A stretch of 64,000 bases of DNA from Acidimicrobiales bacterium (GTDB lineage Bacteria; Actinomycetota; Acidimicrobiia; Acidimicrobiales; Aldehydirespiratoraceae), in contig JAVJSI010000001.1 in the NCBI GenBank assembly GCA_040219515.1, positions 1 to 64,000 of the forward strand, written 5' to 3'. A program made the translations under genes and the position numbers. The notes beneath the pieces were generated by a model. It ran no database searches and was not told the DNA's origin. It was given only the letters and a program-made list of their open reading frames with translations. Within the stretch, counting starts at the first letter, position 1; each line of letters opens with the position of its first letter. Below, piece after piece: positions 1 through 64,000 of the stretch.

Positions 1-24
1 GTGTTGCGTCCTAGCGTGAATCAC

Positions 25-83
25 GAGCCCTCCGGAGTGACGTAGTGAGTTGTCGAAGACCCACAGCCTCACTCGGAGGGCTC
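25..83. repeat. long imperfect inverted repeat (hairpin)
   Basis: Left arm 25-40 and right arm 69-83 pair over 15 bases (outer sequence GAGCCCTCCG / CGGAGGGCTC, inner AGTGA / TCACT) with a single bulged G at 35 and a 28-base loop. No gene can be called in positions 1-142. There is no T-tract after either arm, so it is not a classical terminator. It could be an RNA hairpin, a protein-binding site or a repeat element; function unknown. Confidence 0.55.
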
Positions 84-142
84 ACCTCACCGGGGGACCA
101 CCCACCCCAAACCGCCAGGGACAACGTCCCGGGTCATCACAG

Positions 143-538
143 CTAGTCGTCTCGGGTCGGACGCCGCCGCTGCTTTTTCACCTCGCCGCGTTTGCGCTTG
201 GTGTCGAGTCGCCGCCGCTGACTGCCACGGGTGGGCTTGGTCTTGCGTCGCCTGCGCTCGACCTTCCCCGCCGCGTCGAGACGTTCCTGGATCCGCTCCA
301 TCGCCAGGTTGCGGTTGCGCAGCTGGGAACGCTCGTCTTCGACCGTGACCCGCACGACGTCGCCGAGCTTGGCCGTGACCCGGGCCTTCAACGCCGCGGG
401 CATCGACGGTGACTCGTCGATGCGAAATACCGCTTCGACCTTGGTGTTGGACCGGTTGGCATGCTGCCCACCCGGCCCGCCCGACGCCATGTAGCGAAAC
501 GACACCTCGTCCTCGGGCACCTGCCAGCTCGATGTCAT
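143..538 (-). CDS. arfB: ArfB/YaeJ-type peptide-release-factor-like ribosome rescue protein
   Basis: A 131-residue protein with the class I release factor catalytic GGQ at residues 23-25 inside the context SGGPGGQHANRS, followed by a very basic C-terminal tail (KRKRGEVKKQRRR near the end). This is the layout of ArfB/YaeJ and its mitochondrial homologue ICT1, which hydrolyse peptidyl-tRNA on ribosomes stalled at mRNA ends; the basic tail enters the empty mRNA channel. It lacks the codon-recognition domain of RF1/RF2, matching its short length. The ATG at 536-538 overlaps the stop of the upstream phosphatase gene, so it is probably last in the minus-strand run starting at the penicillin-binding protein. 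The longer open frame upstream is an antisense shadow. Confidence 0.88.
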   Translation of the reverse strand: MTSSWQVPEDEVSFRYMASGGPGGQHANRSNTKVEAVFRIDESPSMPAALKARVTAKLGDVVRVTVEDERSQLRNRNLAMERIQERLDAAGKVERRRRKTKPTRGSQRRRLDTKRKRGEVKKQRRRPTRDD

Positions 539-1119
539 GAGCCGGCGTCCTCGTCGAGATGATGGACCTCGTTGAACGACAGGAGCGACGGCGTGGCGCC
601 TCGCATGGCGATCCGCGACACCGACGCCTGGGCGACGAAGCATCGCCACTGGGTGGCGATGCCGACGCCGAGCGACCAGGCCACGGCGGCCTTGATCGGC
701 GAGACGTGGGTGACCACGACGATGTCTCGCTCGGTCGCCTCGTGGATCAGTTCGTCGAGCGCGGGCCATACGCGGGCCGCCAGGTCGTCGAGGCTCTCGC
801 CGCCCTCCGGACGCCAGGCGGTGTCCGCCCGCCACGCCGCCCATGTGTCGGCGGGGACGTCGGCGACCGGCGTTCCTTCGAGCCGGCCGTAGTCGAGCTC
901 GATCAGGCGTTCATCGATCTCGACCGGGAGACCGAACGCCGCTGCGGTCTCCCGGCACCGCGCCAATGGACTCGACACCACTCGATCGATACCGACCAGC
1001 ATGCGGCCGATCGCGGCGGCCTGCCGCTCACCCAGATCATCCAGCCCGGGGTCCCGGCGACCGAGCAGCTCCCCCGACGCGTTCGCGACCGTGCGTCCGT
1101 GGCGAGCGATGATCAGCAT
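535..1119 (-). CDS. histidine phosphatase family protein (phosphoglycerate mutase-like)
   Basis: A 194-residue protein opening with the phosphohistidine signature RHGRT at residues 6-10, a second conserved region LIELDYGRLEG near 72-82, and the second catalytic histidine in VVVTHVSP around 138. This is the fold of cofactor-dependent phosphoglycerate mutase, CobC and broad-specificity phosphatases; the substrate cannot be read from sequence. The neighbouring zinc-ribbon gene recalls mycobacteria, where a DUF164 protein sits beside an RNase H/CobC-like phosphatase. Here the RNase H domain is absent. The start ATG at 1117-1119 overlaps the end of the preceding membrane-protein gene, indicating translational coupling. 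Confidence 0.85.
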   Translation of the reverse strand: MLIIARHGRTVANASGELLGRRDPGLDDLGERQAAAIGRMLVGIDRVVSSPLARCRETAAAFGLPVEIDERLIELDYGRLEGTPVADVPADTWAAWRADTAWRPEGGESLDDLAARVWPALDELIHEATERDIVVVTHVSPIKAAVAWSLGVGIATQWRCFVAQASVSRIAMRGATPSLLSFNEVHHLDEDAGS

Positions 1120-1601
1120 CAGGCCATCTTCGGGAGTCGGCCGGTGCGTCGCAACTCGTCGAGATGCTCGGGTCGGGTCAGATCGAAGCGTCGCACCAGC
1201 CAGACGAGTGCCGCGACACCGGCGAGCTCGAGCAGCACGAGCACCGCCGGAGCCCGGTCGAACTCGGGCAACGGACGCTCCGCAATGCCGTCGAGACCGC
1301 CGACCGGCCACCAGAACAGATCGGTGCGGGTCCACGAGCCGGCGGCCACGAGGAAGACGAAGGTGCCGATCGGGATTCCCAGAAGGCGACGGCGCAGGAT
1401 CCGGCGGCGCACGGTGACCGCCATCACCAGACTCATGAGGGCAACCGAGCCCAGCAGCGTGTGGAGGATGAGCGGCCGCCCGGTTGCCGCCTCCACCAGC
1501 GGCAGCACACCGCCGAGGGCGACGAAGCGGTAGTCGATGGCCGGGCTGTCGAAGACGAACAGCACCGTGAGCACAGCGGCGGCGATGAAGAAGAAGAACA
1601 T
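1119..1601 (-). CDS. small multi-pass membrane protein, unknown function
   Basis: About 160 residues with four hydrophobic segments: an N-terminal run beginning FFFFIAAAVLTVLFVF, then segments around 50-65, 85-100 and 130-145. There is a short Arg-rich cytoplasmic loop (RRRILRRRLLG). I start it at the internal ATG at 1599-1601, because the 13 preceding codons (MRTHRHHLSRRSP) are charged and overlap the upstream gene's end. It lies between the coiled-coil zinc-ribbon gene and the histidine phosphatase in one orientation, so it is probably cotranscribed. I recognise no catalytic motif and offer no function. Confidence 0.7.
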   Translation of the reverse strand: MFFFFIAAAVLTVLFVFDSPAIDYRFVALGGVLPLVEAATGRPLILHTLLGSVALMSLVMAVTVRRRILRRRLLGIPIGTFVFLVAAGSWTRTDLFWWPVGGLDGIAERPLPEFDRAPAVLVLLELAGVAALVWLVRRFDLTRPEHLDELRRTGRLPKMA

Positions 1602-1615
1602 CGGCGACCGACGAC

Positions 1616-2323
1616 TCAGGTGATGACGATGCGTCCGCACTCGTTGCAGCTGAGCACGCTGTCGGAGGGCGCATGTTTCATGCGATCGAGTTCCATGGCC
1701 GGCATCGTGGACGGGCAGCCGACACAGTTGGATCCGTCGAAGCCGACCACGGTGGCCGATCCGAAGCCCGGGCGAAGCCGTTCGTACTCGGCGAGGTCGG
1801 CCTCGGAAACCTGGGCGACGGCCTCGGCCCGTGCGGTGACCACATCGGCGAGCAGGCCATCGACCTCGGCCTCGCTCACGGCCAACTCGGCCTCGAGCGT
1901 GGTGATCTGCTCCTCGACGCGCTCGAGCGAAGTCGTTGCGGCGGACTGCTCGCCGGCGAGCACCTCGGACTCCTCCATCGCTTCCAACGCCTGATCCTCG
2001 AGTTCGCCCTGCCGCGCCCGCAGTCCGGCGATCTCGTCCTGCAGCGGCTGGAGATCCTTCATCCCCACATCACCGCTGTAGAGACGCTTGTCGTCCTCGT
2101 CAGCCTTCGTCGCGAAGATCTGCGCTTCGTCCTCGAATCGTTTCTGGCGGTTGGCCACGTCCACCCGCCGGATTCCGAGCGACTCGATCTCGGCCTGAAG
2201 GGCAGCTCGGGTCGTCTGCGCCTCGTCGATCGCGTCGCGCGCCGGGAGCGTGGCGTGACGATGCCGAAGCTGCTCGGCCTCGGTGTCGAGCCGTTGGATG
2301 TCGAGAAGTCGGTGGTCGGTCAT
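1616..2323 (-). CDS. coiled-coil protein with C4 zinc ribbon (DUF164/CT398-like)
   Basis: A 235-residue protein: residues about 5-180 form a long heptad-rich coiled coil (Glu, Arg, Leu, Ala), ending in a zinc ribbon with C200-x2-C203 and C226-x2-C229. This is the architecture of the CT398/Rv2229c family (coiled coil plus zf-RING_7), widespread in bacteria and of uncertain role; nucleic-acid or envelope-assembly functions have been suggested. The ATG at 2321-2323 directly abuts the stop of the upstream penicillin-binding protein gene (zero spacing), so the two are almost certainly cotranscribed. Confidence 0.87.
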   Translation of the reverse strand: MTDHRLLDIQRLDTEAEQLRHRHATLPARDAIDEAQTTRAALQAEIESLGIRRVDVANRQKRFEDEAQIFATKADEDDKRLYSGDVGMKDLQPLQDEIAGLRARQGELEDQALEAMEESEVLAGEQSAATTSLERVEEQITTLEAELAVSEAEVDGLLADVVTARAEAVAQVSEADLAEYERLRPGFGSATVVGFDGSNCVGCPSTMPAMELDRMKHAPSDSVLSCNECGRIVIT

Positions 2324-4714
2324 TCAGCCCGTCGTTGTCGTGGTCGTTGGCGATGTTGTCGTCGTGGTCGGCGCTGCGGTGGTCGTCGTGGTCGGCGCCG
2401 CCGTGGTCGTCGTGGTCGGCGCCGCCGTGGTGGTGGTGACCGGCGGCGTCGTCGTGGGTACCGGTGTCGTGGTGGTCACCGGCGTCGTGGTGGTGGTCGT
2501 CGTGGTGGTCGTGGTGGTTCGCGGAACGCAGACATCGAAGGTCCCGTCGCCATCCTGATCGAACGGATCGAGCAGCGCCGGGCAACGTCCGATCGAGGGA
2601 TCGAAATTGAAGTCGCGATTCTCGCAATAGTCGACTTCGCCATCGCCGTCCTCGTCGATCTCGGCGCTCGAACTACCGCAGAGACTGTTGATCGCGTTGC
2701 TGTAGCGATCCTCCTCGTCGTCGGTGCGAACCCTCTGGCCTGACCTCGTCGGCGCGGGCGATTCGAAGGATCGTGCCTCGAGGTCGGCATGGTAGAACTC
2801 GTTGAACGCCGACCAGACCGCGGCCGGCAGGAAACCGCCGGTCACGCCACTCGTGTAGCCCAGCTCGGGAACCGTCACGCCCCGCATCTCCACCTCGGCG
2901 AGCGGGTTGCCGAACCACACGGCAGTTGCGAGATAGGGCGTGTAGCCGACGAACCAGGCGTTCTTGAACTCCTGACCGGTGCCGGTCTTGCCTGCTGCCG
3001 TCTGGCCGGTGATCTGCGCCCTGGTGCCGGTGCCGCCCTGCACGTTGTCCTCGAGGATCGAGGTGACCAGGCGTGCGGTCTGGGTCGACACCGCACGCGA
3101 GGGGTTCGGCTCGTTCGAGAACACGACATTGCCGGCTCGGTCCTCGACCCGTTCGATGAAGATCGGATCCACTTGGAGGCCGTCGTTGGCGAAGGTCGCG
3201 TAGGCCACGGCCATGTCGAGCGGGGTGACGTTGAGCGGCCCGAGTGGCATCGAGATCGGAACCGACGAGAGATCCGACGTGACGCCGAGCGCTCGCGCCG
3301 TGTCGGCCACGTTCGACAGGCCGACGATCTGGCCGAGTCGCAGATACGCACAGTTCGACGACGACAGTGTCTGGCTGCGAATGGTTCGCACCGACCCCGA
3401 GCTCCCGCCACCGAAGTTCGTGGCCCGATAGGGGTCGGGGAAACCACCGGGGTTGTCGAACTCGCAGGGGGCGGAACCGTTGATCTGGTCCGACGGCACG
3501 AACCCCTTCTCCATCGCCGCCGCGAGCACGAACGCCTTGAAGGACGAACCGGTGGGGCGGCCGCCCTGGGTGGCGATGTTGAACTCGCCGTAGCCCTCGA
3601 CCTCGAAACCCGGACCGCCGATGATGGCCCGGACCTTGCCGGTGCCGGGCTCGACCGAGGCCAGGGCGCCGACGAAGCCGCGCTCGTCGTCGGGGGTGAA
3701 GCGGTCGACCGCGGCGCGGGCCGCGTCATAGGCCGCAGGGTCGTAGGTCGTGTAGACGCGGAGACCACCGCTGAAGAGGGCCTCGGCCCGCTCCTCGTCG
3801 GTGCTGCCGAGGCGCGGGTCGAGCAGCAACTGCCGACGCACCTCCTCGATGAAGTAGTTGTCGGGCTGCCATTCGGAGGGAACGAGCCGCGAGGTCGGCA
3901 CGGCAACGGCTCGGTACTCGTCGGCCTCCGCCTCGGTGATGTCGCCGGTCGCGACCAGCCGCGTGAGTGCGGTGTCGCGACGGTCACGGGCGGCGATGGG
4001 GTTGAGCGTGGGGTCGAAGCGCGACGGGTTCTGGATGAGCCCGGCGAGCATCGCCGCCTGTGGGTAGTCGAGCTCGGCCGGAGTGGTGCCGTAGTAGATC
4101 TCGGCCGCGGCCAGGATGCCGTAGGCACCACCACCGAAGTACACGGTGTTCAGGTATTTCTCGAGGATCTCCTGCTTGGTGAACTGACGCTCGAGCCGCC
4201 GGGCGAGGGCAGCCTCGGCGATCTTCCGGTCGACGTTCTGGTCGTTACCCACCACGGCGTTCTTGATCAGCTGCTGCGTGATCGTCGAGCCGCCCTCCTC
4301 GATCCCGCCAGCGTTGACGTTGCGGATGAAGGCACGGGCGATGGCCTTCGCATCGATTCCGGTGTGCTCGTAGAACCCCTCGTCCTCGACGGCGATGACT
4401 GCCTCGATCATGGCGTCGCTCACGTCGTCGAGCTCCACCAGTTCGCGGTTCTGTTCGCCGTAGAGCACGTCGAACTCGACGCCGTTGCTGTCGTAGACGA
4501 TGGTCCGCTGGGCCAGTTCCTCGAGGTTGATCTCGACGGCCGTGGAGTCGTTGGCTGCGTAGATGTCAGCGATCCGCGGTCCGAGCGCAGCAAGCGTGAA
4601 GGCGACGACGATGCCGCCGCCGATGATCACCGTTGCAAATCGGAGCAACCCGACGACACCACGCACCCGCGCAACGGTACTGGCCGTCTTCCCGAGACTG
4701 CGGTCAGGGCCCAC
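2324..4714 (-). CDS. bifunctional class A penicillin-binding protein (transglycosylase/transpeptidase)
   Basis: Polymerises and cross-links peptidoglycan at the outer face of the membrane. With the GTG at 4712-4714 it has 796 residues: a membrane anchor (about 20-45), GT51 transglycosylase with EDEGFYEHTG (110 on) and GGSTITQQ, then a transpeptidase with SxxK in TGSSFK (S390, K393), SSN (452-454) and KTGTG (from 576). The tail ends in a calcium-like DxDGDG stretch (DPFDQDGDGTFDVC) and a 64-residue Thr/Pro/Ala-rich extension that is unusual for the family. Start choice is uncertain: no clear ribosome site is seen, and a GTG at 4666 just before the membrane segment is an alternative. It heads the minus-strand operon and is divergent from the oxidoreductase gene. 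Confidence 0.92.
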   Translation of the reverse strand: MGPDRSLGKTASTVARVRGVVGLLRFATVIIGGGIVVAFTLAALGPRIADIYAANDSTAVEINLEELAQRTIVYDSNGVEFDVLYGEQNRELVELDDVSDAMIEAVIAVEDEGFYEHTGIDAKAIARAFIRNVNAGGIEEGGSTITQQLIKNAVVGNDQNVDRKIAEAALARRLERQFTKQEILEKYLNTVYFGGGAYGILAAAEIYYGTTPAELDYPQAAMLAGLIQNPSRFDPTLNPIAARDRRDTALTRLVATGDITEAEADEYRAVAVPTSRLVPSEWQPDNYFIEEVRRQLLLDPRLGSTDEERAEALFSGGLRVYTTYDPAAYDAARAAVDRFTPDDERGFVGALASVEPGTGKVRAIIGGPGFEVEGYGEFNIATQGGRPTGSSFKAFVLAAAMEKGFVPSDQINGSAPCEFDNPGGFPDPYRATNFGGGSSGSVRTIRSQTLSSSNCAYLRLGQIVGLSNVADTARALGVTSDLSSVPISMPLGPLNVTPLDMAVAYATFANDGLQVDPIFIERVEDRAGNVVFSNEPNPSRAVSTQTARLVTSILEDNVQGGTGTRAQITGQTAAGKTGTGQEFKNAWFVGYTPYLATAVWFGNPLAEVEMRGVTVPELGYTSGVTGGFLPAAVWSAFNEFYHADLEARSFESPAPTRSGQRVRTDDEEDRYSNAINSLCGSSSAEIDEDGDGEVDYCENRDFNFDPSIGRCPALLDPFDQDGDGTFDVCVPRTTTTTTTTTTTTPVTTTTPVPTTTPPVTTTTAAPTTTTTAAPTTTTTAAPTTTTTSPTTTTTTG
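2327..2518 (-). repeat. Thr/Pro low-complexity coding repeat
   Basis: Codes the last 64 residues of the penicillin-binding protein. It begins with twelve Thr codons and contains three consecutive copies of the eight-residue unit AAPTTTTT (24 bases each) plus shorter PVTTTT-type units. The near-identical codons on the plus strand (runs of GTGGTCGTC type) make it prone to slippage, so its length is likely to vary between strains. Such Thr/Pro stretches usually act as cell-wall-spanning or glycosylated linkers. Confidence 0.8.
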
Positions 4715-4751
4715 ATCTGCGACGGCGGGGCGGGGGTGCCAACATGCGTCC

Positions 4752-5642
4752 GTGACCAGGATCGCCATCATCGGGGGCGGGCGCGCCGCCACCCTGCATG
4801 CCGAGGCGGCACTGGCCGCGCCCGGCGTCGAACTCGTCGGCGTCGGTGGTCGTCCGGGCACGGCTGGCGCGCTGGCCGCGGCGACCGGTGTTCCCGACCT
4901 CGCCGTCGACGATCTCGCGGCCCGCGCCGATGGTCTCGTCATCGCCGTGTCGTCGGATCAGGCCGCCACCGTCATCGGTCGACTCGGGCCCGACATGCCG
5001 CTCCTCGTCGAGTCGCCGGTGCTGTTCGGTCCCGAATGTCCCGTGTCGCCGCTGGCCGTGACGGCGGTCAACCTGCTGCACGCGGCCACCGTGAAGCGCG
5101 GCCTTCGCGCCATCGCCGATCTGGGTGCCGTGCACCACCTCGTGCTCCGGGGCCGGGCGGTTCGCCGGGCGCACATGAACGACGTGGCGACAGATCCGTT
5201 CGCCGGCGCGTGGCCGGTTCTCCTGGCGGCCGCCGGGACACCCGCCACGACCGTGGAGGCGACCGTCGCCGCCCATCATCTGACGGCGACGCTCGGCTTG
5301 ACCGACGGCCGTCGAGTCCGTGCCGAGCTCGAGTGGGTCGATGCCGACTCGGCGGCCTCGGCACTCACCGAGCTGGAAGCGGCCGGCGAGACCGGCGTGG
5401 TGACGATCGGCCTGTGGCCCACCCCCACATTGGACATCGATGGCCGCCAGGTCGTCGGCGACAACAGGGACGAGTCGCCACTGGTCTGCCTGGGCTTCGT
5501 CGAGCAGATGCGCCGGTTCGCCGGCGTCTGTGACGGTCGATCCGCGCCGTGGCCACCTCTCGGTGTGGGCCAGGGTGTCGCGGCGCTCGCTCGGGCCGCC
5601 CACCGCAGCGCAGCCACGGGCGGCGCCGTCGAGGTCAGCTGA
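4752..5642 (+). CDS. Rossmann-fold NAD(P)-binding oxidoreductase (Gfo/Idh/MocA-like)
   Basis: A 296-residue protein from the GTG at 4752. It begins with a classical dinucleotide-binding strand-turn (TRIAIIGGGRAATLH) and continues like the N-terminal half of Gfo/Idh/MocA proteins (GRPGTAGALAAATGVPD, then VESPV where the family often has EKP). The lysine normally in the EKP catalytic motif is replaced (ESP), so catalytic activity or substrate may differ. The C-terminal half has the mixed beta-sheet composition of the family but no diagnostic motif. It is divergent from the penicillin-binding protein (about 37 bases apart) and convergent with the LAxTG gene, with a few bases of 3' overlap. Confidence 0.7.
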   Translation: MTRIAIIGGGRAATLHAEAALAAPGVELVGVGGRPGTAGALAAATGVPDLAVDDLAARADGLVIAVSSDQAATVIGRLGPDMPLLVESPVLFGPECPVSPLAVTAVNLLHAATVKRGLRAIADLGAVHHLVLRGRAVRRAHMNDVATDPFAGAWPVLLAAAGTPATTVEATVAAHHLTATLGLTDGRRVRAELEWVDADSAASALTELEAAGETGVVTIGLWPTPTLDIDGRQVVGDNRDESPLVCLGFVEQMRRFAGVCDGRSAPWPPLGVGQGVAALARAAHRSAATGGAVEVS

Positions 5643-6060
5643 CGGGAACGGTGCGCCGGGCGATCCGGTCGGCGAGGATCCGGGTCGAGCCGCCGAGTCC
5701 GAGGAGCAGCAGCGCCACGGCAAGGAGCATCGTGGTGGTCCGGCCGGTCATCGCGAGCACCGCCGGCGGTGACGGCTGCGCGGGAGCGGCGACCTCGGGG
5801 GCCGGGCGGGACGCCGACGCGGTCTCGCCTTCCTCCGACGGGGCCGGCGACGGCGCGACCGAGGATTCCGGCGACGACAGCTCGAGCGCCGGTTCGGCAG
5901 GCACATCCTCCTCGGTCGTCTCGGCCGACGCACTTCGGACTGTTGCCGCAACACCCATCAGCGACACGACGACCGCGATCGCCGTCATCAAGCCGGCGAC
6001 GCGGCGAATCAACGGGACACGGACAGAAGGCGCGACAGCGCGAGGGGTCGTCACCGCCAT
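5635..6060 (-). CDS. secreted protein with LAxTG-type sorting signal
   Basis: A 141-residue protein: Arg-rich N-terminus, hydrophobic core (AGLMTAIAVVVSLMGVAATV) and likely signal cleavage after SASA near residue 46. A Glu/Ser/Pro/Ala-rich low-complexity stretch follows, then LAMTG near residue 104, a hydrophobic segment (LLAVALLLLGLGG) and a positively charged end (RILADRIARR). This is the tripartite cell-wall sorting signal, and LAxTG is the form recognised by class E sortases of high-GC Gram-positives. With almost no folded domain it may be a wall spacer or adhesin stalk. No sortase gene lies in the window. It directly follows the PilZ/glycosyltransferase-like gene (stop to start only a few bases), suggesting cotranscription. 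Confidence 0.72.
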   Translation of the reverse strand: MAVTTPRAVAPSVRVPLIRRVAGLMTAIAVVVSLMGVAATVRSASAETTEEDVPAEPALELSSPESSVAPSPAPSEEGETASASRPAPEVAAPAQPSPPAVLAMTGRTTTMLLAVALLLLGLGGSTRILADRIARRTVPVS

Positions 6061-6064
6061 CAGC

Positions 6065-7843
6065 TCAGAGGGCCGCCGGCGTGTGTCGCCCGAGGGCGAC
6101 GAGGCGGCGGTCGATCGTCAGGAACTCGACCACCGGGTCCAGCGGCGCATCCGTGGGTTCGTCGAACGCCAGACCGATGCGGACACCGCCATCCGGGTCG
6201 GGGCGGCGATGGGCCACGCGTACGAGGGTCGACACGTTGCGCCACGCCCCATCGGCGTCGGGAATGCGGAACGCCACCGTGGTCACCGCGCCCACGGGCA
6301 GGTCGTCGTCGGCCAACTCGGGCACGACGATGCCGGCACCGCCGGTCGACAGGTCCACCAATTGGCCGTCGATCTCCTCGATGCGACACGTCACGAGACC
6401 GAGACGGACGCGATGGTCGGCCCGGCGTTGACGTCGGGCGAGTGCATCGAGGAGTACCTCGGTGGCGACACCCAGAAACCCCGCTGTGAGGATGAGCGCA
6501 GTCGACGCGACGGCGATCGGGAGCCGCCCTTCCCAATCGCGCCACATCGAGATGGAGGCCAGAATCACAGCGCCGTCCAGGGCGATCACCGTGGCAACGA
6601 CCGCTCGGAGCCCGGCGCGGCTCGCTTCCGGTCGAATCCGCCCGAACGGGGTCAGATCGACACCCAGAGAACGAAGATCGCTCCGAAGGATCGAGAACAG
6701 GCCGAGCCGCCCTCGACCCAGCAGGATGTGTGCGTTCCAGCGCAGGAGGTAGGCCGGCACGGCGAGGACGGCCAGGTCGAGCGCGGCCGCGTGCATCGGC
6801 ACCCTGGCCAACGCCAGCACCAGGACCGCCGTGACGACGAGCAGTACTCGTTGCACCGCCGCCACCAGCGGCAGCAGGGCGAGGAGGTGGGCGATCTGCA
6901 GCGAGCGGGGAACTCCGGAGAGGTGACGGCGCCGCAACGTCCGCAGCGCTCGCGCCGTGCGATCATGCCGGCGAACGAGGCTTTCGCCGAGGCCCTGCGG
7001 ACCACGCACCCGCGCCAGCGTCAGCGGCAGATGGGTGATGGTCAGCCCGGTCCGGACGATGTCGAGCCCGACCAGGTACGAAGCGTCGAGCATGTGCCCG
7101 TTGCCGGTGGACGCCAGCTGGGCGACGGCGCTGCGACGAACGAGCGCCGGTCCGTCGCCGTACCAGGGAATCGAGCCTCGAGCAGCCAGGGCCGGCCGCA
7201 CGACCTGTTGTTCGAACGGCTCCAGGGACCAGTGCCCGTCGGGGTCGTGTTCGAAGGATGTGGGGTCGGCTTCCTCGATGCCGACCTGGATGACGGCGAC
7301 GTCGGGCGAACTGCACCGGGGTGCAGCCACGGAGACCAGATCCGGCATCGGCAGGTCACCGGACCGCAGGAGCAGCACCCAGCTCGCACCGGCACCCACG
7401 ACGGCATCATCCAGGCTGACCGCAGGATCGACCACCGTCGCGCCGAAGCGCTCGGCGATGGTCTGTAACCGACGAGAGCCCGACCGATCGACGACCCGCG
7501 TCCGGTCGATGCCCTGGACACGGCGGAGGGCCACGAGGGTCGTCCGCAACTCGTCGGCCGAGGAACCGGAGGCATCGACCACAGCGGCGATGTCGGGCAT
7601 CGGCGCGCCGGGCGACGCCACCACGCGGATGGGGGTGTGCCATGCCGAACCGAGACGCGCGGCGAACACGACGACGCCGAGTACCTCGGCGCCGATGAGG
7701 GTGGCGCCCGCGAGGCCATCGGCACCACCGAGGGTGAAGCCGATCCGCCAGACGAGATAGGCGATCGACCACCCGAGCGCGGCGATCGACGCAATGCGCA
7801 CGACGCGCTCGTTCACCACACGTGAGGGGGCGAAGGGATCCAT
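6065..7843 (-). CDS. cellulose-synthase-like membrane protein with degenerate glycosyltransferase and C-terminal PilZ domain
   Basis: 592 residues: two N-terminal membrane helices (about 15-60), a GT2-like domain (about 80-310), four or more membrane helices (about 330-460), then a PilZ domain (about 469-575) with RRADHR upstream of DLSTGGAG, the RxxxR and D/NxSxxG c-di-GMP-binding motifs. The order resembles BcsA. However, the GT2 part shows RSGDLPMPD where a catalytic DxD is expected, and I find no QxxRW. It may therefore be inactive or a c-di-GMP-responsive regulator of a partner. It sits between cspA and the LAxTG surface-protein gene, consistent with a cell-envelope role. Confidence 0.75.
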   Translation of the reverse strand: MDPFAPSRVVNERVVRIASIAALGWSIAYLVWRIGFTLGGADGLAGATLIGAEVLGVVVFAARLGSAWHTPIRVVASPGAPMPDIAAVVDASGSSADELRTTLVALRRVQGIDRTRVVDRSGSRRLQTIAERFGATVVDPAVSLDDAVVGAGASWVLLLRSGDLPMPDLVSVAAPRCSSPDVAVIQVGIEEADPTSFEHDPDGHWSLEPFEQQVVRPALAARGSIPWYGDGPALVRRSAVAQLASTGNGHMLDASYLVGLDIVRTGLTITHLPLTLARVRGPQGLGESLVRRHDRTARALRTLRRRHLSGVPRSLQIAHLLALLPLVAAVQRVLLVVTAVLVLALARVPMHAAALDLAVLAVPAYLLRWNAHILLGRGRLGLFSILRSDLRSLGVDLTPFGRIRPEASRAGLRAVVATVIALDGAVILASISMWRDWEGRLPIAVASTALILTAGFLGVATEVLLDALARRQRRADHRVRLGLVTCRIEEIDGQLVDLSTGGAGIVVPELADDDLPVGAVTTVAFRIPDADGAWRNVSTLVRVAHRRPDPDGGVRIGLAFDEPTDAPLDPVVEFLTIDRRLVALGRHTPAAL

Positions 7844-7866
7844 CGCTCTCCCGTCGGAGCGAGCAC

Positions 7867-7891
7867 GCCGAAGTGAAGGAAGACCTTCGGC
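7867..7891 (-). terminator. hairpin downstream of the cold-shock gene
   Basis: Seven-base stem GCCGAAG (7867-7873) with CTTCGGC (7885-7891) and an 11-base loop, in the 65-base gap after the cold-shock gene and before the PilZ-protein gene, both on the minus strand. No T-tract follows, so termination may be weak, or the hairpin may protect the cspA mRNA 3' end. Confidence 0.4.
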
Positions 7892-7908
7892 CGGGTCAGA
7901 CGACCTTG

Positions 7909-8115
7909 CTAGATCTCGATGACCTTGACGCCGAGTGCCTCGTCTCCCTTGCGACCGGGTCCGACCTCGAACTCGACGCGTTGGCCTTCTTCGAGGGTCC
8001 GGAAACCGGAGCCGTCGATGTTGGAGAAGTGCACGAAGACGTCATCGCCGTCTTCGCGGGAGATGAAGCCGTAGCCCTTCTCGTTGTTGAAGAACTTCAC
8101 TGTGCCCGTCGGCAT
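7909..8115 (-). CDS. cspA: cold-shock protein, CspA family
   Basis: A 68-residue single cold-shock domain with RNP1 (KGYGFIS) and RNP2 (DVFVHFS) intact and start [10 protein letters not shown] typical of the family. Such proteins bind single-stranded RNA and DNA and melt mRNA structure at low temperature or in growth transitions. A good ribosome site (GAAAGGA) lies about eight bases before the ATG. A possible -10 (TCTAAT) lies about 50 bases upstream on the minus strand, giving a short leader, unlike the long leaders of enterobacterial cspA. It is divergent from the carboxylase gene across about 126 bases, which hold only these signals and the other gene's upstream region. Confidence 0.95.
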
Positions 8116-8241
8116 GGGGCATTCCTTTCGCTCGGCCAGCGCCCTGGTGAGGCTGGCTCTCCGTCACATTAGAGAACTCCGCCACGGTTTCGTCATCGCC
8201 GTCATTGGGCCCCGGCGTCGGGCTCCGCGAGACTCTCGACC

Positions 8242-10068
8242 ATGGATCTCTCCGTCGCCGTCGCTCCCTCGGACTGCACCGTCGTGCTGGTGCACGTCGG
8301 TGTGGGCGACGAGGTCTCGGCCGGCACCGTGCTCGCGATCGTCGAGGTCATGAAGATCGAGCAGCCGGTCGTGGCCGCCGTCGACGGCAGGGTCGCGACG
8401 GTCGATGTCGTGGTCGGCGAGGTCGTCACGGCCGGCCGCGCCGTGGTCTCGATCGCCCCCGGCCCGATCTCGGCGGTGGGCCCCGAGTCGCTCGACCAAC
8501 AACCGGCTGCCGAGCACCGCGATCCGGTCGAACGCGGCGACTTGGTCGAACTCCGCGAGCGGAAAGCTGCGTTCGCCGACGCTGCTCGTCCCGACGCCGT
8601 CGCCAAGGTCCACGCCCGGGGTCGTCGCACGGCTCGCGAGAACGTGGCCGACCTCGTCGATGGCGACAGCTTCGAGGAGTACGGGTCGCTCATGTACGCC
8701 GCGCAGACCGCGCGGAGGAGCCGCGAGGATCTGATCGCGTCGACGCCCGGCGACGGCATCGTCGGCGGGATCGGGCGGGTCAACGGCGACCGGTTCGCCG
8801 ACGAACAGAGCCGGTGCGCCGTGATGTCCTACGACTACACGGTGCTGGCCGGAACCCAGGGCTACCGGGGCCATCAGAAGAAGGACCGGCTGTTCGAGAT
8901 CTGTGAGCGGCTGCGGCTGCCACTGGTGTTGTTCGCCGAGGGCGGCGGCGGACGTCCGGGCGACACCGACGTGCCCGTCATCGCCGGACTCAACGTGCCG
9001 TCGTTCGCGGCCATGGCCCGGCTGAACGGCCTCGCCCCCACCGTCGCGATCGTGTCGGGACGTTGTTTCGCGGGCAATGCGGCGCTGGCCGGGATGTGCG
9101 ACGTCATCATCGCCACCGCCGACGCCAACCTCGGAATGGCCGGCCCCGCCATGATCGAGGGCGGCGGACTCGGGGTCGTCGCACCCGAGGACATCGGACC
9201 GGTCGACGTGCAGACGGCCAACGGCGTCATCGACGTGTTGGTCGACGACGACGCGGCGGCCGTGGCGGCGGCCAAGCACTACCTCTCGTTCTTCCAGGGT
9301 CCGGTCGACACCTGGGAGTGCGCCGACCAGACACTTCTGCGCGAGGTCGTGCCCGAACGACGCAAGCAGGCCTACGACGTGCGCGAAGTGGTCGAACTGC
9401 TCGTCGACCGCGACTCGTCCCTCGAGCTACGGCCGTCGTTCGGTCCGGGGATGATCACCACACTCGCTCGCGTCGAAGGTCGACCGATCGGCATCCTCGC
9501 CAACAATCCGCTGCATCTCGGTGGCGCCATCGACGGCGCCGGCGCCGACAAGGCCGCTCGCTTCATGCAACTCTGTGACACCTTCGGCCTGCCCCTGCTG
9601 TTCCTCTGCGACACCCCCGGGTTCATGGTCGGACCCGAGGCCGAGCAACAGGCCCAGGTCCGCCGGTTCGGACACCTCTTCGTGGTCGGGGCCAGGCTCA
9701 CGGTGCCGTTCGGCACGGTCGTGTTGCGCAAGGCGGTCGGTCTCGGCGCCCAGGCGATGGCCGGCGGCAGTTTCCACTCGCCGCTGATGACGGTGGCGTG
9801 GCCCACCGGCGAGGTGAGCGGCATGGGCATCGAGGGCGCCGTCACCCTGGGGGGCCGCCGAGAGCTCGAGGCCATCGACGACCCCACGGCGCGAGCCGCG
9901 GCCCACGCCGAGCGGGTCGAGGCGATGTACGAGCGCTCGAAGGCGATCAATGCCGCCGCACACCACGAACTCGATGACGTGATCGACCCGGCCGAGACCC
10001 GCCGCCGGGTGGTGAACCTGCTGCGCAGCGCACCGAACACGATCCCAGGGGGACGGCGCCCGCGTTAG
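8242..10068 (+). CDS. biotin-carrier/carboxyltransferase fusion (acyl-CoA carboxylase type)
   Basis: 608 residues. Residues 1-75 form a biotinyl carrier domain with EVMKIEQP at 35-42 (K38 the predicted biotin site; EVMK replaces the usual EAMK/AMKM). Residues about 95-600 form an acyl-CoA carboxyltransferase of the AccD/PccB/MccB kind, with oxyanion-type stretches (SGRCFAGNAALAG, CDTPGFMVG, GAQAMAGGS). It would transfer CO2 from carboxybiotin to an acyl-CoA. The carrier placed in front of the CT domain and separate from any biotin carboxylase is unusual, since carriers are normally on the alpha subunit. No biotin carboxylase gene is in the window, so one must come from elsewhere. The acyl substrate cannot be inferred. 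Confidence 0.87.
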   Translation: MDLSVAVAPSDCTVVLVHVGVGDEVSAGTVLAIVEVMKIEQPVVAAVDGRVATVDVVVGEVVTAGRAVVSIAPGPISAVGPESLDQQPAAEHRDPVERGDLVELRERKAAFADAARPDAVAKVHARGRRTARENVADLVDGDSFEEYGSLMYAAQTARRSREDLIASTPGDGIVGGIGRVNGDRFADEQSRCAVMSYDYTVLAGTQGYRGHQKKDRLFEICERLRLPLVLFAEGGGGRPGDTDVPVIAGLNVPSFAAMARLNGLAPTVAIVSGRCFAGNAALAGMCDVIIATADANLGMAGPAMIEGGGLGVVAPEDIGPVDVQTANGVIDVLVDDDAAAVAAAKHYLSFFQGPVDTWECADQTLLREVVPERRKQAYDVREVVELLVDRDSSLELRPSFGPGMITTLARVEGRPIGILANNPLHLGGAIDGAGADKAARFMQLCDTFGLPLLFLCDTPGFMVGPEAEQQAQVRRFGHLFVVGARLTVPFGTVVLRKAVGLGAQAMAGGSFHSPLMTVAWPTGEVSGMGIEGAVTLGGRRELEAIDDPTARAAAHAERVEAMYERSKAINAAAHHELDDVIDPAETRRRVVNLLRSAPNTIPGGRRPR

Positions 10069-10071
10069 TGG

Positions 10072-11010
10072 TCAGCCGGCGGCCGCGGCGCGGAAGGCTT
10101 CGACCATCGCGGCGATGCGTTCCTGGGCATCGGGCGCGTCGGGTGCGAGTCGCAGACCGGCGCGGAAGTCGGTGGCGCCGGCGGCCACCAGATCGGGCAC
10201 GCCGGCCATCGACCGCTCGAAGTCGGGTTCGCCCGCGTCGTTCGTCGCGATGGCGAGGTTGGCGACGACCTCGATGTCGGCGGGATCCCGACCCTCGGCG
10301 GCCACCGCCTCACGCATCTTCGCGATGCCGGTCGGCAGGTCGGCGGCATCGGGACCCCACGGGATCCACCCGGCCCCGAAACGGGCGAGCCGACGCATGG
10401 ACCGGCGGTTGACCGTGCCACTGACCCAGATCGGCACGCCGCCCGGCTGGACGGGTTTCGGCATCTGATGGATGGCCTCGAACCGGAGTCGGTCGGACGA
10501 ATGCGATGCCCGCTCGTCGCGCCACAGCGTCTGGATCACCTCGAGTGTGTGGTCGAGTTCGGCCCCTCGGTCCGCGTAGTCGAGCCCGGCCGCCTCGTAC
10601 TCCTCCTTCTGCCAACCGACGCCCACACCGATGTCGAGTCGGCCGCCGCTGAGCACGTCGATGGTCGAAGCCATCTTGGCCAACACCGCGGGTCGGCGCA
10701 GAGCGGCCAGCAGGATGCTGGTGGTGAACCGCAGGTCGGTGGTGACCGCGGTCAGGTGGGCGATCGTCGTCAGGGGTTCGAGCCAGTGCCCGTCGGGCCC
10801 GGTCGGCTGGCGGCCACCGGCGGTGCCGCCGGCGGCGGGATCGCCGTAGGCGTCGAGGTCCTCCCCGAACACCACGTGGTCGGAGAGGGCCATCCGATCG
10901 AGGCCGGCGGTGTCGGCCGCTCTCACCCGGTCGACGAGATGCGCCCAGCTGCCCGGATCCTCCGCCGCGAACGTGATGAGCGTCATCGAGATCTTCGGTG
11001 TGGCCGGCAT
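10072..11010 (-). CDS. LLM-class F420-dependent oxidoreductase
   Basis: A 312-residue protein of the luciferase-like monooxygenase fold. Visible landmarks are LSDHVVFGEDL near 40-50, the F420 family stretch LRFTTSILLAALRRPAVLAKM, DVLSGGRLDIGVGVGWQKEEYEAAG, and IWVSGTVNRRSMRRLARFG. These match the TIGR03619/TIGR03560-like actinobacterial groups that use coenzyme F420. The ATG at 11008-11010 is preceded by a clear GAGGAG ribosome site eight bases upstream, so the long upstream extension is rejected. It follows the DoxX-like gene with a one-base contact and is probably cotranscribed with it and the SCO6745-family gene. Substrate unknown. Confidence 0.87.
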   Translation of the reverse strand: MPATPKISMTLITFAAEDPGSWAHLVDRVRAADTAGLDRMALSDHVVFGEDLDAYGDPAAGGTAGGRQPTGPDGHWLEPLTTIAHLTAVTTDLRFTTSILLAALRRPAVLAKMASTIDVLSGGRLDIGVGVGWQKEEYEAAGLDYADRGAELDHTLEVIQTLWRDERASHSSDRLRFEAIHQMPKPVQPGGVPIWVSGTVNRRSMRRLARFGAGWIPWGPDAADLPTGIAKMREAVAAEGRDPADIEVVANLAIATNDAGEPDFERSMAGVPDLVAAGATDFRAGLRLAPDAPDAQERIAAMVEAFRAAAAG

Positions 11011-11465
11011 CAGTTGTGCTCCTCGGAGGGTGATGGGGTAATCGACGGGATCTTGCGGGTGTGACGCCAGACGAGAGCGCCGAACACGAACTGGAATGGC
11101 AGGCGGATCAGGTTGGCCCGGCGGGTCGCCTCGACCCCTTCGATTCGCTCGAGTCGGCCGTCCTCGCCGGAGGCGATCTTCACGTTCTTCACGTACATGT
11201 CGACGTTGGCCGGGAACACCACGGCGAGCAGTGCGAGGAGACCGAATGCGGCGACTCGGCGCGTGCGGCGCGGCACCATCGCGACGCCGAGCGCGATCTC
11301 GGCCGCACCCGACACCTGGTTCGTCAGCGCCGGGTTCGGGAACCAACGGGGCACGACCGCCTCGAAGAAGTCGGGCTTGGCGAAGTGCGCCGCGCCCGCG
11401 CTCGCGAACATGACGCCGAGGACGTACGCGGACCGGTCGGACACTGGTTGGGCACGCGACGTCAT
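11010..11465 (-). CDS. DoxX-like membrane protein
   Basis: 151 residues with about four membrane segments and the family look of DoxX/DUF4149-type proteins: YVLGVMFASAGAAHFAKPDFF at the start, PRWFPNPALTNQVSGAAEIALG, and FPANVDMYVKN. These small quinone-pool-associated proteins often accompany oxidoreductases. The ATG at 11463-11465 overlaps the stop of the upstream SCO6745-family gene by four bases (ATGA), and the stop touches the LLM oxidoreductase start, so the three genes form one tight transcription unit. Confidence 0.8.
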   Translation of the reverse strand: MTSRAQPVSDRSAYVLGVMFASAGAAHFAKPDFFEAVVPRWFPNPALTNQVSGAAEIALGVAMVPRRTRRVAAFGLLALLAVVFPANVDMYVKNVKIASGEDGRLERIEGVEATRRANLIRLPFQFVFGALVWRHTRKIPSITPSPSEEHN

Positions 11466-12301
11466 CGACCCATCCCTGCGAACGCCCCGCCGTCGATGAG
11501 CGCTCGGCGGATGGGCTTCAGCAGATCGACCAGCCGTAGGGCCTCGGCCTCGCCGACGACGTCGACCATCGCCTGACAGGCGACATCGGTGCGGTGCTCG
11601 ATGTCGCCCCGGTACCTCCGCCCTTTCTCGGTGAACGCGGCTTCCGCGTCGAGAAGGCCGCGGTCGCGCAGACGGGAGAGGCCGGCCGCCCACGCCTCCT
11701 CGGACCATTGACGGGTTGCGAGCAGCGCGGCCTTCGGCACCTGCCCGGTGGCGGCGTGGAGCAGCAGCGCTTCGACCGCATCGAGCGGTGCGGCGGTGAG
11801 CACCGCGACGTGGACATCACCACGCCACTCGCGCAGCACGGTGATTCGCTGCCACAGGCGCGCCCAGGGATCGTCGGGCTCGGCGACGGACCGATTCGCC
11901 GCCGCGAGGGGCTTGCCTTCCATGCCGAGGCCAGCGGCCATCGCACCGGCGAGCACCGACGCCGCGTCGACATGAGCCGGGTCGACGTCGGGGCAGAGCC
12001 GGGCGAGCGTCGATCCTGCGGCCCGCATGCGCGCCGCCTGGATCGCCCCGGGTTCCGCCGCGGTCCAGGCGGCGGGTATCGCCGCATGCACGATGTCCGG
12101 GTTGAAGTTGAAGAAGGTGGCCACCACCACTTCCGCCGGCACGGGACCGAAGGCGGCGGCCCGACTCGCGAAGTAGTGCTGCTCGGCAGCGAGGCCGACC
12201 GCGTCGTACTCCTTGGCCGCCTCGGGAGCGAAGTAGATGAAGCCGTGGACGAGATTGGTCATGGCGCCGAGCGACGATGCGACCGCAGTGTCGGAGGTCA
12301 T
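11462..12301 (-). CDS. SCO6745-family protein (MarR-like winged-helix region at C-terminus)
   Basis: 279 residues. The N-terminal half has the family hallmark FIYFAPEAAKEYDAVGL and YFASRAAAFGPVPAEVV, followed by ATFFNFNPDIV. The C-terminal third (WSEEAWAAGLSRLRDRGLL... FTEKGRRYR) reads like a MarR-type winged helix. Proteins of this kind are common and uncharacterised in actinobacteria. The start may be the internal methionine 14 (MTNLVHG), since the first residues are weakly conserved in composition. It is the first gene of the unit with DoxX and the LLM oxidoreductase and is divergent from the DinB-like gene, which lies about 60 bases away. Confidence 0.75.
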   Translation of the reverse strand: MTSDTAVASSLGAMTNLVHGFIYFAPEAAKEYDAVGLAAEQHYFASRAAAFGPVPAEVVVATFFNFNPDIVHAAIPAAWTAAEPGAIQAARMRAAGSTLARLCPDVDPAHVDAASVLAGAMAAGLGMEGKPLAAANRSVAEPDDPWARLWQRITVLREWRGDVHVAVLTAAPLDAVEALLLHAATGQVPKAALLATRQWSEEAWAAGLSRLRDRGLLDAEAAFTEKGRRYRGDIEHRTDVACQAMVDVVGEAEALRLVDLLKPIRRALIDGGAFAGMGR

Positions 12302-12360
12302 GACGGCACCGTAGGACGAATTCGCTCGCCGTCCCCGATCCGATCGTGAAGGATTGGCCG

Positions 12361-12909
12361 GTGAGCGACGACATCATTCCCGACGACATCATTCCCGACG
12401 AGAAGGACTGGACCTGGGTGTTGGCGACGCCGTGTCCCGAGTGCGGCTATCGGTCCGACTCGGTCGAAGTGTCCGAGACCGGCCCACTGATCCGGGAGAA
12501 CACGGCCGTCTGGCTCGAGGTGCTCCGCCGCGATGACGTACGTCGTCGACCGTCGACCGCGATCTGGTCGCCGCTGGAGTACGCCTGCCACGTCCGCGAC
12601 GTGCACGTCCTCTACCTCCAACGACTCGAGATGATGCTCGAACAGGACGGACCGCACTACCCCAACTGGGACCAGGACGCGACGGCGGTCGCCGAGCGCT
12701 ACCACGAGGCGGATCCGCGAACGGTCGCCGAGCAGCTCGTCGCGGCAGCAGGTGCGCTGGCCGATCGTTTCGACCGGGTCCGCGACGACGAGTGGGCCCG
12801 CACCGGCCATCGCAGTGACGGCGCGGCGTTCACCGTGACGACCTTTGCCCGGTACTTCCTGCACGACCCCGTCCACCACCTCCACGATGTCGGCGCGAGC
12901 AGTACTTGA
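12361..12909 (+). CDS. DinB-like four-helix protein
   Basis: 182 residues from the GTG at 12361, which has an AAGGA ribosome site seven bases upstream; a GTG at 12346 would add five residues. The body resembles the DinB/YfiT superfamily: WSPLEYACHVRDVHVLYLQRL supplies the first conserved His, and the C-terminal stretch YFLHDPVHHLHDV supplies the usual HxxxHHxxD-like metal site. These enzymes use divalent metal for thiol-transfer or isomerase reactions, with mycothiol or bacillithiol as frequent cofactors. The N-terminus carries CPECG, a possible extra metal site, and a tandem duplication (DIIPDDIIPD). Substrate unknown. Confidence 0.72.
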   Translation: MSDDIIPDDIIPDEKDWTWVLATPCPECGYRSDSVEVSETGPLIRENTAVWLEVLRRDDVRRRPSTAIWSPLEYACHVRDVHVLYLQRLEMMLEQDGPHYPNWDQDATAVAERYHEADPRTVAEQLVAAAGALADRFDRVRDDEWARTGHRSDGAAFTVTTFARYFLHDPVHHLHDVGASST

Positions 12910-12928
12910 GGGCAGAACCGACCGCTGA

Positions 12929-13930
12929 TCAGCCCCGGCGGCGACGGTTGCGACGGGGCGCGCCGCCCGCGTTGGCCCGCACCGGCGCCTCGGCGACCTC
13001 GACATCGGGCAGCGGCATCGTGCCGTCGAGCACCCCACGGATGGCGGCGACATGGGCCGGGGAGTTGCCGCAGCAACCACCGATGATCTGGATGCCGGCG
13101 GCCCGCATGCGGTGGGCGTGGGCACCCATGATCTCGGGAGAGCCGCTGTAGGCCAGTTCGGCGCCGTGCCACTCGGGGATGCCGGCGTTGGCCTTCGAGA
13201 TGACGGGCACGTGGGTGGCGGCTCGGATCTCGGCGAGCGCGGCTTCGGTCTCGGGCAGGTTGTTGCCACAGTTGGCGCCGATGGCCGCCACGCCGAGTTC
13301 GGTCAGCCGTTGGGCGGCCAGCGTGCCGGTGACGCCCATCATGGTGCGACCGGCGGTGTCGAAGCTGAAGGTGACGGTGACGGGCAGGTCACTCGCGTCG
13401 CGGGCGCCGGCCACGGCGGCCTCGACCTCTTCGAGAGAGCTCATGGTCTCGATCCAGAGCAGGTCGGCCCCGCCCTTGGTCAGCCCTTCGGCCTGCGCAG
13501 CGAACGCGGATCGGGCATCGGTCGGGTCGAGCTCGCCGAGGGGCACGATGAGTTCGCCGGACGGGCCCATCGAACCGGCGACCAGTACACGGCGCTCGGC
13601 CTCGTCGGCGGCGACTCGGGCGTTGCGGGCGGCCGCCTCGTTGATCTCGACGACGCGATCGTCGAGTGAGTGCAGGGCGAGACGGAACTTCGTGCCGCCG
13701 AAACTGTTGGTGAGAATGATGTCGGACCCGGCCTCGACATAGGCCCGATGCACCGCCTGGACGGCGTCGGCCATGTCGAGGTTCATGCGCTCGGGGGCAT
13801 CGCCCGGAGGGAGGCCCCGGGCGAACAGCTCCGTGCCCATCGCGCCGTCGATGACCAGATGGCCGCGCTCGGCGATCAGTTCGTCGAGCACGGTTCGGCC
13901 CGTCACGGAAAGGTCAGAGGGGGTCGTCAC
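12929..13930 (-). CDS. homocysteine/betaine-type S-methyltransferase
   Basis: 333 residues from the GTG at 13928-13930. A TIM-barrel methyltransferase of the Pfam S-methyl_trans family (BHMT/MmuM/MetH N-terminal domain): DGAMGTELFARG near the start, NSFGGTKFRL, and the three zinc-ligand cysteines in GANCGNN and GGCCGNSP. It would move a methyl group from a donor such as betaine or S-methylmethionine to homocysteine, making methionine. The length and motifs fit the stand-alone enzyme; no cobalamin domain is attached. The C-terminus is basic (RRNRRRRG). It is convergent with the DinB-like gene and divergent from the PhyH dioxygenase. Confidence 0.85.
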   Translation of the reverse strand: MTTPSDLSVTGRTVLDELIAERGHLVIDGAMGTELFARGLPPGDAPERMNLDMADAVQAVHRAYVEAGSDIILTNSFGGTKFRLALHSLDDRVVEINEAAARNARVAADEAERRVLVAGSMGPSGELIVPLGELDPTDARSAFAAQAEGLTKGGADLLWIETMSSLEEVEAAVAGARDASDLPVTVTFSFDTAGRTMMGVTGTLAAQRLTELGVAAIGANCGNNLPETEAALAEIRAATHVPVISKANAGIPEWHGAELAYSGSPEIMGAHAHRMRAAGIQIIGGCCGNSPAHVAAIRGVLDGTMPLPDVEVAEAPVRANAGGAPRRNRRRRG

Positions 13931-14011
13931 GACTGTGCAGCGTAGCGCTGCTCCCGACCGGCGACATTGGTCGTCTGGCCCACTCTCACCGATCGTGCGA
14001 GAGTGTCGCCC

Positions 14012-14836
14012 GTGTTGCGGCATCCCTGGAACACCGACTTTGTGTGGCGTCGGCCCCAAATCAGTCCCCGGTCGCTCAGCACCGCGCAGCTCGACGCGTT
14101 CCACACCGACGGATGTCTCGTCGTCGAGGACCTGATCGACGAGGAATCACTGGTCGCCCTGCGGAGCGAACTCGACGAGATCGAGGCGGGCGTCGATGCG
14201 TTCCTGAAGACGATGCCCGATGAACGCCTCTTCATCGCCGAGTCGGGCGCCATCACGTTCTCGCCCCACGCCGTGCTGACCTCGGCGGCGGCACGGGCGG
14301 TCAGCACCCATCCGGCGATCGTGGGCCTGTGCCACGACCTTCTCGGACCTGACGCCCGTCTGTACTGGGATCAGCTCGTCTACAAGAAGCCGGACCGGCC
14401 CCGTGAGTTCCCGTGGCATCAGGACAACGGCTACACGTTCGTGGAGCCGCAGCAGTACCTGACGGTCTGGCTCGCGCTCACCGATGCGACCCTCGACAAC
14501 GGCTGCCCCTGGGTGGTGCCCGGCCTCCACCTCGGCGGCACGCTCGCTCACGAGTACGTCGACCCGTTGGGCCATCAGTGCTTCGCCGACCATCCCGACG
14601 CGGTCGCGACGCCGGTGCGGGCCGGCGGCGCCGTCGTCTTCTCCTCGCTGACACCGCATCGCACCGGGCCCAACACCTCGGCCGGTGTGCGCAAGGCCTA
14701 CATCCTCCAGTACGCACCCGACGGTGCCGTCAAGCTCGACGGTGATCCCACGACCGGCGCTGATCCACAGCGGGTGCGCCAGGACGATCCCGATCGCCAG
14801 TACCTCGTGGTCCGACGAGGGGTGTCGGCTAGGTGA
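14012..14836 (+). CDS. phytanoyl-CoA dioxygenase (PhyH) family protein
   Basis: 274 residues from the GTG at 14012 (an in-frame GTG at 14003 is possible). A non-haem Fe(II)/2-oxoglutarate oxygenase with facial triad H136-x-D138 in FPWHQDNGYTF and H216 in TPHRTGPN, plus a conserved Trp/Asn region (LDNGCPWVVPGLHLGG). Family members hydroxylate acyl-CoAs or small metabolites. Its last codons overlap the GTG of the fused Liv permease (GTGA), so it is translationally coupled to the transport genes. I infer that it acts on, or upstream of, the imported compound. Confidence 0.87.
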   Translation: MLRHPWNTDFVWRRPQISPRSLSTAQLDAFHTDGCLVVEDLIDEESLVALRSELDEIEAGVDAFLKTMPDERLFIAESGAITFSPHAVLTSAAARAVSTHPAIVGLCHDLLGPDARLYWDQLVYKKPDRPREFPWHQDNGYTFVEPQQYLTVWLALTDATLDNGCPWVVPGLHLGGTLAHEYVDPLGHQCFADHPDAVATPVRAGGAVVFSSLTPHRTGPNTSAGVRKAYILQYAPDGAVKLDGDPTTGADPQRVRQDDPDRQYLVVRRGVSAR

Positions 14837-16959
14837 CCAGCGCGGCGACCGACGCCGCGCGTCGGCGGCTCGGTCCGCTGGCGACCACGCTCGGCCCGGC
14901 CGCGGCGGTCCTTGTCGCGCAGACGCTGCTGTTCCCCACCGACGTCGGTTTCCTGCTCCAGGGCACCACGATCGGTCTCCTGACCGCGCTGATCGCGGTC
15001 GGCATGGCGCTCATCTATCGCGCCAATCGGGTGCTCAACTTCAGCCAGGCCGACCTCGGCTACATCCCGGGCCTGCTCGGCGTGATGCTCGTGGCCGTCT
15101 CCGGGCTCAACTACTTCCTCGGGTTCTTCGCCGGACTCGCGGTGGCGATCGTCGGCGGGGCGCTCGTCGAACTCGTCGTGATCCGTCGCTTCTTCCGGGC
15201 CGCGCGCCTGATCCTCACGGTGGTCACCCTCGGCCTCACGCAGGTCCTCGTCTTCCTCGCGCTCTGGATGGCCGGCCTCTGGGATGCCGAGTCCCGTTCA
15301 CAGCGGGTCAACTTCCCGGTCGAGATCCGTTTCGAGGTCGAGTCGATCATCTTTCGCGAAGACGACGTCGTCACCTGGGTGGTCGCGCCCCTGGCGATGG
15401 CCGCGGTCGCCCTCTTCCTGCGCGGCACGGTGGTCGGCACCGCGATCAGGGGGGCGGCGGAGCGAGCCGACCTCGCCGGACTCCTCGGTGTACCCGTTCG
15501 GCGGCTCCACACCATCGTCTGGTCCATCGCGACCACACTCGCGTTCATCGCCATCTGGCTGCGGGCCGGGATCATCGGATTGCCGGTCGGCGCCGCCCTC
15601 TCCTTCAGTGTTCTCCTCCGGGCCTTGGCCGCGCTGACCCTCGGCAATCTCACCAACCTTCCGGCCATCGCCACCAGTGCCGTCGCGCTGGGCGTGCTCG
15701 AGACCAGCATGGTCGCCAACAACCGCAGTCCCGCCGAGAGCGGCGCCGTTCTCGCGGGCGTGATCATCCTCGCGCTCCTGATCCGCTCGCTCCTCGCCCG
15801 CTCCGACAGTCGGGCCGACGCCGACGAGACCTCCACGTGGCAGGCCGCCGAGGAGATCCGCGACGTGCCACCGGAGCTGCGGCGGGTGCCCGAGGTGATG
15901 GCGACGCGCGCCGTGCTCGCCCTCATCCTCCTCGGTGGGGTCCTCTTGCTGCCCCTCTTCCTGGGCACCGCCGACCTCATCAAGGCCACCGCGGTCGCCG
16001 TGTTCGGCATCATCGGCGTGTCGGTGATCATCCTCACCGGATGGGCCGGCCAGGTCTCACTCGGCCAGATGGCGTTCGTCGCGGTGGGCGCCGCCGTGAC
16101 CGCCAAGCTCAGCCACGAATGGAACGTCGACCTGATCCTCGCCCTGCTCGCCTCGGCCGCCGTGGGGGCCGCGGTCGCCGTCGTGGTCGGGCTGCCGGCG
16201 CTACGCCAACGCGGGCTCTTCCTCGCCGTCACGTCGCTAGGATTCTCGTTGGCGACCACCAGCTACTTCCTCAACGACGAGTTCTGGGTCGGCTCGTGGG
16301 TCCACGACAACCCGTTCCGGCGGCTCCCGCTTTTCGGCCGCGTCGACATCGATTCGCCCACCCGCATGTACTACGTGGCCGTGGTCGGGCTCGCGTTCGT
16401 GATGGTCACCGTGCGCGGGGTACGCCGGACACGGACCGGCCGAGTGCTGCTGGCGTTGCGAGAGAACGAGGCGGCCGCCCAGACGTTCGGGATCAGTCCC
16501 TTGCGGGCGAAGCTGACCGGGTTCGCACTCTCGGGGGCGGTCGCTGCCTTCGCCGGTGGTCTTTTCGCCTACACCCTCAAGATCTACACCGCGTCGAGCT
16601 TCGAGCCCAACGACAGCATCGAGGTGTTCGTGATGGGCGTGATCGGCGGACTGGGCAGTCTCTCGGGCGGGCTGATCGGCGCGATCTACCTCCAGGGCCT
16701 TGGCTGGTTCCTTCCCGGCGAATGGGTCTTCTTCGCCACCGGTGTCGGTGTGTTGGTCGTGCTCCTCGTCATCCCCTCGGGTATCGGCGGACTCTTCTTC
16801 TGGCTACGGGACCAATGGCTCCGCTCCATCGCCAAACAGCGCAACATCATCGTGCCGAGCCTGCTGGCCGACGTCGCCCCGACGAAGGCCGAGGAAGCCG
16901 CCGTCCTCGACGCGGTCGGCGCCACCTCGCCCGAGAACGACACGACGGGACCCCCATGA
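14833..16959 (+). CDS. fused LivH-LivM branched-chain-type ABC transporter permease
   Basis: 708 residues, about twice a single permease. Residues 1-310 are LivH-like (GLLTALIAVGMALIYRANRVLNFSQADL is the LivH start of the family; AAERADLAGLLGVPVRRLH is the EAA-type coupling loop). Residues about 350-650 are LivM-like (IILTGWAGQVSLGQMAFVAVG, LRENEAAAQTFGISPLRAKL, GGLGSLSGGLIGA). Both halves form the membrane channel of HAAT-family importers for amino acids, urea, amides or aromatic acids. The stop overlaps the ATG of the MFS-ABC-ABC gene (ATGA). With the fused ATPases and the downstream binding protein it makes a complete importer. Confidence 0.9.
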   Translation: MTSAATDAARRRLGPLATTLGPAAAVLVAQTLLFPTDVGFLLQGTTIGLLTALIAVGMALIYRANRVLNFSQADLGYIPGLLGVMLVAVSGLNYFLGFFAGLAVAIVGGALVELVVIRRFFRAARLILTVVTLGLTQVLVFLALWMAGLWDAESRSQRVNFPVEIRFEVESIIFREDDVVTWVVAPLAMAAVALFLRGTVVGTAIRGAAERADLAGLLGVPVRRLHTIVWSIATTLAFIAIWLRAGIIGLPVGAALSFSVLLRALAALTLGNLTNLPAIATSAVALGVLETSMVANNRSPAESGAVLAGVIILALLIRSLLARSDSRADADETSTWQAAEEIRDVPPELRRVPEVMATRAVLALILLGGVLLLPLFLGTADLIKATAVAVFGIIGVSVIILTGWAGQVSLGQMAFVAVGAAVTAKLSHEWNVDLILALLASAAVGAAVAVVVGLPALRQRGLFLAVTSLGFSLATTSYFLNDEFWVGSWVHDNPFRRLPLFGRVDIDSPTRMYYVAVVGLAFVMVTVRGVRRTRTGRVLLALRENEAAAQTFGISPLRAKLTGFALSGAVAAFAGGLFAYTLKIYTASSFEPNDSIEVFVMGVIGGLGSLSGGLIGAIYLQGLGWFLPGEWVFFATGVGVLVVLLVIPSGIGGLFFWLRDQWLRSIAKQRNIIVPSLLADVAPTKAEEAAVLDAVGATSPENDTTGPP

Positions 16960-19946
16960 GAAACCGTCTCCGCCCGGCCGCGCACGCCATTGCCCACCCG
17001 GTCCAGTCACTCGACTCGATCACGGGCGGTGGGCCGATCTACCCGCTGCTCATCCTGTTCGGCCTCAACGCGGTCGACGAACTCGACCGGACGGCATTCA
17101 GCGTCCTACTGCCCGAGATCCGGGAGGAATTCGGGCTCAACCTGACCGGGGTTCTCGGCATCGTCGCCGCCGTCGGCGCCGCCGCCCTCGTCCTTCAGGT
17201 ACCGATCGCCCAGCTCGCCGACCGGGGCTCACGCACCCGGCTCACGCTCCTCGGTGCCGCCGTCTGGGCGATCTTCTCGTTCGTCACCGGCCTCGCCTGG
17301 GTCCTCTGGGCCCTGGCCGTCGCCCGGGCCGGATCCGGCATCGGCAAGGCGGTGGTCGATCCGACGCACAACTCCCTGATCGCCGACTACTACGCACCCG
17401 ACCACCGCAACAAGGTCTTCGCGTTCCACCGGTCGGCCAACGTCCTCGGCCAGATCGTCGGTCCCATCGTCGCCGGACTGATCGCCTTCCAGTTCGGGTG
17501 GCGTTGGCCGTTCATCATCTTCGCCGTTCCCACCCTGATCCTGGTGGTCGTCGGCCTCCGCATGAAGGAACCCGTCCGTGGCGCCCACGAGCGACGGGCG
17601 ATGGGCGCGAGCGAGGATGCCATCGCCACCGAGGAGGAGGCGCCCTCCTACGCCGAGGCGTGGCGGATGATGTGGAAGATCGAGAGCCTGAAGCGCATCT
17701 GGTTCGCCCTCCCCTTCCTGGCCGCCTCGCTGATCGGGTTCGGCACCTTCGCCTCGCTGCTCTACGACGAGGTCTTCGGCTTCGACGAGCGGGCCCGCGG
17801 CGTGCTCGCGGCGGCCGTGGAGCCGGCCGGGCTGATCGGTCTCGTCATCGGCGCCCGCATCGGCACCCGGCTGATGGCTCGCGACCCGGGACTGGTGCTG
17901 CGGTTCCTCGCCGTCACCGCCTTCTTCAACGCCGGCGTCATGGTGATCTTCGCCAGCGCCCCGGTCTGGTGGGTGGCCACCGGCGCTGCGGCCGTCGCCT
18001 CGCTGGTGAACGCCATGTTCGTCCCGACGATCTTCGCGGTGCTGTCGATGGCCATTCCGCCCCGGGCCCGCGCCCTCGGCTTCTCGATCGGATCACTCTG
18101 GATCCTTCCGGGCCTCGTCGTCCTCCCCCTGATCGGGGCGATCGGCGATTCGTGGGGCATCCGCTGGGGCATGGGGATGATGGCGCCCGTCTACCTCATC
18201 GGCGGCCTGGTCATCTCCACGGCGGGCATCGTGATCAAGGACGACATCGCCCAGGTCTGGCAGACGGCCGCCGCCCGGGCCGAGGTCGCCACCGAGCGGC
18301 GAGCGGGACGCAGCAAGCTGCTGCTCGTGCGCGGGCTCAACGTGTCGTACGGCGACGTGCAGATCCTCTTCGACATCGACTTCGAGGTGGAGGAGGGTGA
18401 GATCGTCGCACTCCTCGGCACGAACGGCGCCGGCAAGTCCACGCTCCTGAAGTCGATCTCCGGACTGGTCGAGGCCGACCGTGGCGCCATCATGTTCGAC
18501 GGTCGCGAGATGACCTTCGCTCCGCCCAACGAAGTGGCCCAACGGGGGGTGATCCAGGTCGCGGGCGGGCAGGGTGTCTTCCCGTCGCTCACCGTGCAGG
18601 AGAACCTCGACGTCGCCGGCTGGCTGCACCGACGAGACCGCGAAGGACTGATCGCCGAGTACGAGCGGGTCTACGGGATGTTCCCGGCGCTCGACCAGCG
18701 GCGCGAGGAACCGGCGGCGAATCTCTCGGGTGGGCAGCAGCAGATGCTGGCGATCGGCATGGCCCTGCTCGGACGGCCCCGTCTGCTGATGGTCGACGAG
18801 CTGTCGCTCGGCCTCGCGCCCGTGATCGTCGAACAACTCCTTCCCGTCCTGCGGCAACTGGCCGACGAGGGCGTGACCATCATCCTGGTCGACCAGTCGG
18901 TCAACGTGGCGCTGACGATCGCCGAGACCGCCTACTTCATGGAGAAGGGCGAGATCCGCTTCCACGGGCCCACGGCCGAGCTCCTCGACCGGCCCGACGT
19001 GCTCCGGTCGGTGTTCCTCGAAGGTGCCGGTGCGGCCGTCGACCCTGCGGCCCACGCGGCGCTGTCGAAGGTCCGGCCCGCGAAGGTCGTGCAACCGGAG
19101 GTCGAGCGCGCGGAAGTCGAGCGAGCGACCTTCGACGCCGACGAACCCCCCATCCTCGAGACCGTCGACCTGATGAAACGGTTTGGCGGTATCCGGGCGG
19201 TCGACGACGTCGTGCTCCGGGTGCGACCGGGAGAGATCATCGGTCTCATCGGGCCGAACGGTGCAGGCAAGACGACCCTCTTCGACGTGGTCAGTGGCTT
19301 CACCCCGGCCGACGGCGGACGTGTGTTCCTCGACGGCCGCGACATCACCGGGCTGGCGCCCTTCCAGCGGGCCCGTCTGGGTCTCGGTCGATCGTTCCAG
19401 GACGCCCGCCTGTTCCCGTCGCTGACCGTGGCGGAGGCCATGGCGGTGGCCCTCGAACAGGAGATCGAGGTCCGCAGCACGCTCGCCGCGATGTTCTACC
19501 TCCCCAACGTCCACGATGCCGAGGAGAAGGTCAGGCTGCGCGTCGACGACCTGATCGAGATCCTCGGGCTCGGCGCCTTCCGGCACAAGTTCCTGCGGGA
19601 ACTGTCGACGGGCTCACGCCGCATCGTCGACCTCGCGTGCGTCGTGGCCCACGCGCCGCGGGTGGTGCTGCTCGACGAACCCTCCAGCGGCATCGCGCAA
19701 CGCGAGACCGAGGCCCTCGCCCCTGTTCTCACCCGCATCCGCGACGATCTCGGCGCCGCGATGCTCGTGATCGAGCACGACATGCCGCTCGTCTCCGCCG
19801 TCGCCGACCGCATCATCGCGCTCGACCAGGGGGCCGTCATCGCCGACGGCACGGCCGAGCAGGTGCTCAATCATCCCGATGTAGTGGCGTCATACCTCGG
19901 AACGAACGAGGATGTCATCGCCCGTTCGGGGGAACGGCGCAGTTGA
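16956..19946 (+). CDS. MFS transporter fused to two Liv-type ABC ATPases
   Basis: 996 residues in one frame. Residues 1-430 are an MFS transporter with about twelve membrane helices (early motif AQLADRGSRTRLTLLG, the loop 2-3 signature). Residues 445-690 are a LivF-like ATPase with Walker A GTNGAGKST (from 488), LSGGQQQ (about 589) and LMVDELSLG. Residues about 725-990 are a LivG-like ATPase with GPNGAGKTT (about 766), LLDEPSSG and an altered signature LSTGSRR (about 882) in place of LSxGQ. An Ala/Val/Glu-rich linker separates the ATPases. The ATG at 16956 overlaps the permease stop, and no alternative start or stop divides it. The ATPases should power the fused LivH-LivM permease; the role of the MFS module is unknown. 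Confidence 0.9.
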   Translation: MRNRLRPAAHAIAHPVQSLDSITGGGPIYPLLILFGLNAVDELDRTAFSVLLPEIREEFGLNLTGVLGIVAAVGAAALVLQVPIAQLADRGSRTRLTLLGAAVWAIFSFVTGLAWVLWALAVARAGSGIGKAVVDPTHNSLIADYYAPDHRNKVFAFHRSANVLGQIVGPIVAGLIAFQFGWRWPFIIFAVPTLILVVVGLRMKEPVRGAHERRAMGASEDAIATEEEAPSYAEAWRMMWKIESLKRIWFALPFLAASLIGFGTFASLLYDEVFGFDERARGVLAAAVEPAGLIGLVIGARIGTRLMARDPGLVLRFLAVTAFFNAGVMVIFASAPVWWVATGAAAVASLVNAMFVPTIFAVLSMAIPPRARALGFSIGSLWILPGLVVLPLIGAIGDSWGIRWGMGMMAPVYLIGGLVISTAGIVIKDDIAQVWQTAAARAEVATERRAGRSKLLLVRGLNVSYGDVQILFDIDFEVEEGEIVALLGTNGAGKSTLLKSISGLVEADRGAIMFDGREMTFAPPNEVAQRGVIQVAGGQGVFPSLTVQENLDVAGWLHRRDREGLIAEYERVYGMFPALDQRREEPAANLSGGQQQMLAIGMALLGRPRLLMVDELSLGLAPVIVEQLLPVLRQLADEGVTIILVDQSVNVALTIAETAYFMEKGEIRFHGPTAELLDRPDVLRSVFLEGAGAAVDPAAHAALSKVRPAKVVQPEVERAEVERATFDADEPPILETVDLMKRFGGIRAVDDVVLRVRPGEIIGLIGPNGAGKTTLFDVVSGFTPADGGRVFLDGRDITGLAPFQRARLGLGRSFQDARLFPSLTVAEAMAVALEQEIEVRSTLAAMFYLPNVHDAEEKVRLRVDDLIEILGLGAFRHKFLRELSTGSRRIVDLACVVAHAPRVVLLDEPSSGIAQRETEALAPVLTRIRDDLGAAMLVIEHDMPLVSAVADRIIALDQGAVIADGTAEQVLNHPDVVASYLGTNEDVIARSGERRS

Positions 19947-19974
19947 CGAGTTCCAGATCAAATGGGGGAATGAC

Positions 19975-21777
19975 ATGACCGACGGTGAACCAGCCGATCT
20001 CAGCCGACAGCTCCGGCGGTGGGGGCCACTCGGCGCCATCGTCGCGATCGTTCTCATCGTGGTCGTCGTGGTCGTCGCCTCGGGTGGTGACGACGACGGC
20101 GACGACGCCCGGACCGACCTCGACACGACCACCTCGGAACCGACGACCGACACCGATCCGGACACCGACACCACCACCGATCCCGACGACGGGACCACCA
20201 CCTCGAGCGACACGGGCGAGGATTCCGCCGATGACGTCATGGCCGACGGCCGGGTGTACTGGACCGAGGCCGACGCCGCCGGCGTGACCGGCGACTTCGA
20301 CTGGGGCGAGAAGTGCGACACCGATCTCGGCACCTACGCCTATCCCGACTTCTTCGCCGGTGAGTGCGTGGTCCCGTGGACCGGTGACAACGGCGGCGCC
20401 ACCGAGACCGGCGTCACCGCCGACACGATCACGATCGTCGTCTACTCCGCGGCCGAGGTCGATCCCGTACTCGACTACATCACCGGACCGATCAGCAACG
20501 ACGACACACCGGATCAGGTCTTCGAGACCCATGTCGGACTCGCCGAGTTCTACGGCGCGTACTTCGAGACCTACGGCCGTACGGTCGAACTGGTCCAGTA
20601 CAAGGCGACCGGCACCAGCGACGACGAGGTCGCGGCCATCGCCGACGCCGAGACCATCGCTCGTGATCTCCAGCCGTTCATGGTGTGGAGCGCCCCCACC
20701 CTCCAGGTCGAGGTGTTCGGCGAAACGCTCGCCGCCAACGGGATCATGTGCAACTGCAACGGCGGGGCATCGGCACAGGACAACTACCCCTACCTCCACG
20801 TCGTCACGAAGTCACCCGAGCAGAGTCGGATCCTGCTGGCCGAGTACATCGGCAAGCGACTGGCCGGGCGCAACGCGATCCACAGTGGGGACTTCACCGA
20901 GCAGGAGCGGACGTTCGGCTATCTCTACCTCGAGACCAGCGACGCGTCGACCCAGGTGGCCGAGGACTTCCGCGACGCGCTGGCCGATGACTATGGCGTC
21001 ACTCTCGATCCGCTGATCCCCTACGAGCTCGACCCGTTGACGCTCCAGGAGCAGGCCACGACCATCATCGCCTCGCTGAAGAGCGCCGGAGTCACGAGCA
21101 TCGTGTTCGCCGGTGACCCGATCGCACCGCGCGACTTCACACTGGCCGCGACCGAGCAGGAGTACTTCCCAGAGTGGATCCTGTCGGGTACGGCACTGGT
21201 CGACACGTCGGTGTTCGGCCGCACCTACGACCAGGAGCAATGGGCCCACGCATTCGGCATGAGCAACACGTCGGTGCCCATCGCCCGCGAGGTGGGTGGC
21301 AACTACTTCCTCTACGACTGGTTCCACGGAGAAGCGCCGCCCGCCGGGGACACGATCGGGATCCAGTGGCAGGCGTCGCTCACGTACGCCCTGCTGCAAG
21401 GCGTCGGGCCCGACCTCACCCACGAGAACTTCGCCGACGCGATGCTGAACGCGCCGCCGACGCGGCGGGGGGCGATCACCGCACCGTCGATCTCGTTCGG
21501 CAGCGACAAGGGGCTCTGGCCCGACGAGATCCTCCCCGACCTCAACGGCATCGACGACGTCTCGGAGGTGTGGTGGGATCCCGAAACCGTGGGCGTCGAC
21601 GAACTCGACCGGGAGGGCCCCGGCATCTACCAGTACGTCGACGGCGGCACCCGGTACCTGCCGGGAGCGTGGCCCGACACCGATCCGAACGTGTTCGTCC
21701 CGGAAGGAGCCGTCGATCGGTACGTGACGCGACCGGCCTCGGAGGATCCGCCCGACTATCCGAGCCCCGCCGGCTGA
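19975..21777 (+). CDS. HAAT-type ABC substrate-binding protein, membrane-anchored
   Basis: 600 residues from the ATG at 19975, with a GGGGGAA ribosome site. An N-terminal hydrophobic anchor (GAIVAIVLIVVVVVVASGG) lacks a lipobox cysteine, so it is probably tethered by an uncleaved helix. It is followed by an Asp/Thr-rich linker (about 45-85) and a periplasmic-binding-protein type I fold (from about 145, ETGVTADTITIVVYSAAE). It delivers the substrate to the permease and ATPase encoded just upstream. Extra cysteines (CNCNGG near 260) are unusual for this class. Ligand unknown; the type I fold of this group binds branched-chain amino acids, amides or carboxylates. Confidence 0.85.
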   Translation: MTDGEPADLSRQLRRWGPLGAIVAIVLIVVVVVVASGGDDDGDDARTDLDTTTSEPTTDTDPDTDTTTDPDDGTTTSSDTGEDSADDVMADGRVYWTEADAAGVTGDFDWGEKCDTDLGTYAYPDFFAGECVVPWTGDNGGATETGVTADTITIVVYSAAEVDPVLDYITGPISNDDTPDQVFETHVGLAEFYGAYFETYGRTVELVQYKATGTSDDEVAAIADAETIARDLQPFMVWSAPTLQVEVFGETLAANGIMCNCNGGASAQDNYPYLHVVTKSPEQSRILLAEYIGKRLAGRNAIHSGDFTEQERTFGYLYLETSDASTQVAEDFRDALADDYGVTLDPLIPYELDPLTLQEQATTIIASLKSAGVTSIVFAGDPIAPRDFTLAATEQEYFPEWILSGTALVDTSVFGRTYDQEQWAHAFGMSNTSVPIAREVGGNYFLYDWFHGEAPPAGDTIGIQWQASLTYALLQGVGPDLTHENFADAMLNAPPTRRGAITAPSISFGSDKGLWPDEILPDLNGIDDVSEVWWDPETVGVDELDREGPGIYQYVDGGTRYLPGAWPDTDPNVFVPEGAVDRYVTRPASEDPPDYPSPAG

Positions 21778-21781
21778 CCCC

Positions 21782-22867
21782 TCATCCGGCCACGCCGGCC
21801 ACCCAGGTCCGCTCGACCTGGAGGTCATCGGTCAACGCGACGAGATCAGCGCGACGGCCGGGGGTGATCGACCCCCGGTCGTCGAGACCGAGCACGCGGG
21901 CCGGGTTGGCCGAGGCTGCCGCCAGCGCATCGAACAGATCGACACCGACGACCCCGACGCAGTAGCGCACGGCCTCGTCCATCCGCAGTGCACTGCCGGC
22001 AAGGGTGCCGTCGGGCAACCGGGGCGCGCCGTCGACCAGTTCGACTCCCGCGTCGGCGAGGCGTCCGGCCCGCCACGCGGTCGCGTCGGTCACCAGGACG
22101 ACTCGGCTCGGTCCCTTCGCCCGCCACGCAATCCGCAGGACCCGAGGGTCGACGTGGATGCCGTCGGCGATCAGCGAGACACACAGCCGGTCGTCGCTGA
22201 GCGCGACGCCCAGCGCACCCGGCTCGCGGTGATGCAGCCGGCCCGATGCGTTGAAAGCATGGGTGAACAGCGATGCACCTGCCTCTACCGCGGCCTCGGT
22301 CCGGGCCGCGTCGGCGGTCGTGTGGCCGAGAGAGCAGACGATGCCCCGAGCGGTCAGCCGGGCGATCGCCTCAGGGGCGCCGGCACGCTCCGGGCCGATC
22401 GTCATCAGCCGCACCCACGAGGGCAGTTCGGCGAGCCAGGCCGTGTCGATCGGTTCATGGCGGAGGTCGGGGTGGGCGCCGAGCGCTTCGCCGAGGTAGG
22501 GACCTTCGAGGTGGAGCCCGAGCGTGTCGGGGCCGTCACCGGATTCGGTCGTCCACGCTCCGTCGACCAGGCGCCGGGCCAGCACCGACGGCGGCGCCGA
22601 GATCAGGGTCGGCAGCCACGAGGTGACCCCCTGCCCGCGCACGAGCCGGCGCAGTCGCGCCCATCCCGTCGCATCGGCGGTCGCCACGTCGACGTCGTCG
22701 TGGCCGTTGACCTGGAGGTCGATGAACCCGGGCGAAAGCAGCGCCACGTCGGGCGCGCCCCGGCAGGGTTCGACCGCCACGATGCGCCCGCCCTCGATGT
22801 GGACCGCCGAGTCCTCGCGGATCCCGTCGGGAGTGACCAGGCGCCGAGCGCCGACGACGTCGATCAG
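21782..22867 (-). CDS. nagA: N-acetylglucosamine-6-phosphate deacetylase-like amidohydrolase
   Basis: About 361 residues. Amidohydrolase fold with NagA landmarks: LSPGFIDLQVNGHDDVDV, LGLHLEGPYL (metal-ligand Glu), CSLGHTTADA and FTHAFNA (metal-ligand His), VTDA near the end, and ITPGRRADLVAL. It would deacetylate GlcNAc-6-phosphate in amino-sugar and peptidoglycan recycling. Start is uncertain: no ATG, GTG or TTG lies near the expected N-terminus. A CTG at 22865-22867 overlapping the upstream ligase stop, with GGGAG just before, fits best. It is coupled to the acyl-CoA ligase in position but not obviously in pathway. Confidence 0.82.
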   Translation of the reverse strand: MIDVVGARRLVTPDGIREDSAVHIEGGRIVAVEPCRGAPDVALLSPGFIDLQVNGHDDVDVATADATGWARLRRLVRGQGVTSWLPTLISAPPSVLARRLVDGAWTTESGDGPDTLGLHLEGPYLGEALGAHPDLRHEPIDTAWLAELPSWVRLMTIGPERAGAPEAIARLTARGIVCSLGHTTADAARTEAAVEAGASLFTHAFNASGRLHHREPGALGVALSDDRLCVSLIADGIHVDPRVLRIAWRAKGPSRVVLVTDATAWRAGRLADAGVELVDGAPRLPDGTLAGSALRMDEAVRYCVGVVGVDLFDALAAASANPARVLGLDDRGSITPGRRADLVALTDDLQVERTWVAGVAG

Positions 22868-24414
22868 TTCTCCCGGTCGCGAAGCTCGCGGCGCAGGATC
22901 TTGCCCGACGCGCTCTTCGGGATCGTGTCGATCGTCTCGAGCAGGCGGATCTGCTTGTAGCTCACGAAGTGTTCGCCGACGAACTCCTGTACCTCGTCGA
23001 GGGTGAGCGAGGCGCCCGGGGCGAGGGTGACGAACGCCTTGGGCAGCTCGCCGGCCGCGTCGTCGGGCACGCCGATCACCGCGACGTCGGCGATGGCCGG
23101 GTGGGTGATCAGCAGCCCTTCGAGCTCGGCCGGCGGCACCTGGAAGCCGTTGTACTTGATGAGTTCCTTGATGCGATCGACGATCGAATAGTTGCCGTCG
23201 TCGTCGATGATGGCGACATCGCCGGTGTGGAGCCAACCGTCGGCGTCGATCGTCGCCGCCGTCGCCTCGGCGTTGTTGAGGTAGCCCGCCATCACCATCG
23301 GTCCGCGGACCCAGAGCTCGCCGCGCTCGTTCGCCGGCTGGTCCTCGCCCGACACGGGGTCGACGATCCGACACTCGACGTTGGAGATCGCAACGCCACT
23401 GGTGCCCGGGCGGGCCTTGCCCTCGACCGAGGCATGGGAGACAGGGCTGAGCTCGGTCATGCCGTAGCCCTGCACGACCTCACAACCGATACGCGCCGCC
23501 GCCTCCTGCGCGAGTTCGGCACCCAGGGGAGCCGCCCCCGAGAAAACCTGCTTGAGGGACGAGAGGTCGTAGTTGTCGACGTCGGGCAGCTTGGCCAGGC
23601 CGAGCACCATCGGGGGCACCGCGAAGAAGCGAGTGATCTTCTCGGACTGCACCAGGGCCAGCGCGTCGGCCATGTCGAACCGAGGCATGGTGACCACACG
23701 GACGCCGTTGGCGATGAGCCCGTTCATCAGGACCTGCATCCCGTAGATGTGGAAGAACGGCAACGCAGCCAGCCCGGCCTCGCCTTCCCCGTACTCGAGC
23801 ACGTGCTCCATCTGTGCGATGTTGGCGACCAGGTTGTAGTGGGTGAGCATGACGCCCTTGGGCAACCCGGTGGTGCCCGACGAGTAGGGCAGGACGACGA
23901 CGTCGGTCATCGGATCGACCTCCACCTGCTCGATCGCCTCGCCGATCAGCGTTGCCATCGGGGTGGCGCCTTCGGCCTCACCCATCACGTAGAGGTCGGT
24001 GACCTCGGTGCCCTCCATCGCGGTGCGAGCCACGTCGACGAACATCGGCACGGTCAGCAGCAAGGTCGCACCCGCGTCCTGGAGTTGAAAACGGACCTCC
24101 TCGGCACCATAGGTGGGGTTGATCGTGGTGATCGTGCCGCCGGCGACCGCCACGGCGTGGAACGCGACGGCGTATTCGGGCACGTTGGGCGCCATGATCC
24201 CGAGCACGGAGCCGGGGCCGAATCCGCGGGCCTGGAGTCCGCCCGCCATGCGATGGATGGCCTCGCGCAGCGCGTCGAAGGTGTAGGACGACGAGCCGCC
24301 GTCGGTGATGGCGACGGCATCGGGATGCGACGCGGTCTTGCGAAGGACGAACTCGGTGATCGGTATCACCGGAATCTCGACATCGGGCAACGGACTCGTG
24401 TGGATGATGGGCAT
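22864..24414 (-). CDS. acyl-CoA ligase (4-coumarate:CoA ligase/long-chain type)
   Basis: 516 residues, ANL superfamily. Adenylate signature YSSGTTGLPKGVMLTH, motif GYGMTELSPVSH, the hinge-region WLHTGDVAIIDDDGN, and the C-terminal catalytic lysine in PKSASGKILRRELR. It activates a carboxylic acid with ATP and couples it to CoA; the order of motifs resembles plant 4CL and bacterial FadD-type ligases. The ATG at 24412-24414 has GAAAGG about seven bases upstream. It shares a minus-strand unit with the nagA-like gene and is divergent from the PilZ gene over about 120 bases with no other feature. Confidence 0.9.
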   Translation of the reverse strand: MPIIHTSPLPDVEIPVIPITEFVLRKTASHPDAVAITDGGSSSYTFDALREAIHRMAGGLQARGFGPGSVLGIMAPNVPEYAVAFHAVAVAGGTITTINPTYGAEEVRFQLQDAGATLLLTVPMFVDVARTAMEGTEVTDLYVMGEAEGATPMATLIGEAIEQVEVDPMTDVVVLPYSSGTTGLPKGVMLTHYNLVANIAQMEHVLEYGEGEAGLAALPFFHIYGMQVLMNGLIANGVRVVTMPRFDMADALALVQSEKITRFFAVPPMVLGLAKLPDVDNYDLSSLKQVFSGAAPLGAELAQEAAARIGCEVVQGYGMTELSPVSHASVEGKARPGTSGVAISNVECRIVDPVSGEDQPANERGELWVRGPMVMAGYLNNAEATAATIDADGWLHTGDVAIIDDDGNYSIVDRIKELIKYNGFQVPPAELEGLLITHPAIADVAVIGVPDDAAGELPKAFVTLAPGASLTLDEVQEFVGEHFVSYKQIRLLETIDTIPKSASGKILRRELRDREN

Positions 24415-24536
24415 TCGGCGACCTTTCACTCGGCGCCGCGCATCGTAGCGCAGGAGCTGTTTTCGGCCGGCGCCACGACCACGATGGGCCGTTCGACCCT
24501 TACTGATCGCCACGGCCGGCAATACCGTGGCGGGCT

Positions 24537-24932
24537 ATGGTAACAAGCGCCAACCAGATCGATCGGCTCCTCCCCCGCCACGAATCGGTCATCAACCTCG
24601 ACCTCACCTGGGACGTGCGGATGAACCGCAACCTCTGGAAGAAGGAAGAGGTCAGCGCGCCGGCCACGATCCGCGACATCTCGCTCGAGGGCGCGCTCGT
24701 CCAAGTCGAGAGCACGCACGAACACGCCGTCGGCGACCGCATCACGGTGCGGTTTCGCGGCCACGAGGGCACGGCTGTCGTTCGCCACTGCCGCGAGGGC
24801 GAGGACAACACCCTTCTCTACGGCGTGCGGTTTGTTCCCGACCCGGCCTTCGTCGACTGCCTCTGCGACGCCGTCGGCGAGATCCGAGGCCACTCGGCCG
24901 AGCTGCGCCGGGCCTGGCAACGCCCCAACTGA
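24537..24932 (+). CDS. PilZ domain c-di-GMP-binding protein
   Basis: 131 residues, essentially a single PilZ domain. RLLPR at 10-14 supplies the RxxxR element and DISLEG at 47-52 the DxSxxG element, followed by GALVQVES and GVRF typical of the beta-barrel. It should bind cyclic di-GMP and act as an effector. No diguanylate cyclase or phosphodiesterase is in this window, so its partners are elsewhere; it is a second PilZ protein alongside the degenerate cellulose-synthase-like one. It has no fused output domain. Confidence 0.8.
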   Translation: MVTSANQIDRLLPRHESVINLDLTWDVRMNRNLWKKEEVSAPATIRDISLEGALVQVESTHEHAVGDRITVRFRGHEGTAVVRHCREGEDNTLLYGVRFVPDPAFVDCLCDAVGEIRGHSAELRRAWQRPN

Positions 24933-24937
24933 AGCGT

Positions 24938-25960
24938 TCAGGCAGCGGCGTCGAACTCGGCCAGCACCCGACCCGGTTCAGCGTGCGCGGCGATGCGCTC
25001 GAGCAGCATCCGGCGTGACTCCTCGGCGACGAGCGCCGGTTGATCGACGGTCGCCCACTGCACGAGACCACCCCAGAATCGGTCGATGAGCTCTGCCCCC
25101 GAGACCGTGCCGCCGTCGAGCGTCGAGAACGACACCGACCGCATCTCACCCAGGTAGAGGTTGAGCGAGCGGACGTGGATCGATTCGTCGGTTCGGATGC
25201 GTTCGACGATCTCGGCGGCGAGCTCTGCGTCCTCACGCCGGTCGACGAAGAGGTCGGGGGTCCGAAGGATCTCCTGGGAGTCGGCGAAGCCGAGCTCGGC
25301 TCGGAACTCGATGATCAGCAGGTTGGCGAGGAACGAGACCATGCCCTCGACGGGGGCTGCGATCTCGGGAACGTGACGGACGCCGGCATCCTCGCGACCG
25401 ATGTTCTCGGGCGGGTCCACATCCGGAAAGGCATCGGGTCCGAAGGCCAGATCCCGGGCCGCGAACCACATCGCGTCGTGGCCGCCGATCCCCTGCTCGG
25501 GCAGGCCGCCTTCGTCGAGGCCGTGGGCGAGGAGCAGTCCACGGTTGAGGTGACCGATCGCCATCTCCGAGATGTCGTCGACGATGTAGTCCTGAAGGTC
25601 GGGAAACTCCATCTCGGCCAGCAAGCGGCCCCGGGCCTCGATCTTCCCGATGATCGTGAGGGAGTTCCAGAAGGAGAGTCCGAGTCCGTTGCGCAGCAAC
25701 ACCGACTGTTGGGCCGCAGTCGGGACTCGTAGCCCCTCGAGCAGCGCCGCCGACGCGCCGAACGGCTCGCCGCCGCGGTCCCTCAGGGCCGTCTCCCATG
25801 CCGCCAGGGCCGGCTCGCGCACCAGCGCCCTCGGCGGTTGGTACGTGCCGTCGGCCAACATCCCGCCGTGCAGCCGCTGCCCCAGCACTGTGTGCGGAGC
25901 GGCGTAGTCGTGGTCGGTGAGCAATTCCTCGCTCGAGTACCTGCGACGCGTCTCGGTCAT
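24938..25960 (-). CDS. hypothetical protein with ferritin-like diiron pattern
   Basis: 340 residues, mostly helical. I do not recognise the family. Candidate carboxylate/His ligands are spaced as in ferritin-like diiron proteins: E108 (GKIEAR), E132 with H137 (SEMAIGH), E218 (IIEFR) and E259 with H262 (DESIHVR). The last is an ExxH. No signal peptide or membrane segment. It is convergent with the PilZ gene and divergent from the SDR gene. Treat the diiron reading as inference; radical-SAM, P450 and other common motifs are absent. Confidence 0.55.
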   Translation of the reverse strand: MTETRRRYSSEELLTDHDYAAPHTVLGQRLHGGMLADGTYQPPRALVREPALAAWETALRDRGGEPFGASAALLEGLRVPTAAQQSVLLRNGLGLSFWNSLTIIGKIEARGRLLAEMEFPDLQDYIVDDISEMAIGHLNRGLLLAHGLDEGGLPEQGIGGHDAMWFAARDLAFGPDAFPDVDPPENIGREDAGVRHVPEIAAPVEGMVSFLANLLIIEFRAELGFADSQEILRTPDLFVDRREDAELAAEIVERIRTDESIHVRSLNLYLGEMRSVSFSTLDGGTVSGAELIDRFWGGLVQWATVDQPALVAEESRRMLLERIAAHAEPGRVLAEFDAAA

Positions 25961-25991
25961 GAGAAGGAGCCTAGAGCCCTAGCGTGGTCCC

Positions 25992-26933
25992 ATGAGCTGG
26001 AACGTCAACGACATCCCCGATCAAACCGGCAGGGTCGCAGTGATCACCGGCGCCAACGGCGGACTCGGCCTCGCGTCGGCCATGGCGCTCGCCGGCAAGG
26101 GCGCGCACGTCGTCATGGCCGCTCGAGACCAGGCCAAGGCGGCAAAGGCCCACGCCGAGATCCTGTTCCTCCACCCCGACGCCTCGCTGGAGATCGTCGA
26201 ACTCGACCTCGGGTCGCTGGCCTCGGTCGCCGCCGCGGCCGACCAGATCACGGCCGCCCACGACCGACTCGACATCCTCATGTGCAACGCCGGCGTGATG
26301 GCGCTGCCGCAGGGGACCACCGACGACGGCTTCGACACGCAGATGGGCATCAACGTCCTCGGTCACTGGGCCCTGCTCGCACACCTGCTTCCGTTGGTCG
26401 TCGCCACGCCCGGGGCTCGGGTCGTGACGCTGTCGAGTGCTGCGCAGCACATGGGCCGAGCCGTCGACCCCGACGACCCCCACATGCGCGAGAAGTTCGA
26501 CGAATGGCGGATGTACGGCCAGACCAAGCTCGCCATGCGGCACCTGGCCGTCGGGCTCCAGGCCCAGTTCGACCAGGCCGGGGTGGCGGCATCGGCGCTG
26601 TCAGCCCATCCCGGTCTGACGAACTCCGACCTCCAGACCACCACACAGGCCCATGGCGGCGCCGGCCTGATGGGCGCGATGTCCGAGAGTCTGGTGAAGT
26701 TCACGGGCATGTCGACGGACCGGGGAGCACTCAGCCAGCTGCGGGCCGCCACCGACCCCGACGCGCCGGGCGGCGGCTTCTACGGTCCGCTCTTCGTGAC
26801 CAGCGGGCCTCCCGTGCGCAAGCCGCTCGTCCGTCCCGGCAGCGACGACGCAGTGAAGGCACTGTGGCGCGCCGCGGCCGAGGAGACGGGCGTGGACGTC
26901 GACGTGCGTGCCGCGCTGGCCGCCTCGGGTTGA
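25992..26933 (+). CDS. short-chain dehydrogenase/reductase (retinol dehydrogenase-like)
   Basis: 313 residues, classical SDR: cofactor motif TGANGGLG (19-26), DILMCNAGV (95-102), catalytic Ser in TLSSAA and Y175-x3-K179 in MYGQTKL. The length and the LNVLGHWALL region fit the retinol dehydrogenase-like subgroup frequent in actinobacteria, NADP- or NAD-dependent with a broad range of alcohols and ketones. Its TGA overlaps the ATG of the CobW gene (TGATG), so the two are translationally coupled, although their functions do not obviously match. Confidence 0.9.
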   Translation: MSWNVNDIPDQTGRVAVITGANGGLGLASAMALAGKGAHVVMAARDQAKAAKAHAEILFLHPDASLEIVELDLGSLASVAAAADQITAAHDRLDILMCNAGVMALPQGTTDDGFDTQMGINVLGHWALLAHLLPLVVATPGARVVTLSSAAQHMGRAVDPDDPHMREKFDEWRMYGQTKLAMRHLAVGLQAQFDQAGVAASALSAHPGLTNSDLQTTTQAHGGAGLMGAMSESLVKFTGMSTDRGALSQLRAATDPDAPGGGFYGPLFVTSGPPVRKPLVRPGSDDAVKALWRAAAEETGVDVDVRAALAASG

Positions 26934-27832
26934 TGGACGACCCCTACACAGACACCGTCGCGCCGTGGGACGGTCGCCGGGTGCCGGTCACCCTCCTGGG
27001 GGGCTACCTGGGCGCGGGCAAGACGACCGTGATCAACGCCGTGCTCGCGAAGACCGACCGCCCCATCGCGGTGCTCGTCAACGACGTCGGCGCGGTCAAC
27101 ATCGACGCGTCGCTGGTCCGGAAGCGCCACGGCGACACCATCGAACTCACCGACGGTTGCGTCTGCTGCAGCCTCGCCGGCGGCCTGGCCGCCGCCTTCG
27201 ATGACCTGCGGGCGCGCCCGGAGCCACCCGATCACGTCATCCTCGAGCTGAGCGGTGTCGCCGACCCGGACCGGGTGGCCCCGTGGGCCGGCAGCGACGG
27301 CTTCCGGCTCGACGGTGTGGTCGTTCTCGTCGACAGCGAGCAGTTCGTCGAACGGCTCGAGGACCCGGCCACCGGGCCGTCGGTGCGCCGACAGATCGAA
27401 GCCGCCGATCTCTTCGTGCTGTCGAAGCTCGACCTCGCATCGGCCGACGATCGCCGTGCGACCGAGACGGCGTTGGCCGAACTCGCGCCGGCGGTACCGA
27501 TCCTCGACGCCGCCGATGCCGTCGCCACCGCGTCGTTCCTCGACCTCGGCACCCGTCGCCCCGGGGGTGTGGCCGACACTCCCCCACCCGAACTGTTCGA
27601 TGCCCACGACGTGCACACCCAACCTGTGCCCCAACCCATCGAGCGTGCCGATTTCGAGACGATGATCGAGTCCCTTCCGGCCTCGACGCTGCGGGCCAAG
27701 GGCATCGCCGTCACGCCCGACGGCACCCGCCTCCTCGCCCAGGTCGTCGGCCGCCGCCGACTCGTGACCGTGCTTCCCGATGCCGAACGGCAACCACCGA
27801 CCGACCTCGTGGTGATCACCCCTCGCCGATAG
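26933..27832 (+). CDS. CobW/G3E-family GTPase (metal chaperone)
   Basis: 299 residues. Walker A GGYLGAGKTT (23-32), the metal-binding CVCC (76-79) in TDGCVCCS, LELSGVADP as the switch region and LSKLDLA as the NKxD-like base-specificity motif, followed by a short C-terminal CobW domain. G3E GTPases deliver zinc, cobalt, nickel or iron to client proteins. The coupled SDR upstream contains no obvious metal site, so the client is unknown. No zinc-uptake regulator sequence is visible. The 3' end overlaps the convergent Nudix gene by 17 bases. Confidence 0.88.
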   Translation: MDDPYTDTVAPWDGRRVPVTLLGGYLGAGKTTVINAVLAKTDRPIAVLVNDVGAVNIDASLVRKRHGDTIELTDGCVCCSLAGGLAAAFDDLRARPEPPDHVILELSGVADPDRVAPWAGSDGFRLDGVVVLVDSEQFVERLEDPATGPSVRRQIEAADLFVLSKLDLASADDRRATETALAELAPAVPILDAADAVATASFLDLGTRRPGGVADTPPPELFDAHDVHTQPVPQPIERADFETMIESLPASTLRAKGIAVTPDGTRLLAQVVGRRRLVTVLPDAERQPPTDLVVITPRR

Positions 27833-28280
27833 CTGCTTCCAGCCGTTCGAGGAACGGCAGCATCCCCTTGACCAGCTTCGTCCGCGCGATGTCGAGCGGG
27901 AACCACTCGGCCCGGTCGACCTCGGGGAACTCCTCGACCTTCCCGGACCGTGGTGGCCACTCGAGCGTGAAGGTGTTGCTGAGGATCTGCGACGCGTCGA
28001 AGTCGGCCGCTCGTGCGTAGATGCGATTGGTCTTGCGGCCGGCCTTCACGATCCCGAGATCGATCGTCGGACCGGGCGGTGCCGGGCGGCCCATCTCCTC
28101 GGCGAACTCGCGTTCGGCAACGGCCAGGAGGTCCGAATCGAGTGTCTCCTCGAGCCCCTTCGGCACGGTCCAAGCGTGTGCATCCTTCGACGCCCAGAAC
28201 GGCCCGCCCAGGTGGGCGAGCAGCACCCGGAGCCCGCCATCGAACTCGCGATACAGCAGAAGTCCGATGCTCATCACCAT
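27816..28280 (-). CDS. Nudix hydrolase
   Basis: 154 residues. The Nudix box region KGLEETLDSDLLAVAEREFAEEMG carries REFAEE, the catalytic metal-binding core. The stretch between the first Gly and the Arg is one residue longer than the canonical GX5EX7REUXEEXGU. The fold may hydrolyse nucleoside diphosphate derivatives (Ap4A-type enzymes share PKG at this point). A start at residue 3 (MSIGLLLYR) is equally plausible. It is convergent with cobW and divergent from the acyltransferase gene, about 55 bases away. Confidence 0.78.
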   Translation of the reverse strand: MVMSIGLLLYREFDGGLRVLLAHLGGPFWASKDAHAWTVPKGLEETLDSDLLAVAEREFAEEMGRPAPPGPTIDLGIVKAGRKTNRIYARAADFDASQILSNTFTLEWPPRSGKVEEFPEVDRAEWFPLDIARTKLVKGMLPFLERLEAAIGEG

Positions 28281-28334
28281 TCCAGCATCTCACGCAGGAC
28301 TGAATGCGAGGCGGGACGTGCCGATACGACAAGG

Positions 28335-29408
28335 GTGACGTCCACCACTCGCCGTCAGAGCGCGCCGCGCACGCCCGGCGACCAGTGGGTGCCGATGGGC
28401 TTCGTCCCCGGCCTCGACGGCATCCGCGCCATCGCCGTCATCGTGGTCGTCTTCTACCACGGCGGCTGGTTCAGCTTCTACGGCGGCTTCGTCGGCGTGG
28501 ACGTGTTCTTCACCCTCAGCGGGTTCCTCATCACCCGGCTGCTGATCGACGAACACCACCGCCGCGGTGGCGTGTCGATGAAGAACTTCTACATCCGGCG
28601 GGGCCTGCGCCTGCTTCCCGCGCTCTTCGGACTCGTCGCCGGAGTCTGGCTCGCGGCGGCACTGCTCGAGATGCCGATCCTCGAACGCGACCTCACCGAA
28701 CGGAGCCTGTGGGCGGTGTCGTACGTCGCCAACTGGCACGACGTCGTGACCGGAAGCCACAGCGGGCCGTTCAAGCACCTGTGGTCCCTCAGCGTCGAGG
28801 AGCAGTTCTACGTGGTGTGGCCGGTGATCGCGGTCCTCCTGCTTCGTCGGGGCCTGCGGACGGTCCGATGGGTGGCGGGAACGCTCGCCGTCGTGCTGGC
28901 CCTCGTCACCACCTGGCGCCACTGGAACGGCGCCTCCGGCTTCGACATCTACTTCGCCACCCACTCCCACGGCGCCGTGCTCCTGTTCTTCGGCGCCTGG
29001 TTGGGGGCGTCGGTCGATCTGATCGCTCGCGTCGGTCAGGACCTCGGCCGCCAACTCACCATGATCGGTGTGGGCGGCATCCTCGCGATCTCGTTCATCC
29101 CCGATCGGTTCGGCCCGCTTCACGCCGGCCTCGGCTACGCGCCGATCGCCGCCGTGTCGGCCGCAGTCATCGTCGGCGCAGTGGCCGACGCCCGGCCCAC
29201 ACCGCTCACCTGGGCCCCGATGCGCCAGATCGGCCGGTCGTCGTACGCCATCTATCTCTGGCACATTCCGATGTTCCGCATCACCGCGGCGATCGCGCCC
29301 GACCTCGACGGCCGGATCCGCATCATCGTGGGCACCGCCATCGCGGTCGTCATCTCGCACTGGCTGATCGAGCGACCCGCGCTGCGGCTGAAGCACCGCT
29401 GGGCGTGA
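28335..29408 (+). CDS. OafA/YrhL-type membrane acyltransferase
   Basis: About 357 residues and roughly ten membrane helices, of the Acyl_transf_3 family. The N-terminal catalytic region is PGLDGIRAIAVIVVVFYHGG with the family His, and GFVGVDVFFTLSGFLITRLL follows. The family uses acyl-CoA to O-acetylate polysaccharides, peptidoglycan or lipids. The GTG at 28335 is chosen; an ATG at 28395 nearer the conserved region is an alternative. It overlaps the following esterase gene (TGATG), which suggests an acyl-on/acyl-off pair acting on the same envelope glycan. No SGNH domain is fused. Confidence 0.85.
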   Translation: MTSTTRRQSAPRTPGDQWVPMGFVPGLDGIRAIAVIVVVFYHGGWFSFYGGFVGVDVFFTLSGFLITRLLIDEHHRRGGVSMKNFYIRRGLRLLPALFGLVAGVWLAAALLEMPILERDLTERSLWAVSYVANWHDVVTGSHSGPFKHLWSLSVEEQFYVVWPVIAVLLLRRGLRTVRWVAGTLAVVLALVTTWRHWNGASGFDIYFATHSHGAVLLFFGAWLGASVDLIARVGQDLGRQLTMIGVGGILAISFIPDRFGPLHAGLGYAPIAAVSAAVIVGAVADARPTPLTWAPMRQIGRSSYAIYLWHIPMFRITAAIAPDLDGRIRIIVGTAIAVVISHWLIERPALRLKHRWA

Positions 29409-30289
29409 TGACCCGCCCGATCAGGATCGGTGTGCTCGTCGCGCTGTTGATCACGGCGATCGGCACGCTGTGGTGGATGCGCGATCCGACGCCGGTCGCC
29501 CTCACCCCCGCCGAGGTCGGCGCCACGCGGTTCGCCGACGTCGCCTACGGCCCGCACGACCGCAACCGCTTCGATGTCTACGTCCCGGAGGGCGCGGGGC
29601 CCCATCCCACCGTCATCTGGTTCCATCCCGGCGGATGGGTGCACGGTGACAAGGCGGCGTCGATGCCGGTCTGGGATTGGACCGAACGGGGCTACGCCGT
29701 CGTCTCGGTGAACTATCGCTATGCCGACGATCCGGACACCGTGAACGACTCCGTCGACGACGCGATCGCGGCGGTACGGCGAATCCGAACCGGTCAAACC
29801 GAGTGGGACCTCGACGTCGACCGTATGGGGATCTACGGCTTCTCGGCCGGAGGCCACCTCGCCGCGATGGTCGGTCACGCGGGTGGTGTCGATGCCGACC
29901 TCCGCGTCGCCGCCATCGCCATCGCCGGGGCACCCACCGACTTCGTCGCGCTGCTCGATCCCGCGGTGCCGTTCTTCGACGGCAACCGGGGACCCGACGT
30001 CGTCGTCGCGGTACAGGACCTCCTCGGCTGCACCTCGTCGCCGGCGACGTGCGAGGCCCGTGCCTCGGCGGCGAGCCCCGCCCGCCTCGACCCCGGCCCG
30101 GCCGATCTCCTCGTGGTCCACGCAGCGAACGACCACATCGTCGATGTCGACCAGGCCCACCGGCTCCAGGCGCACCTGGAGGCCGCCGGCTCGCCGGCTC
30201 AGGTCGTCGTCGTCGACGAGGGCGGTCACTCACCACTCCTCGAGGAGGGCGGCATCGCCGAGTTCTTCGACGAGCGATTGCTCAGCTGA
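29408..30289 (+). CDS. alpha/beta-hydrolase esterase, membrane-anchored (HSL/BD-FAE-like)
   Basis: 293 residues: an N-terminal hydrophobic segment (GVLVALLITAIGTLWW) with no lipobox, then an alpha/beta-hydrolase fold with the oxyanion loop HPGGW at 73-77, nucleophile S146 in GFSAGG, and the late His in EGGHSPL. Cysteines in GCTSSPATC suggest one disulfide, consistent with export. It resembles carbohydrate and hormone-sensitive-lipase-type esterases. The ATG at 29408 overlaps the acyltransferase stop, and the 3' end overlaps the convergent pirin gene by eight bases. Confidence 0.85.
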   Translation: MTRPIRIGVLVALLITAIGTLWWMRDPTPVALTPAEVGATRFADVAYGPHDRNRFDVYVPEGAGPHPTVIWFHPGGWVHGDKAASMPVWDWTERGYAVVSVNYRYADDPDTVNDSVDDAIAAVRRIRTGQTEWDLDVDRMGIYGFSAGGHLAAMVGHAGGVDADLRVAAIAIAGAPTDFVALLDPAVPFFDGNRGPDVVVAVQDLLGCTSSPATCEARASAASPARLDPGPADLLVVHAANDHIVDVDQAHRLQAHLEAAGSPAQVVVVDEGGHSPLLEEGGIAEFFDERLLS

Positions 30290-31304
30290 CGTCTTCTCGT
30301 CGGCCGTCGGCGTGGATGGCGAATCGATCGGCGTCGGCGCCGTGATCGGGGGCCGGTGACGGCCACGGCCAACCGCCGAACCGGGTGGCCTGGTAGTCGG
30401 CGTAGGCCTCGCGGATCTCGTCCTCGGTGTTCATCACGAACGGGCCGTAGCGGGCCACCGGTTCGGCGATCGGGCGACCCTGCAGGATCATGCAGTCGAT
30501 GCCGCCGGCACCCGCGGTGAGCGCGAGATCACGATCGGCGTGGATGTGGGCCCCGGTGCCGGCGGGCAACGGGTCGAGATCATCGATCGTGATCGACGAT
30601 CCCTCGAACGCGTAGAGGACGCGCTGCGTGTCGTCGCCGACGGCCGCCGGCAACGTCCAGTGTGCGTCGGGCTCCAGCGACAGGTGCCAGATGGCCACGT
30701 CGGCCACCTCCTTCGATGCCCAGGAGTCGGGGGGCGGTGGCGGTCCGGCCTCGTCGCCCAGACGGCCGGCGATGATCGTCACCTCAGTGGTGCGACCGTG
30801 ATCGTCCGCGACCACGTGACGAGGAGTGCCCTCGCTCCACAACATCGTGAAGTAGGGCTCGACCATCTTGTCGGCCGCAGGAAGGTTGAGCCAGATCTGG
30901 AACAGCTCGAGCGGGTTGGGCTGATCGGTGCGGGTCAGCGGAAACATCTCGGCATGCTGGACACCGGCGCCGGCCGTCATCCACTGGGTGTCGCCCCGCC
31001 CGAAGCGGGCCGTCGCCCCCAGCGAGTCTGCGTGGTCGATGAGCCCCTGACGCACATAGGTGATGGTCTCGAACCCCCGATGCGGGTGTTGCGGGAAACC
31101 CGGTACCTGGCTGCCGTGGTACATGCTCCAGCCATCGAGGCCGGAGAAGTCCTGGCCGATGGCGCGACCGCCGAGCGATGCATCGGGCCCGAGTTCGCCG
31201 TTGCCCGACGGGTACATGTCGTGGTGGTGGGCGACGAAGAGGAACGGGTCGATCGTCGGCCACTGGGCGCCGAGGGGAAACGTTTCGATCACGGCATCGG
31301 TCAC
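30282..31304 (-). CDS. pirin family cupin protein
   Basis: 340 residues with two cupin domains. The N-terminal cupin has the metal-ligand pattern PHPHRGFETITYV and GVQHAEMF (His-x-His, His, Glu), which in pirins binds Fe or other metals. Pirin relatives act as quercetinases or redox sensors. The C-terminal cupin is shorter and less conserved, as usual. No fused domain and no signal peptide. It is divergent from the next acyl-CoA ligase gene, about 57 bases away, with no clear operator in the gap. Confidence 0.9.
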   Translation of the reverse strand: MTDAVIETFPLGAQWPTIDPFLFVAHHHDMYPSGNGELGPDASLGGRAIGQDFSGLDGWSMYHGSQVPGFPQHPHRGFETITYVRQGLIDHADSLGATARFGRGDTQWMTAGAGVQHAEMFPLTRTDQPNPLELFQIWLNLPAADKMVEPYFTMLWSEGTPRHVVADDHGRTTEVTIIAGRLGDEAGPPPPPDSWASKEVADVAIWHLSLEPDAHWTLPAAVGDDTQRVLYAFEGSSITIDDLDPLPAGTGAHIHADRDLALTAGAGGIDCMILQGRPIAEPVARYGPFVMNTEDEIREAYADYQATRFGGWPWPSPAPDHGADADRFAIHADGRREDVS

Positions 31305-31360
31305 CCGCTCAGCCTACGGCCCCTCAGCCGGCGGATGGGCCGTGCGTATACTCCGCAGCC

Positions 31361-32977
31361 ATGGAAATGCACTTCGCGACCATCTGGGAATCGATCGCGG
31401 ATCGGGTCGGCGATCGGCCCGCGATCACACACGGCGCGGTCACCCGCAGCTGGGCGGAGTACGAGGACCGCGCGGCCCGAATCGCCGCCGCCTATGACGC
31501 GGCCGGACTGGGGCCCGATGCCAAGGTCGGACTCTTCATGTACAACTCGAACGAGTACATGGAGGCGCAGTTCGCGGCGATGAAGATGCGGGGCGTCCCG
31601 ATCAACATCAACTATCGCTACATCGACGCGGAGTTGCGCTACCTGCTCGACAACTCCGACGCCGAGGCGCTCGTGTTCCACTCGTCGCTCGGCGATCGGG
31701 TTGCCAGCGTCATCGATCGCCTGCCCGATCTGAAGCTCGTGATCGAGGTCGACGACGGCGGCGCCGGTCAGGTCGCCACCGCCCGGCGTTACGAGGAGGT
31801 GATCGCCAACCATGAGCCGATGCCGCGCATCGAGCGGGCCGAGGAGGACACCTACATGCTCTACACCGGCGGCACCACCGGAATGCCCAAGGGCGTCATG
31901 TACGCCATGGGCGGCCTGACCGCCGGGCTCAGCAACTCGGCGTTCCCGATCCTCGGTCTGGCCCCGCCGTCGGGCGCCGAGGACGTGGTGGACGCAGCCG
32001 TCGGCACCGACGGCTCCATGGTGTCATTGCCGTGTGCGCCCCTCATGCACGGCACCGGCCTGTGGCTCGGGTGCTTCATCCCGCACCTGATCGGGTCCCA
32101 CGTGATCACGCTCACCAACCGCAGCCTCGACGCCCACGAGGTGCTCGAGGCGATCGAGCGTCACCGGGTGAGTTCGGTCACGATCGTGGGCGACAGCTTC
32201 GCCAAGCCGCTCATCGTCGCGATCGACGAGGGGCGACCCGATGGCGGCCGCTACGACCTCTCGTCGCTCGCCATCATCCAGTCGTCCGGTGTGATGTGGA
32301 CCTCGGAGGTGAAGCAGCAGCTGCTCGAGCGCATCGAGCAGGCCATGCTGATCGACGTCATGGGCTCCACCGAGGGCTCGATGGGCACCCAGATCACCAT
32401 GAAGGGCGTGGAGACCGAGACGGGCAGCTTCACGCAGGCACCGACCACCAAGGTGTTCACCGACGACGGCCGACTCGTCGAACCCGGTTCGGGCGAGGTC
32501 GGCATGGTCGCCGCCGGCGGCAACGTGCCGCTCGGCTACTACAAGGACCAAGAGAAGTCGGCGAAGACGTTCCGCGTCATCGACGGCCAGCGCTACTCGT
32601 TCCCCGGCGACCTCGCGATGGTGGCGGCCGACGGGTCACTCATCCTGCTCGGCCGGGGAAGCCAGGTGATCAACTCCGGGGGCGAGAAGATCTTCCCCGA
32701 AGAGGTCGAGGAAGCGGTCAAGCGGGTCGAGGGCGTACTCGACTGCCTCGTCGTCGGGATCGACGACGAGCGGTTCGGCCAGGCCGTCACCGCGGTGGCG
32801 AGCCGGTCGGCGGGCAGCACGGTGGACGCCACGACGATCATCGAGTCGGTGAAGACCGAACTCGCCCGCTACAAGGCACCGAAGACGGTCGTGTTCGTCG
32901 ATCAGGTGCCCCGGGCACCGAACGGGAAGGCCGACTACACCACGGCCCGCCAGTACGCGATCGACGCGGCCGACTGA
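31361..32977 (+). CDS. fatty-acid/aryl acyl-CoA ligase
   Basis: 538 residues, ANL superfamily. MLYTGGTTGMPKGVMYA is the adenylate-binding P-loop, and the C-terminal half has INSGGEKIFPEEVEEAVKRVEGV. The catalytic lysine lies in PRAPNGKADYTTAR, as in actinobacterial FadD-type and cholesterol-ring-degradation ligases. It has the spacing of the medium/long-chain group but the acid is not readable. Start ATG at 31361 is supported by composition, with only a weak ribosome site. A convergent alpha/beta-hydrolase gene follows within about 16 bases. Confidence 0.9.
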   Translation: MEMHFATIWESIADRVGDRPAITHGAVTRSWAEYEDRAARIAAAYDAAGLGPDAKVGLFMYNSNEYMEAQFAAMKMRGVPININYRYIDAELRYLLDNSDAEALVFHSSLGDRVASVIDRLPDLKLVIEVDDGGAGQVATARRYEEVIANHEPMPRIERAEEDTYMLYTGGTTGMPKGVMYAMGGLTAGLSNSAFPILGLAPPSGAEDVVDAAVGTDGSMVSLPCAPLMHGTGLWLGCFIPHLIGSHVITLTNRSLDAHEVLEAIERHRVSSVTIVGDSFAKPLIVAIDEGRPDGGRYDLSSLAIIQSSGVMWTSEVKQQLLERIEQAMLIDVMGSTEGSMGTQITMKGVETETGSFTQAPTTKVFTDDGRLVEPGSGEVGMVAAGGNVPLGYYKDQEKSAKTFRVIDGQRYSFPGDLAMVAADGSLILLGRGSQVINSGGEKIFPEEVEEAVKRVEGVLDCLVVGIDDERFGQAVTAVASRSAGSTVDATTIIESVKTELARYKAPKTVVFVDQVPRAPNGKADYTTARQYAIDAAD

Positions 32978-32993
32978 CCATCATGCGCGTGGC

Positions 32994-33725
32994 CTAGAGC
33001 GACGCCCAGAACTCGCGGATCGCGGCGGCGGCCTCGTCGGCATGGGTGGTCATCCACCAGTGTCCGGCCTCGGCCAGCGTGGCGTCGATCGCGCCGGTGC
33101 GGGCGGCGAACGCCGCGGCTGCGCCGGGTGACCTGAACGGATCGAGGCCGGCCTGGATCGCCAGCGTGGGCACGACGATGTCGTCGATTCCCGGGCCCCA
33201 CTCGACACCGATCCGGGTGGCCGATCGGTAGAGCGACAGGATCGCGGCGCCCATCGTCGCGTCGACCTCCGGACTGAGTTCGGCCGCGGTCACCGACTCG
33301 ATTCCCAGCCCGGCGAGCAACTCGGCGCGCTCGTCGTCGGAGAGGGCGGTGATGCCGTCCATGAATGCCTCGCCGTCACCCGGCGTCTGCCACGTGCGAG
33401 CCGTGTCGTGCCACTCGAAGTCGTCATCCAGGTTGCCCATGTCGGTCACCCACGACCGCACGAGCGCGGGGTGCTGGGCGTTCACGCGGGTGGCGAGCAA
33501 CGCCCCCCAGTCGTGGGTGACGAGATCGATCGAACCGTCGATCGCCGCCAACTCCTCGTGGAGCCAGGTCGCGTAGCCGTCCATGGTCGGTTCGAAGCCG
33601 GCCGACAGTGCGCTTCCGAATCCCGGCAGCCGCAGGCAGATGGGGTCGTCGACGCCCAGTGCATCGATCAGCGGGTCCCAGATCACCGGGGTCTCGGGTA
33701 CGCCATGGACGAAGACGGTCGACAT
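32994..33725 (-). CDS. alpha/beta-hydrolase, haloalkane dehalogenase/epoxide hydrolase-like
   Basis: 243 residues. HGVPETPVIWDPL gives the oxyanion HG motif near residue 7. The nucleophile elbow reads LVTHDWGA, with Asp at 72 rather than Ser, followed by the late D195 and H222 (EAGHWWM). An Asp nucleophile with HDWG is characteristic of haloalkane dehalogenases and epoxide hydrolases and unlike esterases. It lacks the second halide-stabilising Trp in a clearly identifiable place, so substrate type remains open. It is convergent with the ligase and followed on the same strand by the serine hydrolase lipoprotein 21 bases away. Confidence 0.8.
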   Translation of the reverse strand: MSTVFVHGVPETPVIWDPLIDALGVDDPICLRLPGFGSALSAGFEPTMDGYATWLHEELAAIDGSIDLVTHDWGALLATRVNAQHPALVRSWVTDMGNLDDDFEWHDTARTWQTPGDGEAFMDGITALSDDERAELLAGLGIESVTAAELSPEVDATMGAAILSLYRSATRIGVEWGPGIDDIVVPTLAIQAGLDPFRSPGAAAAFAARTGAIDATLAEAGHWWMTTHADEAAAAIREFWASL

Positions 33726-33746
33726 GGGGCGACCGTACCAGCCGGG

Positions 33747-34997
33747 TCAGCCGAGGACGGCGGCCTCGACCGGATCCTGGAGGAGGGCCGCCAACTGCCC
33801 ACCGAGCGCGGAGTTCTCCTCGATCACCAGATAGGCGCCGAACCCGTTGTCGAGGTCGAGCCATGGGAATGACCCGTAGGCTCCGGCGTCGCTGATGACA
33901 CCGCTCTCCCGGTCGACCCACCAGCCCATGCCGTAGCCCGGGTTGGCCTCGGCTGCCTCGCCCTCGTAGACGGCAGCCACTCGGTCCGAGTGGAGCCGGT
34001 CGAGGGCCTCGGGACTCAGCACCTGTGTGTCGCCGCACATGCCGTCGCGAAGATGCATCAGGAGCAACTTCGCGTAGTCGCCGGGGGTGCTGTAGGCCCC
34101 GCCCTCCATGTTCGGATTGTCGACGGCGGCGAGCGTCGACGGATCGGCGTCGAACTCGCTCGGATACGTCAGACCCGCCGACCCGATCTGGGCGAAGTGG
34201 TTGTTGTAGCCCAGCGTCTCGAGCCCGCACGGCTCGACGTAGATCTCGTCGATCAGCTCGGCCCACGAAGTGCCGGAGACCGCTTCGGCGACCGCCCCGG
34301 CCACCTGCCACTGCGCACCGCCGTAGCGGAACTCGGTGTCGGGCGCGATCACGTCGGCATCGTCGGCGGTGGTGGTGAAGATCGATTCGCCGCATTCCTG
34401 GAGGGTGCCGTTGGGCGAGAACTGACAGAGGTAGGGCGCATACCCGAAGTCGGGCCCGAGCCCGACCAGCCCGGAGCTGTTCGAGACGAGTTGGGCCGGG
34501 GTGATGTCCGGGTTGCCGTCACCCCATTCGACGGCATCCGCCACCGGCGCATCGATGTCGAGGAGGCCCTCGTCGGCGAGATGGAGGAGCACCCCGGCGG
34601 TGATCATCTTGGACGACGATGCAATGAGAGAGATGCGGTCGGCATCGAACTCGCCCCAGTAGTCCTCGTGCACGACACCATCGTCGCGATCGACGACGAC
34701 GAGGCCGGCGCCGTTGAGCCCGTGTTCGGCGACGAATGCCTCGACGATCGGGGAGATCGCCGAGAAGTCCCGCTCGACGACCGTCGACGTCGGCGCCGCC
34801 GTGGTCGTGGGAGCCGTGGTGGTGGGCGTCGTGGGGGTTGTCGGTGACTCGGTCGTCGTCGGTGACTCGGTCGTCGTCGACTCGTCATCGGCGGGGGCGG
34901 CATCATCACCGTCGTCGTCGCCGCACGCGATGGCGAGCAGCGACAGCACGAGGACGAGGCCGACGATCTCGAGGCGCTTTTTTCCGGAGCCGTACAT
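33747..34997 (-). CDS. serine hydrolase lipoprotein (beta-lactamase/DD-peptidase fold)
   Basis: 416 residues from the ATG at 34995-34997. Lipoprotein signal: LVLSLLAIAC with Cys25, followed by an Asp-rich and then Thr/Pro/Ser-rich linker (about 27-75). The catalytic domain has SxxK as SSSK (S127, K130) and YGG (Y225) in place of the YxN/YSN motif. This group, named beta-lactamase class C-like, contains esterases, D-amino-acid peptidases and penicillin-recognising enzymes; sequence does not decide among these. It would act outside the membrane. The gene starts near the divergent DUF1214 gene, with about 37 bases between. Confidence 0.85.
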   Translation of the reverse strand: MYGSGKKRLEIVGLVLVLSLLAIACGDDDGDDAAPADDESTTTESPTTTESPTTPTTPTTTAPTTTAAPTSTVVERDFSAISPIVEAFVAEHGLNGAGLVVVDRDDGVVHEDYWGEFDADRISLIASSSKMITAGVLLHLADEGLLDIDAPVADAVEWGDGNPDITPAQLVSNSSGLVGLGPDFGYAPYLCQFSPNGTLQECGESIFTTTADDADVIAPDTEFRYGGAQWQVAGAVAEAVSGTSWAELIDEIYVEPCGLETLGYNNHFAQIGSAGLTYPSEFDADPSTLAAVDNPNMEGGAYSTPGDYAKLLLMHLRDGMCGDTQVLSPEALDRLHSDRVAAVYEGEAAEANPGYGMGWWVDRESGVISDAGAYGSFPWLDLDNGFGAYLVIEENSALGGQLAALLQDPVEAAVLG

Positions 34998-35034
34998 CTG
35001 CGCGACGCTAGCCGTCCAGATCAGGGAGACGGCA

Positions 35035-36147
35035 ATGCCACGACCGACACCAGAGGAACAACGAGAGGCCGCGGTCTCGGGCCGGGCCTGGGCCGACTTC
35101 TGCGACTCGCTGAAGGCGGCAGGGCAGATGATCGTCGACAACTCGTCCGACGATCTCGACCGGGTCGAGGGATTCCGCTATCTCAGCCGCCTCACCAGGG
35201 GTGGCCTCGATTCGTTCATCGAGGCGTCGAACACCTCCTTCCCCGCCGTCAACCCTCTCCCCCACATGCTGAAGATCGGCTGCGACAACCCCGACGCGTT
35301 CTATCAGCGGGTCGAGATCAGCCCCCGCCACCGGTATCGCATCACCGGCACGCGCGGCACCGTCAACTACCTCAGCATCGGTGCCTACTCGGGCGGCTAC
35401 GGCGTGGGCGCCGCGCAGGCGAAGAACCAGGGGCTGGTCACCGACAACGACCCCGACCCGACGGGGACGATCGACATCATCGCGAGTGTCGAGGAGCCGG
35501 AGTTGGCCAAGGGTCAGCGCTGGCTGGAGATGTCCGAGCTGACGACGATTCTCATCCTCCGCCAGTTCTACCTGGACCGCACGACCGAACGCCCGGCCGA
35601 CCTTTCGATCGAGTGTCTGGACCCGACCACTCCCCTCCCGGAGCCCTTCTCCCCCGCCGACCTCGCCGGGGGTCTGGCGATGAGTGGCCTCTTCGTGCAC
35701 GGCGTGGCGCAACGGTTTCTGACCTGGCTCAACGACTACTTCCTGCCCCGTCCGAACACGCTCGAGTTCCTGCCCGACGAGGACCAGGCCGGCGGCTGGG
35801 GCGACCCCAACCAGCTCTTCCGTCACGGCTACTGGACCCTGGAACCCGGCGAGGCCCTGGTCGTCACCGTGCCGAAGATCGACGCGTACTACTGGAACTT
35901 CCAGCTGAACAACATCTGGGAGGAGTCACTCGACTACCGGTACCTTCAGGTCACCACCAACAAGCACACGGCCACCTACGAGGACGACGGCACCTGTCGC
36001 ATCATCGTGGCCGACACCGATCCCGGCGTCGGCAACTGGATGGACACCGCCCACCACCGGCACGGCACCATGGGGCTGCGCTACAACCAGATCGTCACCG
36101 ACATCGCGCCGACGTGTGCGGTCGTGCCGTTCGAGTCGCTGCGATGA
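35035..36147 (+). CDS. DUF1214 domain protein
   Basis: 370 residues from the ATG at 35035, with GGGAG upstream. The C-terminal region WNFQLNNIWEESLDYRYLQVTTN, with DPGVGNWMDT, is typical of DUF1214, a family of uncertain function found beside catabolic genes. There is no membrane segment or signal peptide, though N-terminal helices (residues 10-60) precede the beta-rich domain. Its stop overlaps the ATG of the enoyl-CoA hydratase gene (ATGA), so the genes are coupled; with the Ddn-like gene they form a short plus-strand run in which small-molecule catabolism is the likeliest theme. Confidence 0.8.
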   Translation: MPRPTPEEQREAAVSGRAWADFCDSLKAAGQMIVDNSSDDLDRVEGFRYLSRLTRGGLDSFIEASNTSFPAVNPLPHMLKIGCDNPDAFYQRVEISPRHRYRITGTRGTVNYLSIGAYSGGYGVGAAQAKNQGLVTDNDPDPTGTIDIIASVEEPELAKGQRWLEMSELTTILILRQFYLDRTTERPADLSIECLDPTTPLPEPFSPADLAGGLAMSGLFVHGVAQRFLTWLNDYFLPRPNTLEFLPDEDQAGGWGDPNQLFRHGYWTLEPGEALVVTVPKIDAYYWNFQLNNIWEESLDYRYLQVTTNKHTATYEDDGTCRIIVADTDPGVGNWMDTAHHRHGTMGLRYNQIVTDIAPTCAVVPFESLR

Positions 36148-37025
36148 GCCCCGACTACGAGACGCTTCTCTACGAGGTCGAGAACCGTGTCCTGACGATC
36201 ACGCTGAACCGGCCCGATCGCCTCAACGCGTTCACCACGACCATGGGAGCCGAACTCATCGACGCGCTCGATCGCGCCGATGCCGACGACGGGGTGCGGG
36301 CCATCGTCTTCACCGGCGCGGGGCGGGCGTACTGCGCCGGCGCCGACCTCAGCGGCGGCGGCGGGACCTTCGACAGCGGCAGCCACGACCTCGCCGACGC
36401 GGATTCGCCCGCGTCCGACCGCGTCCATCGCGACGTCGGTGGCCTCGTGAGCCTGCGGATCTACGACTGCCTGAAACCCACGATCGCCGCCATCAATGGT
36501 GCAGCGGTGGGCGTGGGCGTCACCTCGACCCTGCCGATGGACATCCGTATCGCCAGCGTGGATGCCCGCTTCGGGTTCGTCTTCGCCCGCCGGGGCATCG
36601 TCCCCGAGGCGTGCTCATCGTGGTTCCTGCCCCGGGTTGTCGGCATCAGCCGGGCCACCGAGTGGTGCTACACGGGCGAGGTGTTCGACGCGGCCGAGGC
36701 GCTCGACGGCGGCCTCGTGCGGTCCGTGGTTCCGGCCGACGAGCTGATGCCGACGGCGCGAGCGCTCGCCGAGAAGATCGCCGCCAACACCAGCGCGGTG
36801 TCGGTGACGCTCACCCGCCACATGATGTGGCGCCTGTTGGGCGCCGATCACCCGATGGAGGCGCACAAGCTGGACAGCCGGGGCGTGCAGTACATGGGCG
36901 GCACCGCCGACGCCCGCGAGGGCGTCGAATCGTTCCTCGAGAAGCGCGAACCGAACTATCGGCTGTCGCCATCGTCGGACATGCCCGAGTGGTTCCCGTG
37001 GTGGGACGAGCCCGAATTCCGCTGA
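36144..37025 (+). CDS. enoyl-CoA hydratase/isomerase
   Basis: 293 residues, crotonase fold: NRPDRLNAFTTTMG at the start, the acyl-oxyanion motif YCAGADLSGGG near 70-79, and GRAYCAG with AINGAAVGVGVTSTLPMDIRIA. The second Glu position in the catalytic loop (IVPEACSSWFLPRVVG) carries one Glu, so hydratase, isomerase or another crotonase reaction cannot be separated. A C-terminal extension (about 265-293) is longer than in short-chain enzymes. It is coupled to the DUF1214 gene upstream and followed one base later by the Ddn-like gene. Confidence 0.88.
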   Translation: MSPDYETLLYEVENRVLTITLNRPDRLNAFTTTMGAELIDALDRADADDGVRAIVFTGAGRAYCAGADLSGGGGTFDSGSHDLADADSPASDRVHRDVGGLVSLRIYDCLKPTIAAINGAAVGVGVTSTLPMDIRIASVDARFGFVFARRGIVPEACSSWFLPRVVGISRATEWCYTGEVFDAAEALDGGLVRSVVPADELMPTARALAEKIAANTSAVSVTLTRHMMWRLLGADHPMEAHKLDSRGVQYMGGTADAREGVESFLEKREPNYRLSPSSDMPEWFPWWDEPEFR

Positions 37026-37406
37026 ATGCTGGTTGACTTGGGCATGCCCGAGAACCCCCAACAGGCGATCTTCCGACGACTGAACCGGGTCGTGAAGCCG
37101 CTCGTCAAGGCCGGTCTGGGCTCACCGCTGCCGATCGGGCTCGGTGCGGTGGTGCTCGAGAGTACGGGCCGGGTGAGCGGCAAGCCCCGCGAGGTACCGG
37201 TGCTCGGCTTCCGGCTGGGCGGTCGTGTGCTCGTCTCGACCGTGCGGGGCAACTCCCAGTGGGTCAAGAACCTCGAGGCCGACGACCGAGCCGCCGTCTG
37301 GTACGGCGGCCGCCGCCACGACGCCACGGCCACGGTCCGGCGAGGACCGCTCAACGTCGTGACGCTCAGCCAGCAGGGTCCGGGCGAGCAGGGTCCGGGA
37401 GCGTGA
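37026..37406 (+). CDS. Ddn/nitroreductase-family F420-binding protein
   Basis: 126 residues (a start at the ATG at 37044 is also possible). It has the small beta-barrel of the Ddn family: [16 protein letters not shown] and [34 protein letters not shown]. These actinobacterial enzymes bind F420 and reduce quinones or nitro compounds. Gene order (right after the enoyl-CoA hydratase stop) suggests cotranscription. The last 41 bases overlap the 3' end of the convergent ABC-F gene. Confidence 0.82.
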
Positions 37407-39015
37407 TGGTGCGATCGAGCGCCACGTTCTCGAGCAACCGCTCGTCGTGCGACACGAGCAGCAGGGTTCCGCCGTAGTGCTCGAGGGCGGATTCGAGTTG
37501 TTCGATGGCAGGGAGGTCGAGATGGTTCGTGGGCTCGTCGAGGACCAGGAGATTGACACCCTGCGCCTGGAACATCGCCAGCGTGGCCCGCGTGCGTTCG
37601 CCGGGCGACAACGACTCGGCCGGTCGCTGCATCGCGTCGTGGTCGAGGCCGAACTTCGCCATCACCGACCGGGCGTCCTGATCGAGCAACGACGTGGAGC
37701 CGGTGATCACGTCGAGCACGCTCCGATCGCCCCGGGAGAACTCGTCGCGCCGCTGCCCGAGTTCACCGACGACGACGTTCGGTCCGAGCCGGCACGAACC
37801 GTCCGCCGCCGACCGTCGGCCCAGCAGCACGTCGATGAGTGAACTCTTGCCCGACCCGTTGGGGCCGGCGAGCCCGACGCGTTCGCCGTAGCGGATCTCG
37901 TCGTCGAGCGGCCCGAGCACGAATGTCCCGCGGCGGATCACGAGACCGTCGAACGTCGCCACCACCGTGGCACTGCGCGGCGCCTCGTTCACCGTGAAGC
38001 GGAGGTCCCACCCTTCCCACGGCTTGTCGACCGTTTCGAGGCGGTCGATGGCCTGTTCGGTGGCCCGGGCCTTGCCCGCCAGCTTCTCGGTCTGCGCGAT
38101 CTGGGCGCTGCGCCGGATCTTGTCCCCGTCGGCGGGACGCTTCCGGGCGCGACTGGCCCCACGATCGACCCACTCCCGTTGCTGCTGGGCGCGCTGACGC
38201 AGCCGGTCCCGCTGGTTGACATAGGTCGCGTAGCGGTCCTGTTCGTGAGCGGCGGCGGTGGCTCGCTCGTCGAGGTACGCCTGCCAACCGCCCTCGAACA
38301 GCGTCCCGCTGCGGGCATGCTCGTCGAGCTCCAACACGCTGCGGGCATGGCGTTCGAGGAACCCACGATCGTGGGAGACGACCACCAGCCCGCCGGGATT
38401 GCGCTCGATCCAACCATCGAGCACCGCCAGTCCGTTGGTGTCGAGATTGTTGGTCGGTTCGTCGAGGAGTGTCACATCGGCGCTGGTCAGCAGCAATGCG
38501 GCCAGCCCCACACGGCTCACCTGCCCACCCGAGAGATGTGCGGTGGGCAGGTCCAGCGCACTCGGCGCGAGACCGAGCTCGGCGGCGGCCTCGTCCACGC
38601 GCGCGTCGAAACCGGCGACGTCGGCCTCGAGCCAGTCGCCGAGCGCGCGGTCGTAGCGATCCGCAGCACCCTCCGCGCCGGCGGCCAGCTCGGCGGTGGC
38701 CTCGTCGAACTCCTCCTGGAGCCCGGCGATCCCGCACATGCGGGCGAGCTCGTCGCGAACGACGACCGTCGAGGAGCGTTCAGGCTCCTGGCGGACGAGT
38801 CGCACCTTCAGCCCGTCGGGTTGGCGGCGAACCTCTCCGGCCTCGGGCGCCAGTTCCCCAGCGAGCAGGTGGAGCAGCGTGGTCTTTCCCACGCCGTTCG
38901 GACCGGCCACACACAGACGCGTGCGCGGGCCGATCGACAGGTCGATGTCGCGGAGCACCGGCTGGTCTCTCCGACTGAACGACACCCGGTCGGCGACCAG
39001 CGCGAAGGAACTCAC
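37366..39015 (-). CDS. ABC-F family ATPase
   Basis: 549 residues with two ABC domains and no membrane segments. Walker [10 protein letters not shown] and GPNGSGKSS; signatures LSGGQ and [15 protein letters not shown] and LDEPTNHLD as the Walker B/D-loop pairs. The central linker (about 235-320) is Arg/Gln/Lys-rich, including QREWVDRG and [21 protein letters not shown] proteins bind the ribosomal E site and remodel translation, some giving antibiotic resistance; this linker length fits either a housekeeping or a resistance type. Its ATG is followed upstream (on the minus strand) by about 40 bases before the next gene. Confidence 0.9.
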
Positions 39016-39055
39016 GACGCCAGTCTGTCGCCCGGGCGAGCCGGGGCGGAGGAAA

Positions 39056-40048
39056 TTACGTGCGATCGGTGCGGTATGTGGTGAATCGCGAACTCAGCTG
39101 GTCGCGCAGGGCCGGCGATGCGAGCGCGTCCTCCCCTGTTGCCGCCAGCGGCTCGTCGACCACTGCGGCGAACCGGTCGAGCGCCTCGGCCAGGTCGATG
39201 GCGCCCACGCCCGACTGGGCGGCGTCCGCCGTCGCGCCATCGGCGTAGACCTTGGCTTTCCACGACAACGAGAGACGCACGTTGCGGTCCTCGAGCCGTT
39301 GCAGCTCGACGCCCTCGTCGGTGACGACCCAGCCACGGTCGTCGAAGTCCAGCAGCGAGTCGATCGACAGCCCCTCGACCGGGGCAGCGTCGGGTTCACC
39401 GACCCGCTCGACCTGATGGTGCATGAAGTCGTTGTCGCCCATCACGCCGGTGTTCCACATGTCCTCATGGCGCACGCTCGGCGCGTCGCGCCCATCGGGC
39501 CAGTAGCGGAAGTAGCCGCGGTCGCCGCGATGGAACCAGCACACCGCGGTGGCGATGTTCTTGCGGACGTCCTCGAACTGGCCGGAGACGCCCATGGCGG
39601 TCAGGAACCAGCCCGGCGCGTTCGACCGGTCGATGCCGACGAACTCGGGGATGTCGGTGTGGCTGAACCCGTCGCCCGCCCGCGGCCCGGTCAGGTTCAC
39701 GAACAACTGCTCGGGGACCACGATCTCGGCATCGAAGAGCTGCCGTGCCGCCTCGATGAACACGGCGGAGTGCAGCAGCTCGTCGGCGCCCTCGATATGG
39801 GGCCGGCCGTGGGTGGCCCAGTCGCCGCGCCACACCGGGCCGATGATGCCCGGCGGCACGTCGCCGTGCTTCAGGATGGTGCCGTCGGATGCCGCCTCGG
39901 CCGGGACGCCGCCGACCAGGTAGCGGCCGGGCATGAAGTACGGGCCGTTGCGTTCGGCCATCGTGCGGACGTGATCTGCGTCGTCGACCACCTGGCTGAT
40001 GGCGACCGGCGGCAGGCAACCGGCGGGGCGGGCAACGGTCATCGTCAT
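39056..40048 (-). CDS. hypothetical protein with possible Fe(II)/2-oxoglutarate oxygenase motif
   Basis: 330 residues, family not recognised. A possible metal-binding site is H130-x-D132 in FSHTDIPEFVG with H210 or H211 in FMHHQVERVG, arranged like the facial triad of non-haem oxygenases. It also has many Trp/Phe and Asp residues and no signal peptide. It is divergent (about 110 bases) from a bona fide 2-oxoglutarate oxygenase gene. The protein could be an unrecognised oxygenase or a fold without catalysis; confidence in the gene is good, in the function low. Confidence 0.6.
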   Translation of the reverse strand: MTMTVARPAGCLPPVAISQVVDDADHVRTMAERNGPYFMPGRYLVGGVPAEAASDGTILKHGDVPPGIIGPVWRGDWATHGRPHIEGADELLHSAVFIEAARQLFDAEIVVPEQLFVNLTGPRAGDGFSHTDIPEFVGIDRSNAPGWFLTAMGVSGQFEDVRKNIATAVCWFHRGDRGYFRYWPDGRDAPSVRHEDMWNTGVMGDNDFMHHQVERVGEPDAAPVEGLSIDSLLDFDDRGWVVTDEGVELQRLEDRNVRLSLSWKAKVYADGATADAAQSGVGAIDLAEALDRFAAVVDEPLAATGEDALASPALRDQLSSRFTTYRTDRT

Positions 40049-40158
40049 GGCACTGGCTCGTTCCTCACGGCTTCTCTTCGCGCCATGGATAGCCGACCGT
40101 CCCTCGCGCCACCAATTGCTGCGGGCCGCGCCTCGCGCTCACGTGCCGTTCCGACAGA

Positions 40159-41091
40159 ATGGCGGTCATGAGCCACGTCCCCGTCATCGACGTCGCCGGC
40201 CTCACCTCCGACGATCCGCGAGTCCGCTCCTCCGTCGCCGCCGAGATCGGCGAGGCGTGTCGCACGATCGGGTTCCTGTCGGTCACCGGGCACGGCGTCC
40301 CCGACGAGGTGATCGACGCGGCCTTCGCCGCCACGCGGCAGGTCTTCGACCTTTCCTTCGACGAGAAGATGAAGTCCGCCTGGGACGATCAGCATCCTGA
40401 CCGGGGCTACGACCCGCCCGGGAGCCAGCGCCTCGGCGCCGATGCTGCTCCCGACCTGAAGGAAGCCTGGGCGTTCAGCCCCGAACGGTTTGCCGGATCG
40501 AGCCGCATGCACGGCGCCAACCAGTGGCCTGACCTCCCCAGCTTCCGGGCACCGATCGAGCGCTACCACAACGAGGCGATGCGACTCTGCGAACGCATTC
40601 TCGGCGCAATGGCCCTGTCGCTCGACCTCGACGAGCACCACTTCGCCGAGTTCCACCAACAGCCGATCTGCACCCTGCGCATCCACCACTACCCTCCCCG
40701 TCCCGACGACGCGGCCGAGAACGAGTTCGGTACCGGCGCCCACACCGACTGGGGTGCGGTCACCGTCCTCGCCCAGGACGCCTCGGGCAGCCTTCAGGTG
40801 AAGGCCAAGGACGGCTCGTGGGTCGACGTCCCACCCACGCCGGGCGCGTTCGTCATCAACGTCGGTGACCTCCTGTCCCGGTGGACCAACGATCGGTATG
40901 TCTCCACCGAGCACCGAGTGCTCGGTGTGCCCGGCGTCGATCGCCACTCGATCGCCTGCTTCTTCGACCTTGACGAGGACGCCGTGATCGAAGTGCTGCC
41001 CACCTGCATCTCCGCCGCGGATCCTGCGCGCTACGGCCCGATCACCGCCGGCGACTACATCGAGCAGCGCTTCCTCGCGAGCATCTCCTGA
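40159..41091 (+). CDS. isopenicillin-N-synthase-like 2-oxoglutarate/Fe(II) oxygenase
   Basis: 310 residues. The N-terminal DIOX_N region has IGFLSVTGHGVPDEV and the C-terminal Fe(II)-2OG core has GAHTDWGA (His-x-Asp), STEHRVL (second His and Arg) and RHSIACFF (Arg-x-Ser, 2-oxoglutarate-binding). It has the length of plant-type and bacterial ethylene-forming/flavonoid-like oxygenases. Substrate unknown. The start could also be three codons later (MSHVPVID). The gap before the divergent orphan gene contains no clear operator. Confidence 0.9.
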   Translation: MAVMSHVPVIDVAGLTSDDPRVRSSVAAEIGEACRTIGFLSVTGHGVPDEVIDAAFAATRQVFDLSFDEKMKSAWDDQHPDRGYDPPGSQRLGADAAPDLKEAWAFSPERFAGSSRMHGANQWPDLPSFRAPIERYHNEAMRLCERILGAMALSLDLDEHHFAEFHQQPICTLRIHHYPPRPDDAAENEFGTGAHTDWGAVTVLAQDASGSLQVKAKDGSWVDVPPTPGAFVINVGDLLSRWTNDRYVSTEHRVLGVPGVDRHSIACFFDLDEDAVIEVLPTCISAADPARYGPITAGDYIEQRFLASIS

Positions 41092-41218
41092 CCGTGCCGA
41101 GGAAGCCGACGTTGCGAAGGTAGACCCGAGGGCGCGATGACCATCAGCACCCACACGCACTATCCCTGCGAGGCATCTCTGTTATCGTTCGGGCAAATAG
41201 GTCACCTGGGGGGTCACC

Positions 41219-42829
41219 GTGAGTCGTCTTCTCTTCCGTTGGTTCGCGATCGCGTTGTCGTTGAGCCTGTTGGCCACGGCGTGTGGCGGCGAGTCGGATG
41301 CCGAGGACGGTGCCGACCCCGAGACCGAGACCACCGAGCCCGACGACACCACCGACCCCGACCCCGAGCCCGAGGACACCACCAATCCGGAGCCGGAGCC
41401 CGACGAGGACCCGGCCGGCGAGCCCGTGATCTACGACGATCCCCGCGGCGGCATCTTCGCCGAGTTCCAGGAGAGCTACGACCGCGCCGGCGATCCCTTC
41501 GCCCCGTACGACGCCTTGTGTCTGCCGCACGACGCGGCCGAGGACCGGGTCGACACCGATCCCGGCATCACCGCCGACGAGATCCGTGTCGGCCACATTC
41601 GCAGTCGCCTCGAGGACGCCGTCGACATCGGCTTCGGCGTACCGGTCGGTGACCCCAAGGAGATGTTCGAGGTCTTCGTCGACTACATCAACACCGAGTG
41701 CGGCGGCATCCGAGGCCGCCAGATCAACCTCGGCTACGCCGAGGCCGACCTGCTCGGTGATGCCGTCGAGGCGAGCCGGAACCAGGCGTGTCTGGCGATG
41801 ACCGAGGACTTCAACGCCACGATCATCATGAACAGCACCGGCTTCCAGGGCTCGGCCAACCTCTGCATCGTCGAGGAACAGCAGACCGCGTTCATCTCGA
41901 CCCAGGGCCAGACCGAGGAGTTCATGGCGCGCGGCGAGGACCGATTGATCTCGCTCTCGCCGACACTCGAGGAGAGCCTGCGCTTCCTGGTGGCGGACCT
42001 CGTGGACTCGGGTGTTCTCGAGGGCCACTCGCTCGGCGTGGCCGCACCCAACACACCCGGCCAGTACGAGGCGGTCGAGCAGGGTCTGGTCCAACCGCTG
42101 CTCGACGCCGGGTTCGAGATCGTCATCGACGAACTCGACTGTGCGGGCGGCACCGTGTGCTCGGGCGGGGTGCCCGAGTCGGTGCAGAACATGGTCGACG
42201 CCGACGTCGACGTGTTCTTCAACGTCATGAACATCCTGACCGCCCCCGGCTATCTCAACGAGATGGTCAGCCGCGGCTTCCAGCCCGGCGACGTCCAGTT
42301 CTACGCCAGCGACTTCAACAGCCAGGCGGCCGAGCTCGTCTCCGGTCAGATCGCCAACAACCCCGAGGCCGGCAACCTCTACAACGGGGCCATCGTGGTC
42401 GACTTCCGTGACACCGGCGTGGAGCGGACACCCGACTACGAGCCCAATCCGTTCGCCGCGGAATGCAATCGGGTCTACTCCGAGAACAGCCCGAGCGGTG
42501 CGTCGCACGCCTGGGACGATCCGGGCGACTCCGCCTTCGGGATGGTCGGCAGTGTGTGCGGCATCGTGCGCATCATGGCCCGGGCCATCTACGCCGCCGG
42601 GGACAACCCGACCATCGCCGACATCCAGGCGTCGATCGCGAGCCTCGGACCCATCGACAACAACGCGATGAACCCGGCGTCGATCGTTCCGGGCAAGACC
42701 CAGTCGTCCGACGTCATCCAGACGCTCGACTGGGTGTTCCCCTGCGACCTGACGTTCCCGTTCACTCGCAGCTCGGGCGACCCGATCTGCCTCACCGGAC
42801 GCGGCGACTGGCGGCCCTCCCCGCGTTGA
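41219..42829 (+). CDS. ABC transporter substrate-binding lipoprotein (HAAT type)
   Basis: 536 residues from the GTG at 41219 with a GGGGGG ribosome site. Signal peptide [19 protein letters not shown] with a lipobox and Cys22 as lipid anchor, followed by an Asp/Glu/Pro/Thr-rich linker to about 75. The ligand-binding domain (from about 112, [15 protein letters not shown]) is of the periplasmic-binding-protein type I fold, similar in class to the other binding protein but not a close copy. No permease or ATPase genes sit beside it, so it may work with an importer elsewhere. Confidence 0.82.
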
Positions 42830-42998
42830 TCGAAACGGCCGTGTCGAAGCCGGGGATGGTGCCGGGACCGCTGTCAACCGGCCGGAGCAAGAACCGACGG
42901 TAGGAGATACGGCGGGGCATCGACCAGAGGCGACAACCACGCCGGATTGGCCTACGTTGCATCTCGCGAACGCCGCCCAGCGAGAAGAGGCAAGAAAC

Positions 42999-45245
42999 AT
43001 GGCAGATCTCGATTCGGAAGTCGAGGCCACCGACGCCTGGTTCGCGTCGGAACGCTTCTCTGAGACAACTCGGCTCTTCACCGCCCGTCAGGTCGTGGAG
43101 CAGCGGGGAACCATCGAACAGGACTACACCGTGGCCCGGGTCGCCGCCGAGCGGTTCCACTCCCGGCTGCGCGAACTTCGTTCGCAGGGAAAGAGCATCA
43201 CCACCTACGGCCCGTACTCGCCGGGTCAGGCCGTTGCCATGAAACGGTCCGGTATCGAGGGGATCTACCTGGGCGGCTGGGCCACCTCCGCCAAGGGGTC
43301 GATGTCGGAGGATCCGGGCGCCGACCTCGCCAGCTACCCGCTGAGCGCGGTGCCCGACGAGGCAGCCCCCATCGTCCGGGCGCTGCTCGCGGCCGACAAG
43401 AACCAGCGGTTCGCCCGCAGCCGAATGAGCGAGGAGCAGCGCGAGCGCACCCCCGAGGTCGACTTCTTGCCCTTCATCATCGCCGATGCCGACACCGGCC
43501 ACGGCGGCGACGGCCACGTGCGCAATCTCGTGCGCCGCTTCGTGGAGGTCGGGGTTCCCGGCTACCACATCGAGGACCAGAAGCCGGGTGTCAAGAAGTG
43601 TGGTCATCAGGGCGGCAAGGTGCTCGTGCCGGTCGACGAGCAGATCAAGCGCCTCAATGCCGCACGGTTCCAGCTCGACATCATGAAGGTCGGCGGCATC
43701 ATCGTTGCTCGCACCGACGCCGAGGCGGCGACGCTCCTCGACGGCTCCGGCGACGAGCGCGACCAGGCGTTCATCCTCGGCGCCACCAAGCTCAACGTTC
43801 CGAGCTACAAGAACGCCTTCCTCGCGATTCTGGAGAGCCTCGACAACGCCGGCGTCTCCGACCTCAACGGTCACCTTCTCTACAGCATCCCCGACGACCA
43901 GAAAGCCGGCGCGATGGCCTGGCTGGAGTCGACGGGCCTCACCGCCCACATCAGCGAGGCGGCAGCCACCGTGGCCGACGGCTCGGCCACCGCCGAGCAG
44001 GCGCTCGACGCGGTCAGCAACGTCTTCATCGACGTCTGGCAGAACGCCGCCGGTCTGATGACCTACCGCGAGGCCGTGGCCGATGCGATGGCGTTCCGGG
44101 CCGAGGAGGGCGTGGAGCTCTCGATGACACCGGAGGAATGGGACGCCTTCTCCGAGCGGGCCTCGTGGCATGTTGCGCAGGGCAAGGCCGACGAGATGGG
44201 CCTCGATGTCCACTGGGACGCCCGTCTGGCCAAGACGCCCGAGGGCTACTACCAGATCCGCGGTGGCATCCCGTACGCCATCGCGAAGTCGATCGCGGTG
44301 GCACCGTTCTGCGACATCATCTGGATGGAAACCAAGACCGCCGACCTCGAAGACGCCAGGATCTTCGCCGACGCCCTGAAAGCCGTCTATCCCGACAAGA
44401 TGATGGCGTACAACCTGTCCCCGTCGTTCAACTGGGACACCACCGGTATGAGCGACGACGAGATGCGGGAGTTCCCGGCCGAGATCGGCAAGCTCGGGTT
44501 CGTCTTCAACTTCATCACCTATGGCGGCCATCAGATCGACGGTCTGGCGAGCGAGGAGTTCTCCGCCTCACTCCAGGAGGACGGCATGTTGGCGCTGGCT
44601 CGACTCCAGCGAAAGTTCCGCCTCGTGGAGTCGCCCTACGCGACCCCCCAGACCCTCGTCGGCGGGCCTCGGCTCGACGCCGCCCTCATGGGCTCCTCGG
44701 GTCGTACCGCCACCACCAAGGCCATGGGCAAGGGTTCGACACAGTTCCAGCATCTGGTGCAGACCGAGGTGCCGCCCCGGCTACTGGAGGACTGGCTCGC
44801 CGAGTGGGCCGAGGCCCACGGCGTCGACGCCGCGTTGTCCGTGCAGTTGCGCCCCCACACTCCCGGCTCGGAGATCCTCGAACTCCAGGTCAACGGCCCC
44901 GACGAGACCTACGCCAACGTGGTGTTCTCCGTGATCCACGACCGTCGGAACCGACCCATCCTGCTCGTGAGGGATCAGAACAACCATCGCCAGGAAATGC
45001 GCCGCAAGCGGCTCATGACCTTGATGCACCTGTTCCTGATCCATCGCTACGGGATTGCCGCAATCCACTTCCTCAGCCCGACGACCGACAACCAGAAGAT
45101 GGCGGAGGGCATGCGGAACAACGGCATCTTCGGCAACGTCACCGACGAGGTGGGCGAGATCATCGTCGCCGAAGTCAGCGAGGCCGACGTCGCCCCGCTG
45201 CTGGGCGAGGACCGCAGCGCCCTGTCGTCGTTCATCGCTGTCTGA
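42999..45245 (+). CDS. aceA: isocitrate lyase, long (Icl2-like) form
   Basis: 748 residues from the ATG at 42999 (GAAGAGG ribosome site). The catalytic signature KKCGH is at 199-203, with the cysteine C201. It also has the family's [26 protein letters not shown] and the barrel elements NLSPSFNWD. It cleaves isocitrate to glyoxylate and succinate in the glyoxylate shunt. It is far longer than the roughly 430-residue short form, and the C-terminal 200 residues (after about 550) have the Icl2-type regulatory-looking domain of mycobacteria. No malate synthase gene is adjacent. Confidence 0.93.
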
Positions 45246-45260
45246 TCGCGGTACTCGTCC

Positions 45261-46016
45261 TCAGTCGGGAGCCTCGCCGACGGCCCCGGTGACGAGGAGT
45301 TCGGCCGACATCTCCCGTCGACACGGTCCGCAGATGCCATGCGAGATCGGAGGAAGTTCGTCGCGCTCGAGGAGGCGAGCGGAGCGGACCAGTGATTCGA
45401 TGTCGAGCCAGACGTCGCCGTGTCTCCCGCGCCCGCACCAACTGCACAGCGCGACCACCGAGGCGCCGGCGTCGCGCGTCGCGCGTGGATCGAGGAGCGC
45501 AACCGCCGGCCGGGTCTCCTCGTAGGCGAGAACCGAAACGAACCGAACGCCCCGGTCCGCCTCGGGTGTGACGGTCATTTCGAACCATCGTCGTGCGTGC
45601 GGCGCGTCACACCGCAGAGGGATCGTCGCCTCCGTCTGCGTCGAACGTACGCGGCCCACCACCACCTGCCAGAGCTCGCGGATCTCCTGTCGATCGAAAT
45701 AGGACCAGAGATCTCGATCGGGCGCGGGCGCCGCCAGCTCAGGTGCGTCGTTCTCCCGGGCGAAGGACGCCCAGCCCTCGCCGACCGGCCGAACCCGATC
45801 CTGGGCATCGATCCGATACTCCACGACCGTCGTCGAGCCTACGACACGGGCCGGTGGCCGGCGGGCGCGATCTGACGCAAGGGAGTCCTCGATCCCCAGC
45901 CATATCGCCGCCGGGGGCGTGAGGAGCTCGAGGTCCTCGGGTTCGAGCGCTGCGAGGATCCGCTGAACCCATGGCACCCCGGCGTCGGCGATGCCCTCGT
46001 GATCATCCGTGGTCAT
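45261..46016 (-). CDS. PAS-like protein with C-terminal Cys4 zinc-site domain
   Basis: 251 residues. The N-terminal part is an alpha/beta domain of PAS-like composition (WLGIEDSLASD, then VGEGWASFARENDAPE and LRCDAPHARRWFEMTVTP). The C-terminal 60 residues have CSWCGRGRHGDVW (C191, C194) and SHGICGPC (C229, C232), the sequence style seen after PAS/GAF sensor domains and thought to bind zinc. There is no kinase or DNA-binding domain. It is divergent from the Fe-S photolyase with about 51 bases between, so a shared light- or redox-responsive regulator is possible. Confidence 0.72.
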   Translation of the reverse strand: MTTDDHEGIADAGVPWVQRILAALEPEDLELLTPPAAIWLGIEDSLASDRARRPPARVVGSTTVVEYRIDAQDRVRPVGEGWASFARENDAPELAAPAPDRDLWSYFDRQEIRELWQVVVGRVRSTQTEATIPLRCDAPHARRWFEMTVTPEADRGVRFVSVLAYEETRPAVALLDPRATRDAGASVVALCSWCGRGRHGDVWLDIESLVRSARLLERDELPPISHGICGPCRREMSAELLVTGAVGEAPD

Positions 46017-46067
46017 GGCGTGAGAGTAGTCCCGCGAAGCGCGACCTGACGGGTAGGTTCCGCTTGT

Positions 46068-47546
46068 ATGCGATCCATCTGGGTGTTCGGCGACCAGCTG
46101 AATCGGCGCATCGGTGCGCTGGCCGATGCCGATCCTGACGACACGCGGATCGTGCTGGTGGAGAGCGAAGAGCTGCTGGACCGAGGCCGCCACGTGCAGC
46201 GAGTGCACCTCGTTGTCACGGCGATGCGTCGCTTCGCGATCGAGCTCGAGGACGCCGGATTCGAGGTCGATCTGCGTCTGGCCCCGACCATCGCCGATGG
46301 GATCCGTGCGCACATCGACGAACTCGATCCGAGTGAGGTTGTTGCGACGGAACCCAACTCCCGGCGGGCGCAGGCACTGTGCGAACGGCTCGACGTGACG
46401 CAGGTTCGATCGAACCAGTTCCTCTGCCACAAGGACGATTTCGCGGCGTGGGCGGCGGATCAGTCGAGCATGCAGATGGAGCGCTTCTACCGGTGGCGGC
46501 GCCGCGAACTCGGCTATCTGATGGACGACGACGAACCGGTCGGGGGTACCTGGAACCACGACGCCGACAATCGGCAGCCTCCGCCGGACGATCCCTCGAT
46601 CTTCACCGACCCGCAGACCTCCGAGCTGGACGAACTCGATGCCGAGGTACTCGACTCGCTACCCGCCGGCCACGGTGCGCAGCCCGTCGGCATCTGGGCG
46701 ACGTCGCGCCGCTCGGCGCTGGCCCGCCTCCGTCACTTCGTCGACCACGAACTGGTGCGGTTCGGACCCTACGAGGACGCGATGACCCACCGATCGTGGA
46801 GCCTGGCCCATTCGGCGCTGAGCCCCTACCTCAACCTCGGGCTCCTGCTGCCCGGCGAGGTGTGTGACAGGGTCGAGGAACGCTTCCGCAACGGCGACGT
46901 GCCCATCAACTCCGCCGAGGGCTTCATCCGTCAGGTGATCGGCTGGCGGGAGTACGTCTGGGGGCTGTACTGGCTGTGGCCCGACCACGCCGACTCGAAC
47001 CATCTCGGACACCGACGGGAACTGCCCCCCATGTTCACCGGCGAGGCCGACACCGAGATGCGGTGTGTCGCCGATGTGCTGGATGGCCTGCACGAACGGG
47101 CGTGGGTGCACCACATCCCCCGACTGATGGTCCTGTCGAATCTGTCCAACCTCTACGGCATCCATCCCCGCCGGGTCATGGACTGGATGTCGGACAACTA
47201 CGTCGACGGTGCCGAGTGGGTCATGGTCCCCAACGTGATGGGCATGGGGCTGTGGGCCGACGGTGGGCGGATGGCGACCAAGCCCTACATCTCCGGTGGT
47301 GCCTACATCAACCGTATGAGCGACTACTGCAGCGACTGCCGCTACGACCACAAGGCCCGCACCGGAGACGACGCGTGCCCCTTCACCACCCTCTACTGGG
47401 ACTTCCTGGCCCGCCATGAAGAGAAGCTCTCCGACAACCACCGCCTCGCGCGCCCCCTCGCCAACATGCGGCGGCTCTCGGATCTCGACGAGGTCCGAGA
47501 CCGGGCGTCCACGGTCGTCCGCAGCATCCGCGACGGCCGTATCTGA
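46068..47546 (+). CDS. iron-sulfur bacterial cryptochrome/photolyase (FeS-BCP, PhrB-like)
   Basis: 492 residues. The N-terminal Rossmann-like region opens IWVFGDQLN, as in DPRP/PhrB proteins, and the helical FAD-binding domain follows. Four cysteines C333, C421, C424 and C437 have the same spacing (88, 3 and 13 residues) as the 4Fe-4S ligands known from Agrobacterium PhrB (350, 438, 441, 454), with SDYCSDCRYDHKAR around the last three. PhrB-type enzymes repair (6-4) photoproducts and some carry ribolumazine antennae. It should be a light-driven DNA repair enzyme, cofactor set inferred from this family. Confidence 0.93.
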   Translation: MRSIWVFGDQLNRRIGALADADPDDTRIVLVESEELLDRGRHVQRVHLVVTAMRRFAIELEDAGFEVDLRLAPTIADGIRAHIDELDPSEVVATEPNSRRAQALCERLDVTQVRSNQFLCHKDDFAAWAADQSSMQMERFYRWRRRELGYLMDDDEPVGGTWNHDADNRQPPPDDPSIFTDPQTSELDELDAEVLDSLPAGHGAQPVGIWATSRRSALARLRHFVDHELVRFGPYEDAMTHRSWSLAHSALSPYLNLGLLLPGEVCDRVEERFRNGDVPINSAEGFIRQVIGWREYVWGLYWLWPDHADSNHLGHRRELPPMFTGEADTEMRCVADVLDGLHERAWVHHIPRLMVLSNLSNLYGIHPRRVMDWMSDNYVDGAEWVMVPNVMGMGLWADGGRMATKPYISGGAYINRMSDYCSDCRYDHKARTGDDACPFTTLYWDFLARHEEKLSDNHRLARPLANMRRLSDLDEVRDRASTVVRSIRDGRI

Positions 47547-47575
47547 GCTGGGTGGCACCTCTCGCCTCCAGCCGC

Positions 47576-48274
47576 CTACCGCTCGTAGACGTACTCACTC
47601 GTGATGGTCACGTCGGTCTGGTCCATCTCGAGCATCTTGGCGACGGTGTCGACCATGCGGCCGATGTTGGCCTGGAAGCGATCATCGTCGCCGACCGCAT
47701 CGAAGAAGACATGCGGATCGGTCATCGCCTCGAGGGGAAACGCCTCCTCGACGATCGCCGCCCAGGGCTGGGCCGGGCCTGCCATCTGGCGCACGATCTC
47801 GTTGCGGACGTACTGGAACGTCGACTGTGTCTCGATCGCACAGGGGCGCTGCTCCTCGTGCCAAATGCGGATGAACTCGTCGTAGTCGAGCCCCTCCCTG
47901 CGGACGATCCCGGTGACCTGCACCATTCCGGGCGTTCGCTCCCCCGGCGCGGCGACGTGTGCGGTGTTGACGATCGGCACCGATTCCACCACGAGGAACG
48001 AAGCCAGATCAGCCGCATGGGCAGCGAGCACGGCCTCGATCGGGCCTCGATCCTCGCTGCACTCGACCCAGTACGACACCATCGCCGACTTGGGTGGTGG
48101 CGCCGGGTTCATCCGCAGCGCCTCACCGTCGACGTCGTCGTCCTCGACACACACCTTGAGCTTCCGAGCGCCGAGATCGACCATCGGCGGAACGGCATCG
48201 CGCAACAGCGCATCGGCGAACTGCTGCTTGCTCGACCCTTCCGGCTTCCACAACACGGTCACGATCTTTTCCAC
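47576..48274 (-). CDS. EthD-like/ferredoxin-fold protein
   Basis: 232 residues from the GTG at 48272-48274 (GGGGG upstream). It begins VEKIVTVLWKPEGSSKQQFADAL, then a second half with GLDYDEFIRIWHEEQRP. The latter resembles an EthD-type ferredoxin fold (short alpha+beta domain; DEFIRIWHEEQ matches the family look), and the two halves may be tandem related domains. EthD proteins accompany ether-degrading and polyketide genes, but no such cluster is here. It is convergent with the photolyase; a 66-base gap separates it from the beta-helix gene upstream on the same strand. Confidence 0.7.
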   Translation of the reverse strand: MEKIVTVLWKPEGSSKQQFADALLRDAVPPMVDLGARKLKVCVEDDDVDGEALRMNPAPPPKSAMVSYWVECSEDRGPIEAVLAAHAADLASFLVVESVPIVNTAHVAAPGERTPGMVQVTGIVRREGLDYDEFIRIWHEEQRPCAIETQSTFQYVRNEIVRQMAGPAQPWAAIVEEAFPLEAMTDPHVFFDAVGDDDRFQANIGRMVDTVAKMLEMDQTDVTITSEYVYER

Positions 48275-48340
48275 GACGCCCCCTGGTTCGTTGCGAGTCT
48301 GCCAGAGTCGGCCGCAGACCACGCGACCGCCGGGTCATGG

Positions 48341-49726
48341 TCAGATGTCGAATTCGACCTCGCCGTCGTTGTTGCCGGACAGGTCCGACTTGGCGACATT
48401 CACCGAACCGGAGCCACCCTCCGCCTCCACGCCCCACTCGCCGTTGTCGGACAGGGTGGACTTGTCGACGGTCACGACGACGGCACCGCCGTCATCCTCG
48501 ACAGCCTTGGCTCCCGAGCCTTCGGCGCCGGTCGACGTGGTCTTGGACAGCTTCACCGTCACGGTGCCTGACCCGTCGCCGTCGGCGGACTCGACCTCGA
48601 TCTGGTCGTTGCCGGCGTCCTCGAAGACCGACTTCGAGATGTCCGCAGTGTTGTCGCCAGGGCCGGCCTCGGACGCCTTGTAGCCCTCGTCGCCGTTGCG
48701 GGCGGCCTCGGTCTTGGCGACGATGCCCACGATCGACCCTTCGCCGGCCTCGTCCATGTCCATGCCCTCGTCCCGGTTGTCGTTCACCTCGGAGCGAGAC
48801 ACGGAGACGATCAGGTCGCCGGCGTCCTCCTCATCGATGTCGAAACCATCGTCGAGGTCCTCGATCGTCTCCCCGAAGTCGTCGCCGCAGAGCTCTTCGA
48901 CTGTGCACGTGATCGCCACGGTGTCGCCGTTGTCGTTGAAGGAGGAACGGTCAACTGTCGCTTCGACCGAGCCGTCGCCCTTCTCGTCGAGTTCGACACC
49001 GTCGGCGAGGTTGCCATCGAATGTCGAACGGTCGAGATCGGCGACGAGGTCGCCGGCACCGCCCTGGTCGACACGCAGACCGTCGAAGTCCTGGGGGCAC
49101 CCCGTGTCCTGGCTGATGTCGTATCCGTCGAGTTGACCGGCACCCGTGATCGTCGAACGGTCCACCGTGATGTCGATGGAGATGCCCGAGTCGACCGGAT
49201 GAGGGTCGACACAGGTCGGATGGATGAAGTCGTCGGTGTTGTACCCGGTGGTCGCCTGACCATCGACGAGTACTCCGTGGAACTGGGCGTCGGTGACGTT
49301 GACCTTGTCCAGGACGATCTCCACGGTGCCCGACCCTTCGGGGAGGAACACGGCGAGCCCGTTGTTGAAGCTGTCGGCAAAGGTCAGACGCCGGACCGTG
49401 AGGTCGCCACCAGACTCGGAGACGAACAAGCCGGAATCCCAGGTATCGGTGTCGGCAGTCGCCATCGCGCCCGAAATCGTCGCACCCCGCCCGACGAGCG
49501 TGAGGTCCTGAACGCCGGAGTACCGGACCTCTGTGCTCAACTCGATGACGGCGTTCGGCGCGAACACGATCTCGCTGATGGACGGGTCCGCGTTGGCGGC
49601 CTCGACGGCTGCGAGAAAATCGGCCTGGCTGGATACACCTGCCGCAGCCGCCTGGGCGGGGTTGGCCAACAGGCCTGCGCCGGCGAGAGACAACGCGGCG
49701 AGGGCGGCGACGAAACGGATCTTCAT
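48341..49726 (-). CDS. secreted acidic parallel beta-helix protein
   Basis: 461 residues: signal peptide (KIRFVAALAALSLAGAGLLA, cleavage near AQAAAA), a leading strand region, then repeated short units of the kind VDRSTFDGN, DRSSFNDNG and SRSEVNDNRDEG from about residue 185 to the end. These repeats, with [ST]-x-F/V-x-[GN]N, match right-handed beta-helix folds of pectate-lyase-like or adhesin-like proteins. The C-terminal half is strongly acidic (Asp/Glu/Gly). There are few aromatic catalytic residues. It is probably secreted and calcium-responsive; no sorting motif is seen. Confidence 0.75.
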   Translation of the reverse strand: MKIRFVAALAALSLAGAGLLANPAQAAAAGVSSQADFLAAVEAANADPSISEIVFAPNAVIELSTEVRYSGVQDLTLVGRGATISGAMATADTDTWDSGLFVSESGGDLTVRRLTFADSFNNGLAVFLPEGSGTVEIVLDKVNVTDAQFHGVLVDGQATTGYNTDDFIHPTCVDPHPVDSGISIDITVDRSTITGAGQLDGYDISQDTGCPQDFDGLRVDQGGAGDLVADLDRSTFDGNLADGVELDEKGDGSVEATVDRSSFNDNGDTVAITCTVEELCGDDFGETIEDLDDGFDIDEEDAGDLIVSVSRSEVNDNRDEGMDMDEAGEGSIVGIVAKTEAARNGDEGYKASEAGPGDNTADISKSVFEDAGNDQIEVESADGDGSGTVTVKLSKTTSTGAEGSGAKAVEDDGGAVVVTVDKSTLSDNGEWGVEAEGGSGSVNVAKSDLSGNNDGEVEFDI

Positions 49727-49940
49727 GGTTCTCCCAAGTGAGCTTCGATGTTGCTGAGGAGGTCTTATCGCTCCGTACTGGACCCTGGGCGAACGTGCGG
49801 GAGTCAGCGAGTGAACATCACGTGGCTGTCATCCGGCGGGCCGTTCTCGATCATGCCCGTCAGCCTCGGCGATGCGAACCTCGCGTAGCGTTGGCGCGGC
49901 GTCCGACGTCGGTTCGCTGACGAGTCTGCCAGACTCGACC

Positions 49941-50819
49941 ATGACCTCATTCGAGCTGACCCCGCTGAGTCGAGCCCTGGGTGCCGAAGTCCGCGGGATC
50001 GACCTGAACGCGACGACTGACTCCGATGTCGAGCAGATGAAAGCCCTGCTTCTCGAACACCTGGTGTTGTTCTTCCCCGGTCAAACGATCACCCTCGACG
50101 CCCACGTGGCACTGGGGCGCCGGTTCGGCGAGCTGGAGGTCAACCCGAACCTGCCCGGGCCCGACGGTGCCCCGCCCGAGGTCGTCGAGCTGCGGGCGAG
50201 CTGGGGCGGGACCGCCGACGAATGGCACACGGACGTGACGTTCCTCCCGCAACCCTCGGTGCTGTCGATCATGCACTTCGTGGACGGGCCCACCCTGGGT
50301 GGCGACACGATGTGGTCCAACCAATACCTGGCCTTCAGCGAGTTGAGCGAACCGCTGCAAGAACTCCTTCGCGGCCTCAGTGCGCTCCACGACGCGACTC
50401 CCCATGGCAAGCCCGAGATGACGGCGGTACATCCGGTCGTGCGCACCCATCCCGAGTCGGGCCGGGAATCCCTGTTCGTGAACGAGCACTTCACCCGTCG
50501 AATCGTGGAAATGAGCTTCTCCGAGAGCCAGATGCTGCTCGAGCACCTGCGCCAGTGGTCGAGCCAGGAACGGTTCACGGTTCGCTATCGATGGACGCCG
50601 GGGACCGTCGCCATGTGGGACAACCGCTGTACCCAACACTTCGTGGTCAACGACTTCGAAGGTGAGCGAGTCATCCAAAGGGTGACCGTCCTCGGTGACA
50701 CACCGGCTGGACCGGGCCCACGATGGGCACCTTTCTCGAGCACGCACGTCGGCGCAGCGTCACTGCACGACCTCCCCCTGAAGCGACACCTCTCGACCAA
50801 GGATCATCCCGTCTCCTGA
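49941..50819 (+). CDS. TauD/TfdA family 2-oxoglutarate dioxygenase
   Basis: 292 residues from the ATG at 49941. Facial triad H96-x-D98 in WHTDVTF and H233 in TQHFVVNDF; the 2-oxoglutarate arginine is R247 in VIQRVTV. The family covers taurine and alkylsulfonate desulfurases, alpha-ketoglutarate-dependent herbicide dioxygenases and others; substrate is open. The gene is divergent from the beta-helix gene across about 210 bases, in which I see no other gene. It ends 92 bases before the fur-family gene. Confidence 0.9.
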
Positions 50820-50889
50820 CCGACAACTCCTGCGCGCCCGTGCAGACCGGACTCCTGTCGAAAACTTCGAGCCTGATCATTTTCTTGAC

Positions 50890-50910
50890 TCAGTACATAA
50901 TTTGTGCTGA
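50890..50910 (+). promoter_or_regulatory. palindromic operator overlapping a -10-like site before the Fur-family gene
   Basis: TCAGTAC (50890-50896), seven bases ATAATTT, then GTGCTGA (50904-50910) form an inverted repeat with one mismatch in seven pairs. It is distinctly A+T-rich in a very GC-rich genome and contains CATAAT (50896-50901), a good -10, whose transcript would start near 50908 with the GTG at 50912. A regulator bound here would block RNA polymerase. The layout fits autoregulation by the Fur-family protein it precedes. Confidence 0.65.
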
Positions 50911-50911
50911 A

Positions 50912-51349
50912 GTGCACTTCGTGGACGAATCGAACGAGCCCGACTTCGCACGACAATTGCGAGATCACGGCTTGCAGGTGACGGCTCAGCGAATCGGTGT
51001 GATGGAGGCTCTGGCTTCACATCCCCACGCCACCACCGAGGAGGTCGCCGACGCCGTCCGCGGCAAGCTCGGTGCAATCTCCCGCCAGGCCGTATACGAC
51101 ACACTCGGAACCTTCGTCGAGAAGCAACTCGTGCGCCGTATCCAACCGAGCGGGTCCGCCGCCCGATACGAGGACCGGGTGGGTGACAACCACCACCATC
51201 TGGTTTGTCGCGGTTGCGGCGTGATGTTCGACATCGACTGCGCCGTCGGCGACACCCCGTGCCTCACTGCTGACGACGACCACGGTTTCGAGATCGACGA
51301 AGCCGAAGTCGTCTATTGGGGCCGCTGCCCCACCTGTCGGATCGGCTGA
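50912..51349 (+). CDS. furA: Fur-family metalloregulator (FurA/CatR-like)
   Basis: 145 residues from the GTG at 50912 (GTG at 50921 is possible). A winged-helix DNA-binding domain (residues 11-80, including [11 protein letters not shown] and [13 protein letters not shown]) is followed by a dimerisation domain with metal ligands in [10 protein letters not shown] (H94-H96, C99, C102) and C139/C142 (CPTC). The Cys4-type structural zinc fits FurA/PerR-like regulators that sense peroxide by metal-catalysed oxidation. It lies immediately before katG, as in mycobacterial furA-katG, and presumably represses it. The near-leaderless 5' end matches the -10 placement. Confidence 0.9.
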
Positions 51350-53587
<2,238 letters not shown>

Positions 53588-53599
53588 GCAGTCCACAAG

Positions 53600-53651
53600 A
53601 CGCCCCACCGGACGGCCTCGGCCGCACCGGTGGGGCGTTTGCCTTTTTGCT
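53600..53651 (+). terminator. strong rho-independent terminator after katG
   Basis: Perfect 12-base stem ACGCCCCACCGG (53600-53611) with CCGGTGGGGCGT (53627-53638), an inner GGCC pairing in the loop, and TTTGCCTTTTTGC downstream. It begins just after the katG stop codon. The clearest terminator in the window; it would also separate katG from the convergent zinc-ribbon gene. Confidence 0.9.
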
Positions 53652-53692
53652 TCGAGCACGTCGATCTTCTCTTCGAGCTGGGCCGACCGTCG

Positions 53693-53995
53693 TCAGAGGT
53701 CGACGATCTCCTCGAAGACGTCACCAAGGCGTTCCGAGAGTCGCTTCTTTCGTTTCCGCTTGCCGGCGCGGTCGTGTCGGTCGTCGTCGAGATGTCGGTC
53801 ATTGCGGTGCTCGTCATCGTGCGCCATCGATCGATCGGTGTTCGGTCGTCGTGGCCGATCGTTCGTGTCCGATCCGATCCGGTCGAGTTCTCCTCGGTCG
53901 AGCCAGACGCCGCGGCAGCGAGGGCAGATGTCGAGTTCGATGCCGGCGTGGAAGGTGATGTCGAGAACGGTGTCGAGACAGAGTGGGCAATGCAT
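53693..53995 (-). CDS. small zinc-ribbon protein (zf-TFIIB type), copy 2
   Basis: 100 residues. A zinc ribbon at the start with C3-x2-C6 and C24-x2-C27, and CRGVWLDRGELD directly after. It is followed by a long Asp/His/Arg-rich polar stretch (about 43-75), then KRKRKKRLSERLGDVFEEIVDL at the end, basic then amphipathic. The family is widespread and unassigned. It is clearly paralogous to the gene at 54536 (same Cys positions and the same CRGVWLDRGELD), with only the tails diverged. It is last in the cassette that starts with htpX. Confidence 0.85.
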   Translation of the reverse strand: MHCPLCLDTVLDITFHAGIELDICPRCRGVWLDRGELDRIGSDTNDRPRRPNTDRSMAHDDEHRNDRHLDDDRHDRAGKRKRKKRLSERLGDVFEEIVDL

Positions 53996-54014
53996 GTGAT
54001 GGGGTCGCTCCTCC

Positions 54015-54536
54015 TCAGAGGTGCTCGATCTCGCGCCGTGCGAGTTCGAGGGATCTCAGGTCGATGTCGAGGCGTTCGAGGTGCTCGGACAGATCATCGT
54101 CTGATCGCGACTCGAGGGTGCTCGCGTGGACGGCTTGCACAGCGAGGAGTTCGACGTCGGCAACGGTGTCCACGAGTTGTCGGGCGATGAGGTCTCTGCG
54201 GTTGGCCATGTCGTTCACTGCGTCGAAGCGATGTCGAAGCCTGTCGATGCGCTTCTCCACGCTGGAGCGGTCCGCACCGGGTCCCGCGTATCGACGGTCG
54301 CGCAGGGCGGCTTTGAGTTCGCTGGCGGTCTGGTCGACGCCGAGTTGATCGAGCGAGTTGTCGAGTTGCTGCTGGGCGGCGTGGGTGTCGGTGAGAGCGC
54401 GCTGCAGATCCTGGAGTCGATCGTCGAGCCAGGGCGGCTGTGGTCGGGACCGGATCAGCTCGGCTGCGGCATCGAAGCGTTGCTGCCATTCCGGAATCGG
54501 TGCTGCTGGTTGGGCTTGTGGTTTGCGTCGGAGCAT
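54015..54536 (-). CDS. coiled-coil protein of the htpX cassette
   Basis: 173 residues, almost entirely charged helix with heptads (for example EKRIDRLRHRFDAVNDMANRR and DDDLSEHLERLDIDLRSLE). No signal peptide, no membrane segment, no Cys. I do not recognise the family. It overlaps the preceding zinc-ribbon gene (they share position 54536) and lies 19 bases before the second zinc-ribbon gene, so it is translated from the same mRNA. It may scaffold the two zinc-ribbon proteins or tether them to a membrane partner; this is inference. Confidence 0.75.
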   Translation of the reverse strand: MLRRKPQAQPAAPIPEWQQRFDAAAELIRSRPQPPWLDDRLQDLQRALTDTHAAQQQLDNSLDQLGVDQTASELKAALRDRRYAGPGADRSSVEKRIDRLRHRFDAVNDMANRRDLIARQLVDTVADVELLAVQAVHASTLESRSDDDLSEHLERLDIDLRSLELARREIEHL

Positions 54537-54841
54537 CAGAAGTCGAAGAGTTCGCTGAGCAACGATTCGCGCTTGCGTCGTTTTCTGCCGCCGCCCGATG
54601 AGCTGCGTTCGTCGTCCCAGTCATCGTCGTTGTCGTAGCGTCGGCGGTCATCGGCACGATCACGATCACGATCGTCGGAACGTTCCGGTTCGCGTCGGGG
54701 CGGCGGTGCGTCGCGTTCGATGATCTTGTCGAGTTCTCCACGATCGAGCCAGACGCCGCGACACGTCGGGCAGTAGTCGATCTCGACGCCGGAGCGTTCG
54801 GCCATGACGAGGTTGGATTCGGGGCAGGTCGGGCAGTTCAT
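54536..54841 (-). CDS. small zinc-ribbon protein (zf-TFIIB type), copy 1
   Basis: 101 residues from the ATG at 54839-54841. C3-x2-C6 and C24-x2-C27 with CRGVWLDRGELDKI, then an acidic/basic low-complexity stretch (about 45-85) and the terminal KRRKRESLLSELFDF. Its paralogue at 53693 keeps the same 40-residue ribbon and the same plan of a basic cluster followed by a short hydrophobic end (SELFDF here, ERLGDVF there). The upstream frame from 55006 is a shadow overlapping the ATPase end. It starts 38 bases after the P-type ATPase stop. Confidence 0.85.
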   Translation of the reverse strand: MNCPTCPESNLVMAERSGVEIDYCPTCRGVWLDRGELDKIIERDAPPPRREPERSDDRDRDRADDRRRYDNDDDWDDERSSSGGGRKRRKRESLLSELFDF

Positions 54842-54878
54842 CGCTGTCTCCAAGGGGTCGAATACACCAGTGACCGAC

Positions 54879-57665
54879 TCACAGGTCGGCGCGTGATGTG
54901 CGGTTGAGGTACTTGTTGATCTCGAGGACCACGAGCAGCGCGGCGCCGAGGCCGATACAGATCCCGAGGTCGGCAGCCCCGAGCGGGTCGAGGTCCAGGA
55001 AGTCATTGAGCGGGGTGTAGAGCGCTGCGAGTTGAAGAGCGACGACCACGCCGGCGATGGCCAGCATGAGACGGTTGGAACCGAGTCCGATGGTGCGCAG
55101 CGACTCCGTTCGCGATCGCGTGCCGAAGGCCTGGAAGACCTGCATGAACGCCAGCGTCGTGAAGATCATCGACTGCCATTCCGCTTGGCCGGTTTCTCGA
55201 TAGATGAAGCCGATACCGAGCGAGGTGACGCCGATGAGCGCACCGATCCAGAGCGTCTGGCGGCCGAGCCCGCCGGCCCACAGGCTGGCGCCGGGCCGAT
55301 GCGGGGAACGCTGCATGACCGTGGGCTCCGGTGGCTCCACTCCCATCGACAGGCCCAGCAGGCCGTCGGTCATCAGGTTCAGCCACAGCAACTGCAGCGG
55401 AAGCAGCGCGACGGCGGCGTCGAGTTCACCCCCGGCCAACAGGTACGGGATGGGCCAGCCGAGCATCACGATGATCTTGCCGAGGTTGCCGGCAACGGCG
55501 AAGCCGACGAAGCGGCGCAGGTTGTCGTAGATCACCCGACCTTCTTCGACCGCGGCCACGATGGTCGCGAAGTTGTCGTCGCGCAGCACCATGTCGGATG
55601 CCTCTTTGGTGACGTCGGTACCTGTGATGCCCATCGCGACACCGATGTCGGCCTGCTTGAGCGCCGGAGCGTCATTGACGCCATCGCCCGTCATGGCAAC
55701 GACCTGATGTTGCTGACGGAGCGAGCCGACGATCCGCAGTTTGTGTTCGGGCGAGACACGAGCGAACACCGAGACTTCTGAGGCAGCGGAGTCGAACTCG
55801 GCATCAGTCAGCTGGTCGAGGTCGGATCCGGTCAGCACGCGGTCGTCGGTGGCGATACCGAGTTGCTCCGCTATCGCCTTGGCTGTCAGAGGGTGGTCGC
55901 CGGTGATCATCACTGGACGGATGCCAGCCGACCGGCACACAGCAACCGCGTCACGGACCTCGCTCCGAGGCGGGTCGATGATGCCGACCAGACCGATGAT
56001 CGTGAGCGACGACTCGGCTCCGGCGACCATCTCCGCAACGACCATCTCCGCAACCGGTGATGAGGGATCGCTGAACGAGCGGACAGCCACGCCGAGCACA
56101 CGGATACCTGCCGCAGCCATCTCATCGTTCGCGGCGAGCAGACCGGCGCGGTGTCGGTCGTCGAACGCGACGACCCCGTCCTCGGTCCATATGTGATCAG
56201 CGTGGGCCACGAGGCCATCGATGGCGCCCTTCGCGAACGCGACCGGGCGGGTGCTGTCGATCCCATCGAAGAGCGTGGCTGTCGCAGGGGACGCGGCGAT
56301 GGGACCGTGGACGGTGCTCATGCGCTTGCGGCCCGAATCGAACGGGTTCTCGCCGATCCGCGGCACCTCGGCCCGCAGTTGCTTGATGTCGATGCCGGCG
56401 TTGGCCGCAAGATGGAGGAGCGCGGTTTCGGTGGGGTCGCCGATCATCGACAGCGTGCCGTCGCTGTCGTGGTCGGCCTCACCGTCGTTGCACAGCGCAA
56501 CGGCAGCCACCAACAGACGTTGTGCTTCGCCCCAGGTTGCGATGTCGACCGGTTCTCCTGGTTCGACGATGGTGCGCCGGTCCGCGACATGCAGCTGAGT
56601 CACGGTCATCTTGTTCTGGGTGAGTGTCCCGGTCTTGTCCGAGCAGATCACCGTGACCGAGCCGAGCGTTTCGACGGCAGGCAGCTTGCGAATCAAGGCG
56701 TTGCGGCGCAGCATCCGTTGCGCACCGATTGCCAGCGTGAACGTCACCACCGCCGGCAAACCCTCGGGGATCACTGCGACTGCGACGCTGATCGCCGTGA
56801 GCACCAGGTTCGAAGCGGACTCACCTGCGAGCGCACCCATTGCGACAACCAACGCGGCGACGCCGACCCCAACGAGCGCGAGCTGCTTGCCGACCCGGTC
56901 GAGGCGTTCCTGAAGTGGCGTCGCCTCGACCGCGACACTCTGCAGAAGGGTGGCAATGCGGCCGAGCTCGGTGCTCATGCCGGTCGCGACGACGACACCC
57001 GCCCCCCGGCCGGCAGATACCTGCGTCCCACTGAACGCCAGGCACCGTCGGTCTCCGAGCGCGACGGAGTCGCCGTCGATCGGCGCAGTGTGTTTGTCGA
57101 CCGGTTCGGACTCGCCGGTGAGGGCGGCCTCCTCGACCCGGAGGTTCGCGACCTCGATCAGTCGGACATCGGCGGGCACGACCGTGCCGGCGTCGAACAG
57201 CACCACGTCACCGGGTACCAGATCGACCGCAGGGATCTCCATGGTGCGGCCGCCACGGCGCGCTTTCACGATCGGTACCGACATCTGACGCAATGCCGCG
57301 ATGGCGCGTTCGGCGCGGTACTCCTGGAAGAAGCCCAGCATCGTGAACAGAACGACGATCGCACCGATCGCGCCTGCTTCGAGGAACTTGCCGAGCACCA
57401 GCGACAACAGCGCAGCGCCGATCAGGATCAACACCATCACCGCCGACACCTGTTGCCACACGATCCTCAACGGGTGCGTGGAGCCGTTGTCGATCAGCTC
57501 GTTCGGCCCGACCTCGACCAGCCGCCGCGCCGCATCCTCGCTCGTCAGCCCGTCAGCCGTGGACTGCTGAGCGCCCAAGGCGGCGTCCACTGACAACCGA
57601 TACCAGTCGATGGCGTCCGGTGCGGCGTCCGTCGCGCTGGTCGAATCTGTGATCGTGGAGTTCAC
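54879..57665 (-). CDS. P-type cation-transporting ATPase (Ca2+/SERCA-like)
   Basis: 928 residues, full length. TGES (183-186) in the actuator domain, PEGL (300-303) in helix M4, the phosphorylated D343 in [12 protein letters not shown], nucleotide-domain [10 protein letters not shown] and KGA, and the hinge [18 protein letters not shown]. The late [19 protein letters not shown] resembles the M6 region of SERCA/PMCA pumps (NLxTDGxPA), so calcium or a similar divalent cation is the best guess, with Na+ or H+ possible. The GTG at 57663-57665 overlaps the htpX stop (GTGA). Its coupling to HtpX protease suggests a membrane-stress context. Confidence 0.93.
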
Positions 57666-58528
57666 GATCGGCCTGCCAGTGCTGGGTAGTCGGCCAGGAG
57701 CGCCGCGATACGAGCCTCGGTCGGCGGGTGGGTGAGGAACAAGTTCGAGAACTTGACGTCGCGTCCGGTCAACGGGTTCACGATGTACGCGGTCGCCTGT
57801 GCAGGCTTGACGTCCATCGGCACCAGGTGTGCGCCCCGTTCGAGTTTCGCCAGCGCGGATGCCAGTGGCCGGGGATCGCCGGCGAGTTCGGCACCGAGCC
57901 GGTCGGCTTCGAACTCACGGGACCGTGACAGCGCCATCTGCATCACACTGGCCGCGAGAGGGGCGACCATCGCGAGCGCGATGACGACGAGCGGGTTCGG
58001 TGCGTCGTCGTCATCGGTTCCGCCGAACATCGACGCGAACATCGCGAGGTTTGCCACCATCGAGATGCCCGTCGCCACCGCCGCGGCGATCGAGCCGATC
58101 AGGATGTCGCGGTGACGCACGTGTGCGACCTCGTGAGCCACCACCCCGCGCACTTCGTCGCGATCGAGCGCCGCAAGCAATCCGTGAGTGACGCACACCA
58201 CGGCGTTGCGCTCGTTGCGGCCGGTGGCGAACGCGTTCGGCTGTTCATCGGGCGACACGAACAGTCTCGGGGTCCTCATCCCCGCACGTTGGGCGAGCTC
58301 CGCCAGATCCGACTGCAACCAGTCGAGCTGACCGGGCTGTACCTGCACGGCACGAGCGGAACGGACCGCGAGTCGATCCGAGAACCAGTACGAGCCACCG
58401 ACGAGGCCGAATCCGAAGACGGCACCGATCACGATGCCCGTCGATCCACCCAGCAATGAGCCGACCAGGATGAACGAACCAGCCAGACCAGCCAACAGGG
58501 TGAAGGTCTTGAATGTGTTCTTGAACAC
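57662..58528 (-). CDS. htpX: HtpX-family membrane zinc metalloprotease
   Basis: 288 residues from the GTG at 58526-58528 with AAAGGA upstream. Two N-terminal membrane helices (about 9-46), the zinc motif HEVAH at 132-136, two more helices (about 142-165 and 180-200), and the third ligand E207 in REFEADRLGAE. HtpX degrades misfolded membrane proteins, often in concert with FtsH, under heat or envelope stress. It is the first gene of the cassette with the P-type ATPase, zinc-ribbon and coiled-coil genes. The upstream frame continuing to 58765 is not coding. Confidence 0.93.
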   Translation of the reverse strand: MFKNTFKTFTLLAGLAGSFILVGSLLGGSTGIVIGAVFGFGLVGGSYWFSDRLAVRSARAVQVQPGQLDWLQSDLAELAQRAGMRTPRLFVSPDEQPNAFATGRNERNAVVCVTHGLLAALDRDEVRGVVAHEVAHVRHRDILIGSIAAAVATGISMVANLAMFASMFGGTDDDDAPNPLVVIALAMVAPLAASVMQMALSRSREFEADRLGAELAGDPRPLASALAKLERGAHLVPMDVKPAQATAYIVNPLTGRDVKFSNLFLTHPPTEARIAALLADYPALAGRS

Positions 58529-58638
58529 GGGGATTCCTTTCAGCACACGACGAATAGACGTTGCTGAAAGTCTCCCCGCCCGATCGCTCGGACTGGCCAC
58601 GCCGGCCCCACTACGGGACGTCTTGACGACTGGCCTCG

Positions 58639-58652
58639 AGGGGTACTCCCCT
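58639..58652. promoter_or_regulatory. palindrome upstream of htpX
   Basis: AGGGG (58639-58643) and CCCCT (58648-58652) flank TACT, in the roughly 237-base gap between htpX and the DUF4262 gene. Minus-strand positions nearer 58680 read TTGAAA and TATCAT but with poor spacing. The arms are short and GC-rich, so this could be chance; it is not the HAIR (HspR) sequence. The rest of the gap shows no gene. Confidence 0.3.
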
Positions 58653-58765
58653 TCAGTGAGGGAGATGATACAGGTAGAGAATTTCAACACACACGAACTA
58701 CGAACTTTTTCCCTACCTCTCTCCGCTGTCCGCGACAGTCGGGGGATCAGGAGAAGAGCGTGCAC

Positions 58766-59290
58766 TCAGCTGTCGGGCGAGGAGGCCGCTGAGGTCAGAA
58801 CGGGTTGCGCCCGGCGGAGTTGGTCCGGACAGGCCTCGTCCCACGGGAGTGCGCCGCCGGGGCCGGGCCACACGAATTGCTGGAGCCGCCACGGCCGGTC
58901 GCCGGAGACCGCGACGATCGTCGGGACGAGGTGCGCCAGCTCGGACGGGTCGAGTGTCAGCAGCACGGCCGGCAGGTCGTTGTCGAGCAGCCCGACGAAG
59001 GGCGAGTCGACCGGCAGGTCGATCCCGGCCTGGTACTGGGCAACGACGAGGTCGAGAAGACCGCGGGCCTGCGCGGGTTGCATTCCGCAGACGACGATCT
59101 CCGGGCGACCGAACGATCCTTCCAGGCCGAAGGTGTGGGTGTAGCCCGCACCCATCGGCGCCTGGCTGTCCGCCGGTCGCACCGGTACGGCGCCCCACCC
59201 CCGCTCGTCGAGCATCCACTGGATCTTCTCCGCGTGCGTCATCGGTTCGTACTCGAGGTCGCCCATCTCCCGATGATCGCACGTAGCCAT
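58766..59290 (-). CDS. DUF4262 domain protein
   Basis: 174 residues (the start may be the later ATG giving MTHAEKIQWML at 59242). The middle has GYTHTFGLEGSFGRPEIVVCGM, typical of DUF4262, which is usually encoded beside toxin-antitoxin or polymorphic-toxin loci and often called an immunity-like or unassigned domain. No membrane segment. It sits beside the MazF/RHH pair and tRNA-Val on the minus strand, 51 bases from the toxin's end. Confidence 0.75.
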   Translation of the reverse strand: MATCDHREMGDLEYEPMTHAEKIQWMLDERGWGAVPVRPADSQAPMGAGYTHTFGLEGSFGRPEIVVCGMQPAQARGLLDLVVAQYQAGIDLPVDSPFVGLLDNDLPAVLLTLDPSELAHLVPTIVAVSGDRPWRLQQFVWPGPGGALPWDEACPDQLRRAQPVLTSAASSPDS

Positions 59291-59341
59291 CTCGACAACA
59301 CGAGTGGGCGCACACGGACTCGGACCCTCCGTCCAGCCTCG

Positions 59342-59650
59342 CTAGCAACCGGTAGCGTCGCGGAGTCGCTCACAGCCCTCGGCCATGCGGCGCGGTCCGA
59401 GCTGCACGATCAAACGCCGGAATGCGCTGCGAGGGATGGTGTGGATGTTGTCGTAGTTGACAACGCAGTCGGTGGGCACGCCGTCGTCGGTCGCCGACAA
59501 CTTCAGCTCCGAGACGACGCCGCGGACGGTCCGTGTCAACGCAGCGACGACAACAGAACCGATGCGGTCGGCAACCGGATCTCGAGTCAGCACCAGTACC
59601 GGCCGGTCGCCGCCAGGTGCTGCCGCGAACCAGACCTCACCGCGCTGCAT
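59342..59650 (-). CDS. MazF/PemK-type toxin (mRNA interferase)
   Basis: 102 residues, an SH3-like barrel with RGEVWFA at the start, RPVLVLTRD, VVVAALTRTVRG and DCVVNYDNIHTIPRSAF, the pattern of MazF-family endoribonucleases. Those proteins cleave mRNA at short sites to slow growth under stress. Two cysteines near the end (GCERLRDATGC) are unusual. The first codons overlap the antitoxin gene by 14 bases, and the antitoxin comes first, as is common. It should be neutralised by that partner. Confidence 0.85.
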   Translation of the reverse strand: MQRGEVWFAAAPGGDRPVLVLTRDPVADRIGSVVVAALTRTVRGVVSELKLSATDDGVPTDCVVNYDNIHTIPRSAFRRLIVQLGPRRMAEGCERLRDATGC

Positions 59651-59888
59651 CGGCCCAATCCGACCAGTCCTCCGCAGGACCCCATTCGGCGATATCGCCG
59701 ACCGATGCTTCCGCTGGACTCAAAGGCTCGTCGCTCCAGATCACAGCATCGTTCTCCGACTCGAGCCGGACGAGGTGTCGATGGAGCGCGTCACGCAGGA
59801 GCTCGGACTTGTCGATCCCGAGGGCATCGGCCCAGCGCTGAGCCTCATCGGCCTCGTCGTCATCGACACGGAAGCTCAACATCGTCAT
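59637..59888 (-). CDS. ribbon-helix-helix antitoxin
   Basis: 83 residues from the ATG at 59886-59888 (a second ATG at 59882 is possible). A ribbon-helix-helix at the start, MLSFRVDDDEADEAQRWADAL followed by GIDKSELLRDALHRHLVRLE, and an acidic tail with four Trp (AEWGPAEDWSDWAD) likely to grip the toxin. RHH antitoxins bind their own promoter. The 59886-59909 palindrome covers the start codon and the -10, supporting autoregulation. The longer frame to 59993 is rejected because it would place the promoter inside the gene. Confidence 0.88.
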   Translation of the reverse strand: MTMLSFRVDDDEADEAQRWADALGIDKSELLRDALHRHLVRLESENDAVIWSDEPLSPAEASVGDIAEWGPAEDWSDWADAAR

Positions 59889-59923
59889 ACAAATAGTATT
59901 CTCTGTATGACACTCAGGTGCAA
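59886..59923 (-). promoter_or_regulatory. leaderless promoter and palindromic operator of the toxin-antitoxin pair
   Basis: On the minus strand TTGCAC (59918-59923) is the -35 and AATACT (59895-59900) the -10, separated by 17 bases. The transcript should start about six bases after the -10, at the ATG (59888), giving a leaderless mRNA. CATACA (59886-59891) and TGTATG (59904-59909) form a 24-base palindrome with a 12-base spacer across the -10. This is the likely antitoxin-binding site. Confidence 0.75.
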
Positions 59924-60028
59924 GGGGCTTTGCCAGCGCGACATCTGAATGACCAAATCGCGCCATTCCAAACCCCGGCTCTGACCTGGGCATCTACGCG
60001 CAGCTGTTGTCGTTTCGACAACGACGAG

Positions 60029-60102
60029 TGGGCGCAGAGGGACTCGAACCCCCGACATCTTCCTTGTAAGGGAAGCGCTCTAGCCAACTGAGCTATGCGC
60101 CC
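60029..60102 (-). tRNA. tRNA-Val (anticodon TAC)
   Basis: Minus-strand 5' GGGCGC pairs with the 3' GCGCCC; D-arm AGCTCAG, anticodon arm CTTCC-CTTACAA-GGAAG with anticodon TAC, and T-arm GGGTTCGAGTCCC. The 74 bases end with discriminator A; CCA is not encoded (CTC follows). It decodes GTA and is next to a toxin-antitoxin module, although no integrase or att repeat is seen beside it. Confidence 0.95.
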
Positions 60103-60167
60103 TGGTCAGCACACGCTATCGGTCCGGCCCCGCTGCGGGCCCGGCGTGGATGGGCAACAATGGGCCG

Positions 60168-61139
60168 ATGGATGCCATGCGCCTCGTTGCTCTCTCGGCC
60201 GTACTGCTCCTGGCCGGCGCATGCTCATCCGGCGCTGACGACGCGACACCGACCACCACCGCGCCCACGACGACGTCGGCGCTCAGCCCGACGACCAGCA
60301 CGACGGCGCCGCCGACTACCACCGCAGCGCCCGCGGTCGAGATCAAGCTGCTCACCTACAACGTGGCCGGTCTCCCCGACCTGTTGTCGGGCAGCGAGCC
60401 GGCGATCAACACGCTGCTGATCGGCCCCCGGCTCAACGACTACGACCTCGTGCTCGTCCAGGAATCGTGGCTGACACCGGCCGAAACCCCCGACGACCAA
60501 CGGACATACCACGAGATTCTCGTCGACCTCGCCGACCACGAGTTCGAGTCGGCATCGCTCCCGGCCCCGCTCGGATCCGACCCTGAGCGTCCATCGGCCC
60601 TGCTCAGCGATGGTCTGAACCGCTTCAGCGACTATCCGTTCACCCCCGTCGAACGCCAGCGTTGGACGACGTGTGGCGAGGCCTCGGCCGATTGCCTCTC
60701 GCTGAAGGGATTCTCTGTGGCGACGACCACCCTCGGCGACGGCCTGGAGGTCGATGTCTACAACCTCCACCTCGATGCCGGTCGCGCCGATTTCGAGATC
60801 CGGGCCGAGAACGTCGCCGAACTGACCGCACACATCCTCGAGCACTCCGCGGGCCGGGCCGTCATCGTGGCCGGCGACTTCAACCTCCACCTCGACCGAG
60901 ATCCTGACGCCGACCAGTTCGCTGCCCTCCTCGCCGATGCCGGCCTCATCGATGTGTGCACCGCGTTGTCCTGTGACGAACCGAACCGCATCGACAAAGT
61001 CCTCGTGCGATCCACCGACGGGTTGGAGATCACGCCCATCGAATGGCGCAACGAGTCGGCCGTGTTCACCCGCGACGACGGCGAGCCGCTGTCCGACCAC
61101 GACCCCGTCGTGGCCCGGCTCCAGATCACCGCCACCTGA
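60168..61139 (+). CDS. endonuclease/exonuclease/phosphatase-fold lipoprotein
   Basis: 323 residues from the ATG at 60168 (60177 is possible). Lipoprotein signal with LLLAGAC, then a Thr/Pro-rich linker to about residue 50. The EEP domain follows: LTYNVAG, QESWL (metal Glu), YNLHLDAG (His), AGDFNLH (Asp-x-Asn) and the terminal SDHDPV (Asp-His). Families of this fold include DNases, inositol phosphatases and sphingomyelinases; the secretion and linker suggest an extracellular nuclease or phospho-diesterase-like role. Cysteines (TTCGEASADC, VCTALSC) suggest disulfides. Confidence 0.88.
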   Translation: MDAMRLVALSAVLLLAGACSSGADDATPTTTAPTTTSALSPTTSTTAPPTTTAAPAVEIKLLTYNVAGLPDLLSGSEPAINTLLIGPRLNDYDLVLVQESWLTPAETPDDQRTYHEILVDLADHEFESASLPAPLGSDPERPSALLSDGLNRFSDYPFTPVERQRWTTCGEASADCLSLKGFSVATTTLGDGLEVDVYNLHLDAGRADFEIRAENVAELTAHILEHSAGRAVIVAGDFNLHLDRDPDADQFAALLADAGLIDVCTALSCDEPNRIDKVLVRSTDGLEITPIEWRNESAVFTRDDGEPLSDHDPVVARLQITAT

Positions 61140-61210
61140 CCGTCACGCCGTCGAACCAGCTCCGCGGGTTACTGTCAGGTCGGGTTCAGACAATGGAAGG
61201 GCTGGTTCCA

Positions 61211-61792
61211 ATGACATATCCCGCAACATTGGCCTTCGATCCGCCGGAGAAGGTCGCCAACTGGCGGCCACTCGTCCAGTGGTTCATGGCGATTCCGCAT
61301 CTCATCGTCGGCTATTTCATCAATCTGGTCGCGGCGCTGTTCATTTTCGTCGGCTGGGTGGCCATCGTCTTCACCGGCAAGATGCCGCAGGGGATCGCCG
61401 GCTTCATCTGCATGGCGAATCGGTATCAGACGAGGGTGATGACCTATGCCGGCTTCCTCCACGCCGAGTACCCGCCGTTCGACTTCACGACCACCGCAGC
61501 CGACCCCGGAGGACAGCCGGTGCGGGTGGACTTCGCACCTCAGCTCGAAGGCAGGAACCGGCTGACCGCGCTGCTCCGGATCCTGTGGGCGATTCCGGCG
61601 GTCCTCTTCTTCTACGTCATCATGATCGTGGCCCAGATTCTCTGGTTCATCGCCTTCTTCGCCGTGCTGTTCACCGGCAAATGGCCACGCGGCCTGCTCG
61701 ACTTCGTGCTCGGCGGGCTCCGGGTCTCGACTCGGCTATCGGCCTACGTGACACTGCTCACCGACGAATACCCGCCGTTCGAGACCGCGTAG
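61211..61792 (+). CDS. DUF4389 membrane protein with internal duplication
   Basis: 193 residues from the ATG at 61211, which has GGAAGGG about ten bases upstream. Two homologous halves, each with two membrane helices followed by FTGKMPQG or FTGKWPRG and ending EYPPFDF or EYPPFET. DUF4389 proteins are found in actinobacteria and proteobacteria with unknown roles. The ATG at 61193 would add six residues. It is convergent with the sugar dehydrogenase and about 70 bases from the lipoprotein gene. Confidence 0.82.
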   Translation: MTYPATLAFDPPEKVANWRPLVQWFMAIPHLIVGYFINLVAALFIFVGWVAIVFTGKMPQGIAGFICMANRYQTRVMTYAGFLHAEYPPFDFTTTAADPGGQPVRVDFAPQLEGRNRLTALLRILWAIPAVLFFYVIMIVAQILWFIAFFAVLFTGKWPRGLLDFVLGGLRVSTRLSAYVTLLTDEYPPFETA

Positions 61793-61816
61793 GCGTGCCG
61801 CCCGGTGCGGCTGTAC

Positions 61817-63616
61817 TCAGCCGGCAGCGACGACCTTGGAGATCCGACCCGAGTGTGAGATCGCATAGACCTCGCCGTCGAGATCCTCGACGAACGAGGT
61901 GACCGAACCGCCCGGTACGTCGGTGCCGAACCAGATCGCGCCGCCGCTGAACTCGTCGTTGTAGCCCCGCAGCTCCGGATCCTTGTAGTCCGCCCACAGG
62001 TAGGTGCCGTTGAGGCCGACGATGTCGTCACCTCGGTAGACGAAGCCACCGGTGACAGAGCCACCCTCGGAACCGTTGGTCTGGTACTCATACGTCGGGC
62101 CGACATGGTCGGCGATCTCCGGGTCGCGAGGCTCGTGGCGGAACGTGCCCTCCCAGGTGTCCCAGCCCAGGTTCGCGCCGAGGCCCCCGCCCAAGCCGTC
62201 TTCCAAGCGGGTGATCTCCTCGCGGGTGTTCTGACCGACGTCGGCCACCCAGAGGTCGCCGTTGAACGAGTCGAACGAGAACTTCCACGGATTGCGTACG
62301 CCGACGAGAAAGATCTGATCGAAGCCGGGGGTGCCGCCCGCGTAGGGGTTCGTGGCGGGGCTGACGTAGCCGGATGGGCCGGACGGATCGACGCGCAGGA
62401 TCTTGCCCAGGAGCGTGTTGATGTTCTGTCCGTTGTCCTGCGGATCGCCGCCCGAGCCGCCGTCGCCGAACGACAGGTAGAGGAAGCCGTCCGGGCCGAA
62501 GGTGAGATGCCCGCCGTTGTGGTTCGGATACGGCTGATCGACGTCGAACAGCTCGTCGGGCGCCCCGGTGGGCACGCCGTCGACGAGCGCGTACTCGAGC
62601 ACGATCGAACGCTGTTCGACGCCCGGCGCCGCCGAGTCTGCGGTGAACGAGAGGTAGATGTGGCCGCCATCGGGCGACACGGCCACGCCGAGCAGTCCAC
62701 ACTCGTTGCAGCCGGTGAGGTCGTAGCCCCCCGGGATCGACCACACCGTCGACGGACCGGCGGTCCAGTCGGGTCGGCCGGACGTGCCGGGCACCCGCAA
62801 CAGGTTTCCGCCCTGCTCCGCGATGTACATCGAGCCGTCGCCGGGGTGCACGGCCGCAGCCACTGGCACCGACAGGCCACTCAGCACGGTGTCGAACCCC
62901 AGGCTCAGGTCGGCGGGATCGACGATGCCATCGGCCAGCAGATTGAGCCGGTAGAGGAACGTCACGGCCTCGGCCCGCGTGATCGAGCGGTTCGGGTCGT
63001 AGGTCGTGGGCGTGGTGCCGGTGGTCAGGTCACGCCACTTGAGCCAGTCGACGGCGGCCTCGTAGAAGGAGCCGCCGACCACGTCACCGAAGCCGCTCGC
63101 GGGTGCGCCCTCGGGCTCGCCGGCGAGTCGAAACAGGAATGTGGCGAATTCGGCCCGGGTGAGCGATCCGTCGGGCGCATAGGCGGTCGGGGTCCGCCCG
63201 GTGGTGAGGCCCTCGCTCCACAGCCAGTCGACCGCCGCCTCGTAGAACGACGGCGAGACCACATCGAAGAACGGGGCCGCCTCCTCAGCCGGCGGCTCAC
63301 AGACCATGCGCCAGAGGAAGGTGGCGAACTGGGCCCGAGTCACCAGCGCGTCGGGTGAGAATGCCGACGCGCTCGTCCCCGTCGTGATCTCGTTCAGCGC
63401 GGCCCAACCGACCGCGTTCGAGTAGAACCGCCCGGTGGCGACATCGGCGAAGTCGTGCGAGCCCACCGCGTTGACGACGCACGGGCCCGGCGTGTAGCCG
63501 TCGACCGAACCCGTTCCCGGCGCCGATGACGCGGCGCCGGCCGGACTCACCGCCAGCAGGCTCGATCCCAGTCCGAGCAGGGCGAGGAGGGCGAGCGCGG
63601 CACGAGGAGAACGCAT
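61817..63616 (-). CDS. secreted glucose/sorbosone dehydrogenase-type enzyme with SLH repeats
   Basis: 599 residues: signal peptide (ALALLALLGLGSSLLAVSPAGA), three SLH-like repeats (about 55-105, 115-165, 175-225; each with a FADVA/FDVV start, then WL/WA segments and TRAEFATFLFRL-type ends), then a six-bladed propeller of the PQQ-dependent aldose/sorbosone dehydrogenase type (LGVAVSPDGGHIYLSFT, HNGGHLTFGPDGFLYLSFGDGG, VGVRNPWKFSFD, DVGQNTREEITRLEDG). SLH repeats anchor proteins to secondary wall polymers. The fusion would place a sugar dehydrogenase on the cell surface. The cofactor (PQQ or haem) is not visible in sequence. The start ATG at 63614-63616 is chosen over the upstream frame. Confidence 0.88.
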   Translation of the reverse strand: MRSPRAALALLALLGLGSSLLAVSPAGAASSAPGTGSVDGYTPGPCVVNAVGSHDFADVATGRFYSNAVGWAALNEITTGTSASAFSPDALVTRAQFATFLWRMVCEPPAEEAAPFFDVVSPSFYEAAVDWLWSEGLTTGRTPTAYAPDGSLTRAEFATFLFRLAGEPEGAPASGFGDVVGGSFYEAAVDWLKWRDLTTGTTPTTYDPNRSITRAEAVTFLYRLNLLADGIVDPADLSLGFDTVLSGLSVPVAAAVHPGDGSMYIAEQGGNLLRVPGTSGRPDWTAGPSTVWSIPGGYDLTGCNECGLLGVAVSPDGGHIYLSFTADSAAPGVEQRSIVLEYALVDGVPTGAPDELFDVDQPYPNHNGGHLTFGPDGFLYLSFGDGGSGGDPQDNGQNINTLLGKILRVDPSGPSGYVSPATNPYAGGTPGFDQIFLVGVRNPWKFSFDSFNGDLWVADVGQNTREEITRLEDGLGGGLGANLGWDTWEGTFRHEPRDPEIADHVGPTYEYQTNGSEGGSVTGGFVYRGDDIVGLNGTYLWADYKDPELRGYNDEFSGGAIWFGTDVPGGSVTSFVEDLDGEVYAISHSGRISKVVAAG

Positions 63617-63641
63617 GGCCCGCGAACGTAGCGTTCGCGGC

Positions 63642-64000
63642 TCAGCTGTGGTCGTCGCCCTTGACGTGCACGGTGGCGCCGCCATCGGCGATCTGGCGGA
63701 CCAGCACCATCACTTCGGCGGTTTCGTCCTCGAGCTCGGGAGGGTCGGTCGGTGAGAACCATCCGAGAGCGGACAGCTCCGGCGTGGTGACTGCGATCGT
63801 GTCGAGGTCGTGCTCCCCCACCACGCCGACGCGATAGATCGTCTCGAAACGGCTGTGCTCGGCGTCGACGACCACCCAGGGGCCACCGGTGATCTCGACG
63901 GTGAGACCGAGCTCCTCCTTCGTCTCCCGGACCGCGGTGACAGCCGGGTGTTCGCCGCGATCCACCAGACCGCCGGGCAGCGTCCAGCCCTTGCGGTAGA
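63642..64000 (-). CDS. Nudix hydrolase, cut by the window end
   Basis: Partial. The minus-strand frame runs off the right edge and reads YRKGWTLPGGLVDRGEHP, then VRETKEELGL, giving the Nudix box with the catalytic REtkEEl. The start is beyond 64000, since the first visible methionine-like codon (GTG at 63963-63965) falls inside the box. A C-terminal His/Asp-rich end (VHVKGDDHS) follows. Function: probable nucleotide-pyrophosphate hydrolase. Confidence 0.85.
   Translation of the reverse strand, partial: YRKGWTLPGGLVDRGEHPAVTAVRETKEELGLTVEITGGPWVVVDAEHSRFETIYRVGVVGEHDLDTIAVTTPELSALGWFSPTDPPELEDETAEVMVLVRQIADGGATVHVKGDDHS

Follow-up and report, generated by a model that had tools for sequence, protein, structure and literature searches.

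What does an entire MFS permease do in one polypeptide with the two ATPases of a Liv-type ABC importer? The question is raised by a gene in the 64,000-nucleotide stretch of actinobacterial DNA analysed here (the window), and it concerns primary (ATP-driven) and secondary (gradient-driven) transporters, which are usually seen as separate classes. A preliminary description had proposed that the permease and both ATPases are read as a single 996-residue protein from a frame devoid of internal stops, and translation of positions 16956-19946 bore this out, since it comprises 996 codons and its sole stop is terminal. A Pfam scan recognised MFS_1 in the protein (best over residues 35-340, E 1e-43), ABC_tran in two stretches (E 2e-58), and the BCA_ABC_TP_C tail at residues 961-984. 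Inspection of the motifs agreed that Walker A and B are intact in both ATPases: the LivF-type domain carries GTNGAGKST as Walker A, LSGGQ, DE as Walker B and Gln at the H-loop position, and the LivG-type domain carries GPNGAGKTT, the signature LSTGS, DE and His at the respective positions. The ATGA by which the gene had been said to overlap the preceding LivH-LivM frame (14833-16959) is likewise present in the sequence, and the stop of the PhyH gene overlaps the LivH-LivM start by GTGA (Table 1), although the real start of the PhyH gene may lie later than 13967.

The LivH-LivM fusion contains two BPD_transp_2 (PF02653) stretches (Pfam, E 3e-47), and the NCBIfam LivH and LivM models match it, both below their cut-offs. 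The product of the downstream binding-protein gene had no Pfam match, whereas Peripla_BP_6 was matched by 9 of 26 aligned homologues (best E 2.9e-15). Scans for promoters and for terminators returned none of either, and a repeat search returned imperfect, high-GC matches only. Elsewhere in the window, a homocysteine S-methyltransferase gene (12929-14104, minus strand) faces the PhyH gene head to head; with a score of 347.7, its product passes the cut-off that NCBIfam sets for its betaine-homocysteine methyltransferase model (338), and locus L044 has a neighbour from the same Pfam family. The window also encodes a 608-residue protein (8242-10068, plus strand) with a biotin carrier domain (14-71) and a carboxyltransferase domain (123-595) in one chain, and, on the minus strand, a 549-residue frame (37366-39015) in which two ABC matches of the LivG kind may mark another double-ATPase protein.

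Table 1. Features of the operon, with positions numbered along the window
Feature	Position	Strand	Basis or remark
PhyH-family (Fe/2-oxoglutarate dioxygenase-like) gene	13967..14836	+	Pfam PF05721 E 3e-35; opens the overlapping run
LivH-LivM fused permease, 708 aa, both ABC importer transmembrane subunits	14833..16959	+	Pfam
MFS-LivF-LivG fusion, 996 aa	16956..19946	+	begins at ATGA within the LivH-LivM stop
MFS permease domain, residues 25-425	17028..18230	+	Pfam MFS_1, AlphaFold model, Spns1 fold match
Junction helix, residues 427-449, MFS-LivF spacing nearly fixed	18234..18302	+	AlphaFold model; joint-length comparison
LivF-type ATPase, residues 454-690	18315..19025	+	Pfam, NCBIfam, motifs; 1ji0 Z 33.2
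LivF-LivG variable linker, residues 691-731	19026..19148	+	low model confidence; variable length
LivG-type ATPase, residues 732-992	19149..19931	+	Pfam, NCBIfam, motifs
Binding-protein gene, 600 aa, N-terminal hydrophobic stretch	19975..21777	+	relatives match Peripla_BP_6

An obvious concern is that adjacent genes were misread as one through annotation or assembly, and an artefact joining genes had been named beforehand as the case against the fusion. We therefore rely on the recurrence of the frame elsewhere. A scan of named genomes yielded 130 matching loci, of which 80 were kept and classed by domain scan. MFS, LivF and LivG lie in one frame in 36 of the 80 loci, four of these frames being cut at a contig end (L066, L067, L069 and L104). 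In two loci (L046 and L074) the frame is cut short with LivG still incomplete, one (L113) holds a broken copy, six have an MFS-LivF fusion together with a LivH-LivM-LivG fusion, nine have LivH-LivM-LivF-LivG as a single chain without MFS, and the remaining 26 either contain LivF-LivG but no MFS or are too truncated or damaged to classify. When a sample of the class was searched and the two best candidates per genome were scored, 93 of 296 genomes matched at E 1e-85 or better; in 46 of the 296 one alignment ran over the whole length (from residue 42 or earlier to residue 928 or later), and in five further genomes the two halves fell in open frames of identical length, at least 1034 codons. A sample of the phylum gave matches in 32 of 396 genomes, 12 of them outside the class, with five of these 12 spanning the whole protein. 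Among the window genome and 20 relatives, a set in which architecture was read from fetched loci only, 59 MFS matches reached E 1e-25 or better, of which 53 lay in open frames of at least 638 codons. The L113 copy is broken and some copies, for example L046 and L074, end at contig ends, as an artefact might lead one to expect, but the frame is uninterrupted in dozens of assemblies and the joint is conserved. The same three-domain frame in many independent assemblies contradicts the artefact, to which we give next to no credence.

Two single records deserve a comment of their own. In L113 (VAXF01000139.1) the MFS frame is split in two and the binding protein is fused to LivH-LivM, which reflects decay or sequencing error. 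L106 (CAMBEL010000001.1), titled Bifidobacterium breve, encodes a LivF-LivG 61% identical to that of the window together with this family's binding protein; the family otherwise occurs here in records of other actinobacteria, and L106 is perhaps a mislabelled MAG.

The loci fall into four layouts. Type A, that of the window, is [LivH-LivM][MFS-LivF-LivG], with the binding protein (SBP) downstream or, in other loci, upstream; type B is [MFS-LivF][LivH-LivM-LivG]; and types C, [SBP][LivH-LivM][LivF-LivG], and D, [SBP][LivH-LivM-LivF-LivG], are without MFS. Both MFS-bearing layouts place the MFS directly ahead of LivF. The window genome itself contains three additional operons in which an MFS-LivF fusion adjoins a LivH-LivM-LivG fusion, and type-B relatives occur in the named strains Parafrankia colletiae Cc1.17 and Embleya sp. 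NBC_00888; the type-A loci from the scan of named genomes all come from records with metagenome-assembly titles. The search for the same architecture and for its co-occurrence with LivH-LivM fusions, which the preliminary description had recommended, thus found both to be widespread across the loci compared. The family is one of actinobacterial Liv-type importers with shuffled fusions; as all searches were seeded with the window protein, MFS fusions to other partners could go unseen.

How the permease is attached was assessed from joint lengths, corrected for model ends, in 77 distinct type-A and 20 true type-B joints. The spacing between MFS and LivF in type A is 19 residues in 67 of 77 joints, 20 in six, 21 in one and 10, that is, 9 residues shorter than usual, in three; in type B it is 20 residues in seven joints and 21 in 13. 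Three further copies tabulated with type B (L016, L021 and L074) are cut type-A copies, and the spacing is 19 in all three. In contrast, the type-A linker between LivF and LivG ranges from 14 to 115 residues. For the window protein, the AlphaFold model (from 35 sequences; mean pLDDT 82.4, pTM 0.65) contains twelve long helices, which we read as transmembrane and of which the eleventh is in two pieces, followed by a helix at the joint (427-449, block pLDDT 84-92) and by LivF strand 1 at residue 454; residues 688-727, in the LivF-LivG linker, are at pLDDT below 50. In the type-B model (Parafrankia colletiae; 13 sequences, mean pLDDT 77.7, pTM 0.68) a single helix, 444-493, extends from the last membrane helix across the joint at block pLDDT 69-86, with only 69-75 in part of the joint, and the LivF strand starts at 501. 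The models thus predict a helical MFS-LivF joint, and its near-constancy in dozens of related genomes suggests that the MFS and the ABC importer are one machine.

We then considered whether the MFS part looks functional, using 104 distinct sequences (74 type A, 5 cut type A, 21 type B and 4 standalone, the last class excluding L175 and L176). D144 and R372 are present in all 104, R281 and W182 each in 103, and D89 and R93 together in 103; all six residues are found in each of the four standalone sequences. D89 and R93 belong to what we take to be motif A, with its acidic and its basic position in loop 2-3, and R124, in all 35 rows of alignment A1, presumably to motif B. Position 124 is Asn in at least 5 of the 21 type-B sequences, the TM1 residues D44 and R45 also differ in type B, and a motif-C-like G165..G169-P170..G174 is usual in type A and variable. 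The MFS part is under selection: dN/dS in three close pairs was 0.06-0.19 for MFS, 0.04-0.11 for LivF and 0.10-0.16 for LivG. It is also the least conserved part, mean pairwise identity among 32 type-A proteins being 46% for MFS, 67% for LivF and 60% for LivG.

A homologue with the MFS apart from the ATPases had been raised as an argument against the fusion. In part this case exists: two genomes have standalone MFS genes (L124, L126 and L128 in one, L125 in the other) that stop 4 to 41 residues past the end of the MFS match, but the tree nests them within the fused family. The sequence beyond L124 is visible up to a contig end 136 bases away, and a type-D operon, which lacks the MFS, has its binding-protein gene 1.4 kb from L126. 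Two other candidates, G262 (64% identity) and G220 (53%), reach contig ends and were not counted as standalone, and the MFS genes near the MFS-less operons L084 and L115 were rejected as relatives on account of partial matches and a very long branch (3.0). The MFS tree, with six other MFS from the same genome as outgroup, was built without L084, L115, L074 and L021 and with the frame-broken L029 entered as type B; it places type A, type B and the standalone genes on one side of a branch with support 92, unites type B in a clade of its own (100) and sets the standalone genes among type A. The LivF tree was built without L016, L021, L046 and L074, with the cut type-A copy L177 labelled C and with a few long-branch ATPases as outgroup; it places C and D within A with modest support and B separately (94). 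Gain and loss of the MFS would both fit these trees.

Across the four types, with cut type-A copies counted, LivF holds Gln at the H-loop position in 133 of 133 sequences; in LivG this position is His in 121 of 121, and most have the signature LSTG. If LivF and LivG pair, one ATP site (LivG Walker motifs with the LivF signature) would be canonical and the other degenerate. This inequality is also found in the MFS-less layouts and is thus not a product of the fusion.

Leads to the substrate were sought in the binding protein and in neighbouring genes. Compared with the PDB by sequence and by profile, the binding protein had no convincing solved relative. In a scan of 88 mechanically called neighbouring frames (87 of 174 type-A neighbours and one extra window gene), PhyH was the most frequent family (9 of 88) and the remainder were diverse. 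A close PhyH (above 470 bits) stands beside 6 of 42 type-A operons including that of the window, upstream in three and downstream in three, and also beside the contig-split type-A copy L175; it was found beside none of nine type-B operons and none of 24 operons assigned to the MFS-less group (L113, counted there, is in fact a broken type-A copy), absences that are weak because the upstream room ranged from 1 base to 14.8 kb. Type A is also carried by assemblies of Candidatus Microthrix, a genus known for lipid storage. Together with the Spns- and EfpA-like matches of the MFS, the Microthrix assemblies and the PhyH neighbours make lipid-like substrates conceivable for the system, as a lead only. 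Separately, plasmids of Sulfitobacter and Pseudosulfitobacter encode relatives of LivF and LivG (38% identity), and AtuA (acyclic terpene utilization) is annotated under the match in 10 of 14 listed rows (H2-H15), which may point to isoprenoid substrates there.

Overall, we favour a reading, to which we assign a probability of about 0.58, in which LivHM, MFS-LivF-LivG and the binding protein form one complex and the MFS gives the same or a related compound a further, gradient-driven way across the membrane. LivH-LivM would be the ABC pore, powered by LivF and LivG as its ATPase pair, with substrate brought by the binding protein encoded downstream. The MFS, of Spinster/DgoT-like fold, would be held one-to-one on LivF through the helix of near-fixed length that follows its last transmembrane helix, and would work as a secondary transporter, with the importer's own compound or a metabolically related one, perhaps amphipathic, as its cargo; LivHM would provide high-affinity ATP-driven uptake, and the MFS gradient-coupled low-affinity uptake, exchange or product export. 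This companion-carrier reading is favoured by the near-fixed joint as opposed to the variable linker, the near-invariant MFS residues, the low dN/dS and the Spns1 fold, by the wide occurrence of the three-domain frame with the MFS just before LivF in both fused layouts, and by the precedent of CamM and CamABCD, where, in the excerpt of the source consulted (PMC8399759), an MFS and an ABC importer serve one catabolic route. Against it count the MFS-less type-C and type-D operons, in which the importer can do without the MFS, as well as the greatest divergence falling in the MFS, the TM1 and motif-B residues that are altered in part of type B, the three shorter joints and a window binding protein that Pfam itself leaves unrecognised. 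The earlier proposal that the MFS imports a second substrate survives in so far as the evidence speaks best for a second transport route, although transport itself is what we infer. The data demonstrate the architecture, its conservation, the length of the joint and the selection acting on the MFS; that the MFS is a transporter, that the parts form one complex, and the class of substrate and direction of transport are inferred, and the identity of the substrate is a guess.

The preliminary description had also offered the idea that the MFS docks the ATPases at the membrane. An inert MFS that merely holds them beside LivHM would be compatible with the fusion of the ATPases behind it and with its greater variability, yet types C and D do without an anchor of this sort, and the near-invariant charged residues of the MFS, which persist in the standalone copies, and its low dN/dS also argue against inertness. 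Furthermore, permeases of the LivHM kind, as is generally known, already bind their ATPases by themselves. With relatives that lack the MFS, docking is unlikely as its role. We regard as similarly improbable the third idea of that description, a hybrid pump, in which the ATP-driven closing of the LivF-LivG dimer pushes on the C-terminal half of the MFS through the junction helix and so renders the MFS ATP-gated or ATP-driven. The near-fixed joint of 19 or 20-21 residues, the predicted helices (continuous at 444-493 in type B, 427-449 in type A) and the choice of LivF as the partner in both A and B would suit such gearing, and one ATPase pair would then drive or gate two different pores, that of LivHM and that of the MFS. 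A fixed joint may, however, be a mere spacer, 3 of the 77 joints are 9 residues shorter, the type-B joint is in part at block pLDDT 69-75, and the literature matches listed hold no precedent.

The MFS could also bind substrate in order to sense it and set the activity of LivF, in the manner of a transceptor or of trans-inhibition, and its fixed distance from one ATPase and the seemingly unequal ATP sites would accord with this; but the sites are equally unequal in the MFS-less types C and D, and standalone homologues carry the same conserved residues, so that we hold a regulatory receptor to be doubtful as well. Under the companion-carrier reading or its rivals, one primary and one secondary transporter are locked at a near-fixed distance in two gene layouts, which makes cooperation of both engines directly testable.

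Comparison with known systems places the MFS part within the MFS superfamily by its MFS_1 domain, the 12 helices of the model and the motif A residues. Its best fold matches are to Spinster (SPNS) proteins and span 386-404 residues (Spns1 Z 40.6 over 404 residues, Spns2 Z 39.7 to 33.6), although identity is just 19-20% and the C-terminal helix of the window protein, unlike theirs, runs on into the ATPases. With VAChT at Z 38.8 and DgoT at Z 35.9, the Spinster assignment is not unique, and weak PDB sequence matches are to EfpA (E 4e-13, the best), Spns1 (E 8e-10) and DgoT (E 6e-5), with EmrB also near. LivF matches Thermotoga 1ji0 by fold (Z 33.2). Among the top Foldseek matches are the D chains of Mycobacterium tuberculosis DppABCD and OppABCD (8wdb_D and 8j5q_D), which have two ATPases per chain and, unlike the window protein, no MFS part.

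MFS fusions to other partners are already known, while a fusion of MFS to ABC ATPases is not described in the literature we could search: none was found among the literature matches listed, most subscription journals and TCDB being outside their scope, and the excerpts of PMC11004387 and PMC11130926 contain nothing on one. LplT is itself an MFS carrier. According to the available part of PMC11416262, LplT-Aas is a membrane carrier in complex with a cytosolic enzyme, the two lie in one frame in some bacteria and the fused proteins are uncharacterised; its partner is an acyltransferase, unlike the ABC ATPases of the window. Sensor kinase-MFS fusions (TC 2.A.1.34) join an MFS to a signalling domain, as stated in the portion of PMC3924187 consulted, and, unlike the window protein, are without an ABC part. 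A likeness by role is seen in Rhodococcus jostii RHA1, where CamM (MFS) and CamABCD (ABC) import related bile-acid metabolites, by the description in the excerpt of PMC8399759, from separate genes rather than a fusion. The urea importer UrtABCDE was rejected as an identity for the locus, the permeases being far under cut-off (UrtC 82 bits against 296, UrtB 53 against 250) and the UrtD and UrtE cut-offs being exceeded by whole-protein scores, summed over two ATPase domains. With the Liv/HAAT importers in general (LivFGHMJ, UrtABCDE) the window shares the LivH/LivM permeases, seen as two BPD_transp_2 domains, and the LivF- and LivG-type ATPases with the BCA tail on LivG; it may also share their kind of binding protein, as the family of its own matches Peripla_BP_6 in part. 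It differs from them in that LivH is fused to LivM, LivF is fused to LivG, and an entire MFS permease stands ahead of LivF.
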